This document shows, one piece after another, positions 1 to 46,944 of a stretch of DNA of 46,944 bases; within the stretch, counting starts at the first letter, position 1; each line of letters starts with the position of its first letter. The stretch covers positions 1 to 46,944 of the forward strand of contig WRLO01000019.1 of the NCBI GenBank assembly GCA_009777575.1. Direction: 5' to 3'. The stretch comes from Candidatus Cloacimonadota bacterium. Its GTDB lineage: Bacteria; Cloacimonadota; Cloacimonadia; Cloacimonadales; WRIO01. The notes under the pieces are model-generated. The model worked only from the letters and a program-made list of their open reading frames with translations, ran no database searches and had not been told where the DNA came from. A program made the translations under genes and the position numbers.

Positions 1-35
1 TTGAAAGATACAGAATAATTAAAAAGGAGACTTCA

Positions 36-1487
36 ATGTCATTATTAAAATATCATCAAATTAGTCAAGTAAAATCTGAGGCGATTAATACTTCATCACT
101 CGAATCGTTATTGAAAGGTTTTCGAATTAGGTCATTACTCACTAGAAAAGGCATCTCAAGAGGCAATGGAATACAAGTGATACAATTGATATATACCTTG
201 TTTTTGATGTTGTTTCAAAACAAGCGTTCAATATCAGAAGCCTTGAAGCATTTAGACCAGACATGTAAAAAGACAACCATCAATGATTTCTTAAACAATC
301 CATTTTTCAAATGGCGACCCTTGCTGCTTTCTGTAGCACAGCAATTTAGCAAGAAATATAAGCACGATGAGGGTAAATACAATGTTCTCATCATTGATGA
401 CACGTCTAAAAAGAAAACTGGTAAATTTGTTGAGGGTTTATCTTATTTTTATGATCATTCTATTCATAGCTACTACAAAGGCTACCAAGTAGTTTTAGCA
501 GCATGGAGCAATCTACGAACCTGTATACCTTTTGATATTGTCTTAAAAACAGGCAAAAAACGATGTAAACATTCCAAACGCTGTGATTATCCGATAGAAA
601 GCCACACTCATAAAAGATATTTAGAATCCCGAAAATCAAAGACAAAAATATCTATCGCTATGATTGGCAGAGCATTGCGTTATAGGATACAATTTGATTA
701 TTTATTATGGGACAGTTGGTATAATTGTAGCGAGGCTTACAATTTTGTTTTTCGCAAGCTGTTGCCCAAAGGGATACATCTGATTTCGATGGTTAAACAA
801 GGAAACGAACTATACAAGTATGGCAAACAAGATTTGACAGTAAAAGAATTACAAGTCAAGGCTGGTACATGGACGAAAGATGAGAAGACAGGCATAAAAT
901 ACAAATCAATTGAAGTAGAAATATACGATAAAACAGATAAATCAAGCAAAACAAAGTCTGTTACAGGAAAAGTAAAATTATGTTTTTTCAAATTCAACAC
1001 CAAAGGTAAAAGGCGTGTTCGTGTTCTGCTTTCTACAGATACAAAACTCACAGAGCTAGAAATACTTGAAAGATATACTCAAAGATGGTCTATCGAAGTG
1101 ATGATAAAGGATCTCAAACAACATATGGGTTTCAACCAATCTATGTCAAGCAAGTATGCACCTCAACTAAATGATATGACTATAAAATGTATATTTTATA
1201 TAATGATATGCTCGCTGAAAGAACGAACTCCAGAAAAGTCAATAGGTCAGCTTATCTTTGAATTTGGTAGGCAAATCGAAGACTACTGTATAGAAATGTT
1301 TGTCAAATACCTGATGAAGAGAAGCTTCCGGGAGTTCATCAATGAAGTAAAGAATAAAAAATATATCCAGTTAGAAGATTTGATACCGCTGTATGATGAT
1401 TTCATAGAAGATTTTTTCAGTAGAGACTACATAGATAAAATAGTTGAGGTAGATGTCAATAACAACAAAAAACGAATAGTTGCGTAA
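36..1487 (+). CDS. IS4-type DDE transposase
   Basis: This 483-residue protein catalyses cut-and-paste movement of an insertion sequence. The DDE residues are visible: the first Asp in the IIDDT motif (about residues 121-122), the second in WDSWY (D226), and the Glu in the IS4 signature Y-(2)-R-(3)-E-(6)-K, which is present exactly as Y347, R350, E354 and K361. An AAGGAG ribosome binding site precedes the ATG. The length is normal for the family and the frame is intact, so the element may be active. The left end of the element lies at or beyond the window edge, and I could not identify matching terminal inverted repeats. A related transposase has probably left a C-terminal remnant at 5083-5193. 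Confidence 0.9.
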   Translation: MSLLKYHQISQVKSEAINTSSLESLLKGFRIRSLLTRKGISRGNGIQVIQLIYTLFLMLFQNKRSISEALKHLDQTCKKTTINDFLNNPFFKWRPLLLSVAQQFSKKYKHDEGKYNVLIIDDTSKKKTGKFVEGLSYFYDHSIHSYYKGYQVVLAAWSNLRTCIPFDIVLKTGKKRCKHSKRCDYPIESHTHKRYLESRKSKTKISIAMIGRALRYRIQFDYLLWDSWYNCSEAYNFVFRKLLPKGIHLISMVKQGNELYKYGKQDLTVKELQVKAGTWTKDEKTGIKYKSIEVEIYDKTDKSSKTKSVTGKVKLCFFKFNTKGKRRVRVLLSTDTKLTELEILERYTQRWSIEVMIKDLKQHMGFNQSMSSKYAPQLNDMTIKCIFYIMICSLKERTPEKSIGQLIFEFGRQIEDYCIEMFVKYLMKRSFREFINEVKNKKYIQLEDLIPLYDDFIEDFFSRDYIDKIVEVDVNNNKKRIVA

Positions 1488-1551
1488 TACATTGATATAA
1501 CAGTAGATATCTGCTTTATATGCCATTCTACGATGTAGATATATCAAGCTT

Positions 1552-2253
1552 TTATAGCTCGGAAATATCAGTGATAATATCTACGAGTAAGGAAACTCCT
1601 CCTAGAGCCATCAAGCCTATACCATATTTTTGCATTTCTATTCGCTGGTCATTTGTGGCTTTGGCATCCTCAAACTCTTCTATGGTAGCAGGCATCACCC
1701 TATCATTATTACTAAAATATAGACCTGCACCAGCTCCAGTAAACAAAATAGAGCCAAACCAAGATATAAATGAAGGTCTCTTTTGTAGCCTTGTGGTTTG
1801 TGTTGGATAGTTTTGTAAACTAAAGGAAACATTATTATATTTCTTTTCCCATTGAATACTTGTCGGAGTGAGGTGAGCTGCGAGATTGGTAATTCTGACC
1901 TCTACTAAACTCCTATTGTTGTCATACAAATACATATCTGAGGAAATCGTGATGCTCTCACCAGCTCTATTGGTAAAATTGTAATTGCCTGCACTATTAC
2001 GAGTGGCAAAGCTATGAATACTCCCATCATGATTGAAAAGAGTATAAGACCTGTCTGTCAGCTCATGACCAAACCGAAATAAAGAGACTGTAAAACGGTT
2101 TGTAAATACTTCAACACCAGCTGCATCATATACCCTAAAGCTCGCTCCACTTGGCTGTGATGTCAGATTGACTGACCTTGGTGTCCTGTTTATTATTGTC
2201 CCACAACCAGCTATAAAAAGCAAAATAGTGGCACAGAGTGTTAAATTTCTCAT
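1552..2253 (-). CDS. Predicted lipoprotein of unknown function
   Basis: This 233-residue protein has a signal peptide ending in a lipobox (LLFIAGC, Cys17), so it should be lipidated and held in a membrane. The region after the Cys contains a SQPSGASFRVYD stretch like the PEGA-type surface motif (SxPxGA.V.V). Near the C-terminus there are two hydrophobic, glycine-rich segments (about residues 166-182 and 212-228) that could be membrane helices, an arrangement common in small envelope proteins. The promoter region shares TTGACA and TATTTTTG elements, and a long repeat cassette, with the lipoprotein genes at 5194-6642 and 13283-14740. No specific function is recognised. Confidence 0.75.
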   Translation of the reverse strand: MRNLTLCATILLFIAGCGTIINRTPRSVNLTSQPSGASFRVYDAAGVEVFTNRFTVSLFRFGHELTDRSYTLFNHDGSIHSFATRNSAGNYNFTNRAGESITISSDMYLYDNNRSLVEVRITNLAAHLTPTSIQWEKKYNNVSFSLQNYPTQTTRLQKRPSFISWFGSILFTGAGAGLYFSNNDRVMPATIEEFEDAKATNDQRIEMQKYGIGLMALGGVSLLVDIITDISEL

Positions 2254-2283
2254 AATCTATAACCCTCATTTATTTGATATAAA

Positions 2284-2313
2284 CAAAAATATTTTTTGAG
2301 TTTTTTTTGTCAA
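2284..2313 (-). promoter_or_regulatory. FCB-type promoter of the lipoprotein gene at 1552-2253
   Basis: Read on the minus strand, TTGACA (2308-2313) is followed after 16 bases by TATTTTTG (2284-2291), matching the Bacteroidota-like -7 consensus TAnnTTTG. The same pair with the same spacing occurs upstream of the lipoprotein gene ending at 14740. Confidence 0.6.
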
Positions 2314-2354
2314 GTATTTTTTTTCAGGTGGATATGTGGAAATAGAGATAAAGG

Positions 2355-2530
2355 AGTTTTTTTTCTTTTAACACAGAGTTTTTGAGAGTTTTTTTTCTTT
2401 TAACACAGAGTTTTTGAGAGAAGACACAGAGCACACAGAGATTTTCTCTGTGCATTTTTTGCCAAAAAAAGAAGAGCTCTCTGTGTTCTCTGTGACTTCT
2501 CTGTCTTCTCTGTGTTAAAAATCTCTGCTA
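2355..2530. repeat. CACAGAG palindromic repeat cluster, copy 1
   Basis: The left half carries several ACACAGAG units and the right half carries the complementary CTCTGTGT units, so the whole stretch can fold into one long imperfect hairpin. In the left half a unit of roughly 30 bases (T-run, CTTTT, AACACAGAG, TTTTTGAGAG) is tandemly duplicated. Closely related clusters lie at about 6770-6955 and 14871-15030, each just upstream of a minus-strand lipoprotein gene. A short version lies at 44678-44711 before the lipoprotein gene at 44728. Confidence 0.8.
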
Positions 2531-2659
2531 TCTCATCTTTTCTCTCAATCTCTGTGTTTAAAAAACTCAAATCCTCTATTTAAAATCTTCATGTCATGAG
2601 AGCTGTGAGTATCTCTTGACAAAATTTAGTATTTTAAAATACTTGCACTTAATGAAATC

Positions 2660-2686
2660 GAACTTACAAATAATATTTGTAAGTTC
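2660..2686. promoter_or_regulatory. 27-bp palindrome upstream of the RhuM-like ORF
   Basis: Perfect 13-base arms (GAACTTACAAATA and its complement) around one central base, about 46 bases before the start codon and downstream of a TTGACA box. A near-identical palindrome with one co-changed base pair lies inside the ORF at 2925-2951. It could be an operator or an mRNA hairpin. Confidence 0.55.
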
Positions 2687-2731
2687 AAACATGTTGAAAT
2701 ACAATAAGATAACTAAATAAAGAGGTGGATT

Positions 2732-3016
2732 ATGGATAAAAACATTGAAAATAACATCGTCTTGTATCAAGATGAAAATGGGATAACAAATGTCAATGTT
2801 CGTTTTTCGGATGAAGATTTGTGGCTTACGCAATCTCATATAGCTGAAATATACGCTTCGTCACAACAAAACATAAGGCATCATATTGAAAGTATTTACA
2901 AAGATAATGAACTAAGCCCAGATCGAACTTGCAAATATTATTTGCAAGTTCAAATTGAGGGACAAAGACAGGTAAAAAGGGATATTTTGCAATCGTGTCC
3001 AATATTAAATTTTTAG
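2732..3016 (+). CDS. RhuM-like protein, N-terminal part only, copy 1
   Basis: This 94-residue ORF matches the N-terminus of RhuM (Fic-associated or virulence RhuM) proteins: a short strand (NIVLYQDENG), the WLTQSHIAEIY helix-turn-helix region, an IRHHIESIYKDNEL helix, and then the VQIEGQRQVKRDI segment that in full-length members leads into YNLDMIIAVGYRVRS. Here the frame ends shortly after RDI. Residual coding of an FLDLI segment can be seen in another frame downstream, so the gene is probably a truncated relative of proteins of about 330 residues. A second copy (7126-7410) ends at exactly the same place, so truncation preceded duplication or the short form is itself maintained. An AGAGGTGG ribosome binding site precedes the ATG. 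Confidence 0.7.
   Translation: MDKNIENNIVLYQDENGITNVNVRFSDEDLWLTQSHIAEIYASSQQNIRHHIESIYKDNELSPDRTCKYYLQVQIEGQRQVKRDILQSCPILNF
2925..2951. repeat. 27-bp palindrome inside the RhuM-like ORF, copy 1
   Basis: Perfect 13-base arms (GAACTTGCAAATA and its complement) with one central base, spanning codons for RTCKYYLQV. It has the same design as the upstream palindrome at 2660-2686 except that one A-T pair is replaced by G-C on both arms. Confidence 0.75.
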
Positions 3017-3168
3017 ATTTGATCAAGTAGGGTGAGGAGTATAAATGGTTACCGCTCATATAAGGCTCATTTTTCACTTGACTAAAAACACTCTTTTAAA
3101 ATATTTGTCTTATTGTTTTTGATAAAGATTATTTTTAGATGTGAGTTATATTATAAAGGATTTTTTAT

Positions 3169-3606
3169 ATGAACGAAATAGAAACTAAAGATGCTAATTT
3201 CTTTACTGATATAAGAGCTATAATTCTTGAAGCTCGTAACAATGCCGTTCGGAGCGTGGATTATGAAAGAGTCAAAATGTATTGGCAATTGGGTGAGCGA
3301 GTTTTTATTGAGGAACAGAAAGAGCAAGATAGAGCAACTTATGGCGAGTATTTAATAAAGAATCTTGCGGAGCAACTTGAAAAGGAGTTTGGAAGCGGGT
3401 TTTCTTATCGGCATTTAGCTTGGGCAAGGCGATTTTACAGACTTTATCCAATTGTGAACGCAGTGCGTTCACAATTGAATTGGTTCCAATACCGCTTACT
3501 TATCGCTATTGAAGATAATAATAAAAGAGAGTATTACGAGCTTGAAGCTATAAATAATGCTTGGACTGGTAGGGAACTTGAACGACAGATTAATTCTTTG
3601 TTGTAA
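3169..3606 (+). pseudogene. DUF1016 (YhcG-type) gene, N-terminal fragment
   Basis: The 145 residues match the first 145 of the intact DUF1016 protein encoded at 7561-8586. The homology then ends and a stop follows almost at once (SLL then TAA), so the PD-(D/E)XK nuclease domain is absent. What remains is the DUF1016_N helical domain, thought to mediate DNA or protein binding. The start ATG follows a weak AAAGGA site and a promoter-like TTGATA region. It could still be translated as a stand-alone binding domain. Compared with the intact copy, changes concentrate at residues 80-120. Confidence 0.75.
3449..3477. repeat. 29-bp palindrome inside the DUF1016 fragment
   Basis: Perfect 14-base arms (CAATTGTGAACGCA and its complement) around one central G, encoding IVNAVRSQL. 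The equivalent palindrome in the other copy (7841-7869) has different stem bases, changed on both arms so pairing is kept. Confidence 0.85.
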
Positions 3607-3660
3607 GTCTTATAAAAATAATGAATAAATTTGAATCACTTAGAAGTAAGGAAAGATAAT

Positions 3661-4845
3661 ATGGAACAAGCTAGAATAGAAAATTTCATTCAAACTCAAT
3701 GGATAAGATTTAGCCAATTTAACGAAGAATATCTCCATTTATACAATGATTTCAAAGAAGAAAAAATAAGATTGATGCTTTCTCAAATACATTATGATTT
3801 AAATTGGTCATTTACTGCGATGAATACTCGTTTACCCACTAAAGATGATGTTGCACATTTTTGGGCAGAACATAGTAGGGTATTACTAAATGCAATTGAA
3901 GTAGCATTGAAACTTCATGAAACACTAATGAATACTGAAAATGCTTTCGATATAGATGAATACTATCATGATGTTTTTGGGAGATGTTTAAAGTTTCTTT
4001 GTCAAACACAAGGCAGCACAATCCCACCTAATATGAACAAAGTTGATATCTATCTTACTATACCTATTTTCAAACTTTCTAATTCTGTAGTAATTAATAA
4101 TGGGGATAATGTTTTTCATTATCAATTAACACATATTGGAGAAGGCTCATATGCAGATGTATATAAATATTTTGATGTGTTTTATAATCGACATTTTGTT
4201 GTAAAAAAAGCAAAAAATGTATTAAACAACAAAGAATTAGAACGCTTTAAAATAGAGTATGAAACGATGAAACAAATAAATTCTCCTTATGTTGTTGAAG
4301 TTTATAATTATGATAAAGAAAAGCAACAGTATGTAATGGAATATTTGGACTACTCCCTGCTTGATTTTCTTCAAACAAAAAGAAATTCTTTGCAAAAAGA
4401 TATGTTGTATGGCATTGTTTTGCAGATATTAAAAGCATTTGAATACCTTCATTCAAAGGAAATATTGCATCGAGATATAAGCCCTAATAATGTCCTCATC
4501 AAATCCTATGAGGATGTTAATGTAGCTAAAATTTCAGACTTCGGTTTAGTTAAAATACCAAATAGTTATCTTACTTCTAAAATGACAGAATTCAAAGGTT
4601 GCCTTAACGACCCAAAATTGAAGACAGATGGATTTGATAGTTATAGTATTTTACATGAAACTTATGCTTTGACAATGCTAATTTTTTATATTATGACAGG
4701 TAGAACAAATGTGGATAATATAAATAATAATGAAGTCAGATTTTTTGTCAACAAAGGACTGTCCTCAGATAAAAACCAAAGATATAAAAATGTAGCTGAT
4801 ATCAAAACAGGATTTAAAAACATAGGAGTTCAGAAATGGCTTTGA
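3661..4845 (+). CDS. Hanks-type Ser/Thr protein kinase with a novel N-terminal domain
   Basis: This is a protein of 394 residues. The C-terminal half is a complete eukaryotic-like kinase: glycine loop IGEGSYADVY (159-168), the VVKKA lysine (182/183), HRDISPNN with catalytic D272 and N277, and DFG at 293-295. It should phosphorylate Ser or Thr on unknown targets. Residues 1-145 form a separate, mainly helical domain rich in conserved-looking aromatic positions (RLMLSQIHYDLNWSF, HFWAEHS). I recall this domain from a family of kinases of unknown role, but cannot name it. There is no transmembrane segment, so it is cytoplasmic. I chose the ATG at 3661 because AAGGAAAG sits six bases upstream; a TTG at 3631 is possible but has no such site. 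It lies between the two RhuM-DUF1016 blocks, a setting typical of defence-related cargo, but that role is inferred. Confidence 0.85.
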   Translation: MEQARIENFIQTQWIRFSQFNEEYLHLYNDFKEEKIRLMLSQIHYDLNWSFTAMNTRLPTKDDVAHFWAEHSRVLLNAIEVALKLHETLMNTENAFDIDEYYHDVFGRCLKFLCQTQGSTIPPNMNKVDIYLTIPIFKLSNSVVINNGDNVFHYQLTHIGEGSYADVYKYFDVFYNRHFVVKKAKNVLNNKELERFKIEYETMKQINSPYVVEVYNYDKEKQQYVMEYLDYSLLDFLQTKRNSLQKDMLYGIVLQILKAFEYLHSKEILHRDISPNNVLIKSYEDVNVAKISDFGLVKIPNSYLTSKMTEFKGCLNDPKLKTDGFDSYSILHETYALTMLIFYIMTGRTNVDNINNNEVRFFVNKGLSSDKNQRYKNVADIKTGFKNIGVQKWL

Positions 4846-5082
4846 AATAAAAAATGTAGAAAAAGGAGTGACAAGTGCTAATAAATAATGAAGATTATTT
4901 CACAATGCTTGAGTAAAGATAGCAAATACTCAGAGTAAGGTATTATTTGGACTAAATGAGAACTTAAAATTCTGTATTGGCAAATCTGACAGATTGATAA
5001 CTAATATTTCCAAGTTATAACTCCCTAAAAAAAAGTCATTTCAAAATCCTTATGTATAAAGAAAGTATTTATTTTCAATCAG

Positions 5083-5193
5083 TTAAGCTACTATGCCATT
5101 TTGCATGGGATATTCTTCGATAATTCTATCGTCAAAGAATTCTTTACAAAGAAACTCATCCAATGACTCTTTCAGCAATAATCTAAGTAATGA
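5083..5193 (-). pseudogene. Probable IS4-type transposase C-terminal remnant
   Basis: In the minus-strand frame directly following the stop of the lipoprotein gene, 36 residues read SLLRLLLKESLDEFL, then CKEFFDDRIIEEY, and end in GIVA-stop. This resembles the C-terminus of the transposase at 36-1487 (PLYDDFIEDFFSRDYIDKI, ending in RIVA). No start codon or earlier domains are present. The rest of the gene-free stretch 4846-5193 shows nothing else that I recognise. Confidence 0.4.
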
Positions 5194-6642
5194 TTAAAAA
5201 CTAAGCCACAAAGCTGGGCGAACTCCAACAGTGTTGCTGCCGACATAGTTACCAGTCAAGTAGATGCGACCACCGTCGTGCACAAGACTAGCGTAAGTAG
5301 TACCGTAACCAGGCGAACGCAACCACCAAAAAGAAGCTATTCCATTGAATGTCGCAATACGATAGGAATTAAATTGGTCATTTATCCAAATTGCTCCAGG
5401 AGGTCTGTTTGCCAATTGCCCACTATCCCCAAAATACTGCACTACTTCGGCAATGCTCAAAAGAAATATCCTGTCCTGAGTATTTGCACCACCATTGGTG
5501 CCATACCATTGATTGTTTTCATTCACATTTGTTACCTGAACTATCCGTGCTCTGTCTTCATTTGAAAAAGCACTCGAATAGTAAAAATTATTGTTCAAAT
5601 AAGCTCTCAAACTACAATTTGCCCAGGTAATACTTACTAATGAATGATGATATTGTCTAAGTTCTATAATATCCTCACTCACTATCAAAACCTTTCCTTC
5701 TTGAACATCTAGAACACGCCATTGATATGCTCCAAATGGTATTAAGCCACCTATTATTAAAACATCAACATTTGCATTGCCAGATTTACTCGTATCAAAA
5801 ATTGATGTAGCGGTGACTACTAGCGATGTTGCTGTTTCGTTATTTCCTACTGTCAAACGACCATTTGAGCTTATATTGGTAGTGGAGCTATTGTTGCCTG
5901 ACAAACTCCATGTCACAGTTTGAGGTGGGTTGTTTGTTCCGTTGACTACAGCGGTAAAATCTCGTGTTCCTGCTAACTTTATATACACAGGATTAGGACT
6001 AACTACGACACTTGTAACAGTAGAAACAACAACATTTGCAATCCCAGTTTTAGTAAGGTCATAAGTTGATGTAGCTTGGACTACAAGAGATGAAGAAGTC
6101 TCATTATTTGACACAGTCAGCTGACCGCTTGAGTTTATGGAAGTAGAGGTGCTATTATTTCCCGACACACTCCAAGTAACAGTCTGTGGTGGGTTGTACA
6201 TCCCATTGACTACTGCTGTAAAATCTTGTGTTCCCCCCTGGTAGGTATTTACAGGGTTCGGAGAGATATCAATGCTCTCAATAATTGGTAATAATAAAGA
6301 AACATTGGCATATCCACTCACACCAGGGTCAAAGGTCGATTTTGCATGCACGGTGAGAGCTGTTGAAGTTTCATCGAGAGCCACAGTCAAAAGACCGTTG
6401 GTGTCAATGATAGTAGTGGAGCTATTATTTCCAGATACCCCCCAGGTAACAGATTTTGGTGGGTTATTTTCACCAAGGACGGTAGCAGTAAATTTTTGAG
6501 ATTGTCCTATTTCAAGGGTTGTAATTTCCTCTGGACTGATGGATACGCTTTCGACTGAGGGGTATTTTACCTCAGCGATACAGCTAAGCAGTGATAAAAG
6601 TAATATCACTGACAATGTAGATAATAAAAATATTTGTTTCAT
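5194..6642 (-). CDS. Ig-repeat lipoprotein with a DGR-type variable C-terminus (target B)
   Basis: This 482-residue surface lipoprotein starts with a signal peptide and lipobox (LSLLSC, Cys21). Three bacterial Ig-like (BIG) repeats follow, at about 31-115, 118-205 and 208-295, each with the NNPPQTVTWSVSGNN core. The C-terminal ~180 residues form a DUF6273-like C-type-lectin/FGE-like domain (ITWANCSLRAYLNN, QDRIFLLSIAEV, SFWWLRSPG, VGVRPALWL). The last ~40 codons are a hypervariable segment that differs from the homologue at 24598-25254 only at codon positions 1 and 2, which marks it as a target of a diversity-generating retroelement. The likely role is surface display of a variable ligand-binding face on an Ig stalk. 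Its 5' third and promoter are almost identical to those of the gene ending at 14740. No neighbouring gene is co-transcribed. Confidence 0.9.
   Translation of the reverse strand: MKQIFLLSTLSVILLLSLLSCIAEVKYPSVESVSISPEEITTLEIGQSQKFTATVLGENNPPKSVTWGVSGNNSSTTIIDTNGLLTVALDETSTALTVHAKSTFDPGVSGYANVSLLLPIIESIDISPNPVNTYQGGTQDFTAVVNGMYNPPQTVTWSVSGNNSTSTSINSSGQLTVSNNETSSSLVVQATSTYDLTKTGIANVVVSTVTSVVVSPNPVYIKLAGTRDFTAVVNGTNNPPQTVTWSLSGNNSSTTNISSNGRLTVGNNETATSLVVTATSIFDTSKSGNANVDVLIIGGLIPFGAYQWRVLDVQEGKVLIVSEDIIELRQYHHSLVSITWANCSLRAYLNNNFYYSSAFSNEDRARIVQVTNVNENNQWYGTNGGANTQDRIFLLSIAEVVQYFGDSGQLANRPPGAIWINDQFNSYRIATFNGIASFWWLRSPGYGTTYASLVHDGGRIYLTGNYVGSNTVGVRPALWLSF
5206..5328 (-). other. DGR variable region B
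   Basis: This segment runs from TGGTGGTTGCGTTCG through 29 mostly variable codons to a constant GGAGTTCGCCCAGC tail plus TTTGTGG. Compared with region A (25120-25242) the variable codons end in C or T almost throughout, and all 28 differences fall in codon positions 1 or 2. In an AT-rich genome the excess of NNC codons (TAC, CAC, GAC, CGC, ATC, GGC, AGC, AAC) fits mutated AAC codons of a template. The constant tail would be the initiation-of-mutagenic-homology end. Confidence 0.85.
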
Positions 6643-6693
6643 ATAGACTCCTTATCATTTCACATCAGAATAATTATCTTTAAATCTAAATTA

Positions 6694-6723
6694 CAAAAAT
6701 TATTTTTGAGGTTTTTTTGTCAA
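6694..6723 (-). promoter_or_regulatory. FCB-type promoter of lipoprotein B
   Basis: Read on the minus strand, TTGACA (6718-6723) is followed by TAATTTTTG (6694-6702). This is the same element as upstream of the other two minus-strand lipoproteins, with a one-base difference in the -7 box. Confidence 0.5.
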
Positions 6724-7053
6724 GTATTTTTTTCAAGTGGAGATGTGGAAATAGAGATAAAGGAGTTTTTTTAACACAGAGATTTTGAGTTTTTTTCTTT
6801 TAACACAGAGTTTTTTGAGAGAAGACACAGAGCACACAGAGATTTTCTCTGTGCATTTTTTGCCAAAAAAAGAAGAGCTCTCTGTGTTCTCTGTCGGTTC
6901 AAGAGCTTGCTCGCAGAATTACGATCTAAAAATTCTGTGTTAAAAATCCTCTGTTTTCTCTCAAATCCTCTATTTAAAATCTTCATGTCACGAGAGCTGT
7001 GAGTATCTCTTGACAATATATGGTATTTTAAAATACTTGCACTTAATAAAATC

Positions 7054-7080
7054 GAACTTACAAGTAATATTTGTAAATTC
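7054..7080. promoter_or_regulatory. Imperfect 27-bp palindrome upstream of RhuM copy 2
   Basis: Counterpart of 2660-2686, with two mismatches between the arms. The position relative to the start codon is the same. Confidence 0.45.
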
Positions 7081-7125
7081 AAACATGTTGAAATATAATA
7101 AGATAACTAAATAAAGAGGTGGATT

Positions 7126-7410
7126 ATGGATAAAAACATTGAAAATAACATCGTCTTGTATCAAGATGAAAATGGGATAACAAATGTCAATGTTCGCTTT
7201 TCGGATGAAGATTTGTGGCTTACGCAATCTCATATTGCTGAAATTTACGCTACAACTCAGCAGAATATAAGTCTCCACATTGATAGTATCTACAAAGATA
7301 ATGAATTATTTCCAGATCGAACTTGCAAGAAATATTTGCAAGTTCAAATTGAGGGACAAAGACAAGTAAAAAGGGATATTTTGCAATCGTGTCCAATATT
7401 AAATTTTTAG
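7126..7410 (+). CDS. RhuM-like protein, N-terminal part only, copy 2
   Basis: This 94-residue ORF has the same length and the same truncation point as 2732-3016. The two proteins are identical except in the helix-turn-helix stretch (ATTQQNISLHIDSIYKDNELF here, ASSQQNIRHHIESIYKDNELS there) and one residue of the palindrome-encoded segment. The changes therefore sit where a DNA-recognition helix would be. The next gene downstream is the DUF1016 nuclease. Whether the short protein is functional or a remnant cannot be settled from the sequence. Confidence 0.7.
   Translation: MDKNIENNIVLYQDENGITNVNVRFSDEDLWLTQSHIAEIYATTQQNISLHIDSIYKDNELFPDRTCKKYLQVQIEGQRQVKRDILQSCPILNF
7319..7345. repeat. Palindrome inside the RhuM-like ORF, copy 2
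   Basis: 10-base perfect arms (GAACTTGCAA and its complement) separated by seven bases, at the position equivalent to 2925-2951. Confidence 0.6.
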
Positions 7411-7560
7411 ATTTGATCAAGTAGGGTGAGGAGTATAAATAGTTACCGCTCATATAAGGCTCATTTTCACTTGACTAAAACACTCTTTTAAAATATTTGT
7501 CTTATTACTTTTGACAAAGTTTATTTTTAGATGTGAGTTATATTATAAAGGATTTTTTAT

Positions 7561-8586
7561 ATGAACGAAATAAAAACAAAAGATGCTAATTTCTTTACTG
7601 ATATAAGAGCTATAATTCTTGAAGCTCGTAACAATGCCGTTCGGAGCGTGGATTATGAAAGAGTCAAAATGTATTGGCAATTGGGTGAGCGAGTTTTTAT
7701 TGAGGAACAAAAAGGACAAAATAGAGCGACTTATGGCGAGTATTTAATAAAGAATCTTGCTGAGCAACTTGAAAAGGAGTTTGGAAGCGGGTTTTCGTAT
7801 CGTCAATTAACCAGAGCAAGACAATTTTATAGGCTTTACCCAATTGTGTCCGCGCTGCGGACACAATTGAACTGGATGCAGTATAAGCTACTTATAGCCA
7901 TTGCTGACAGCAGCAAAAGAGAGTATTACGAGCTTGAAGCTATAAATAATGCTTGGACTGGTAGGGAACTTGAACGACAGATTAACTCTTTACTGTATGA
8001 ACGATTGTTAATCAGTAACGACAAAGAGGCTGTTCTCGCTGTTGCAAGAAAAGAGCGTATCCCTGAAAAACCATCTGAAATAATTAAAGGTTCAACATAT
8101 TTAGAGTTTTTAGGCTTAAAAAGAGAATCAGAATATTATGAAAAGGACATAGAATCAGCATTAATCAAACATTTACAGGATTTTCTGCTTGAGCTTGGCA
8201 ATGGTTTTTCTTTTGTTGCTCGTCAGAAGAGAATTTTACTTGAAGATGATGAGTTTTTCGTTGACCTGGTATTCTATAATCGACTGCTTCGTTGTTTTGT
8301 TATCATTGAATTAAAAACGCATAAACTTTCTCACGAAGATTTAGGTCAATTACAGATGTATGTAAACTATTATGACCGTTTTGAAAAACTACCAGACGAA
8401 AATAAAACAGTCGGAATACTTCTCTGCACAGACCAAAATGAAATGCTGGTGAAAATAACTCTGCCAGAAGACAATACTCACATCATGACAAGTAAATATC
8501 AACTATATTTACCCTCTGAAAATGAGCTGACTGATGAAATTAAGAAGCTATTAAATAATGTGAGAGATACAAGTGATTCTGAATAG
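7561..8586 (+). CDS. DUF1016 family PD-(D/E)XK nuclease (YhcG-like)
   Basis: This is a full-length DUF1016 protein (341 residues). Residues 10-145 form the helical DUF1016_N domain (YWQLGERVFIEEQ, FGSGFSYRQL, PIVSALRTQLNW). Residues 175-330 form a PD-(D/E)XK nuclease domain with FVDLVFYN (D235) and FVIIELK (E250, K252), followed by GQLQMYVNYYD. The family is linked to DNA processing and mobile or defence loci, and its exact substrate is unknown. The 5' 430 bases are duplicated at 3169-3606. A KilA-N fragment follows immediately, overlapping the stop. A covarying palindrome lies at 7841-7869. Confidence 0.9.
   Translation: MNEIKTKDANFFTDIRAIILEARNNAVRSVDYERVKMYWQLGERVFIEEQKGQNRATYGEYLIKNLAEQLEKEFGSGFSYRQLTRARQFYRLYPIVSALRTQLNWMQYKLLIAIADSSKREYYELEAINNAWTGRELERQINSLLYERLLISNDKEAVLAVARKERIPEKPSEIIKGSTYLEFLGLKRESEYYEKDIESALIKHLQDFLLELGNGFSFVARQKRILLEDDEFFVDLVFYNRLLRCFVIIELKTHKLSHEDLGQLQMYVNYYDRFEKLPDENKTVGILLCTDQNEMLVKITLPEDNTHIMTSKYQLYLPSENELTDEIKKLLNNVRDTSDSE
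7841..7869. repeat. 29-bp palindrome inside DUF1016, covarying with copy 1
   Basis: Perfect 13-base arms (CAATTGTGTCCGC and its complement) around GCT. Compared with 3449-3477, AA/TT in the arms has become TC/GA, so both sides changed together. It encodes IVSALRTQL. Confidence 0.85.
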
Positions 8587-8589
8587 ATG

Positions 8590-8722
8590 CACTGTTAAAT
8601 ATCTCAGGTTATGGGAACGAATTCATTACCCAGATTTTAATTACCTCGCTTTCGAGGCAATTGAAAATGAAGCTGAACGCAATTTTTATAGCCCGTTAAA
8701 TAGTTTGATAAAATGGGAAATA
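8590..8722 (+). pseudogene. KilA-N domain fragment
   Basis: The translation contains a KilA-N-like stretch: YLRLWERIHYPDFNY, LAFEAIENEAERNFYSP and LNSLIKW, corresponding to FLxLWExxxNPxF..xEFExxKNEAGxNxFxLSxxKWI of KilA-N domains found in phage and mobile-element proteins. It has no convincing start (an upstream GTG overlaps the DUF1016 stop). The frame continues only to 8761 as unrelated AT-rich sequence. It is a remnant next to the RhuM and DUF1016 genes, which commonly travel with such domains. Confidence 0.5.
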
Positions 8723-8931
8723 AAGTTTGAGATATTTTTATCTTTAAATAAATTTTTATAGAATTGATTAAAAAAGGGTTGGAAGCTTAAATGGTCACCG
8801 AACAATGATTAAAAAGTTTTAATTTGATAAAAAATAATTTTTTGAGTATTGTTTTATTTTTATTAAGAAAAGGGATTTTTAATATTTCAGATAAATTTCA
8901 TTCTTATAATATCACAAATCGAAAAAAGTTC

Positions 8932-8960
8932 TTGACTTTTAAACCCATTTTAAAATAATG
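8932..8960 (+). promoter_or_regulatory. Putative promoter of the methylase operon
   Basis: TTGACT at 8932-8937 is followed by TAAAATAAT near 8951-8959, about 35 bases before the first start codon. This is the only promoter-like sequence I see in the 230-base gap. Confidence 0.35.
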
Positions 8961-8993
8961 GCATAGAAATATGAAAAAAATGAGGGATATGAT

Positions 8994-9197
8994 ATGGAAG
9001 ATAGCATGGCACCTTATGGTTTTGGTAAAATTGTTGCGGTAGCTCAAAAATGGTCTTTACACGAAGCTTTACAAAAAAAGTCTTTGAGGTATCCCTTGTA
9101 CTCTTTTGTTGATACAATTGAAGCCTCATATATGATTTTGAATGTTTTGTTAAGATTATCTGATTTCTTGATAAAGGAAACGAGGCTATATGAATAA
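8994..9197 (+). CDS. Small protein leading the methylase-nuclease operon
   Basis: This 67-residue ORF has a GAGGGAT ribosome binding site seven bases before its ATG, and it overlaps the methylase start by eight bases, which indicates translational coupling. The sequence (with AQKWSLHEALQKK, YSFVDTIEASYMILNVLLRLS) is helical with an amphipathic, fairly hydrophobic C-terminal half. I recognise no family. By position it may be a controller or partner of the restriction-modification enzymes, or a truncated leftover. Confidence 0.6.
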   Translation: MEDSMAPYGFGKIVAVAQKWSLHEALQKKSLRYPLYSFVDTIEASYMILNVLLRLSDFLIKETRLYE

Positions 9198-12100
9198 CCT
9201 CTCAAAAGTATTTGAAGTATTAAAACTTAATACATCAAATGGATTATATTATCTTAACGAGCCTATTTGGAAATCAATTTTACAATTACCCAATCGTATT
9301 CTAAATCTATTTGAAAATGAAATAAAGCCAGATGCTTTTTTTTGTTTAGATAATAAACCCTTGATATTATTTTATGAAAACCCTGAAGATAAGAAAGAAT
9401 TACATAAAAATATCTGGAATTTTAACGACACTCCAATTGTTATTATCGTGGAGGATAATAACATCACAATTTATAACGGATTTAGACTTCAGAATTCTGG
9501 AGAAAATAAAGGATTTTTAAATAAAATTGGAGATGAAAATGCTCTTAATGATTTTAATTATTTTGAACTAGTGACAGGAAAAACATGGGAAAAACATAAA
9601 GATGAATTAAACCACAAAAATAGAGTAGATTATAACCTTTTAAATAATATAAAGGACGCTCGTGCACTAATGATTGAAATATTACAAAAATCTGCTAAAA
9701 AACAAAGTATAGAATTTCATACTAAAATTGTAAATGCTTTGCTTGGAAAAATTATTTTTATAAGATATTTAATAGACAGAAAGATTTTAATAACTTTTAA
9801 TAATGAAACAAGAATATGGCTTAATACTGATTTATGTGAGTTATTGAAAGACAGCAATAAGACTAAAGTTTTTTTTACATGTTTATCCAATAAAGAAAAT
9901 GGTTTTAATGGCGATCTGTTTCCAATAACTGAAGATGAGTATAAAATAATAACCAGAGATGTTTATGAAATACTCATTAGACTCTTAAAAAGCGAAAGCA
10001 TCGGTTCGAAACAGCCATCATTGTTTGATTTATATGATTTTTCTGTGATACCTGTAGAATTTATAAGTAATGTGTATGAATCATTTGTTGGTGTAGAAAA
10101 TCAAGATAAAGAGGGTATTTACTACACTCCATTATTTTTAGTTGACTATATTTTATCAAAAACCGTAGGTGAGTTTGTTAGTGCAAATAAAACTTATAAT
10201 TGTAAAGTTTTAGATCCTGCCTGTGGATCTGGAATATTTTTAGTTGAAGTTTTACGAAAACTAATTGAACAATACAAAATACAGAATACAAATCTTAAAA
10301 AAGCAACTTTTAAAGAAGATATAAAGAAAATTGTTACTGAAAATATTTATGGAATTGATAAAGATAAAAGCGCAATTGAAGTTGCTATTTTTTCAATTTA
10401 TCTCACTCTTTTAAGTGAAATGGAGCCACCAGATATCGCTTCTTTTAAATTTCCTGAGCTGTTGAATACTAATTTTTTCTGTGAAGATTATTTTGATATA
10501 AATGCTGGATATAACACTATTTTTAAGAGTTTGTGTTTTGATTTCATTGTTGGCAATCCACCATGGAGTCGCGGCAAAAATGAAAAGCAAAGAACTGGGA
10601 ACGAGCCTTTATTTATACAATACTTGCAGAATAGAAAAAAAATAGAAAAATCTTTTAATTACAAACATGAAGTAGATATAGGAAACAAGGAAATTGCTCA
10701 AGCTTTTTTACTAAGAAATAGTGACTTTTCTAACTCTCAAACCAGATGTTCCTTAATTATTACGAGTAAAGTACTATACAATTTACAAAGTAAAAATTTT
10801 AGACAATATTTTTTGCAGAATTTTAAGATAGAAAGAGTTTTTGAATTAGCTCCAGTCAGGCGGGAAGTATTTACTGATAGAGCTGTTGCGCCTGCTTGTG
10901 TATTATTTTATAAATACTCATTTAATGAAAATACAGATGAAAACATAATAGAGCATATAGCTCTTAAACCAAGTCGCTTTTTTTCTTTGTTTAATATATT
11001 TTCTTTATCTATACATGATATAAAGCAAGTTCAACAAGATAGATTTAAAAAATACGATTGGATATGGAAAACCCTAGTATATGGTTCATATCTCGATTTT
11101 AGATTTATCAATAAAATGAATAAATTATCAAGAATTGGCAATGTTATAAAGCAAAATAAAATGATTTTTAAACAAGGTTTAAAAAGAAAAGATGGTGAAA
11201 AAATAGTTGAAGTAAGTGAGTTAGTAGGAAAATCATTTATTGATACCACGAAAAAGCAACTAAAGCCATTTAGAATTATCGACACTGAGATTAAATGGGA
11301 TAAAGCAAATGTTGGATATATTTACACAGAGAACGGTAAACCGTATTTTGAGTTGTTTCAACCGTATTCTTTATTAATTATCGAAACACTAAATAATGAT
11401 TTCACTTCAAATGCTGCAATTAATCATAAAGAAAATGTCTTTACTAGCTCAATTCGTGCTTTAAAAATTCATAATAAAGAACATATTGATATGTTATACT
11501 CCATTAACACAGTTCTCTGTTCATCCTTATTCTCATATTATGCACTTTATTTATGTTCATCTATAGGTATTGAGAGAGAGCAAACCCAAGATAAAGAAAT
11601 TGAAGAAATGTGGTTTTTACAAATACCTGATGCTATTAAAAGGGGAAAACTAATAGAAGAACATGAAACACAAAAAAATATCATAAAATGTAAAGTTATC
11701 GAGGAACTATCAGTTAAAGAGCAATGTGATAATATTATTATGCCTATTTTGTCATTAAGCGATGAAGAAAAGGCTTTACTTGATTATGCAAATAATATTA
11801 TCATTCCAATTCAAATGCGACACGATAATCATGAAAAGCTTTTTGATATTATTATGCTAGAAGATGAAATATTAATAGATTATGCAAACTTGTTCTTTGA
11901 CTATTTCAAATCATCTTTTGAATCTGTTGAGAAAAAATTTATTATAGAAATCTGTCTTTCTCAACACTTGATAGGAATGTTTTTTAAGGTGATTTCAGAA
12001 TCAGAGTATCAGGAAAGAATTATTTGGAAACAGCAAAGCTATAAAGAAATGTTTGCACTATTAACTCATCTCGGAAATGAAAGAATAACAGATAATCTTT

Positions 12101-12249
12101 TTATTCAAAAAGATATTAGAGGTTTTGACGAAGATTATTTTTATATATGTAAACCAAACGAAAAACGATTATGGCATAAAGCTATTGGTTATTTAGATGC
12201 AGAGGAGTTTATGCATCTTATTTTACAAGAAGGGAATAAGGGTAAATAG
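9190..12249 (+). CDS. N6-adenine DNA methylase, large type IIG/BREX-like
   Basis: This 1019-residue protein transfers a methyl group from S-adenosylmethionine to adenine N6. Motif X-like sequence (GIYYTPLFLVDYIL, about 309-322) precedes motif I, DPACGSG (342-348), a GIDKD acidic motif near 388-392, and the catalytic motif IV NPPW (456-459). This is the gamma-class order seen in Eco57I-type enzymes. Residues 600-1019 are probably the target recognition and helical region. The N-terminal 140 residues (FCLDNKPLILFYEN, PIVIIVEDNNITIYNGF) resemble a nuclease or substrate-binding domain, but I cannot see an unambiguous PD-(D/E)XK triad. The gene overlaps the small ORF upstream and the nuclease gene downstream, so the three form one operon. 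Confidence 0.88.
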   Translation: MNNLSKVFEVLKLNTSNGLYYLNEPIWKSILQLPNRILNLFENEIKPDAFFCLDNKPLILFYENPEDKKELHKNIWNFNDTPIVIIVEDNNITIYNGFRLQNSGENKGFLNKIGDENALNDFNYFELVTGKTWEKHKDELNHKNRVDYNLLNNIKDARALMIEILQKSAKKQSIEFHTKIVNALLGKIIFIRYLIDRKILITFNNETRIWLNTDLCELLKDSNKTKVFFTCLSNKENGFNGDLFPITEDEYKIITRDVYEILIRLLKSESIGSKQPSLFDLYDFSVIPVEFISNVYESFVGVENQDKEGIYYTPLFLVDYILSKTVGEFVSANKTYNCKVLDPACGSGIFLVEVLRKLIEQYKIQNTNLKKATFKEDIKKIVTENIYGIDKDKSAIEVAIFSIYLTLLSEMEPPDIASFKFPELLNTNFFCEDYFDINAGYNTIFKSLCFDFIVGNPPWSRGKNEKQRTGNEPLFIQYLQNRKKIEKSFNYKHEVDIGNKEIAQAFLLRNSDFSNSQTRCSLIITSKVLYNLQSKNFRQYFLQNFKIERVFELAPVRREVFTDRAVAPACVLFYKYSFNENTDENIIEHIALKPSRFFSLFNIFSLSIHDIKQVQQDRFKKYDWIWKTLVYGSYLDFRFINKMNKLSRIGNVIKQNKMIFKQGLKRKDGEKIVEVSELVGKSFIDTTKKQLKPFRIIDTEIKWDKANVGYIYTENGKPYFELFQPYSLLIIETLNNDFTSNAAINHKENVFTSSIRALKIHNKEHIDMLYSINTVLCSSLFSYYALYLCSSIGIEREQTQDKEIEEMWFLQIPDAIKRGKLIEEHETQKNIIKCKVIEELSVKEQCDNIIMPILSLSDEEKALLDYANNIIIPIQMRHDNHEKLFDIIMLEDEILIDYANLFFDYFKSSFESVEKKFIIEICLSQHLIGMFFKVISESEYQERIIWKQQSYKEMFALLTHLGNERITDNLFIQKDIRGFDEDYFYICKPNEKRLWHKAIGYLDAEEFMHLILQEGNKGK

Positions 12250-12932
12250 TGGTTATGACAAATAAAATAAAATTATTTAAACACAGCGATGAATTTTACA
12301 AAAAAAAGTTTCAGGAAATTTTAAGAAATATTTATTTATGTTACCTTTTTTTGAAAGAAGATACTATAAAAATACCATCAAACAACGAAAACATGATAAG
12401 AGACATACTAGTAGATAATTACTTAAACAATGATGATATCAGAATAAAAACAGGATTAAATAAGTATTCATTCAATAAAGAAACTGCAGAAAGCAGAGGT
12501 TTTGCTGATATAAAAATTGAATTTAAAAATGAACTACTCCCTACAAATGCATATTATATCATAGAATGTAAAAGACTTGATAATAAGAATACTAAAGGTA
12601 AAAATGGTTTGAATGCAAAATACATCAACGAGGGTATTTTTAGATTCATATCAAATCATTATTCAACAAATTGTGGGGTGAATGCGATGTTAGGTTTTGT
12701 CATTCAAGAAATGAATATTGATGAAAACATTGATAATCTAAACTTTTTAATGCAAAATAAAATCAAAAAATCCACTAAACAATACATTCAAAAAGAGACT
12801 TTTTTGCCAAATTATGATTATCATTATAGTTCTGAACATATTGATGTAGAGAGTAAAGGATTTACATTATATCATATTATGTTAGACTTTTCGAGTTTTA
12901 ATGAAATTGAGTTGTCAGCTTCTAATAGATAA
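12249..12932 (+). CDS. PD-(D/E)XK nuclease partner of the methylase
   Basis: This is a protein of about 227 residues. The core GFADIKIEF, then a loop, then YYIIECKRLD fits the PD-(D/E)XK pattern D...ECK of restriction endonucleases (Asp near residue 88, Glu-Cys-Lys near 105-107). It starts at a GTG that shares its first base with the methylase stop codon; an ATG six bases downstream is an alternative, and GGG-rich sequence upstream can serve either. Together with the methylase it most likely forms a restriction-modification or related phage-defence module. No helicase or specificity gene is present, which argues against type I and DISARM. Confidence 0.75.
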   Translation: MVMTNKIKLFKHSDEFYKKKFQEILRNIYLCYLFLKEDTIKIPSNNENMIRDILVDNYLNNDDIRIKTGLNKYSFNKETAESRGFADIKIEFKNELLPTNAYYIIECKRLDNKNTKGKNGLNAKYINEGIFRFISNHYSTNCGVNAMLGFVIQEMNIDENIDNLNFLMQNKIKKSTKQYIQKETFLPNYDYHYSSEHIDVESKGFTLYHIMLDFSSFNEIELSASNR

Positions 12933-13282
12933 AAAGTGCTGATATATAAGAAATGAGATAAATGAGGTTATATTTAGGGACAATCAGGATAATGAATTAG
13001 CCTAATTTTACAGGCTTTTGGCTTTTTTACTTGCTGGAAATTTTGTAGACAGCGCATTTATCCGTTCCGTTTCAATTGTTTTCCTTATTTTTCGGAACTG
13101 ATAAATCAGTTCCCTACAAAATCAAGTTGCCGCTTGGATGGAGCTACTCACGAGTAGCGATGGCTTAACTCATAACTCTCGATGCTGATGTTGCCTTGTC
13201 ACTTGAATTGGATGGAAATAAGGTCAACAGCTGTAGGTTTTAATCTTAATCTATCTGATTTAATAGATTGAATATTCAAAGA
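12933..13282. other. Gene-free stretch with palindromic elements
   Basis: 350 bases without a supported gene. It holds the palindromic element at 13040-13122. It also has a short AT-rich hairpin (AATCTAT...ATAGATT, about 13247-13268) just past the stop of the minus-strand lipoprotein gene that may act as its terminator. Confidence 0.4.
13040..13122. repeat. Nested palindromic element
   Basis: Outer arms ATTTTGTAG and CTACAAAAT enclose a CGGAACTGATAAATCAG core that continues into TTCCCTAC. Read on the other strand this gives GTAGGGAAC followed by a hairpin core and GTTCCG, the same design as the element at 43613-43669 and 44561-44617 but with a different stem. Confidence 0.6.
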
Positions 13283-14740
13283 TTAATAACTAATCCATGA
13301 TGCTGGTCGAATACCCAAACTAAAAAAAACGCTCCCACCCTCCATATTTACTTCTCCAGACTCCGAAATATAGCTAGTATTTCCTGAATTTGAACCTGAT
13401 GATCGTAACCACCAATTATCTGCAAAACCATTAAATAAAGCAATTCGATTTGAATTAAATTGATCAGTAATAAACCATGCATAAGGATGAGGTCTATTTT
13501 CCAATTGTCCACTATCTCCAAAATATTGCACTACCTCGGCTATACTCAAAAGAAATATTTTATCAAGAGTGTCTTCACCACCTTGCGTGCCATACCATTG
13601 ATTGTTTTCATTGGTATTGCTTACTTGAACTATCCTGGATCTATCATTATTGGAGAATGCACTAGAGTAATAAAAAACATTGTTTAAATAATATCTCAGA
13701 CTACTATCTGCCCATGAGTTACTACCGCCTTGGGTATGATACTGCCTTCTCATTAGTATACTCTCAGTCACTATTAAAGCCTTATTATCTTGAATATCAA
13801 GTACCTTCCACTCATAAGCTCCAAATGTAATTATATCTCCAACACTAAGTAAAATATTTACACTAGCATATCCACTTTTACTTGGATCATAAGTCGATGT
13901 AGCCTGAACTATTAGCGAAACCGATGTCTCATTATTATCTACATACAGCTGTCCATTTGTATTAATTATTGTTGTTGAGCTGTTGTTTCCAAACAAGCTC
14001 CATGTAACAGTTTGCGGAGGATTATTTTCACCGTTTACAGTAGTAGCGAAATCTTTAATCCCCCCCAGACTGACAATTGCAGGGTTTGGGCTGACTACGA
14101 CACTTGTAACAGTTGGGATTAAAACAGCAACACTGGCATTTCCAGATTTACTCGTATCATAAGTAGATGTGGCTTGGACTACTAAAGCAGTCGAAGTTTC
14201 TACCTCAGCTATTGTCAAAAGACCTTCTGTATCCACGGTAGTAGCCGAGCTATTATTTCCAGAAACAGACCAGATGACAGTTTGAGGAGGGTCATTTGTC
14301 CCATTGACAGTGGCGGTAAAATTTTGAGTATCTCCTGGAGCTACATCAATACTATTTGGACTGACAACCACACTTGAGATAATATGCCTGACGACATTTA
14401 CACTCGCTTCACCGCTCACACCAGGGTCAAAGGTCGATTTTGCCTGCACGACTAGAGCAGTAGATGTTTCCCCCATAGCCACAGTCAAAAGACCATTAGA
14501 GTCAATGATAGTAGTGGAGCTATTATTTCCTGATACCCCCCAGGTAACAGATTTTGGTGGGTTGTTTTCACCAAGGACGGTAGCAGTAAATTTTTGAGAT
14601 TGTCCTATTTCAAGGGTTGTAATTTCCTCTGGACTGATGGATACGCTTTCGACTGAGGGGTATTTTACCTCAGCGATACAGTTAAGCAGTGATAAAAGTA
14701 ATATCACTGACAATATAGATAATAAAATTTTTTGTTTCAT
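13283..14740 (-). CDS. Ig-repeat lipoprotein, paralogue without DGR signature (C)
   Basis: This 485-residue lipoprotein has the same architecture as 5194-6642: lipobox LSLLNC (Cys21), three BIG repeats (about 31-115, 118-205, 208-297), and a C-terminal DUF6273-like lectin-fold domain (NSWADSSLRYYLNN, DKIFLLSIAEVVQYFGDSGQL, NWWLRSSG, LGIRPASWI). The first ~110 codons and the promoter are almost identical to those of B, indicating recent duplication or gene conversion. The C-terminal end instead has ordinary AT-rich codons, differs in length from the other two, and ends in IRPASW rather than VRPALW. It therefore looks like a fixed, non-diversified member of the family. Confidence 0.9.
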   Translation of the reverse strand: MKQKILLSILSVILLLSLLNCIAEVKYPSVESVSISPEEITTLEIGQSQKFTATVLGENNPPKSVTWGVSGNNSSTTIIDSNGLLTVAMGETSTALVVQAKSTFDPGVSGEASVNVVRHIISSVVVSPNSIDVAPGDTQNFTATVNGTNDPPQTVIWSVSGNNSSATTVDTEGLLTIAEVETSTALVVQATSTYDTSKSGNASVAVLIPTVTSVVVSPNPAIVSLGGIKDFATTVNGENNPPQTVTWSLFGNNSSTTIINTNGQLYVDNNETSVSLIVQATSTYDPSKSGYASVNILLSVGDIITFGAYEWKVLDIQDNKALIVTESILMRRQYHTQGGSNSWADSSLRYYLNNVFYYSSAFSNNDRSRIVQVSNTNENNQWYGTQGGEDTLDKIFLLSIAEVVQYFGDSGQLENRPHPYAWFITDQFNSNRIALFNGFADNWWLRSSGSNSGNTSYISESGEVNMEGGSVFFSLGIRPASWISY

Positions 14741-14791
14741 ATAGACTCCTTATCATTATACATCAGAATAATTATCTTTAAATCTTAATTA

Positions 14792-14821
14792 CAAAAATAT
14801 TTTATGAGGTTTTTTTGTCAA
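14792..14821 (-). promoter_or_regulatory. FCB-type promoter of lipoprotein C
   Basis: On the minus strand, TTGACA (14816-14821), a 16-base spacer and TATTTTTG (14792-14799), as upstream of the lipoprotein gene starting at 2253. Confidence 0.6.
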
Positions 14822-14870
14822 GTAATTTTTTCAAGTGGAGATGTGGAAATAGAGATAATGGAGTTTTTTA

Positions 14871-15030
14871 ACACAGAGATTTTGAGTTTTTTTCTTTTAA
14901 CACAAAGTTTTTTGAGAGAAGACACAGAGCACACAGAGATTTTCTCTGTGCATTTTTTGTCAAAAAAAGGAAAGCTCTCTGTGTTCTCTGTGACTTCTCT
15001 GTCTTCTCTGTGTTAAAAATCTCTGCTTTC
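14871..15030. repeat. CACAGAG palindromic repeat cluster, copy 3
   Basis: Same long imperfect hairpin as 2355-2530. Homology with the other blocks stops near 15060, before any RhuM-like sequence. The rest of the 590-base gap 14741-15331 holds only the two flanking promoters. Confidence 0.75.
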
Positions 15031-15285
15031 TCATCTTTTTTCTCAATCTCTATGTTTAAAATCCTCTGTTATGATATTTGAGAGTTATTACAGAGAATTC
15101 GTGATATTCGTAATAGTGAAAGAAATTTTTATCAACAAATTATGTAATTTGCTGGATAAAGGTGAAAATTAAGAATTACTATGTGAAAAGTGTAAAAAAT
15201 ATGGCAAATAAACTCCTCATAATAAAATAATGGCAATGATATTTCAAGTCTAAAGACTTTGTCTATAGTAAATTACAAAAATGTC

Positions 15286-15318
15286 TTGACAAAAATAGGT
15301 TTGTAAAAATTATTACAC
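15286..15318 (+). promoter_or_regulatory. Putative promoter of the MBL-ftsB-kinase-lpxK operon
   Basis: TTGACA at 15286-15291, with an AT-rich TATTACAC downstream and a GGAGGA ribosome binding site before the ATG at 15332. The -7 element is not a clean match. Confidence 0.4.
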
Positions 15319-15331
15319 TCGGAGGAAAGTT

Positions 15332-15979
15332 ATGTTGACTTTAAAATGGTATGGTCATGCGATGTGGAGTTTGATAACGGAGAACTTCCATATAATCCTG
15401 GACCCTTATGCAAATATTGGTTATGAAATGCCGAAAGAACTAACTGCGGATATAGTAATATCTTCACATGAGCATTTCGACCACAACAATTTTAAGCTAA
15501 TATTGCCTAATTTTCAAAAAATATCACAAATAGGCACATATCAGCTAACACACTGTAAAGTGAAGATGATAGAAGCGAGTCATGGGCGTGTAAATGAAAA
15601 GAATCTAGGTGACACCTATCTAATTCATATCACCTTCGATGGAGTTACTCTTTTGCATTGTGGCGACTTGGGAGTAGTTCTCAATGAGGATCTATTAAAA
15701 GAAATAGGCGAGGTAGATATTCTCTTTATCCCTGTAGGTGGTCATTTTACAATCAATGCAGAAAAAGCAAAGGAAGTAATAGAGCTATTGACTCCAAAAT
15801 TTGTATTTCCCATGCACTATAAAACCGAGAAATCAACTATAGATTTCATAGAGACGATAGAGCCTTTTGCAGAGCTATATCCCAACATGGAAAAAATAAA
15901 TTCCAATATCTTTGAAATCAGCAAAGAAGATTTGAATAAAGAAACACAAAGGATTTTACAACTAAACTATGAAAGCTGA
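15332..15979 (+). CDS. MBL-fold metal-dependent hydrolase
   Basis: This 215-residue metallo-beta-lactamase-fold protein belongs to the UlaG/UPF0173-like group. The metal-binding motif SHEHFDHN (H46, H48, D50, H51) is complete. The later ligands appear in LLHCGDLG and FPMHYKT, and PVGGHFTINAEKA is typical of the group. It probably acts in the cytoplasm on an unknown phosphodiester or lactone substrate. It overlaps the next ORF by 11 bases, so the two are translationally coupled. Confidence 0.85.
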   Translation: MLTLKWYGHAMWSLITENFHIILDPYANIGYEMPKELTADIVISSHEHFDHNNFKLILPNFQKISQIGTYQLTHCKVKMIEASHGRVNEKNLGDTYLIHITFDGVTLLHCGDLGVVLNEDLLKEIGEVDILFIPVGGHFTINAEKAKEVIELLTPKFVFPMHYKTEKSTIDFIETIEPFAELYPNMEKINSNIFEISKEDLNKETQRILQLNYES

Positions 15980-16310
15980 AACTGAAAAAAATATTCCAAC
16001 CCCCCAACGAATAGTCAGTCTAAAGACATATTTACATAATGCAGGAAAAATTGCTTGTGTCTTAACTTGTTTATGGTTTTTCTTAAATATTTTGTTTTTT
16101 GACACATATAGTTTTTTTGTTTATTTTTCAAGTTCTGAGAGGTTAAAAAAACTTTCTGAATCTAACGAAAGTCTTTTGAACCAAAACAATCAGCTTGAAA
16201 TAGAAATAGAAAGATTGAAAAATGACCCACTTTTTATCGAAAGGATCGCTCGACACAACTACACAATGGTCAAAGAGGGAGAAACTGTCTATATATTTAG
16301 AAAGAATTAG
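15969..16310 (+). CDS. FtsB/DivIC-like septum protein
   Basis: This 113-residue bitopic membrane protein has a basic cytoplasmic N-terminus, one transmembrane helix (about 27-47, CVLTCLWFFLNILFF), a coiled coil (about 53-88, SSERLKKLSESNESLLNQNN) and the family ending DPLFIERIARHNYTMVKEGE. FtsB/DivIC proteins bridge FtsQ and FtsL in the divisome. The length and arrangement fit. The exact orthologue cannot be fixed from sequence alone. Confidence 0.8.
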   Translation: MKAETEKNIPTPQRIVSLKTYLHNAGKIACVLTCLWFFLNILFFDTYSFFVYFSSSERLKKLSESNESLLNQNNQLEIEIERLKNDPLFIERIARHNYTMVKEGETVYIFRKN

Positions 16311-16354
16311 AAATTTTAATATAAAAAAGACAAATTTAAAGTAGTGTATAGAAT

Positions 16355-18577
16355 ATGAAAAAATTTCTTTACAATCTAAACCTGACACAAAAAAAATTGT
16401 TGTTCATCAGTATCATAATTTTATTGATGCTCATTTCTACAAGGATTTTTTTGCCGGCACTTTATACTAAAACCTTGCATAGTATTCATTATCAAACAGG
16501 TCGAGAATTAACAAGAAATTTTGCCGCGATGATGGATGAACCATTAAATAATAATAACAACCTGATTATTCAATCAATAGTCGATACAATTCAAAAATTT
16601 CAAATTGTTCTTTATGTAAAAATATATGATAATCGAGGGAATATATTTATCCCTTCTGATATTGAAGTTGACTCAGAATATAATAATTTCCTCGTAATGC
16701 GAGAGGCTATTTATCATGATTTTAATTTTTTAGGAACCCTTGAACTGGGAATCGACCTAAAAAATGTTGAAACACAGGCTCGAATATTTACTCAAAAAGT
16801 TATTTATATCATGATAGGTATTAGTATTTTTACATTAGCAATATTATTTCTATTTTTAGAGATATATGTGAGTATTCCATTAAAAAAATTAATTCCGAAC
16901 ATAACAAAGATAATCGAAGGAGATTTAAATCATAACATACCTGTATATGCTAACGATGAAATAGGAATATTATCAAAGAAAATCAATACAATGGTGTTCC
17001 AAATCAAAGAAAACTTTGGATTGACAAGCAATATTCTTGACTCAATGTCATCGGTTATAATAACCTTAGATGATAAGTATAATATATTAAACAGCAATAC
17101 TCATTTTAATACTTTTATCAAGCTGAATAAGTCTTTAGAAATAGAAGATGAACATAAAAAGGAAGTAAATTTTACAGAGATAAGTCATCAATCAATATGG
17201 GCAAAAATGCCATTTTTCGTTAAATACAAAAGTGCTATGGATGAGGTGCTGGCAAAGGGAAAACCCCTGAAACTCCTCCGGGAAGTCTTTGATAAAGAAA
17301 AATATTATAAAATAATTATGTTTCCGCTCCAAGCTAACGATTTGACAGGAATAGTGATACGGATAGATGATGTGACAGAAGAAGAACAGAAAGATGAACA
17401 GATTAAGCACGGCATAAAAATGGAAGCACTTAGCACTCTGGTAGGTGGATTAGCGAATGATTTTAATAATATTTTATGTGGAATAGTATCAACTGTATCG
17501 ATATTGAAATACAATCTCCAGCAAAGAGAGTCCATTACATTAGAAAAAATAGAAAGCTTGATAAGCGATATCGATTTATCTGCAACAAGAGCAGAAGATA
17601 TGACAAAACAATTTTTGTCAATATTAAATAAGACAGAAATAAATCTTGAATTTATCGATTTGAATAAAAGTATAAAAAAAATAGAAAAAATATGTAAAAA
17701 TTCTTTTGAAAAAAATATAACCTTGGTCTTTAAATATTTTCCAGAAAATGCCTTTATAAAAGCCGACAATGAACAAATAGAGCAGGTATTGCTAAATTTG
17801 ATGGTTAATTCTCGACATGCAATGACAATTATGAAAAACGATCCAGAAAGCATAGGAGTATTGAAAGTATCGCTTGAACTAGTTGAATTGGATGATATTA
17901 CTCGAGATTCTCATACCGACTTGTCAGATGATTTTTATTGGAAAATAACTATTTCAGATACAGGTGCAGGCATAGAAAAGGAAAATCTAAAAAAGATATG
18001 GGAACCATTCTTTACTACCAAAGATTTTAATACCGGAACAGGCTTAGGCTTGGCTATGGTATATAAAATAATAAGCCAACACAATGGTTTCATTGAAGTA
18101 AAGTCTCAAGTAAATGTAGGTAGCGAATTTTACATATATTTACCTAAAATCACCCCTTTCCAAGTAGAAAAAACTGAAATCAAAGAACAAAAACCATTAA
18201 ATGGAAATGGAGAAACAATACTTGTAGTAGATGATGATGCATTAATACGGCAGATAGCCTCAAGCATCTTGTCAGAGGCGAACTATAAGGTATTATTGGC
18301 AGAAGATGGCCCAATAGCAATAGATAGATATCGTGAAAATAGGGACATTATTTCTTTGGTCATGCTCGATCTTATTATGCCCGAAATGAATGGTAAAGAT
18401 ACTTATATTGAATTGAAAAAGATTAATCCTTCAGTCAAAACTATCCTCTGTTCTGGATTTATCAATGATGAACTAATAACGAATATGACCTCAATAGGAA
18501 TAAACCATTTTATCAAAAAACCCTTTACTATAAATTTATATACAAAAATGGTTTATGATGTTTTAAAAGAAAACTAA
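16355..18577 (+). CDS. Hybrid sensor histidine kinase lacking the phosphoacceptor His
   Basis: This is a 740-residue membrane sensor. Transmembrane helices at about 14-36 and 149-171 flank a periplasmic domain, followed by HAMP (172-222) and a PAS-like region (about 225-340). The dimerisation/H-box region reads KMEALSTLVGGLANDFNN, where the usual GGxAHDFNN His is Asn (N368; AAT instead of CAT, a one-base change). The ATPase domain looks intact (N-box NLMVNSRHAM, DTGAGI, EPFFTTKDFNTGTGLGLAMV). A C-terminal receiver (620-740) has DDD at 626-628, phosphoacceptor D672 and K722. It may therefore be a pseudokinase, or the receiver may be phosphorylated by another kinase. It lies between ftsB-like and lpxK genes, suggesting an envelope-related role. 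Confidence 0.9.
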   Translation: MKKFLYNLNLTQKKLLFISIIILLMLISTRIFLPALYTKTLHSIHYQTGRELTRNFAAMMDEPLNNNNNLIIQSIVDTIQKFQIVLYVKIYDNRGNIFIPSDIEVDSEYNNFLVMREAIYHDFNFLGTLELGIDLKNVETQARIFTQKVIYIMIGISIFTLAILFLFLEIYVSIPLKKLIPNITKIIEGDLNHNIPVYANDEIGILSKKINTMVFQIKENFGLTSNILDSMSSVIITLDDKYNILNSNTHFNTFIKLNKSLEIEDEHKKEVNFTEISHQSIWAKMPFFVKYKSAMDEVLAKGKPLKLLREVFDKEKYYKIIMFPLQANDLTGIVIRIDDVTEEEQKDEQIKHGIKMEALSTLVGGLANDFNNILCGIVSTVSILKYNLQQRESITLEKIESLISDIDLSATRAEDMTKQFLSILNKTEINLEFIDLNKSIKKIEKICKNSFEKNITLVFKYFPENAFIKADNEQIEQVLLNLMVNSRHAMTIMKNDPESIGVLKVSLELVELDDITRDSHTDLSDDFYWKITISDTGAGIEKENLKKIWEPFFTTKDFNTGTGLGLAMVYKIISQHNGFIEVKSQVNVGSEFYIYLPKITPFQVEKTEIKEQKPLNGNGETILVVDDDALIRQIASSILSEANYKVLLAEDGPIAIDRYRENRDIISLVMLDLIMPEMNGKDTYIELKKINPSVKTILCSGFINDELITNMTSIGINHFIKKPFTINLYTKMVYDVLKEN

Positions 18578-18592
18578 GGGAGTCATCCTTTT

Positions 18593-19699
18593 TTGCTTTC
18601 ACAAGATTTCATCACAGCTCATTTGAAAAAAAAAACTATCGTATCCAGACTATTATATCCATTGTCGTTTTTTATTCAAATCTACACTATTTTACGGCGG
18701 TCTTTTTATGATTTTTTTCCATCCATGTCCTATAAGTCAAAATTCAAAATCATATCAGTTGGAAATATCACTGCTGGTGGTTCTGGTAAGACTCCATTTA
18801 CATTGTTTTTAGCAAAAGAACTGATAGAAAAGGGGCATAAAATAGCAATTGTATTAAGGGGCTATAAAGGGAATCTTGAAAATACAAATAAATTATTTTC
18901 CCCACCGCATATTAAACTATTTCAAAATAATATTCCTGAAGAATCTAATTTGGACTGGAAAAAAGCAGGTGACGAAGCCAGTTTATATGCGTCAAATCTA
19001 CCCAATACGCCTATCTGTGTTGGAAAAAATAGAATAAAATCCATTAAATTGCTTGAAGAAAATTTTCCTGATATAGACTTTATCATCATGGACGATGCTT
19101 TCCAACACTTGAAGGTCGTTCAAGATGTAAAAATTGTTATTTTTCTGGCTCAAAATCCAGTGGGAAACGGTTTTTGTTTACCCGCGGGAATGCTAAGAGA
19201 GCCTATTTCCAGTTTGAAATATGCTGATTATTTTGTTATCAATGGTGATTTCTCAACCTTAAATTCTCCAAATTTAAAAAAAGAGATGGATAGAGTATTT
19301 TTTCAAAAACTGGAAAAATATAATAAACAAATATTATTTGGTGGCTCCACAATCTCTGATATAAAAGACTTTGAAGGTATTCGACAGGATATAAAATCAT
19401 TAAAAAACAAAAAAATCTTACTTTTATCAGGAATAGGTTCACCCCAATCTTTTGAAAATACAATCCTTAATGCAGGTATCACTTTTCAAAATCATCTTTC
19501 TTTAACAGACCATTTTAATTATTCGAGTGATTTTTTTGATTTACATAAAAATTATTTATCAAATTATGATATTATCCTAACGACAGAAAAAGATTATAAC
19601 AAGCTGAGATATATAAATTGCTGTTTACCAATCTATGTGGTTTATATAAGATTCAGTTTGTGTGATCAGTCTGTTAAATTTATTCAATTACAATTCTAG
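18593..19699 (+). CDS. lpxK: Tetraacyldisaccharide 4'-kinase LpxK
   Basis: LpxK phosphorylates the 4' position of the lipid A disaccharide at the inner membrane. The P-loop is VGNITAGGSGKTPF (lysine 66), and the family motifs LRGYKG, GDEASLYA, VGKNRIKS, DDAFQHL and LPAGMLREP follow in order. An N-terminal membrane-anchoring segment (about 18-40) is present. The start is TTG at 18593 with GGGAG ten bases upstream; the first internal ATG would cut into the domain. Its presence implies an LPS-bearing outer membrane. Its 3' end overlaps the convergent fumarase gene by 20 bases. Confidence 0.92.
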   Translation: MLSQDFITAHLKKKTIVSRLLYPLSFFIQIYTILRRSFYDFFPSMSYKSKFKIISVGNITAGGSGKTPFTLFLAKELIEKGHKIAIVLRGYKGNLENTNKLFSPPHIKLFQNNIPEESNLDWKKAGDEASLYASNLPNTPICVGKNRIKSIKLLEENFPDIDFIIMDDAFQHLKVVQDVKIVIFLAQNPVGNGFCLPAGMLREPISSLKYADYFVINGDFSTLNSPNLKKEMDRVFFQKLEKYNKQILFGGSTISDIKDFEGIRQDIKSLKNKKILLLSGIGSPQSFENTILNAGITFQNHLSLTDHFNYSSDFFDLHKNYLSNYDIILTTEKDYNKLRYINCCLPIYVVYIRFSLCDQSVKFIQLQF

Positions 19700-20570
19700 C
19701 TATTCTATGAGCATGGCATTCTAAGTTTACTGCAACAGGTAGAGAAGCTATATGACATGGTCTGACTTCTATATTTACCTTCAGGGCAGTAGTAATCCCT
19801 CCTAAACCCATAGGTCCGATATTTAGTTTATTTATCTCATTAAGTAAAAATATTTCTTCATTTGCCCAGAAATCATCAATGTTTTTCTCATCATGTTTCC
19901 GAAAAAGACTTTTTTTGGCAAGTAAAGCACAAGTCTCAAAATTTCCGCCTATCCCTATTCCTATTGTGAGTGGTGGACAAGCATTACCTTCGGATTTTTT
20001 TATTGTTTCAAGTATAAAATTTCTGACCCCTTGAATTTTATCGGCCGGGTTCAACATTTTCAAAGCTGACATATTTTCAGAACCACCACCTTTAAGCATC
20101 ATTGAGATTTCCATTTTGTCGTCTTGGGAGAGTTCTAAATGAATAATAGGTGGTGTATTGTCGTTATTATTCTTTCTATTGATAGGATCAATAGTTATAG
20201 AGTGACGATAATTATTTTTTAGAAAAGCTTCTCGGACAGCTTCAGTTAAAAGAGAAGTGATGCAGTCAGTGAATGAATTATTTTTTTGATTATATTCGAA
20301 GATAGCTTTCCATTTTTCGCTCAATATAAATTTTTCACCTATTTTCACCCAAAAAATGACCTGTCCAGTGTCTTGACATAGGGGAAAATCCTTTTCTTTG
20401 GCAATTTGGATATTTTTATTTAGACAATTTAAAACATCAATCGCTAGATCATTTTTTTCTTTTGATATTGCATTTATCAAAGATATTTCAGTGAAATCGT
20501 CTGTGAAAAACCCAATTTCTGAGAGCTTGTCAATGATTTGTTTTTTAAGTAATTCGTAACTCATTATCAC
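19680..20570 (-). CDS. Class I fumarate hydratase, alpha subunit
   Basis: This is the 296-residue N-terminal-type subunit of the [4Fe-4S] fumarase (interconversion of fumarate and malate; L(+)-tartrate dehydratase is the close alternative). The motifs are FPLCQDTGQ (C65), KGGGSENMS, NACPPLTIGIGIGG (C198) and RPCHIASLPVAVN, matching the cluster and active-site segments of the family. The beta subunit gene is not next to it; downstream lies the convergent lpxK, with which it overlaps by 20 bases. The beta subunit must be elsewhere if the enzyme is active. Confidence 0.88.
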   Translation of the reverse strand: MIMSYELLKKQIIDKLSEIGFFTDDFTEISLINAISKEKNDLAIDVLNCLNKNIQIAKEKDFPLCQDTGQVIFWVKIGEKFILSEKWKAIFEYNQKNNSFTDCITSLLTEAVREAFLKNNYRHSITIDPINRKNNNDNTPPIIHLELSQDDKMEISMMLKGGGSENMSALKMLNPADKIQGVRNFILETIKKSEGNACPPLTIGIGIGGNFETCALLAKKSLFRKHDEKNIDDFWANEEIFLLNEINKLNIGPMGLGGITTALKVNIEVRPCHIASLPVAVNLECHAHRIARIVIE

Positions 20571-20592
20571 TAATACTTTTCATTACTTTTTT

Positions 20593-21573
20593 TCATGGTA
20601 AAATCACTAATTGATAATCACGACTTCCAATATTTAATTCTTGAGCATATTCGAGAGTTCTTATAGCTTGTCGAGAAATGATTCTTTCTCTCAGAGCTGC
20701 TCCGTCTTGAGCAGCAAAAACTAAATCTACACAAGCTTGGTCGAGTGCTACAGGATCAAGGGAAGCCAAAATTCCAATATCAGCCATTTCAGGTGCTACA
20801 GGACTACTTGAACAATCACAATCAACAGATAAATGATTCATAATATTTATATAAACAATTCTATCTTTAGTATTTTCAGTGATAGTTTTAGCAGCTTCGA
20901 CCATAGATTCAAGAAAGACGATTTGATCAGTTCCCCAAATATTTCCTCCCGGTTTCCCACCAGCGTGAATCAATCTTTTTCCAGATGCAGAGGCATAGCC
21001 TATCGAAATATTTTTCAATGCTCCACCAAAGCCACCCATTTGATGTCCCTTAAAATGTGAGATTACTACATGAAAATCAAAGTCATTAAAAAGACCACCT
21101 ACTAAATTTTCTGGCAAATGCTTTCCAGCACTTACAGGAAAACTGATGTCATCAACAGAATCAAGTATCAATACAGGGGCTATATCAGTAAACCCATGGT
21201 CACTGGCGACTTGAAGATGAGACGCTGTAGTGGAACGCGGTCCACCATAAGCCACATTTGTCTCAACAATAGTTCCATTCAACCTCTGGACTAAATCTTT
21301 GATCATGTCTGGTTTAACATAATGGACATTGCCGGGTTCGCCAGTATGAACTTTAATAGCCACATTTCCAATCGGTTCAACCTGTAAAGCCTCAAATACG
21401 GACAAAATCCCCTCTGAATTAATATTACTTGTAAAAAACACCTTAGGTGGATCTTCATCAATGCTGAGAGCTTCGACTTTGTTAGTGCAACTAAAAATCA
21501 GCAATGATAGAATTAATAAAAAAAACGAAGGGATAGATTTGAAAGATAAAATACAATTTTTTTGTATACTCAT
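20593..21573 (-). CDS. DUF362 domain lipoprotein
   Basis: This is a protein of 326 residues. The signal peptide ends in a lipobox (LLIFSC, Cys29). The mature part is a DUF362 domain (VAIKVHTGEPGN, TNVAYGG, GGFGGALKNISIG, HCS-like segment SVDCDCSSSP, GILASLDPVALDQACVD), a family often fused to or working with ferredoxins, but with no agreed reaction. I start it at 21573: an upstream in-frame extension would run through the tRNA-Asp gene. A signal peptide begins directly at this ATG, which has a GGAG-like site on its 5' side. The stop lies 22 bases before the fumarase gene on the same strand, so the two may be co-transcribed. Confidence 0.82.
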   Translation of the reverse strand: MSIQKNCILSFKSIPSFFLLILSLLIFSCTNKVEALSIDEDPPKVFFTSNINSEGILSVFEALQVEPIGNVAIKVHTGEPGNVHYVKPDMIKDLVQRLNGTIVETNVAYGGPRSTTASHLQVASDHGFTDIAPVLILDSVDDISFPVSAGKHLPENLVGGLFNDFDFHVVISHFKGHQMGGFGGALKNISIGYASASGKRLIHAGGKPGGNIWGTDQIVFLESMVEAAKTITENTKDRIVYINIMNHLSVDCDCSSSPVAPEMADIGILASLDPVALDQACVDLVFAAQDGAALRERIISRQAIRTLEYAQELNIGSRDYQLVILP

Positions 21574-21630
21574 AAAATACTCCAATATTTTTTGATTTTG
21601 AAAATTTAAATTATTTGGTAAGAAAAAAAA

Positions 21631-21707
21631 TGGCGGGAGAGACGAGGCTCGAACTCGCGGCCTTCTGCGTGACAGGCAGACGTTCTGACCAACTGAACTA
21701 CTCCCCC
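21631..21707 (-). tRNA. tRNA-Asp (GTC)
   Basis: 77 nucleotides including encoded CCA. The acceptor stem GGGGGAG pairs with CTCTCCC (one G-T pair), the anticodon loop is CTGTCAC giving anticodon GTC, the T-arm contains GTTCGAGC, and the discriminator base is G as expected for Asp. Confidence 0.95.
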
Positions 21708-21878
21708 GCATGCACAAATATGCAGAAAATGTATCGTTGAACGCCAAAATAAACAACCCAGTTATTTTGTCAAGAGAAATTTCAAATTTCGGTTAAATAT
21801 TATAAAAATATTTTGTAACTAATTGAAAAATAAGGGTAATTTTTTTTTGAAATAATGATTTATTTTAAGAGATCATAT

Positions 21879-21958
21879 TTGTAGTGGCGTATTGCTTACG
21901 CCTTCTAAAACGCTTGTATTCGCATCGAAAATAAGGCGTAAGCAATACGCCACTACAA
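21879..21958. repeat. Palindromic element with perfect 26-bp arms
   Basis: Arms begin TTGTAGTGGCGTATTGCTTA and end CGCCTT, with the exact complement after a 28-base loop. Single half-elements with the same GTAGGGGCGTA...TACGCC core lie at 23975-23996 and 24020-24041. Nothing in it is coding. Confidence 0.85.
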
Positions 21959-21984
21959 TTATGGGTTCTCAGACTGCGGTTAAT

Positions 21985-22140
21985 TATGAGTCCACTCCGA
22001 AAAGTCGATTGCGTAGAGATGTTAGCTCTGTAGAAAGGAATATATGCACCATGTTGCATCTTGTAGGGATGCAACAAAATGTGCCAATAGCTTTGTTGCA
22101 TCCCTACGGGATGCGGTTTTGTGTTTTTACATCATTTTCT
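21985..22140. repeat. Palindromic intergenic repeat (GAGTCCACTCCGAAAAGTCG family)
   Basis: This stretch contains GAGTCCACTCCGAAAAGTCG and a hairpin with GTAGGGATGCAACAAA facing TTTGTTGCATCCCTAC. Related sequence is found at about 35110-35250 and 35480-35505. With the element at 21879-21958 it fills most of the 590-base gap before the activator gene. Confidence 0.6.
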
Positions 22141-22249
22141 ACCTAGCTTCACATACCTTCGGCATATGCATAGTATGTTAACAATTAATTAAATTCTATT
22201 TTTCAGAGAGCACTCCGTAGGGATTATGGAAAAGTAACCCAAAAACCGC

Positions 22250-22279
22250 TTGACAAAATCTGTCTCCTAAATAAATTTG
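22250..22279 (+). promoter_or_regulatory. FCB-type promoter of the sigma-54 activator gene
   Basis: TTGACA (22250-22255), a 16-base spacer and TAAATTTG (22272-22279), an exact match to TAnnTTTG. A strong GTAGGAGG ribosome binding site follows before the ATG at 22299. Confidence 0.7.
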
Positions 22280-22298
22280 CGTAGGAGGTATTATCCTT

Positions 22299-23405
22299 AT
22301 GAATACAAAAAAGTTTAATTTTGATGGGATCGTTACTAAATACTTGGAAGATGAAAAGATTGTTGAACATTTTTACAAGATTGCTCAAGCAGACAATTCT
22401 GTTCTCATTACAGGTGAGACAGGTGTTGGAAAAGAATTAGTAGCAAGGTTGATTTATGCCAATAGCAAAAGAAGCAAAAAAAAGTTTGTTGCTATAAATT
22501 GTGGCTCTCAGACTGATACTCTGTTGCATAGTTTATTATTTGGACATAAAAAGGGTGCTTTTACTTCAGCAGATAGAGACCATACTGGTTATTTTGAAGA
22601 AGCGAATGGCGGGACTATCTTTTTAGACGAGCTTTGTGAGACATCAAAAGGTTTTCAAACAAGTCTTTTGAGAGTTCTAGAAAACAATGTTATACGCAAG
22701 GTAGGAGACGAAAAAGATATAAAGATCAATGTGCGGGTGTTAGTAGCTTGCAATAAAAATATTTATCATGCGGTTGGAAAAGGTCTTTTTAGAGAAGATC
22801 TTTATTATCGTTTAAATATTTTTCAAATCTTTATACCGCCACTGCGAGACAGAATAGATGATATACGATTATTAACCGATTACTTTATCGGTAAATTTGC
22901 TCATCAATACGATAAAAAGATACAAGGTATTTCGGATGATGCTATGAAAATTTTACTCAACCACGATTGGAAAGGCAATGTCCGTGAACTGAAAAATACC
23001 TTAGAATATGCAGTTGTTATGTCAGATACTGAAACGATAAATCCATATGGTTTACCCCCACGACTTAGTCGCATAGTATCTCCATTTTCAATTTTTCACC
23101 CAGATATGAGTAAGGCAGCACCTACAAATAAAGAGATTGAGAGCTTTATCGCCGAGTATTCTGAAGAAAGCAAACATAATTTATCTCCTGAAAATGATTT
23201 TTCAAATCCTACTGTGAGAAGCGAAAATTTAGATTTTGAAAAGGCAAAAGAAAAATTTGAAAAACAATATTTAGTAAATTTATTAATCAAGACCAAAGGA
23301 AATATCTCTGAAATGGCTAAATTAAGTAACCTTAACCGTAAATTTATCTATAGAAGGCTAGAACAATTTGGTGTTTCTATTGATAACTATAGAAATAAAT
23401 TTTAA
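22299..23405 (+). CDS. Sigma-54-dependent transcription activator (receiver-less NtrC type)
   Basis: This is a 368-residue AAA+ activator that would remodel RNA polymerase-sigma54. Walker A is GETGVGKE (39-46), the sigma54-contact loop reads GAFTSA (86-91; the usual sequence is GAFTGA), and Walker B is GGTIFLDE (104-111). Arginine-finger region RVLVACN/FREDLYYRLNIF and sensor II WKGNVRELKN follow. The C-terminus (about 325-360, NLLIKTKGNISEMAKLSNLN) is a Fis-type helix-turn-helix. There is almost no N-terminal sensory domain, so it may be constitutively active or controlled by a partner. A consensus sigma-54 promoter begins 346 bases after its stop and points at the small ORF and lipoprotein genes at 23835-25254, its probable regulon. 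Confidence 0.9.
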   Translation: MNTKKFNFDGIVTKYLEDEKIVEHFYKIAQADNSVLITGETGVGKELVARLIYANSKRSKKKFVAINCGSQTDTLLHSLLFGHKKGAFTSADRDHTGYFEEANGGTIFLDELCETSKGFQTSLLRVLENNVIRKVGDEKDIKINVRVLVACNKNIYHAVGKGLFREDLYYRLNIFQIFIPPLRDRIDDIRLLTDYFIGKFAHQYDKKIQGISDDAMKILLNHDWKGNVRELKNTLEYAVVMSDTETINPYGLPPRLSRIVSPFSIFHPDMSKAAPTNKEIESFIAEYSEESKHNLSPENDFSNPTVRSENLDFEKAKEKFEKQYLVNLLIKTKGNISEMAKLSNLNRKFIYRRLEQFGVSIDNYRNKF

Positions 23406-23618
23406 ATTATAAATTATAAATTATAAATGTTTTAGGAACACAGATAACGAAGATTTTCGCTGATTTTCACGAGTTTATTGGATGATGTCGCTAACATGTA
23501 TTCCTTGTCATTCTGAGCATAGCGAAGAATCTTTAGCCCTTTCACTTCGTTCAAGGTGACAGGGGGGGGGATGACAAAAAGTAAAAAATTCTAAAACATT
23601 TATTGTCCCTTTTTTGGC

Positions 23619-23666
23619 AAAGCGTAACCTTTTGTAACATTAATTTGTTACAAAAGATTACGCTTT
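23619..23666. promoter_or_regulatory. Inverted repeat: enhancer site or terminator
   Basis: 21-base arms with one mismatch (AAAGCGTAAC...TTTTGTAACA) around TTAATT, followed by a T-run to 23670. As a terminator it would serve the activator gene. As a dyad centred about 134 bases upstream of the predicted sigma-54 start site it sits where enhancer sites for NtrC-type activators usually are. Both roles are possible. The rest of the gap 23406-23750 holds scattered intergenic repeats only. Confidence 0.6.
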
Positions 23667-23750
23667 TTTTGTTTTTAGAACTTTTCAAAACATTCATAAC
23701 TGATTTTATTGCATAGAGATACAATAGATTTACTCTAAAAGTCAAATAAT

Positions 23751-23766
23751 TGGCACGAATCTTGCA
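23751..23766 (+). promoter_or_regulatory. Sigma-54 (-24/-12) promoter
   Basis: TGGCACGAATCTTGCA matches the consensus TGGCACG-N4-TTGCA completely, with GG and GC exactly 12 bases apart. It reads toward the small ORF at 23835 and the lipoprotein genes, and its likely activator gene is directly upstream. Confidence 0.85.
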
Positions 23767-23834
23767 TGTAAAACATTTGTTAATTTGAAAATTAGGATCG
23801 AAAAAATCCAAATAAAATAAAAACGGAGGAAATT

Positions 23835-23957
23835 ATGACAAAAAGTCTAATTTCACAAAATAAAAAATATAATCTATCTGTAAATAAAACAGATGAGATA
23901 AACTTTGAGTCAGAAAATATAGATAGACTCGGGTTGTGGAGACATTGTCTGTTTTAG
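23835..23957 (+). CDS. Small ORF behind the sigma-54 promoter
   Basis: A 40-residue reading frame starting at an ATG with an excellent GGAGGA ribosome binding site seven bases upstream, about 58 bases after the predicted transcription start. The peptide begins MTKSLISQNKKYNLSVNK and ends GLWRHCLF. It is polar with a single Cys. No family is recognised. Palindromic repeats begin 17 bases after its stop, so it could be the 5' part of a longer gene interrupted by repeat insertion, a peptide precursor, or a leader peptide. Confidence 0.5.
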   Translation: MTKSLISQNKKYNLSVNKTDEINFESENIDRLGLWRHCLF

Positions 23958-23974
23958 CTTGTTTTATCGCAAGC

Positions 23975-24102
23975 GTAGGGGCGTATTGCTTACGCCTGAT
24001 GAACAGACAACCCGATAGCGTAGGGGCGTAATGCTTACGCCAAATAAAATTGAATTAATTCCCTACCCTGAACAAATTGAGGTTTATGCAATAAACCACT
24101 AC
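23975..24102. repeat. Intergenic palindromic repeats before the lipoprotein pair
   Basis: Two GTAGGGGCGTA(T/A)TGCTTACGCC half-elements (23975-23996, 24020-24041) and one CCCTACCCT...GGTTTATGCAATAAACCACTAC element (24061-24102). The last type recurs at 25917-25957, about 25977-26016 and 26034-26075. Confidence 0.75.
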
Positions 24103-24163
24103 AGATAGGCAGACATTGTAGGGTAGGAATGAAACAAAAAAAATATAATATGGAGATAAATTA

Positions 24164-24601
24164 ATGAAATTTATTTTAAAAAGAGCTACCAAGCTCACAA
24201 CAATAGTGACTTTACTATTCATCCTTTGGGGATGCAGTAATAGTCCTACAAAAGACATTCCAGTGACAGGCATCTCACTGGATCAAACAATGGTCTCTCT
24301 GAATATAGGAGAGTCTGTAAAACTGAAGGCAACTATAGTGCCACAAAATGCTACCAACCAAAATCTAATTTGGACTAGTAGCAATGAAGAAATATTCTCA
24401 GTGTCAGGTGACGGACTGGTGACAGCTCTGGATTACGGAACTGCGGTCATCTCAGTCTCCACTGTAGATGGAGGTAATTCAACCTCAAGCAATGTCTTTA
24501 TCGCTGAAGTCGACTGGAAAAATCAAAAAGGTATCAAAACAGTGATGGTGCCTATATCAGAAATTGGGGCAAATTCTGACTCCATAAAGAGGTGGAAATG
24601 A
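24164..24601 (+). CDS. Small lipoprotein with one BIG2 Ig domain
   Basis: This 145-residue lipoprotein has a signal peptide and lipobox (FILWGC, Cys24) followed by a single BIG2 domain (about 31-115, VTGISLDQTMVSLNIGESV, NATNQNLIWTSSNEE, GDGLVTALDYGTAVI). The C-terminal 30 residues (VDWKNQKGIKTVMVPIS) are not an Ig fold and are unrecognised. A GGAGATAA site precedes the ATG. Its stop overlaps the start of the next lipoprotein as ATGA, so the two are translationally coupled. In the two Ig-lipoproteins at 5194 and 13283, Ig repeats and the variable lectin-like domain are one polypeptide; here they are split into two genes. Confidence 0.8.
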   Translation: MKFILKRATKLTTIVTLLFILWGCSNSPTKDIPVTGISLDQTMVSLNIGESVKLKATIVPQNATNQNLIWTSSNEEIFSVSGDGLVTALDYGTAVISVSTVDGGNSTSSNVFIAEVDWKNQKGIKTVMVPISEIGANSDSIKRWK

Positions 24602-25254
24602 AAACAAAAAATTTTATTTTGGTGACTATTTTTATTATGCTGTTTTTAGTCTCTTGTAGTGACAAAAAAACTACAGAGCCAGACAATATTAAGGTAGGTG
24701 ACATCATCCAGTTTGGGACATATACATGGCGAGTATTGGACATCCAATCTGGTAGAGCATTGGTAGTGAGTGAGAATATCTTAGAGTATAGGTATTATCA
24801 TACTTTATGGACTAGAATCACTTGGGCAGATTGTAGCCTTCGTGCTTATCTAAATGGAGAATTTTACAATTCGAGTGCTTTTAGCAATGCTGACAGAGAG
24901 AGGATAGTCCAAGTGACCAATATCAATGAAAATAATCAGTGGTTTGGCACAAATGGTGGTGTAAATACTCAGGACAGGATATTTCTTTTGAGCATTGCCG
25001 AAGTGGTGAAGTATTTTGGAGATAGTGGACAGCTGGCAAATAGACCACCTGAGGCTTGGTATATTAATGATCAATACAATACTAATCGGATAGCGACTTT
25101 TAATGGATCGGCTTATTTATGGTGGTTGCGTTCGCTTGGTAGCGGTGCTATTTACGCTGGTAGTGTGGGCAGCGCTGGTATCGTCCGCATGGATGGTAAC
25201 TATGTCGACTACGACGATGGTGGAGTTCGCCCAGCTTTGTGGCTAAATCTGTAA
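24598..25254 (+). CDS. Short lipoprotein with a DGR-type variable C-terminus (target A)
   Basis: This is a protein of 218 residues. The lipobox LFLVSC places the lipidated Cys at about residue 19. Nearly the whole mature protein is the DUF6273-like lectin-fold domain shared with 5194-6642 (ITWADCSLRAYLNG, ERIVQVTNINENNQW, QDRIFLLSIAEVVKYFGDSGQLANRPP, LWWLRSLG, GVRPALWL). The last ~40 codons are the variable region (25120-25242), differing from target B only at codon positions 1 and 2. I start at ATG 24598 (AGAGG upstream, ATGA overlap with the BIG2 gene) rather than the GTG at 24592. By its operon it is probably expressed from the sigma-54 promoter. Expected role: display of a variable ligand-binding face at the cell surface. 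Confidence 0.88.
   Translation: MKTKNFILVTIFIMLFLVSCSDKKTTEPDNIKVGDIIQFGTYTWRVLDIQSGRALVVSENILEYRYYHTLWTRITWADCSLRAYLNGEFYNSSAFSNADRERIVQVTNINENNQWFGTNGGVNTQDRIFLLSIAEVVKYFGDSGQLANRPPEAWYINDQYNTNRIATFNGSAYLWWLRSLGSGAIYAGSVGSAGIVRMDGNYVDYDDGGVRPALWLNL
25120..25242 (+). other. DGR variable region A
   Basis: Between the constant TGGTGGTTGCGTTCG and the constant GGAGTTCGCCCAGC/TTTGTGG, 29 codons include 19 that differ from region B. All 28 nucleotide differences are at positions 1 or 2. In 20 of them one copy has A. Both arrays are rich in NNC/NNT codons, as expected from AAC/AAT template codons. No matching template repeat or reverse transcriptase gene was found in the window. Confidence 0.85.
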
Positions 25255-25309
25255 TCTGAAATCTTCAAATCTAAGTTTTTTTTTGAAAAAGAGGTTTTTG
25301 AATTATGCT

Positions 25310-25376
25310 GTAGCAGAAATCTCCGATTTCCTACATTAAGCCAATCGGAGATGACAGGCTACTCCGCTTCGCTTCG
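25310..25376. repeat. Palindromic repeat with ATCTCCGATT arms
   Basis: GTAGCAGAAATCTCCGATTT followed by AATCGGAGAT forms a 10-base stem. The first half recurs in the giant gene (43591-43614, 43645-43668) and at 44593-44616. Confidence 0.6.
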
Positions 25377-25558
25377 TGGTGGCGCTACAGAGGAAATTTA
25401 CGCTAAGTTGTTAGCATTGGGTGGGGGTATGGTGTAGTTTGTTTCTATAATACGAAAACATGATTCCTTTTTTATCATTCTGAACGGAGTGAAGAATCTT
25501 AAGACCTTTCACTTCGTTCAAGGTGAGAGGGGGGTGTTTAAGTTGACAAGGAGGGGAT

Positions 25559-25892
25559 AGTGACACGGAGATTGCTTCGTGGGGAGTTTCAGAGAAGAGA
25601 CCTCGCAACGACGGGAAGTGGTGATAGTGGCACGGAGATTGCTTCGTGGGGAGTTTCAGAGAAGAAACCTCGCAACGACGGGAAGTGGTGATAGTGACAC
25701 GGAGATTGCTTCGTGAGGAGTTTCGGAGAAGAGACCTCGCAACGACGGAAAGGGGTGATAGTGACACGGAGATTGCTTCGTGGGGAGTTTCAGAGAAGAG
25801 ACCTCGCAACGATGGGAAGGGGTGATAGTGGCACGGAGATTGCTTCGTGAGTATAATAAGAAGAGACCTCGCAACGACGGGAGGGGTGACAG
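25559..25892. repeat. Five tandem copies of a 67-bp unit
   Basis: Units start at 25559, 25626, 25693, 25760 and 25827, each 67 bases, the last one diverged. Each contains CACGGAGATTGCTTCGTG, an AGAGAAGAGACC-like stretch and CTCGCAACGACGGGA. Single inverted relatives lie at about 28285-28355 and a fragment at 35563-35578. The stretch 25255-26232 carries no supported gene; it consists of these and other intergenic repeats. Confidence 0.85.
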
Positions 25893-25916
25893 GTGGATAA
25901 GATATTGAATTAATTC

Positions 25917-26075
25917 CCTACCCTAAACAAATTGGGGTTTATGCAATAAACCACTACGATGGTGATAATCAATTAGTTACCCTAAATTAATGGAGGTTTA
26001 TGCAATAAACCACTACGATGGTGAAAATTAAATCCCTACCCTAAACAAATTGAGGTTTATGCAATAAACCACTAC
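25917..26075. repeat. Three CCCTACCC...CCACTAC elements
   Basis: Three near-identical units of about 41 bases, each with the hairpin core GGTTTATGCAATAAACC, at 25917-25957, about 25977-26016 and 26034-26075. They belong to the same family as 24061-24102. Confidence 0.75.
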
Positions 26076-26169
26076 AGGGAGGAAAACTGGCGAAATCTGT
26101 AATGTGGCTTTCATATTTTGAGAAAATCTCAAACTGAAAGCATCCGTTACATAAAAATGATTGTAAACC

Positions 26170-26204
26170 ATGGTATTTATCTAAAATAAATTAGATAAAA
26201 CCAT
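26170..26204 (+). promoter_or_regulatory. Leader hairpin of the GLUG-repeat protein gene
   Basis: ATGGT-ATTTATCTAA pairs with TTAGATAAAACCAT around a short loop, ending about 28 bases before the start codon. No T-run follows, so an mRNA-stability or regulatory role is more likely than termination. Confidence 0.3.
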
Positions 26205-26232
26205 ATTTAAGAAAAATTTAAAGGAGTTTTAA

Positions 26233-27783
26233 ATGACTTTAAAAAGACATTTACTAACAATCCTATTATTAGGACTAATAGGATGCTTTTTAGGACAGAC
26301 CTTGTTTGCTGAAACTTTGGCAGAAGCACCATCGAATTTCCACGATGAAGACGCAGGGTCAGAAGAAAATCCGTTTTTGATAGCGAGCCTCGCCAATCTG
26401 AGGTGGCTGTCTGAAACACCAGCCGTTTGGGATATTGGATGGGGTATGAATAGAACGGGATACTTTTTTCTTCAAACAGCAGATATAGAAGCCTCTGAGA
26501 CCATACACTGGAACAACGGGCGCGGTTTCACTCCGATAGGATATTTCCCCATGTTTTCGGTTGGCACCTACAAATGGTCATTTGTTGGCAGATATGATGG
26601 AAATCATTTCAAAATAAGCAATTTATTTATCAATGCTCCTGAATCCATTGCTGAAGAAAAAACGGTAAGCTTTGCGTTATTTAGCAATATTTATAATGCT
26701 ACTATTATGAATGTCCACTTAGAAAACATACATATAGCCACAATAATAAATGATCCTTTATGGCTTTTAAGTCATGTTAGAGGAACATTAGTTGGGACAG
26801 CTATAGATAGCAGGATTATTAATTGTTCTGCTTCTGGGCAAATATCCAGCGAAAATCATCCTGATAATGAAAAATACCTCATTATTGGAGGTTTAGTAGG
26901 TCGCGCTAAGGACTCGAGTTTGACTAACAGCTATTCTACTGCAACAATATACATCAGTATTTGTGAATATTCAGCTATAGGAGGGTTAGTAGGCAGTTTA
27001 GGTGCGTCAAATCTTATGAACTCTTATTTCAATGGGATAGTTCATGCTGAAAATGAAGTTTTTTTGTATGGTTCACTAGTTGGAAGTGATTATAACTCAA
27101 AAATTAAATACTGCTATGCCACAAGCTATGCTAACAATCTAAACATGAGTAACTTAATAGGACAAATATCGTCATATGTCGACGAACCGTTTGGCCCATC
27201 GAATGTTACAAACAATTTTTGGGACATTGAGACTACAAAGATTCGTCAGACCGTAGGTTCGAATCTTGATCCAGATAGCGTTGTAGAAAACAATTTTGGA
27301 GTCACAACATCAGAAATGAATCAAGCAACTACATTCATAAACAATGGTTGGGATTTTGAGGAAATATGGGATATAGACCCTGAAATTAATAATGGTTATC
27401 CGTTTTTACGCAGTATGCCACCTCCAGAAGACCCAGAGGATCCAGATAATCCGCCCTTAAATGATGTTGATCTTACAATAATTCCTCTGTTGAGTAGTTT
27501 TGTGTATCCAAATCCCACGAGAGTAGGAGATGTTATTTTTTCAATATTATCTCAATCTACTTCTTCTTACAAAGTAGAACAAAATGAGGCTGAGATTAGT
27601 ATCTACAATATCCGTGGGCAGCTGGTCAGAAGGTCGAGTGATTTTCAATCAAATGATGGAAAAGCCCTCTTTGTTTGGGATAGAAGAGATATAAACAATC
27701 ATGATGTAGCCTCAGGTTTGTATTTCTACCGAATACAGATGAACGATGAAATAACTTCTGGTAGATTTTTAGTCATCAGGTAG
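26233..27783 (+). CDS. Secreted GLUG-repeat surface protein with C-terminal sorting domain
   Basis: This 516-residue protein has a signal peptide (about 1-27, LLGLIGCFLGQTLFA) and a beta-helix-like central region with GLUG motifs (YLIIGGLVGRAKDSSL, AIGGLVGSLGASNL, YGSLVGSDYNSKI) of the kind found in bacterial adhesins. A proline and acidic linker (PPPEDPEDPDNPP, about 396-410) follows. The last ~85 residues are the YPNPTRVGD...ISIYNIRGQLV...SGLYFYRIQM domain, the type A/FlgD-like C-terminal signal of FCB secreted proteins. The role is probably adhesion or an extracellular matrix. An AAAGGAG site precedes the ATG. Confidence 0.82.
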   Translation: MTLKRHLLTILLLGLIGCFLGQTLFAETLAEAPSNFHDEDAGSEENPFLIASLANLRWLSETPAVWDIGWGMNRTGYFFLQTADIEASETIHWNNGRGFTPIGYFPMFSVGTYKWSFVGRYDGNHFKISNLFINAPESIAEEKTVSFALFSNIYNATIMNVHLENIHIATIINDPLWLLSHVRGTLVGTAIDSRIINCSASGQISSENHPDNEKYLIIGGLVGRAKDSSLTNSYSTATIYISICEYSAIGGLVGSLGASNLMNSYFNGIVHAENEVFLYGSLVGSDYNSKIKYCYATSYANNLNMSNLIGQISSYVDEPFGPSNVTNNFWDIETTKIRQTVGSNLDPDSVVENNFGVTTSEMNQATTFINNGWDFEEIWDIDPEINNGYPFLRSMPPPEDPEDPDNPPLNDVDLTIIPLLSSFVYPNPTRVGDVIFSILSQSTSSYKVEQNEAEISIYNIRGQLVRRSSDFQSNDGKALFVWDRRDINNHDVASGLYFYRIQMNDEITSGRFLVIR

Positions 27784-27868
27784 TGAGTGATACGAATACA
27801 TACTTGCCATTGTCTGACTTTCCTGACTGACTTTGGACTAAATCTGTCATCTTTACTCTTTTTGCCAT
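27776..27868 (-). CDS. Possible 30-residue ORF
   Basis: On the minus strand an ATG is preceded by AAAGGAG and, further up, TTGACA (about 27931-27936) with TATAAATA 16 bases on, resembling the window's other promoters. The peptide MAKRVKMTDLVQ...YVFVSLTT ends inside the 3' end of the convergent surface-protein gene. It is short and unrecognised; it may be the 5' remnant of a lost gene. Confidence 0.35.
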   Translation of the reverse strand: MAKRVKMTDLVQSQSGKSDNGKYVFVSLTT

Positions 27869-27962
27869 TTTTTCTCCTTTATGGGTTCCATCCCACTTAT
27901 TTATATTATAGTCTTTTTTTTTGTCAAGTTTTTTTTTTCTTTGAGGCTACTTTGAGGCTACT

Positions 27963-28262
27963 TTGAGGTTACTTGCTGATTCTTCATTTTCTCAATTGAA
28001 TGCATATTTTCCCAATCCTTTCAATCCTATCAAAACAATATCCTTTGATTTAGCGGCAGATTCTATTGTCTCAATAGACATCTTTAATATCAGAGGTCAA
28101 AGAGTGAAAACCGTGACCAATGAACATTTTGGAGCTGGTTCTCATAGTGTAGAATGGAATGGCACAGATGAAAATGGTCGCAGTGTGGGTAGTGGGATAT
28201 ATTTTTATCGAATGGTCAGCGGAGATTTCACTGATGTGAAGCGGATGGTGTTGTTGAAATAG
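27963..28262 (+). pseudogene. Orphan C-terminal sorting domain (remnant)
   Basis: The 99-codon frame holds only the C-terminal domain FPNPFNPIKTISFDL...IDIFNIRGQRV...GSGIYFYRMVSG...KRMVLLK, which normally ends large secreted proteins such as 26233-27783 and 37549-44340. There is no ATG or signal peptide. Three tandem TTTGAGGCTAC-like repeats sit directly at its 5' end. It is best read as the 3' stump of a deleted gene. Confidence 0.7.
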
Positions 28263-28849
28263 GATTTTTGCCCCCCGAAACAATCTCCGTGTCATTATCA
28301 ACAATCCCGTCGTTGCGAGGTCTCTTCTTGCTATTCTAACGAAGCAATCTCCATGTCACTATCATAACTTCAAACTTACCCTCCCCCTGCCCCTTCCCAT
28401 AAATGTGGGGGGATTTCACGAGTTTTAATATGAGAGGGGGTGTAAACTCTCTCTTATTCTTTATGGCTATCATCCATTATCGAAGATACCGACAGTTAAA
28501 GCAATCGGTTAATTAAAGTATCGTCCATGCGGGACTTATATTGTTTGAGGCGACCCACACTATTATCTCTACGTATAAATAACCTTTATTATAGTAACCT
28601 TTGATGATCTTAGAATAACTTTCAAAAAAAATAACAATAAATAAAAAAAGTCATTTTTTTTTTATTGATAAAATCCTTTATTGGTCTCAAAAAAAATAAA
28701 AAACAACCCCTTTTTTAAAAAAGTCTTGACAAAAAATAAGTAATTAAATTTATTGTTCAACTGTAAGTGAAAATAGGCGGAAAAAAAGATGCCAAAACGC
28801 TAAACCACTTTAATATAAAGTGGTTTTAATTTTAAATAGAGGAATGTAT
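28263..28849. other. Gene-free leader region of the translation operon
   Basis: 587 bases with intergenic repeats (inverted relatives of the 67-bp unit at about 28285-28355), then an AT-rich stretch with TTGACA at 28726-28731, the most likely promoter of rimP-nusA-infB. No coding signal is seen. Confidence 0.5.
28802..28826 (+). terminator. Possible attenuator hairpin before rimP
   Basis: AAACCACTTTA and TAAAGTGGTTT form a perfect 11-base stem with a three-base loop, followed by TTAATTTT. It lies between the TTGACA box and the rimP ribosome binding site, so it could attenuate the operon. The T-tract is interrupted, which weakens the case. Confidence 0.4.
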
Positions 28850-29392
28850 ATGCTTGAAAATTTTGAAGTCATAGCAAAAGAGGTTTGCAGTAAACACGGT
28901 GTTGGTCTTTATGATATAAAAATCATCAATACTCAGCATGGAAAAATTCTCTGTGTTTACATCACAAGGGTCAATGGAGTGAGTATCACTGATTGCACCA
29001 AAGTAAGCAAAGAATTGAATGCTATACTCGATAATAACAATATAATTGAAGGTTCTTTTACTCTTGAAGTATCATCACCGGGTATAGAAAGACCTTTGAA
29101 ATTTAAAAAGCATTATGCGACTGCAATAAATGAGTGGGTCTCATTGAAATTGGATATGAAGAACGAAAAAAATATTGCCCAAAAAACAACTCCACTTCAT
29201 TCAAATTCTCATGATGGTGATAACTCAACTATTTTTGGCATCCTTAAAGAAGTTAATCAGGACTATGTTACCATCGAAAATGAAGGTGAATTGAACCATA
29301 TTTCTTATGGTGACATAAAAAAAGCGAAAACTATCTATAAATCAATTAATCCGCAAATAGCAGATGTCACAGCAAAAAAGGAGAACAAATGA
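28850..29392 (+). CDS. rimP: Ribosome maturation factor RimP
   Basis: This 180-residue protein assists 30S subunit maturation. The N-terminal domain ends in the family signature LEVSSPGIERPLK (about 80-92), followed by an SH3-like C-terminal domain (STIFGILKEVNQDYVTIENEGE, ISYGDIKKAK) with a low-complexity insert of about 20 residues between its strands. I chose ATG 28850 because the TAGAGGA site lies seven bases before it; the ATG at 28844 is too close. The stop overlaps the nusA start (ATGA). Confidence 0.9.
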   Translation: MLENFEVIAKEVCSKHGVGLYDIKIINTQHGKILCVYITRVNGVSITDCTKVSKELNAILDNNNIIEGSFTLEVSSPGIERPLKFKKHYATAINEWVSLKLDMKNEKNIAQKTTPLHSNSHDGDNSTIFGILKEVNQDYVTIENEGELNHISYGDIKKAKTIYKSINPQIADVTAKKENK

Positions 29393-30624
29393 GTTCTAAT
29401 ATCCTCGCTATTATTAAAGAACTTGCCAATTTAAAACAATTGGATCAAGATAAAATAGAAAAAGTCATTAAAGAAAGTTTATCGATGGTGTTAAGTCGAA
29501 AGCTACGCATAGAAAATGAACTAGAAATAGTTTTAGATTATAATAAAAATTATCTCGCAGCCCGTTTTTTAAAAGAGGTGGTAGATAAAGATGAGACACT
29601 CGGTCAAATGTCTTTACAAGAAGCAGTTTATGAGCATAATAGACATGCCAAAATCGGAGATATGATAAAGGTAGAGATATCCATCCAGACCCTAGAACCG
29701 AAAATAATAAAAAATGCTCGTTTAGAAATAGCACAAAAGATAAAAAGATTGGAAGAAGAAAGAAAAATGTTTGATTTTGAAAAGCAAAAATATCAAATAG
29801 TATACGGAAAAGTAAAAAAAGTAGATACAAATGGGTATACAGTAGATATTGGCTTTGCAGATGGACTTTTGCCAGTCGAAGAACAAATAGAAAATGAGTT
29901 TTATAAAATCGGAGACTTTATAAGATGTTTTGTCCTGAATGTAAAGAAAAGAGGGCAAGAATTAATAGTGATTTTATCAAGAGCACATCCTGAATTTGTG
30001 AAAAAACTTATAGAGCTGGAAGTTCCAGAGATATTAAATGGTGAAATAGAAATAAAGAAAATTATCAGAGACCCTGGAGTAAGAACCAAAGTAGCAGTGA
30101 AAGCAATTAAAGATGATGTTGACGCAGTAGGCTCATGTTTAGGACCTAAAGCCATCCGATTGGAACATATCAAAAAAGAATTACATGGTGAAGTAATCGA
30201 TATAATTGAATGGTCTGAAGAGGCTGAAACCTTGATCATCAACTCTATTGGCAATGATTTGATAGACAGAGTCTATCTATCAGCAAAAGGTAAATATGCC
30301 AGAATAATAGTGTCCGAAGAAAATAAAAATTATGCTATTGGCAAAAATGGCAAAAATGTCAGATTAGCAGCTAAATTAACTGATTATAAATTGGATATAT
30401 ACACCAAAGATGAGTATGAGGATAAAATTTCAGAAGAAAGACGAATAACCAGTCATGTCAATGAACTAGATGGCGTCACTCAGAAAATAGGTGATATTTT
30501 GAAAGAACATGGCTATACATCTGTTCAGGACATTTACAAAGCGACAGTAAATGAAATGAAAAATATAGATGGAATAGGTGAAAAGATAGCAATAAAACTA
30601 AAAGAATCATCAAAACATTTTTGA
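29389..30624 (+). CDS. nusA: Transcription factor NusA
   Basis: This 411-residue transcription elongation and termination factor has an N-terminal RNA polymerase-binding domain (1-130), an S1 domain (about 135-200, GKVKKVDTNGYTVDIGFADGLLP), two KH domains (about 225-350, RDPGVRTKVAV, GSCLGPKAIRLEHIKKEL, IGKNGKNVRLAAKL) and a C-terminal helix-hairpin-helix (VNEMKNIDGIGEKIAIKL). The order rimP-nusA-ylxR-ylxQ-infB-rbfA is the conserved bacterial operon. Confidence 0.95.
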   Translation: MSSNILAIIKELANLKQLDQDKIEKVIKESLSMVLSRKLRIENELEIVLDYNKNYLAARFLKEVVDKDETLGQMSLQEAVYEHNRHAKIGDMIKVEISIQTLEPKIIKNARLEIAQKIKRLEEERKMFDFEKQKYQIVYGKVKKVDTNGYTVDIGFADGLLPVEEQIENEFYKIGDFIRCFVLNVKKRGQELIVILSRAHPEFVKKLIELEVPEILNGEIEIKKIIRDPGVRTKVAVKAIKDDVDAVGSCLGPKAIRLEHIKKELHGEVIDIIEWSEEAETLIINSIGNDLIDRVYLSAKGKYARIIVSEENKNYAIGKNGKNVRLAAKLTDYKLDIYTKDEYEDKISEERRITSHVNELDGVTQKIGDILKEHGYTSVQDIYKATVNEMKNIDGIGEKIAIKLKESSKHF

Positions 30625-30686
30625 TTCTCACGAGATTTATTAAATTCAGAAAACTCGGATAAATCAAATCGAAAGAACTTAGTTTT

Positions 30687-30926
30687 ATGAATAATCGAAC
30701 CTGCGTAATCTGTAAAAAAAAAGCTCAAACTATTTCACTTTGTAGATTTGTTTTATTAGACGAAGAAATAGTTTTCGACCTTAAGCACAAGATTCATTCT
30801 TATGGTTATTATTTTTGTAAAGACAGTTTTGATTGTTTAAACCGTCTCCCAAAATGGGCGACAAAGAAGAAAAAATTAAGATATATAAAATCTGATTTCG
30901 AAGGAAATAATGATAATGGTAGTTGA
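30687..30926 (+). CDS. ylxR: YlxR/RnpM family protein
   Basis: This 79-residue DUF448 protein has the N-terminal RTCVICKKK motif and FVLLDEEIVFDLKHKIHSYGYYFC. The family was recently linked to RNase P modulation (RnpM). It sits in its standard place between nusA and infB. Its 3' end overlaps the next gene by 17 bases. Confidence 0.85.
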   Translation: MNNRTCVICKKKAQTISLCRFVLLDEEIVFDLKHKIHSYGYYFCKDSFDCLNRLPKWATKKKKLRYIKSDFEGNNDNGS

Positions 30927-31260
30927 AGAAAAAAAAACAAGCAACAATGAGACTAAATTGATTTCTCTTTTACAGATTGCTTTTAAAGCAAATAAGTTGG
31001 TTTATGGATATGATTCTGTATTAAGAAAGTTATTAAAGAAAAAAGTCTATTTGTTGATTTTAGCTAAAGATTTAAGTGAAAGCAACTACCAATCAATGAC
31101 AAAACATGCATTAAATATGAAAATTGATGTTATACATTGGGGAAATAAAGATTTTTATTTTCAGATTTTAGGTAGGTATTCAGGTATTTTAGGGATACTT
31201 GATCAAAGCTTTAAAAATGGTATATTAACACATATAAAAGTATTAGAAATGGAGGGATAA
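30910..31260 (+). CDS. L7Ae-like RNA-binding protein (YlxQ type)
   Basis: A 116-residue L7Ae/L30e-fold protein (LLQIAFKANKLVYGYDSVLRKL, KVYLLILAKDLSESN, WGNKDFYFQILGRYSGILGILDQSF). It matches YlxQ in the nusA-infB operon, a probable K-turn binder of unknown specific role. The start could be ATG 30910 or 30916; AAGGA at 30901-30905 fits the second slightly better. Confidence 0.8.
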   Translation: MIMVVEEKKTSNNETKLISLLQIAFKANKLVYGYDSVLRKLLKKKVYLLILAKDLSESNYQSMTKHALNMKIDVIHWGNKDFYFQILGRYSGILGILDQSFKNGILTHIKVLEMEG

Positions 31261-31261
31261 T

Positions 31262-34200
31262 TTGGCATTACGTGTTCATGATTTAGCAAAGGAATTAAAA
31301 ATTTCATCAGCTGCTCTAATGAAACATTTGAAAGATATGTCTATCGAAGTAAAATCGCATATGAAATATCTTGATGATGATGTGGCAGATAAAGTTCGAC
31401 AAAAATTTAAACAAGAAGTTGAACAAATTAAAAAACTCGAAACTGAGAGACGCATGATACAAGAACAGCTTCGAAATAGAGACAAAAAAGAAAAAGAGAT
31501 TAAAGAACAAATTGTTGATAATCCCTTTACAAACACGACTGTATCAAAACAGGATAATGCTTCCAATATATCCACCCAATCAGAAAACAGCGAATCAGGA
31601 ATTGAGATTAAGGAGACTAGGGATAGACGACCAGAACCCAATAGTGGTAAAGATGGTTTTACGAAATCTTTTAAAGAACAAGGAAAACATCATCCTAAAA
31701 ATAACGAGAGAAAAGACTATCACGAGCATAAGCATCATAAAAAAGATAGACCTGAAAATCGAGATAATCGTCCTGATAATAGAGAACAAAGACCTGAAAA
31801 TAGGGAACAAAGAAGAGACAAAAACGATACGAGAGAACATAGACCTGAACATAAGGAACAAAGAAAAGACAGACATGAAAACAGAGATAATCGTTCAGGG
31901 CAACGACATGACTCAAGAAATGATAAACAAAATAATAGTTTCCAAAGACTTGATAAACCAGATAATAGATTTCATTCTCACGATCAAAAAAACAAAAAAC
32001 ACGATACAAGAAATCCTCGCCCCGATAACAGAGACAAGAACCCTGATAAAAGAAATGAAAGACATGATGGTAAACCACATAGACATGATCGACCTGAAAA
32101 CAAAACAGATAGACCAGAGAATAAAGATAAGAGAAAAGAGCATAGAACAGACAGACCTGATGGAAAGTTTCAAAGAGCAGATAGACCCGATAACAGAGAG
32201 CAAAGACCTGATAATAGGGAAAAAAGATATGAGAATAGAGGCGATAAGCCTGATAATAGATTTCAAAGAACTGATAGACCTGATAATAGGGAAAAAAGAC
32301 ACGACAACAGGGGTGACAGACCTGATGGAAGATTCCAACGAACAGACAGAAATGACAATAGACAGCCGAGAACAGACTCACGCGATCAAAGACAAGGGCA
32401 AAGAAGTGGAAATTTTGACAATCGACCAAGGCATAGAAATGAAAATTTCAACACAATGAGATCGCCTTCATCTTCTGATAGACATTCTCCCAAACCATTG
32501 TTTCCTAAAGCAGGGATAGTTAAACCTGAAGCTAAAGATTCTCTTGATAAACAATTTGGTAAAGACAAGGTTAGGGTTGTTGAGCTTGGTGATAAAAGTA
32601 AACATATACAAGCGAAACTGAGAAACACAAAGAAAAAAAAGAAAGAAGTAGGCAGTATAGAAATTGATGAAGCAGCTCTTGAAAAAAACATCAAACTGAC
32701 CCTAGCAAGTACAAAAAAGAGAAAAAAATACAAAAAAGAAGATAAAAAAGACAATATAGAAGAAATCCATGAAATACGGATCAGTGAATTTACCTCCGTT
32801 TCTGAATTGGCAAAAATTATAGATGTCTTACCCTCAGAAATAATAACAAGATTTTTCCAGATGGGAAAAATGGTTTCTATCAACCAAAGACTTGACAGAG
32901 ATTCTTTGGAATTGATATGTGCAGAATATGATTTAGAAATCCATTTTCAAGATGAATTTGGGTCTGAAATATTACAAGATGTCATTGATGATCTCGAACA
33001 CATAGATGAGAAACCTCGTCCACCTGTAGTGACGATAATGGGTCATGTAGATCATGGGAAAACATCAATTTTGGATAGAATCCGCAATACTAAAGTTGCG
33101 CATGGGGAATCAGGAGGCATCACCCAACATATTGGTGCATATCAGGCAATTCACAACGAACAAAAAGTAACTTTCATAGATACACCCGGTCATGAGGCAT
33201 TTACTGCTATGAGAGCAAGAGGAGCCAATATCACGGATGTTGCAGTGATAGTAGTGGCTGCCAATGATGGAGTAAAACCTCAGACTATAGAAGCTATAGA
33301 CCACGCAAGAGCAGCTGGGGTCACCTTAGTAGTGGCAATCAACAAGATAGACCTTCCTGACGCGAATGTAGATAAAACAATCGCTTCATTGTTGGAATTA
33401 AATGTTTTTTTAGAAGGTTATGGTGGTCAAATAGCTTGGGTAAAATGTTCTGCAATTAAAGGTGACGGAATAGATGAGCTTTTAGAAATCATCCTTTTAT
33501 CAGCCGAAATGAAAGAATTAAAAGCTCGCTTTAATGGACCTGGCAAAGGAATCGTTTTAGAAGCAGAAAAAAACGCAAAAATGGGTTCAAAAGCAACAAT
33601 TCTACTTCAAGAAGGCGTTCTAAAGAAAGGGGATAACATAGTAGTAGGTTCTTGTCATGGTCATGTCAGAAAAATGGAAAACGAACTAACCTTAGAACTT
33701 ATGAGCATTCATCCTGCAGATATAGCAGTAGTTTATGGATTAAATGATGTTCCCAAAGCAGGCGATATACTCAATGTCGTAGAAAGCGAAAAAATTGCAA
33801 GACAAATAAGTAGTGAAAGATTGCAAATAAGGCAGGAAAGAGAAAAATATTTAGGAAAAACAAATCTTAGAAACTTATTTACCAAAATCAAACAAAATGA
33901 AATGACTGACCTTCGATTGATCATAAAAGCTGATGTCGATGGCTCAATGGAAGCCGTATGCGACTCACTTCAAAAACTTTCAGGTGACGAAATAAAAATA
34001 TCAATAATCAGAAAATCTGTCGGTGGTATCATAGAAGCCGATGTAAACCTCGCTTCAGCATCAGATGCTATAATCATAGGATTCAATGTCCGTGCAAATA
34101 ATCGTGCAAAAAAACTTGCCGATGATACAGGTGTTGAAATCAAGTATTATCACATCATTTTTGAAGCTATAGATGACATCAAAAAAGCAATGATAGGTAT

Positions 34201-34516
34201 GCTCAGTCCAGAATTTAAAGAAAAAATACTTGGACAAGCCCTCGTTAAACAAATCTTTAAAATGAAAAAAATAGGCACTATAGCCGGTTGCTCAGTTGAA
34301 AAAGGATTTATACTAGCTAAAAGCAGTGTCAGACTTTATCGAGACGATAAAGTAATATTTGCTGGAGAGTTGGGTAATTTGAAACATTATCAAGATGATG
34401 TTAAAGAGGTCATATCTGGAACAGACTGCGGTATCACAATAAAAAATTACAATGATATAAAAGAAGGCGATATAATTGAGAGTTATATCCTCGAAGAAGT
34501 GGAAAGACAGCTGTAG
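31262..34516 (+). CDS. infB: Translation initiation factor IF-2 with a long charged repeat insert
   Basis: This 1084-residue GTPase places initiator tRNA on the ribosome. It has an IF2_N domain at 1-55 (ALRVHDLAKELKISSAALMKHL) and a second N-domain near 505-560 (SVSELAKIIDVLPSEIITRFFQMG). The G domain starts near 584 (G1 GHVDHGKT about 593-600, G3 DTPGHEAF, G4 NKID), followed by domains II-IV to the end. Between about 125 and 400 lies a low-complexity insert of repeated RPDNREQR, RPENREQR and HRPEH units, rich in Arg, Asp, Asn, Glu and His and almost free of hydrophobic residues. Start is TTG at 31262 with GGAGGG upstream. Long ORFs on either strand over this insert are by-products of the repeat. 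Confidence 0.95.
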   Translation: MALRVHDLAKELKISSAALMKHLKDMSIEVKSHMKYLDDDVADKVRQKFKQEVEQIKKLETERRMIQEQLRNRDKKEKEIKEQIVDNPFTNTTVSKQDNASNISTQSENSESGIEIKETRDRRPEPNSGKDGFTKSFKEQGKHHPKNNERKDYHEHKHHKKDRPENRDNRPDNREQRPENREQRRDKNDTREHRPEHKEQRKDRHENRDNRSGQRHDSRNDKQNNSFQRLDKPDNRFHSHDQKNKKHDTRNPRPDNRDKNPDKRNERHDGKPHRHDRPENKTDRPENKDKRKEHRTDRPDGKFQRADRPDNREQRPDNREKRYENRGDKPDNRFQRTDRPDNREKRHDNRGDRPDGRFQRTDRNDNRQPRTDSRDQRQGQRSGNFDNRPRHRNENFNTMRSPSSSDRHSPKPLFPKAGIVKPEAKDSLDKQFGKDKVRVVELGDKSKHIQAKLRNTKKKKKEVGSIEIDEAALEKNIKLTLASTKKRKKYKKEDKKDNIEEIHEIRISEFTSVSELAKIIDVLPSEIITRFFQMGKMVSINQRLDRDSLELICAEYDLEIHFQDEFGSEILQDVIDDLEHIDEKPRPPVVTIMGHVDHGKTSILDRIRNTKVAHGESGGITQHIGAYQAIHNEQKVTFIDTPGHEAFTAMRARGANITDVAVIVVAANDGVKPQTIEAIDHARAAGVTLVVAINKIDLPDANVDKTIASLLELNVFLEGYGGQIAWVKCSAIKGDGIDELLEIILLSAEMKELKARFNGPGKGIVLEAEKNAKMGSKATILLQEGVLKKGDNIVVGSCHGHVRKMENELTLELMSIHPADIAVVYGLNDVPKAGDILNVVESEKIARQISSERLQIRQEREKYLGKTNLRNLFTKIKQNEMTDLRLIIKADVDGSMEAVCDSLQKLSGDEIKISIIRKSVGGIIEADVNLASASDAIIIGFNVRANNRAKKLADDTGVEIKYYHIIFEAIDDIKKAMIGMLSPEFKEKILGQALVKQIFKMKKIGTIAGCSVEKGFILAKSSVRLYRDDKVIFAGELGNLKHYQDDVKEVISGTDCGITIKNYNDIKEGDIIESYILEEVERQL

Positions 34517-34590
34517 ATAAGCTGGCGCGACTAGAGGGTGGGCTATTGAAAATAAAAGAATAAATTATTATTTGATAAAGGTTGGTAAAA

Positions 34591-35103
34591 ATGAAAGATG
34601 TAAGACTAGCAAGATTGCAAAAAGAAATGCTGAAAATTATTAGTTCAGTGTTTCAAGGTGATATCTCTGACCCTCGATTATCTGGATTGAAAATCACGAA
34701 GATCAAAATGACCAGAGATCTAAAAAAAATGAAGATATACTTCGCTGAATTTGACAAAAAATTAACAGACGCTGAAATAGTCGAGCTTTTGACCAGAAGT
34801 TCTGGTTTTTTAAAAAAACAAATAGCGGGAGCAAGAATCATGAGAACAATTCCTGATATCGTATATGAATACGATAAAACAAATGAGAGAGTTGAAAAAA
34901 TCGAAGAACTCTTTCAAAAAATTGCTGAGGAGAAAAGAAACAGCAATTATTATGATGACGACAATGATAATGACTATTATGACAACGATGGTGAACTTTT
35001 AGATGAGGACTTAGAAGACTACGAAGAATATCAAGATGATCTGAATGATGAAGATCTTGAATTTGAATATGAAGATATTGATGACGATGATGAAGAAATG
35101 TAA
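34591..35103 (+). CDS. rbfA: Ribosome-binding factor RbfA with an acidic tail
   Basis: This is a protein of 170 residues. The first ~112 are a typical RbfA (30S maturation; KDVRLARLQKEML, GDISDPRLSGLKITKIKMTRDLKKMKIYF, RTIPDIVYEYDKTNERVEKIEELF). The rest is an extension of about 50 residues consisting almost only of Asp, Glu, Asn and Tyr (YYDDDNDNDYYDNDGELLDE and similar). I use the ATG at 34591 with AAAGG upstream; a TTG at 34582 is weaker. It is the last gene of the operon, 74 bases after infB. Confidence 0.9.
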   Translation: MKDVRLARLQKEMLKIISSVFQGDISDPRLSGLKITKIKMTRDLKKMKIYFAEFDKKLTDAEIVELLTRSSGFLKKQIAGARIMRTIPDIVYEYDKTNERVEKIEELFQKIAEEKRNSNYYDDDNDNDYYDNDGELLDEDLEDYEEYQDDLNDEDLEFEYEDIDDDDEEM

Positions 35104-35109
35104 TACTCG

Positions 35110-35505
35110 TATATGAGTGCAGTCCGAAAGGTCTTATTTTAGAGGTTGATAGATATGTAGATAGGGATATAAGCACCAGGCTTCATCCGGTAGGAATACT
35201 ACAAAATGTGCCAATTGATTGGTTGCATCCCTACGGAGTCCACTCCGAAAAGTCGGTTTTTAATTAATTATTGATATTCCTTGCACATCTCGGAGAGATG
35301 TGACTCTTTATAGAAAACGATTACCACCACATCTCCCACCCCGAAGGGGTGGGACTAAATGATTGTATCACAGAGTTCCACCCCTTCGGGGTGGATGTTG
35401 TTGGTTGCATGTTTTTCTATAAAGAGCCACACACCTTCGGTGTGCGTAAGGTATGATTTTATGAAAATATACTTTTCGGAGTGGACTCCTACGGGATAGT
35501 AATAT
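35110..35505. repeat. Large nested palindromic intergenic element
   Basis: GTGACTCTTTATAGAAAA (about 35310) faces TTTTTCTATAAAGAGCCAC (about 35410), enclosing CACCCCGAAGGGGTG and CCACCCCTTCGGGGTGG hairpins. GGAGTCCACTCCGAAAAGTC at the left and TTTTCGGAGTGGACTCC at the right form outer arms. It relates to the repeat at 21985-22140. The gap 35104-35656 holds no gene. Confidence 0.65.
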
Positions 35506-35656
35506 CTCAGGTCATCCTTTTTCTACCAAGCCATAATTCCTACGAAATATTTAAGGATAAATTGACACGGAGATTGCCGCTACGAACAGAGGGTGACGCT
35601 AATGGATGACCTCACAAGGTCTAAAAAAATATCGTTCCAAATAAGAGGAGTTGAGT

Positions 35657-36370
35657 ATGATAGAAAATATCAAGAATAATTTTTCTTTGAAATATCATCA
35701 AAAAAAAGGTATGAAGTATTTGAGTCAAGGGTTATACAAAAAGGCTATTCTAAATTTTGAAAAAGCCTTGTTATTGGATGATTCTATTGAAAACTATTTT
35801 TATTTTTCGGTCTGTTTAATAGCATTGAATAGGCATATTGAGGCTATTGGTTATTTAGAAAAAATCATTGATCTTCAAGCAGACAATATTTTAGTTTCAG
35901 CAACCTTGATAGAATGTTATTTAGTAGTCCGAGAATGGGAAAAGGCAGACAGGTTAGTTAATTATTTAAAAAATAACAACAATACAAATCAATACATAAA
36001 AGATTTGATAACGCTGGTAGATGACCCTGTATTAAGAGAAAAATATGCTACTGCCAAAGAATCTTTTTTTAAAGCTATTGATTTTTACGATAACAAAGAT
36101 TTTGAATCAGCCTTTCAATCTATTAAGTTAGCCATTGACCTTGACGAACAAAATGCAGCTTATTATTTTTTTGCTGGCACTATCTTAATTCATATTTTAA
36201 AAAGAAATAAAAAATCTCCAGATTCATCTGGAATGACATTTACAAAGGATAAATTAGAACAAACTCGCCAAGAAATGTTGTTACTTTTTGAAAAATCTGT
36301 TCTACTCGCACCGCAGAATGAAGGATATAAAAAACATTTACAATATGTAAAAACAAGATATAAAGGATGA
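35657..36370 (+). CDS. TPR-repeat protein
   Basis: This is a 237-residue cytoplasmic protein made of TPR-like helical pairs (KGMKYLSQGLYKKAILNFEKALLLD, NYFYFSVCLIALNRHIEAIGYLEKII, AIDFYDNKDFESAFQSIKLAIDLDEQNAAYYFFAG with the TPR W-L-G-Y-A-F-A-P spacing). It probably scaffolds protein contacts. The ATG at 35657 has AGAGGAG upstream; a TTG six bases earlier is less likely. It ends 19 bases before flhB, so it may be co-transcribed with it, but its partner is unknown. Confidence 0.75.
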   Translation: MIENIKNNFSLKYHQKKGMKYLSQGLYKKAILNFEKALLLDDSIENYFYFSVCLIALNRHIEAIGYLEKIIDLQADNILVSATLIECYLVVREWEKADRLVNYLKNNNNTNQYIKDLITLVDDPVLREKYATAKESFFKAIDFYDNKDFESAFQSIKLAIDLDEQNAAYYFFAGTILIHILKRNKKSPDSSGMTFTKDKLEQTRQEMLLLFEKSVLLAPQNEGYKKHLQYVKTRYKG

Positions 36371-36389
36371 TATGAGCTAAGAGGTCAGA

Positions 36390-37451
36390 ATGGCAGATGA
36401 CGATCAAGGTGAAAAGACAGAAGAACCTACCGCGAAAAGGTTGAAAGAAGCAAGGGAGAAAGGCAATGTAGCTCGAAGCTCTGAAGTAGACACGGGTTTC
36501 TTTCTTTTAATGTTTGTCTTAATTTTGACTGTCGGTGGGCCATTTATAATTCGGATTTTTACCAATTCGCTTGGTTATGCTTTTCAAAATCTTGATACGA
36601 GTATCACTTCTTTGAATCTACAAAACATTTATATAAGGTATTTTTTGTATTTTTGGGCGATATTGTTGCCAATAGGGTTTTTATTTATACTGGGTGGTTT
36701 TATTTCAATGATATTACAGATAGGATGGTTGATAACATTTGAGGGTATAAAACCTAAATTCGATATTTTTGAGCTTAAAGGGCTCAAAGAAATCTTTTCT
36801 GTAGAAGGTATAAAAAGGCTTGTCAAAGGATTGGTAAAGCTGGCAATACTCGTTTTGATAACCTGGATAGTAATAAGAAAATTTATCTTTGATATATTGG
36901 GACTGGTAAATCTTGAAGTCGTTGGTGTTTACATGTTTTTGGTAAATATGGTTATGCGTGTTCTTATCACTCTGATGATTTTTTATTTGTTGTTCGCCAC
37001 TTTAGACCTTGTGTGGTCAAAATTTACCCATAATCAAAAACTAAAAATGACTAAATCTCAAGTTAAAGACGAATTTAAACAAATGGAAGGTGACCCGCAA
37101 GTTCGTAGAAAGATATTGACTCTAATGATGGAAGAATCAATGAAAAGAATGATGCAAGAAGTCCCCCAAGCTGATGTGGTCATCACTAATCCGATCCACC
37201 TAGCAATAGCTATAAAGTATGACCAGACCGCAAGCGAAGCTCCAATAGCAGTAGCAAAAGGAAAAAGACTTGTAGCTGAAAAAATCAAAGAGCTTGCTAA
37301 AGAGCATGATATTCCCATAGTAGAAGATAAACCACTAGCAAGACTACTTTATGAGAGTTGCAAAGTGGGCAGAGAGATAGATGTTCAGTTTTATGCAGCT
37401 GTGGCTGAAATACTCGCCATGGTATATAAAATGAAAAATAGGAAAATGTGA
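36390..37451 (+). CDS. flhB: FlhB-type export switch protein with an altered cleavage motif
   Basis: This is a 353-residue inner-membrane component of the flagellar type III export gate. The N-terminus EKTEEPTAKRLKEAREKGNVARSSE is classic, four transmembrane segments lie at about 35-55, 85-112, 145-170 and 180-208, and the cytoplasmic domain follows (KMTKSQVKDEFKQMEGDP). The autocleavage motif NPTH reads NPIH here (N267-P268-I269-H270). The cleaved Asn-Pro bond and His are kept, while Thr is Ile. No other flagellar gene is in the window. An injectisome homologue (SctU type) is possible, but the sequence looks flagellar. Confidence 0.88.
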   Translation: MADDDQGEKTEEPTAKRLKEAREKGNVARSSEVDTGFFLLMFVLILTVGGPFIIRIFTNSLGYAFQNLDTSITSLNLQNIYIRYFLYFWAILLPIGFLFILGGFISMILQIGWLITFEGIKPKFDIFELKGLKEIFSVEGIKRLVKGLVKLAILVLITWIVIRKFIFDILGLVNLEVVGVYMFLVNMVMRVLITLMIFYLLFATLDLVWSKFTHNQKLKMTKSQVKDEFKQMEGDPQVRRKILTLMMEESMKRMMQEVPQADVVITNPIHLAIAIKYDQTASEAPIAVAKGKRLVAEKIKELAKEHDIPIVEDKPLARLLYESCKVGREIDVQFYAAVAEILAMVYKMKNRKM

Positions 37452-37548
37452 ATTATGAATATTTTTCTAAAAAAAACGAATTTAAAGTCGATAATGATAG
37501 TGGAGGCTTTTGGTTATAAGCCTAACCACATATAAAAAAGGAGTTATT

Positions 37549-40500
37549 ATGAAAAAAAATAATGTTTTATTATGTGCCTTATTGTTAGTATTGTTTGCGA
37601 GTTTAAGTGCAAACATCGATAATCCCTTCATGCCTATAGCTACCCACATGGGATCAGGGTTAGCGATGCATAGTTATGTAACCGTAGATAATCTTCCGGC
37701 AAGACAAGGTGATCGTTTAATTACCTTTGTGGGAGATGATGTCCGTGGTAACAACCCCTTGTTTCCATTAGGTGGTGGTAATGTGGGAGTATCCGCTGGG
37801 TCTTTAATTCAGACTATATTATCAGGTGAAACTTTAGAATTTTATTTGTGGAGGCAACTAGAACAAATAGTGTTGACAACCACATACACTTATATAGTGA
37901 ATCTTCAAACCCAGACGATTGGTAGCTCTAATAATCCAATAACTATAAATTTCACCGGTTCCAGTCTGACTGTTTCAGGTAGAATTGTCAGAGAGGAAAA
38001 TCTTACCCAACCAGTACCTGGTGTAAACATTTATTTTGATAGCATTGTACCTCTTTACAACGGCTCGCTTTTCAGCTCATTGACTACAAATAATGACGGA
38101 TATTATGCGATACCCAATCTTCCTGTAGGAACTAATATGCTCTACATGCCTCATTCTTTAGAACACGAATTTAATCCTCCCAACAAGTCTATAGACTATT
38201 TATCTCAATCAGTCACTCAAAACTTTATCGCAACATCGTTACCCACAGTCACGGTTTCCGGACATATCCGTTACGGAAACACTCCCGTCTCTGGAGTAAT
38301 TATAGGTCCAACAACTACAGATCAAAATGGTTTTTATTCATTTCCAGTAGCTCAAAATAGTGGAGTTACTCTGACTCCGAGCAAACCGGGTTGGACTTTT
38401 ACCCCTCCTTCTTATACAATAAGTTTTATTTCTCAAAATGAAGTCAGAGATTTCCAAGCTACTCCAAATTATATTACAGTTTCAGGCACTTTGGATGTAT
38501 CGGATTTTTATATTCATATACAGAGCAATTTGTCTGGAGACAGTAGTCTATATTTCCCTACCAATTCATTTAGTGTCACCAATATTTTACCCGGTGACAC
38601 TATTACCTTTACACCAGAAAAAGAAGGATATTTATTTTTACCTCAATCTCGCACTTTATCAAATATTATGGCAAACCAAACTATTCAGTTTTCTTCCCAA
38701 ATACTTACTTATGATGTAAGCGGAACAATCACATACGAAGGCAATCCAATGGTAGGAGTAGAAATCTTTTCTGGACAAACGGTTATAGCTACGACGAACT
38801 CACAAGGAGAGTATAGTTTTACAACGGAACATGGTTCAACTCACACTATTACACCTCAAAGCCCAGGTTTTATCTTCGATCCCAGCAGTCTCACATTCTC
38901 AAATATAACCGCAGATATTACTGCTGGCGATTTTTTGGGTATGGAAATTCCTCTTTTTCAACTCACCTTTACGGTCATGGCAAATCAAACTACTCCTGTC
39001 TCTGAGGTAAATATTTTTTGGCAAATTGTTAGTGGTGGCTCTGGTATGATCACTACAAATGATAACGGTGTTGCCACTATAGGTCTTGATGGAACTCCCA
39101 ATCATGTCACTTTTACACCTTCAAAGCTAGGGCATACTTTTATTCCTGATCAAATTGTTTTACAAGGCATAAATGAATCAACTGTAAAGAATTGGACTAT
39201 AGCTGCTATAGTTCCCTCATATACAGTTTCTGGATATGTATCTTTAAATGGGACAGGTTTACCGGGAGTAGACATAAATATAACTGGATTGATGGTATCT
39301 CCCGTGATAACAAATGCCATGGGAAACTATTTAATACCTGATGTCCCTTATGGAAGTAATATTACTATCACTCCTACAATGGCAGGATTTACTTTTTCAC
39401 CCAATAATATACCATTAAGCAACATCACAAGCAGTTTGACCGGTCAAAATTTCACTGCTCAAGGTCAACCTGCACCTGTCACCGTTATCACAAGAGAGTT
39501 TAATAATGCCCCCATTCAGAACATAACAGTGTCTTATTCTTCGCAGCAATCCAATCACTCTGGTCAGGGGAATACTCTTAGTAATGGAGAATATACTTTC
39601 ATGGGCAATCGTGGTGAGTCCTATATTATCACTTTATCAAATTTAGGAGCACATTTATTTGACCCTATCTCTAAAACTACTCCGTTTATTATTGGTCCTA
39701 CAACAATAGAGTTTACCTCAGTAGAAGTTGAAACAATTTCTCTTAATTTTACAATACTCAGTCAAGGTAATCCTTTAGCTGGTGTCAATATAAGCTATCA
39801 AATAGAAAACGGAGGCTCTGGCTCTGCCACTACTGGAGCTAATGGGGTAGCGATTATATCTCTTGTAGAAACCACTAATCAGGTCACATTTACTCCTTTT
39901 ATGGTAGGTTATGATTTTGACCCAACTCATATTACCTTAAATGGAATAAACAACTCCACTAATACAAATCAAGGTTTTACGGCAATAATCCATACTTTTG
40001 ACATATCTGGTATCGTCACTATGGATACTTTTGGGCTTTCCAGTGTCTTGATACAAACTTTAGGTTATACTCCTGTTACACAGATAATGACAGCTCCCAA
40101 TGGTAGCTACACCATCCCCGATGTTCCTTTTGGGACTTCTCTCACTATATCTCCCTCAAGACCGGGTTTTAGTTTTACACCAGAAAATATAACAGTATCA
40201 TCTATCTCAGCCGATATCTTTAGTCAAAACTTTGCTGCCAGCTCTATACCTGTTCCTGTGACAATTGTTACCAGAGACATGCACAACCAATTCATTTCAG
40301 GTATTGTAGTCAATTATAGCTCAAATCAGAATAATCATTCTGGTTCTGGGTATACTATCAATGGGGTATATATTTTTGATGCTATTTATGGAGATACTTA
40401 TACTATTTCAGTAACAAGCACTCAAGAGCATTATTTCAGTGAACCAAGTGTAATTACAAATATTTTGACGACTCCTGCAACTTTTAATTTTCAAACAAGT

Positions 40501-43500
40501 CAAAGAAAGTTTATTCCCATTGTGTTTACTGTTTTTGATGATAACTCTCCATTTCCGGATGCAGAAATATTCTACCAAATTCAGAATGGTGCATCAGGCT
40601 CTATCACTACTGATATAGACGGAATTGCCATGATAAGCCTTGAAGAGACAAATGATACAGTCACCTTTATCCCAGTAAAATCTGGTTATTTTTTCGAGCC
40701 TCCTTCTGTAGTTTTTAATGGTTTACATAGTTTAGATGATCCTCCTAATCCAATTTACCGTCGTTTTGACACAACTGTCGAAACATTTTCTATCTCTGGT
40801 TATGTTCTTTTGCATACTGATGAAGTAGCTCTCCCCAATGTGCAAATACATCGAACTGATATCCAAACAAATCCTGTCTTTACAGATGCAGACGGATTTT
40901 ATATAATCTCTGGCATTCAGCATGGAAGCAATGTTACTCTTTATCCAGAAAGAGATGGTTTTACTTTTCACCCTATAGAAAGGCATTTTAACTATGTCAC
41001 TCAAAATTTTATCTATGAAATTTTCGTAGCTCTTAGGGATATAATACCAATTACTATCAGAACTATAGATTATAACAACAATCCTATCTCTGGTATTCAA
41101 ATCAATTTTATGTCCGCTCCAGATAACCATACTGGTATTGGTATTACCAATCCTTTAGGTGAGTTTTACCTAAATGCTTGGCAAGCAGAAAACTACACTA
41201 TCTCCATCTCAAATGTCGGAGATCATTTATTTATTGAGTCTCTTATCTCTACAGGACCTATAAATCATTCTCAAATCTTTACTTTTCAAACTAGGGAGAG
41301 AGAGTCATTCAATCTGTCTTTTCAAGTCTTTCATCAAGGAAATCCTCTACCTGAAATACCTATTTTTTATCAAATAGAAAATGGTATGTCTGGTGAAATT
41401 ATCACCGATATTCAAGGAATTGCCTCTATCATTCTGGAAGAAACGGATAAAACAATCTTTTTTGAACCATCAAAACCGGGGCATACATTTAATCCTCCGA
41501 ATGTTAGTTTATATGGACTCGACAGTAATACACCACTAAATTACATACTCAATGCCTTTATACAAACTTTCAATATCACAGGCTCAGTTTTCTATGAAGG
41601 TGTCGGATTCCATGCTGTAAACATCACCACGCCCGGCTTTGATACTGCTCCTGTATTTACTGCACCTAATGGTGATTATATAGTGCAAAACATCCCTTAC
41701 GGGACAAGTCTTTCTCTGCTTCCTGTTCGTGAAGGTTTTACCTTTACTCCTCAAAGTATAACTATAAATAATATCTCAAACAATCATTCAAACCAAAATT
41801 TCATTGCTGATATTGAGACATTACAAGTCTTAGCCCATATTAAAGATTACAATGATGCTCCTATAGCTGGGGTTAATGTCACTTATGTATCTACTTCGAG
41901 TGGTCATACAGGTTTTGGAAACACTAATAGTAGTGGTAATTTTAGTTTTCAGGCAAATTATGATGAAAATTATACTGTCTCCATTGCAAATTTTCACCCT
42001 CATATATTTGATGTGACTGAACAACTGGTTTTAAATGTGATTTTACCTCAAACTGTGACATTTCAATCAAGAGAACCTGAAATTTATATCCTTTCAGGAA
42101 CCATTATAAACTCTGAAACAAATGAACCAATGGAAAATGTCCTTGTCCAGATAAATACCGATGAAGTTTATACCAATGCTTTGGGTATGTATTCTCAAAG
42201 TATCTTCGAGGGTAGCTCTCTTACAATTACACCTTTTTTTATAGGATACAATTTCACCCCCACAAGCATTGAAATAGATTATGTAGATGGAGATTATTTA
42301 AATCAAGATTTTTCTGCAGAACATATCACTTATTTTGTCAGAGGTGAAGTTTTAAAAAATAGTCAGCCTTTCCAAGGAGTTATCATCCAAAACTTTGGAA
42401 ATACTGTCGACATGACAAACGCTTTAGGTCGCTTTGAATTCATTGTTTATCATGGAGATGGTTTACATATCACTTTGATACACGATGATCACACCTTTGA
42501 TCCTCCCAATCATATCGAAGATTCTGTGATTTCTCCTGTTAATTTCCTCGTTTTTATCGCAACTCCTATTCAATATACTGTCTCAGGATATGCTCTGAAT
42601 AACAATATACCTATCCCTGATGTAAGAGTATTTGATACTTTGAGCGATAAGGAAGTCATCACTGGTATAGATGGACATTTTTCTTTGGAATTTGATATTC
42701 ATTCTACTTTGAATATTCAGGCAGAAAAACCTTATTACAATTTCCCAGAAAGCATTAATATACAAGGTATAAATAGCCATGTAACACAAAATTTGCATGG
42801 TAGAGCTATCTGCGCTGAGGTTACTTTCTCTATTCCACCGGGGACTTATTCACAACCTATTTCTATAGCTTTGTCTACCATTACAGAAGATGCCCAAATT
42901 TACTATACTGTAGATAATTCGACACCAACCCAATCTTCGTTTATATATACTCAACCTATTCAAGTTAGTTTCAATTCAAGTGTTTATATCAAAGCGAGAG
43001 CTTTCCGAGATCCTACCCACGATCCTTCTCCCATTTCTGAGGGATTATTTATTGTTACTGGAACCTTAAATCAACCAACATTTTCACATCAAACTGGGCA
43101 TTATTTCGAGGCTTTGAATGTGGTTATTTCTGCTGATCCAGAAACTACTATTCACTATACTACAAATGGAAGCACTCCTACTATCTATAGTCCTATTTAT
43201 ACTGACCCAGTATTTATCAATAAAAACACTATACTCAGAGCAATAGCGGCAAGAGAAAATTTCAACCCTAGCCCTGATAGCAGTGCTTTATATGAAATAA
43301 GCCATAATATAACCCTTTCCCTACCTGCTGTTCTTAATCTACTACCAAATCAGAGCTATACTTTAAATGTCCTCAATCATATCGTTGATAGCGTCGCTGG
43401 TGAGCATACATATCTTGTTTATTACTTAAATGAACCTGTGAACTTGCATTTAACAGTAAATGGTCATTTATTAACGATCCTTCCTTTTGAAAACTGGACT

Positions 43501-44340
43501 GGGGTAGAAGAAATAGATATTGTAGTCAGATATGAACCAGAACCTATTAGCAGTATAAGGTCTGATCTGCTTTCTCGTAAAAACTCTTCCGTAGCAGAAA
43601 TCTCCGATTTCATTCGTAGGGAACGCATGTATGCGTTCCGCCCTGTATCAGAAATCTCCGATTTCATTACACCCGTTGAGGTAATTCAGAATAGAAATCG
43701 AAATAATGGAATCCAATTTCAATCAACTCCCAATATAGCTACCGGAACCATGAGAATAGAAGTTTTCTCAAATGTCCACCCTCCTTATATTGAAAATTGG
43801 TATCCAGATTATCCTGAAAATCAACCTTATGGAGAAGTAGTATATCCGTTATTGTCTACTATCGAGTTTTTTGTCAATCTTCTTGATCAAGAAGACATCA
43901 GTTATGAATGGTTTGTAAATGATGTTCCACAGTTTCATAATAACGGGATTTTTAGGTATACTTTCAATGTCTATAATCCCAAAATCAGAGTCGAAGTATC
44001 AAGAGATATTTATACTTTAAATAGGGAATGGCATGTCACTACTACTGTTTCTGATAACGATGAAAATAGTATTGGTTATACTGACAAACTCATCGGGAAC
44101 TTCCCAAATCCTTTCAATCCAGAAACAACGATTATTTTCACTCTCGCTGAAGAGGACGATGTCGAAATCGCTGTCTACAACCTAAGAGGACAGTTCATTG
44201 AGCTATTAACTAATAATAGATTCCCAAGAGGACAAAATCATGTAACTTGGAACGCAGCAGAACAATCTTCAGGAATTTATTTAATTTCTTTTCGAACTGT
44301 AAACCATTATGAATTAAGGAGAATAGTCCTTCTGAAATAA
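37549..44340 (+). CDS. Giant secreted repeat protein with a C-terminal sorting domain
   Basis: This is a protein of 2263 residues. The signal peptide (1-21, LLLVLFASLSA) follows AAGGAG and the ATG at 37549; an earlier in-frame GTG is not needed. About 19 carboxypeptidase-regulatory/CNA-B-like beta-sandwich repeats follow (VSGYVSLNGTGLPGVDI...TNAMGNYLIPDVPYGSNITITP). The middle twelve are organised as four tandem ~260-residue super-repeats of three domains. Two chitobiase C-terminal-like repeats follow (AQIYYTVDNSTPTQSS, TTIHYTTNGSTPT), then a linker and the FPNPFNPETTIIF...YNLRGQF...SSGIYLISF...RRIVLLK sorting domain. It is probably a surface adhesin or stalk. A segment encoded by an intergenic palindromic repeat (43591-43669) has been taken into the frame. 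Confidence 0.88.
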   Translation: MKKNNVLLCALLLVLFASLSANIDNPFMPIATHMGSGLAMHSYVTVDNLPARQGDRLITFVGDDVRGNNPLFPLGGGNVGVSAGSLIQTILSGETLEFYLWRQLEQIVLTTTYTYIVNLQTQTIGSSNNPITINFTGSSLTVSGRIVREENLTQPVPGVNIYFDSIVPLYNGSLFSSLTTNNDGYYAIPNLPVGTNMLYMPHSLEHEFNPPNKSIDYLSQSVTQNFIATSLPTVTVSGHIRYGNTPVSGVIIGPTTTDQNGFYSFPVAQNSGVTLTPSKPGWTFTPPSYTISFISQNEVRDFQATPNYITVSGTLDVSDFYIHIQSNLSGDSSLYFPTNSFSVTNILPGDTITFTPEKEGYLFLPQSRTLSNIMANQTIQFSSQILTYDVSGTITYEGNPMVGVEIFSGQTVIATTNSQGEYSFTTEHGSTHTITPQSPGFIFDPSSLTFSNITADITAGDFLGMEIPLFQLTFTVMANQTTPVSEVNIFWQIVSGGSGMITTNDNGVATIGLDGTPNHVTFTPSKLGHTFIPDQIVLQGINESTVKNWTIAAIVPSYTVSGYVSLNGTGLPGVDINITGLMVSPVITNAMGNYLIPDVPYGSNITITPTMAGFTFSPNNIPLSNITSSLTGQNFTAQGQPAPVTVITREFNNAPIQNITVSYSSQQSNHSGQGNTLSNGEYTFMGNRGESYIITLSNLGAHLFDPISKTTPFIIGPTTIEFTSVEVETISLNFTILSQGNPLAGVNISYQIENGGSGSATTGANGVAIISLVETTNQVTFTPFMVGYDFDPTHITLNGINNSTNTNQGFTAIIHTFDISGIVTMDTFGLSSVLIQTLGYTPVTQIMTAPNGSYTIPDVPFGTSLTISPSRPGFSFTPENITVSSISADIFSQNFAASSIPVPVTIVTRDMHNQFISGIVVNYSSNQNNHSGSGYTINGVYIFDAIYGDTYTISVTSTQEHYFSEPSVITNILTTPATFNFQTSQRKFIPIVFTVFDDNSPFPDAEIFYQIQNGASGSITTDIDGIAMISLEETNDTVTFIPVKSGYFFEPPSVVFNGLHSLDDPPNPIYRRFDTTVETFSISGYVLLHTDEVALPNVQIHRTDIQTNPVFTDADGFYIISGIQHGSNVTLYPERDGFTFHPIERHFNYVTQNFIYEIFVALRDIIPITIRTIDYNNNPISGIQINFMSAPDNHTGIGITNPLGEFYLNAWQAENYTISISNVGDHLFIESLISTGPINHSQIFTFQTRERESFNLSFQVFHQGNPLPEIPIFYQIENGMSGEIITDIQGIASIILEETDKTIFFEPSKPGHTFNPPNVSLYGLDSNTPLNYILNAFIQTFNITGSVFYEGVGFHAVNITTPGFDTAPVFTAPNGDYIVQNIPYGTSLSLLPVREGFTFTPQSITINNISNNHSNQNFIADIETLQVLAHIKDYNDAPIAGVNVTYVSTSSGHTGFGNTNSSGNFSFQANYDENYTVSIANFHPHIFDVTEQLVLNVILPQTVTFQSREPEIYILSGTIINSETNEPMENVLVQINTDEVYTNALGMYSQSIFEGSSLTITPFFIGYNFTPTSIEIDYVDGDYLNQDFSAEHITYFVRGEVLKNSQPFQGVIIQNFGNTVDMTNALGRFEFIVYHGDGLHITLIHDDHTFDPPNHIEDSVISPVNFLVFIATPIQYTVSGYALNNNIPIPDVRVFDTLSDKEVITGIDGHFSLEFDIHSTLNIQAEKPYYNFPESINIQGINSHVTQNLHGRAICAEVTFSIPPGTYSQPISIALSTITEDAQIYYTVDNSTPTQSSFIYTQPIQVSFNSSVYIKARAFRDPTHDPSPISEGLFIVTGTLNQPTFSHQTGHYFEALNVVISADPETTIHYTTNGSTPTIYSPIYTDPVFINKNTILRAIAARENFNPSPDSSALYEISHNITLSLPAVLNLLPNQSYTLNVLNHIVDSVAGEHTYLVYYLNEPVNLHLTVNGHLLTILPFENWTGVEEIDIVVRYEPEPISSIRSDLLSRKNSSVAEISDFIRRERMYAFRPVSEISDFITPVEVIQNRNRNNGIQFQSTPNIATGTMRIEVFSNVHPPYIENWYPDYPENQPYGEVVYPLLSTIEFFVNLLDQEDISYEWFVNDVPQFHNNGIFRYTFNVYNPKIRVEVSRDIYTLNREWHVTTTVSDNDENSIGYTDKLIGNFPNPFNPETTIIFTLAEEDDVEIAVYNLRGQFIELLTNNRFPRGQNHVTWNAAEQSSGIYLISFRTVNHYELRRIVLLK
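38960..42090 (+). repeat. Four tandem ~780-bp super-repeats in the giant gene
   Basis: Units begin near 38960, 39741, 40520 and 41312. Each encodes three successive domains in the same order: a F-Q/S-G-NP...ISYQIENGGSG domain, a VSGYV...GNY-IPDVPYG domain, and a VTIxTRDxxNxxISGIxVNYSS domain. The protein sequences have diverged, so the duplication is not recent. Confidence 0.75.
43591..43669. repeat. Palindromic repeat element inside the giant gene
   Basis: Two copies of GTA(G/T)CAGAAATCTCCGATTT plus CATT (43591-43614, 43645-43668) flank the perfect hairpin GGAACGCATGTATGCGTTCC (43619-43638). Positions 43613-43669 match the intergenic copy 44561-44617 with three mismatches in 57 bases. Translated in frame it gives SVAEISDFIRRERMYAFRPV and SEISDFI. 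Confidence 0.9.
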
Positions 44341-44406
44341 AAATGTCAATATGAATTTTAATTTTTTTGTTGACAAAAAAACTATGTTGGTTTTTTTTGT
44401 TCAAAT

Positions 44407-44450
44407 AGTCATTTTTTGATTTAAAATGACTCAATAATTTTTTAATTTAT
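44407..44450 (+). terminator. Probable terminator of the giant gene
   Basis: AGTCATTTT and AAAATGACT form a perfect nine-base stem with a seven-base loop, followed by a T-rich tract (AATTTTTTAATTT), just before tRNA-Phe. Confidence 0.45.
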
Positions 44451-44454
44451 GTGT

Positions 44455-44530
44455 GGTTGGATAGCTCAGTCGGTAGAGCAGAGGCCTGAAAAGCCTTGTG
44501 TCCCCAGTTCAAGTCTGGGTCTAACCACCA
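44455..44530 (+). tRNA. tRNA-Phe (GAA)
   Basis: 76 nucleotides with encoded CCA. The acceptor GGTTGGA pairs with TCTAACC, the D-arm is GCTCAGTCGGTAGAGC, the anticodon loop CTGAAAA gives anticodon GAA, and the T-arm contains GTTCAAGT. Confidence 0.95.
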
Positions 44531-44560
44531 TTTTTTTTTATGATCAAATAATTAATTACC

Positions 44561-44711
44561 TTCGTAGGGAACGCATGTATGCGTTCCGCCCCGTAGCAGA
44601 AATCTCCGATTTCATTCGGTAGTGCCTGAGCTTGCCTCTGTCCATATTCAAAGATCTGAGGCAAGCTCAGCCACTACAATCTCTGTGTTTCTCAGTGTTC
44701 TCTGTGGTTAA
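44561..44711. repeat. Composite of three intergenic repeats after tRNA-Phe
   Basis: 44561-44617 is the GGAACGCATGTATGCGTTCC element also found inside the giant gene. 44619-44677 is a hairpin with 20-base arms (GTAGTGCCTGAGCTTGCCTC, one mismatch). 44678-44711 is a short CTCTGTG cluster. The next gene starts 16 bases later. Confidence 0.8.
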
Positions 44712-44727
44712 ATTTTAGGAGGAAAAA

Positions 44728-46689
44728 ATGACTATTAATACCTCAAAAAAGAGCCTTTGTGTAATGTATCTGCTACTGATAGCGATACTTACAGTTTTTC
44801 TGAATTGCAAAGACAGCAATCCTGTCATTCTACACATTCCTGTAGAAAATATTATTTTATCAAACACTCAGATTTCACTTGAGGTTGGAGAGACCAGAAA
44901 ACTTGTAGTTACAGTCTCTCCTGAAAACGCTACGAATCAAGAGCTGATTTGGGCAAGTGAGGATGATGAAATAGCTACTGTATCTGATGATGGTATGATT
45001 ACTGGTGTCTCTTATGGGGAAGTAATTATTTATATTTCCATACCCGAAGAAAAAATAAAAGTTTCTTGCGAGGTGACAGTCAGACCTATAGAAGTGCCTG
45101 TTACTGGTGTGAGACTTGATCACTCATTTCTTTCACTCAAAGTCGGAGATTCTGAGACTTTGACAGCTACCATAGAGCCAGAAAATGCCACGAATCAAGA
45201 TGTCATCTGGACTAGCTCTGATGAAAATGTCGCTTTTGTATCAGATGATGGTGTGATTTCTGCTGTTTCGGTGGGGATTACTATCATCACTGTCATTACT
45301 ATGGAAGGCGGATTCACTGCTACCTGTGAAATAATAGTATCAGCTCTTGAAATACCTGTCACAGGTATTTCTCTCAATCATTCATCACTCACTCTCGAAA
45401 TAGGTGGGTCTGAAACTCTTATAGCCACTATAGAACCCGAAAATGCTACAAATCAAAATGTCCTCTGGACTAGCTCTGATGAAAATGTCGCTTTTGTGTC
45501 AGTAGATGGTATCATTTCTGCTGTTTCTGAGGGAGAGACTATCATTACCGTTATTTCTGAAGAAGGTGGTTTTACAGCTACTTGCGAAGTCATTGTTTTT
45601 TATGAGCCAGAAATCATTGTTTTTACTGTAGAGAACACAGAGCAATGGATGGAAGTCGTAGACTTTATCAAAGGTAATGGAAATAATAAATACTATGAAA
45701 TAAATGTTATAGATGATTTTTCTATACCAGGAGTATATCCCGACTCTGTTCATGGTCCTACTTTTGGTCGAGGGACAGATCTTTATATATCCATTTCTGG
45801 CAAACGTACATTGAGACCAAATTCGACAGGTTCTGTGCTTTTTATAGGACCTCATCAAAATATTTCTATCATAGATATTACTTTTGATTATAAAGATTCT
45901 TCTCCTTCTCGCGTTGTTGTAGTACAAGGTGAGGGAGCTGTTTTCACGATGAGAGGTGATACATCTATAAAAAACAGCGGCGCTGGTGGAGTAGAAGTCA
46001 TAAATAATGGAACATTGATTATGTATGATGGAATTATTTCAGAAAATTCAAACTCTACAGGTTTTGGTGTAGGTGTAAGAGTTACTAATAATTCTACCTT
46101 TATCATGCATGGTGGCTCTGTTTCAAATAATAGGATACTAGAATGGACGCATCAACCGCAACGAGGCGCTGGAATATATATCTCTAAAAATAGCACTTTC
46201 ATTATGTATGATGGGATTATATCTGGAAACGAAACAAATTCCATAGGTTTTATTGGAGGAGTCTACATCGTAGAAAACAGCAGTTTTACGATGTTTGGAG
46301 GTGAGATTTCAAACAATTTCGGAGGAATTGCTGCAGGTGTTGGTATTCGAGATGGTGGAGCATTTTTTATGTATGGTGGAACAATCTCAGGGAATAGGGG
46401 AGGATGTGGTGTTAGTTCAACAGTTGGTTTTTTTTCCACAACAGAAGAAGTCAATATCAGTAATGTTGATAACAATTTTCGTACTAAGTATAGTGTGAAG
46501 TTTATTATGTATGGTGGTATTATATATGGAAATGAGGAATCAGGAGTCCCACCAGATTTAGCAAATCCTTGGGCAACGGGAAGAAGTTACACTGACCATG
46601 AATTGAAATATGGTGATGGAACAGATATTTTGCCTCATACAGATGGATTTGAGCATTTTACAAGACATACTGTCATTGGTAGGCAATAG
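44728..46689 (+). CDS. Lipoprotein with three BIG2 domains and a beta-helix
   Basis: This 653-residue surface lipoprotein has a lipobox (LTVFLNC, about Cys27), then three BIG2 Ig-like domains at about 35-115, 123-205 and 210-290. Each contains PENATNQ-(x)2-IW-(T/A)S and a DDG-(x)2-SAVS-like motif. From about 300 on comes a right-handed parallel beta-helix with repeated FIMYDGIISGN, FTMFGGEISNN and FFMYGGTISGN rungs, seen in adhesins and polysaccharide-active proteins. A GGAGG site precedes the ATG. The single BIG2 domain at 24164-24601 is close to these repeats. Confidence 0.85.
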   Translation: MTINTSKKSLCVMYLLLIAILTVFLNCKDSNPVILHIPVENIILSNTQISLEVGETRKLVVTVSPENATNQELIWASEDDEIATVSDDGMITGVSYGEVIIYISIPEEKIKVSCEVTVRPIEVPVTGVRLDHSFLSLKVGDSETLTATIEPENATNQDVIWTSSDENVAFVSDDGVISAVSVGITIITVITMEGGFTATCEIIVSALEIPVTGISLNHSSLTLEIGGSETLIATIEPENATNQNVLWTSSDENVAFVSVDGIISAVSEGETIITVISEEGGFTATCEVIVFYEPEIIVFTVENTEQWMEVVDFIKGNGNNKYYEINVIDDFSIPGVYPDSVHGPTFGRGTDLYISISGKRTLRPNSTGSVLFIGPHQNISIIDITFDYKDSSPSRVVVVQGEGAVFTMRGDTSIKNSGAGGVEVINNGTLIMYDGIISENSNSTGFGVGVRVTNNSTFIMHGGSVSNNRILEWTHQPQRGAGIYISKNSTFIMYDGIISGNETNSIGFIGGVYIVENSSFTMFGGEISNNFGGIAAGVGIRDGGAFFMYGGTISGNRGGCGVSSTVGFFSTTEEVNISNVDNNFRTKYSVKFIMYGGIIYGNEESGVPPDLANPWATGRSYTDHELKYGDGTDILPHTDGFEHFTRHTVIGRQ

Positions 46690-46718
46690 AAAAAGAGATG
46701 AAAATATGGAGGATAAAA

Positions 46719-46944
46719 GTGCTACAGAAAATAAAAATTGATATTATCATAAAGAAAAATTTATTTTTTGTGATAATAATGAGCTTAATATTGGTAAAAT
46801 TGAATTCCGCATGGCTGGAAAATATTCCCACTTTATTGACTCAACCTGATATGGTGCAGATATCTGCATTTCAATCTGGTGATGAGTTTCACAACTGGGT
46901 TCATGATGAGGAATTCTACACCATCATCCAAGATGATGTCACCG
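46719..46944 (+). CDS. Start of a secreted protein, probably an M6-like metalloprotease (partial)
   Basis: This frame begins at GTG with GGAGGA seven bases upstream and runs off the window after 75 codons. A hydrophobic signal segment (LFFVIIMSLILVKLNSAW) is followed by LENIPTLLTQPDMVQISAF and SGDEFHNWVHDEEFYTII. That is the typical propeptide start of M6-like secreted proteases (QPDG..I.CF.SGDEFYNWLHDEEGYTII). The catalytic domain is outside the window, so the call rests on the propeptide only. Confidence 0.6.
   Translation, partial: MLQKIKIDIIIKKNLFFVIIMSLILVKLNSAWLENIPTLLTQPDMVQISAFQSGDEFHNWVHDEEFYTIIQDDVT

Follow-up and report, generated by a model that had tools for sequence, protein, structure and literature searches.

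Dispersed DUF6273 genes for predicted lipoproteins in a Cloacimonadota bacterium carry the likely variable regions of a probably trans-acting diversity-generating retroelement

Introduction

In excerpts of two studies of gut phages and Faecalibacterium prophages (PMC10743442, PMC11792537), DUF6273 with a C-type lectin fold is described as a target of diversity-generating retroelements (DGRs), and one of the two places the variable regions (VRs) at the C terminus of the domain. Excerpts of work on Treponema denticola (PMC4891356) describe a DGR with several dispersed targets that have a lectin fold and are in many cases predicted lipoproteins, as well as isolates that keep targets without the core. 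Excerpts on cyanobacterial (PMC7517822) and Thiohalocapsa (PMC10907252) DGRs report lectin-fold targets far from the reverse transcriptase (RT); rewriting in trans was deduced there from VRs that match a distant template outside A.

Here, we analyzed a 46,944-nt stretch of DNA from a Cloacimonadota bacterium, referred to in its entirety as the window, and compared its VR genes with these systems. The phage and prophage systems, as excerpted, involve phage proteins and a DGR in the same genome, whereas the proteins described here are predicted lipoproteins of the cell, and their genes have no RT within reach. The excerpted T. denticola targets differ in belonging to the TvpA family, in numbering seven or eight in the strains named, and in the presence of the core in most isolates discussed (PMC4891356). 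The cyanobacterial and Thiohalocapsa targets, again as excerpted, differ in domain combinations (signalling or conflict proteins) and phyla. The excerpted text of a paper on DGRs (PMC8144416) names the phylum Cloacimonadota once, within a group, and DGR literature mentioning termites has no termite DGR in its titles. Published work already covers the mechanism, targets with DUF6273, and VRs remote from the RT; a dispersed set of DUF6273 targets in this phylum was not found in the literature searched.

Results

Two genes of the window encode predicted lipoproteins that end in a VR. Target 1 (24598..25254, forward strand; 218 aa) has a lipobox (LVSC, with Cys20) and a body made of one DUF6273 domain (103.6 bits in the profile search, cut-off 23.5). 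Its 120-nt VR (25120..25239, forward strand) runs from WWLRS to RPAL, and VR codons 8–33 (25141..25218) form a lattice of mutable codons, mostly NNC/NNT. Target 2 (5194..6642, reverse strand; 482 aa; LLSC) has an Ig-like stalk (Big_2, I-set) and a C-terminal DUF6273 domain (112.4 bits, same cut-off), with its VR at 5209..5328 and the lattice of VR codons 8–33 at 5230..5307, both on the reverse strand. Structure prediction gives the target a C-type-lectin-like fold, with the VR at the 3′ end of the gene. With Foldseek alone, at E up to 0.001, a single PDB entry matched, the 9qa6 chain; the lectin matches come from a second comparison with VIA-align.

The original prediction, that both genes carry DGR variable regions, was built on a pattern that our recount reproduces. 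Across 33 codons (starts 25123 to 25219), a codon-by-codon comparison of the targets shows differences in 19 codons and at 28 nucleotides, none of them at position 3. By hand count, one or the other copy has A at 20 of these 28 sites. VR flanks are identical, and third-position differences are common directly upstream. The observation is thereby confirmed, but two is an undercount, as there are 11 more VR-length copies elsewhere in the genome and a third DUF6273 gene in the window that lacks VR DNA. This third gene (13283..14740, reverse strand; 102.9 bits) is a paralogue of target 2 whose C-terminal codons have diverged, position 3 included. A search with VR DNA gave no match in it, and in its present form the gene is no target of this template.

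Directly upstream of target 1, a gene for a Big_2 protein (24164..24601, forward strand; PF02368, 56 bits) has a frame that overlaps the target's start by 4 nt, and the two are perhaps co-transcribed. Target 2 is flanked by two near-identical ORF pairs (window 2732–3606 and 7126–8586), each made of a 94-aa ORF and a DUF1016/YhcG-type ORF; the latter is shortened in the first pair (145 vs. 341 aa), and the arrangement is a duplication around a VR gene. In window 9190–12932, a gene for an Eco57I-like N6 methylase (1019 aa) precedes an ORF of 227 aa that matches no Pfam family, and the two resemble a restriction-modification pair. A dispersed palindromic repeat, GAAATCTCCGATTTC, occurs at window 25316, 43597, 43651, and 44599. 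Genome-wide, it lies directly after five of 13 VR genes, is found downstream of the C12, C4b, C4c, and C69b VR genes, and is in tandem beside that of C12.

VRs are dispersed across the assembly (3,755,968 bases in 198 contigs, 91.31% complete), of which the window is contig C19. We found 24 DUF6273 matches, including two fragments of a single interrupted gene. Using a template inferred from the VRs as query, we located 13 VR-length copies on nine contigs (three on C4, two each on C19 and C69, and one each on C11, C12, C29, C51, C104, and C169), and a 63-nt partial match on C158. When the whole assembly was searched with a 45-nt pattern of fixed letters, allowing up to three mismatches, the same 13 places were recovered and the control pattern read backward had no matches. 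Uninterrupted frames contain 12 of the 13 copies, and C4:50079-50574 is broken by stops. A lipobox pattern is present in 10 of the 13 genes. Interrupted (C4:50079-50574) and truncated (C69:17159-17539) DUF6273 copies occur beside intact ones, an observation that speaks of turnover in the target set. Mis-binning of the window is unlikely: the best named relatives of its NusA, both from "Candidatus Cloacimonetes bacterium", share 75% and 74% identity with it, a result that concerns C19 alone among the nine VR contigs.

The copies share a codon frame. It starts with a fixed WWLRSPG, continues with the lattice (NNC NNT ACT NNT NNC GCT AGT NNT GTG NNC NNC NNT GGT NNC NTC NNC NTG NNT GGT NNC NNT GTC NNC NNC NNC NNT), and ends with GGT GGA GTT CGC CCA GCT TTG TGG. 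In seven copies, A is the most common letter at free lattice sites (109 of 252), followed by G, T, and C. The lattice has a capacity of about 1.2 × 10^21 protein sequences. Some features count against a DGR: in the same number of copies, nine of 294 fixed cells have off-lattice changes (two at the A of ACT/AGT); in nine copies, 26 of 215 mismatches to the inferred template are not at A (10 of the 26 are in C12); and four copies depart from 120 nt (C29, 114 nt; C4c, 117 nt; C4b and C51, 123 nt). In DGRs, a 3′ homing signal (IMH) follows the VR, in some systems together with a hairpin. Here, the copies share GTTCG(C/T)CCAGC..., and no common hairpin after the VR was seen by eye in 13 single folds.

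The third codon position is largely spared within VRs and not outside of them. Seven of the 13 copies were used to measure this gradient (C12, C11, and the indel-bearing C4b, C4c, C51, and C29 were omitted). Per codon and pair, third-position differences amount to 0.340 over the 50 upstream codons, 0.000 in codons 1–7, 0.042 in codons 8–34, and 0.079 in codons 35–40. Between the upstream codons and codons 8–34, differences increase from 0.118 to 0.508 at the first position and from 0.115 to 0.425 at the second. Residues outside the VR are also hypervariable, among them 64, 66, 71–73, 152, 154, and 155 (numbering of the 24598–25254 protein). In eight of 13 copies, codon pairs that encode different residues differ at position 3 in 64.4% of cases at eight hypervariable non-VR sites (n = 194), 49.3% at all sites from 36 to 174 (n = 923), and 10.6% inside the VR (n = 492). 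Selection for change alone therefore does not spare position 3. Because paralogue differences at residues 64–73 and 152–155 include third positions, these residues varied by another route; they may line the same binding face as the VR. Chance or codon bias as the source of the VR pattern is ruled out by the reversed-pattern control and the codon-position controls.

A template from another organism predicts which VR columns vary. Among named genomes, Oscillospiraceae metagenome-assembled genomes (MAGs) supply many of the closest DUF6273 relatives, with sample names that we take to be those of termite-gut projects. An RVT_1 match is present in 15 of 27 genomes reached via 28 of 77 DUF6273-relative loci, and in five of these genomes (loci L142, L143, L144, L145, and L150) the RT shows G...SQ and YMDD motifs and is presumably of DGR type. 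In one, MAG Th196P3bin70 (G064), a template segment directly upstream of the RT, TR1, translates as WWLRSPGNNSNNAANVNNDGNVNVNGNNVNNDNNGVRPAL. All 27 mismatches between TR1 and a VR ~740 bases away are at template A, as are all 21 in a VR on another contig (L228), the trace expected from action in trans. We used TR1, which is independent of our data, since the genome's own template is missing. TR1 aligns ungapped, codon for codon, to the Cloacimonadota VRs. In eight of 13 copies (C12 was omitted, and C4b, C4c, C51, and C29 were omitted for indels), 34 of 35 TR1 A columns vary compared to 19 of 85 other columns (Fisher P = 3.5e-15). With a second template, TR_L152, the counts are 36 of 37 and 17 of 83, in a test that is out of register near its end because the template is one codon shorter there. 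Variation had been expected to fall at template A, and against the foreign template TR1 it does; together with the third-position controls, the other organism's template lends strong support to the reading of both window stretches as DGR variable regions.

The DGRs of Th196P3bin70 (L070/L143, L152) resemble the present system in their DUF6273 target, 40-codon VR frame, and second VR on another contig. They differ in having an RT and template, in phylum, in fixed letters and codon usage, and in the number of DUF6273 matches in the genome (11). The MAG has two DUF6273 templates with different fixed letters, and the six of its VRs that were compared relate to them unevenly: every difference of L218 and L228 from TR1 is at A, whereas L223 and L233 follow TR2 to about nucleotides 98 and 80 before losing register, and L237 and L240 match neither. 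That four of the six differ from both templates not at A alone counts against a DGR reading. The L061/L145 locus contains an RT together with five VRs; a template was looked for there and not found. Another MAG, G058 (Glo450_bin9; L057–L064 in part), has 22 DUF6273 matches, several of which share fixed codons of the VR frame, and no RVT_1 match.

Protein comparisons hint at change concentrated in the VR. Protein P0007, from another assembly, is identical to P0011, one of the genome's own C4 copies, over residues 1–230; thereafter, the two differ by 19 substitutions and two gaps, with 15 of the 21 differences inside the VR. The other six, just before the VR, count against the DGR reading. Among 33 homologue pairs at least 80% identical over 120 pre-VR residues, similarity is lower in the VR core for 32 (medians of 0.817 before the VR and 0.333 in the core); pairs were drawn from the 106 of 120 listed proteins with a recognizable VR start and share members, hence are not independent. 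No near-identical allele of target 2 was present among the best 120 matches. In other bacteria, its Ig-like stalk is joined to different heads (PF07603, PF03781; P0246, P0251, P0256, P0259, P0260, and P0276), and stalk and lectin head look exchangeable.

Within the phylum, DUF6273 was detected in only one of 124 genomes searched. Eleven of 29 RT loci from Cloacimonadota relatives carry the G...SQ motif, and eight of the 11 have a template/VR pair within reach. These DGRs (L202, L203, L205, L207, L209, L211, and L213, and the variant L204) come from the same order and have a G...SQ RT and a nearby A-biased template/VR pair; they differ in that their templates encode WNNNA-NC in seven and WNNNSNND in L204, and DUF6273 in none. 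We take the WNNNA-NC segment to be of the FGE/sulfatase-like lectin type. Because the templates of other Cloacimonadota DGRs are not DUF6273, the lineage probably obtained its DUF6273 heads from outside the phylum. As for a viral source, the VR lattice pattern had no matches in IMG/VR. Eight viral loci encode relatives, and in the three examined (L247–L249) neither template nor RT was found. The phage and plasmid collections each yielded one record, both below 60% identity.

The rest of the genome was searched for a DGR-type RT and a ~120-base template, and neither was found in the 91.31%-complete assembly. There are only two PF00078/RVT_1 matches, on C133 and C173, and both were rejected as a DGR RT. 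The C133 protein is a group II maturase (376.1 bits, cut-off 300), and was the only match to a DGR RT query. The C173 match lies in an endonuclease-RT frame of a LINE-like fragment (L002), which we take to be an insect-type LINE and is probably host DNA in the bin. The inferred-template search, at E up to 10, gave 28 matches in the incomplete assembly; all 13 VR-length ones are VRs and none is a template. AAC/AAT throughout the lattice is seen in none of the 13 copies. A single bAvd-like match (28.9 bits) is below the cut-off of 40 and distant from any RT seen. These negative results count against the DGR reading. One DGR elsewhere that acts in trans, as originally predicted, is the best explanation and has a close analogue in L228 and TR1 of Th196P3bin70, but since neither RT nor template turned up in the assembly, which is incomplete, this step is inferred.

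Discussion

The VRs very probably belong to a DGR, one that probably acts in trans on about a dozen dispersed lectin-lipoprotein genes. From one template RNA, an RT would make cDNA that carries errors at A, and this cDNA would replace the 3′ ends of these genes. A single template would have AAC/AAT at the lattice, and it and the RT may lie in the ~9% of the genome that is unassembled or on an unbinned mobile element. The DGR may have been active recently, and the variable face of the lectin fold would be displayed on the cell surface for binding.

Other histories could leave similar patterns. A past DGR could have written the VRs and the RT and template since been lost, such that copies now only decay. 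The assembly in which no RT or template was found, the off-lattice changes in some copies (10 of 29 mismatches in C12 are not at A), and the stops in C4:50079-50574 are consistent with such orphan VRs, as are, in excerpts, T. denticola isolates with targets and no core (PMC4891356). But six of nine copies have at most three non-A mismatches and one has none, relative to a template itself inferred from these copies, and P0007 and P0011 have changed mainly in the VR while 230 residues have not changed at all. Because most copies keep the lattice, and because of this pair, we favor an RT and template that are missing from the assembly or unbinned over ones that are lost, and consider orphan VRs unlikely. 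Far less credible still is an origin without a retroelement, by gene conversion among paralogues and positive selection on a binding loop. The genes are indeed a paralogue family with 24 DUF6273 matches, and hypervariable sites occur outside the VR too. However, codons for different residues differ at position 3 in 64.4% of cases there and in 10.6% inside the VR, conversion would not keep the third base while freeing the first two, and an independent template predicts the variable columns; the template test and codon control lead us to reject this origin.

Within the DGR reading, the use of at least two templates is rather unlikely, though less so than orphan VRs; the 120-nt copies would then have their own template, and those of 114, 117, and 123 nt would have others. 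The length variants (C29, C4c, C4b, and C51) and the two DUF6273 templates of G064, with different fixed letters, are compatible with this refinement. Nevertheless, the length variants have zero to two mismatches in the fixed letters of the first 45 nt, and indels in single copies would explain them equally well.

The same 40-codon mutation frame in a Bacillota MAG suggests that the lectin cassette is shared across phyla. We tentatively propose, as a scenario that may well be wrong, that a Cloacimonadota lineage took the DUF6273 head and DGR from gut Bacillota or the phages of these, amplified the head into a dozen surface lipoproteins, and rewrites all of them in trans from one template. If true, this bacterium would have a cell-wide library of changeable binding proteins, with about 10^21 VR sequences possible for each, and would be alone in its phylum among 124 genomes. 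The genome has 13 VR-length copies, whereas the T. denticola strains that the excerpts name have seven or eight targets (PMC4891356). Should the RT and template be found, the set would reveal how a single template can supply many genes simultaneously and how a gut bacterium benefits from having numerous changeable lectins on its surface.
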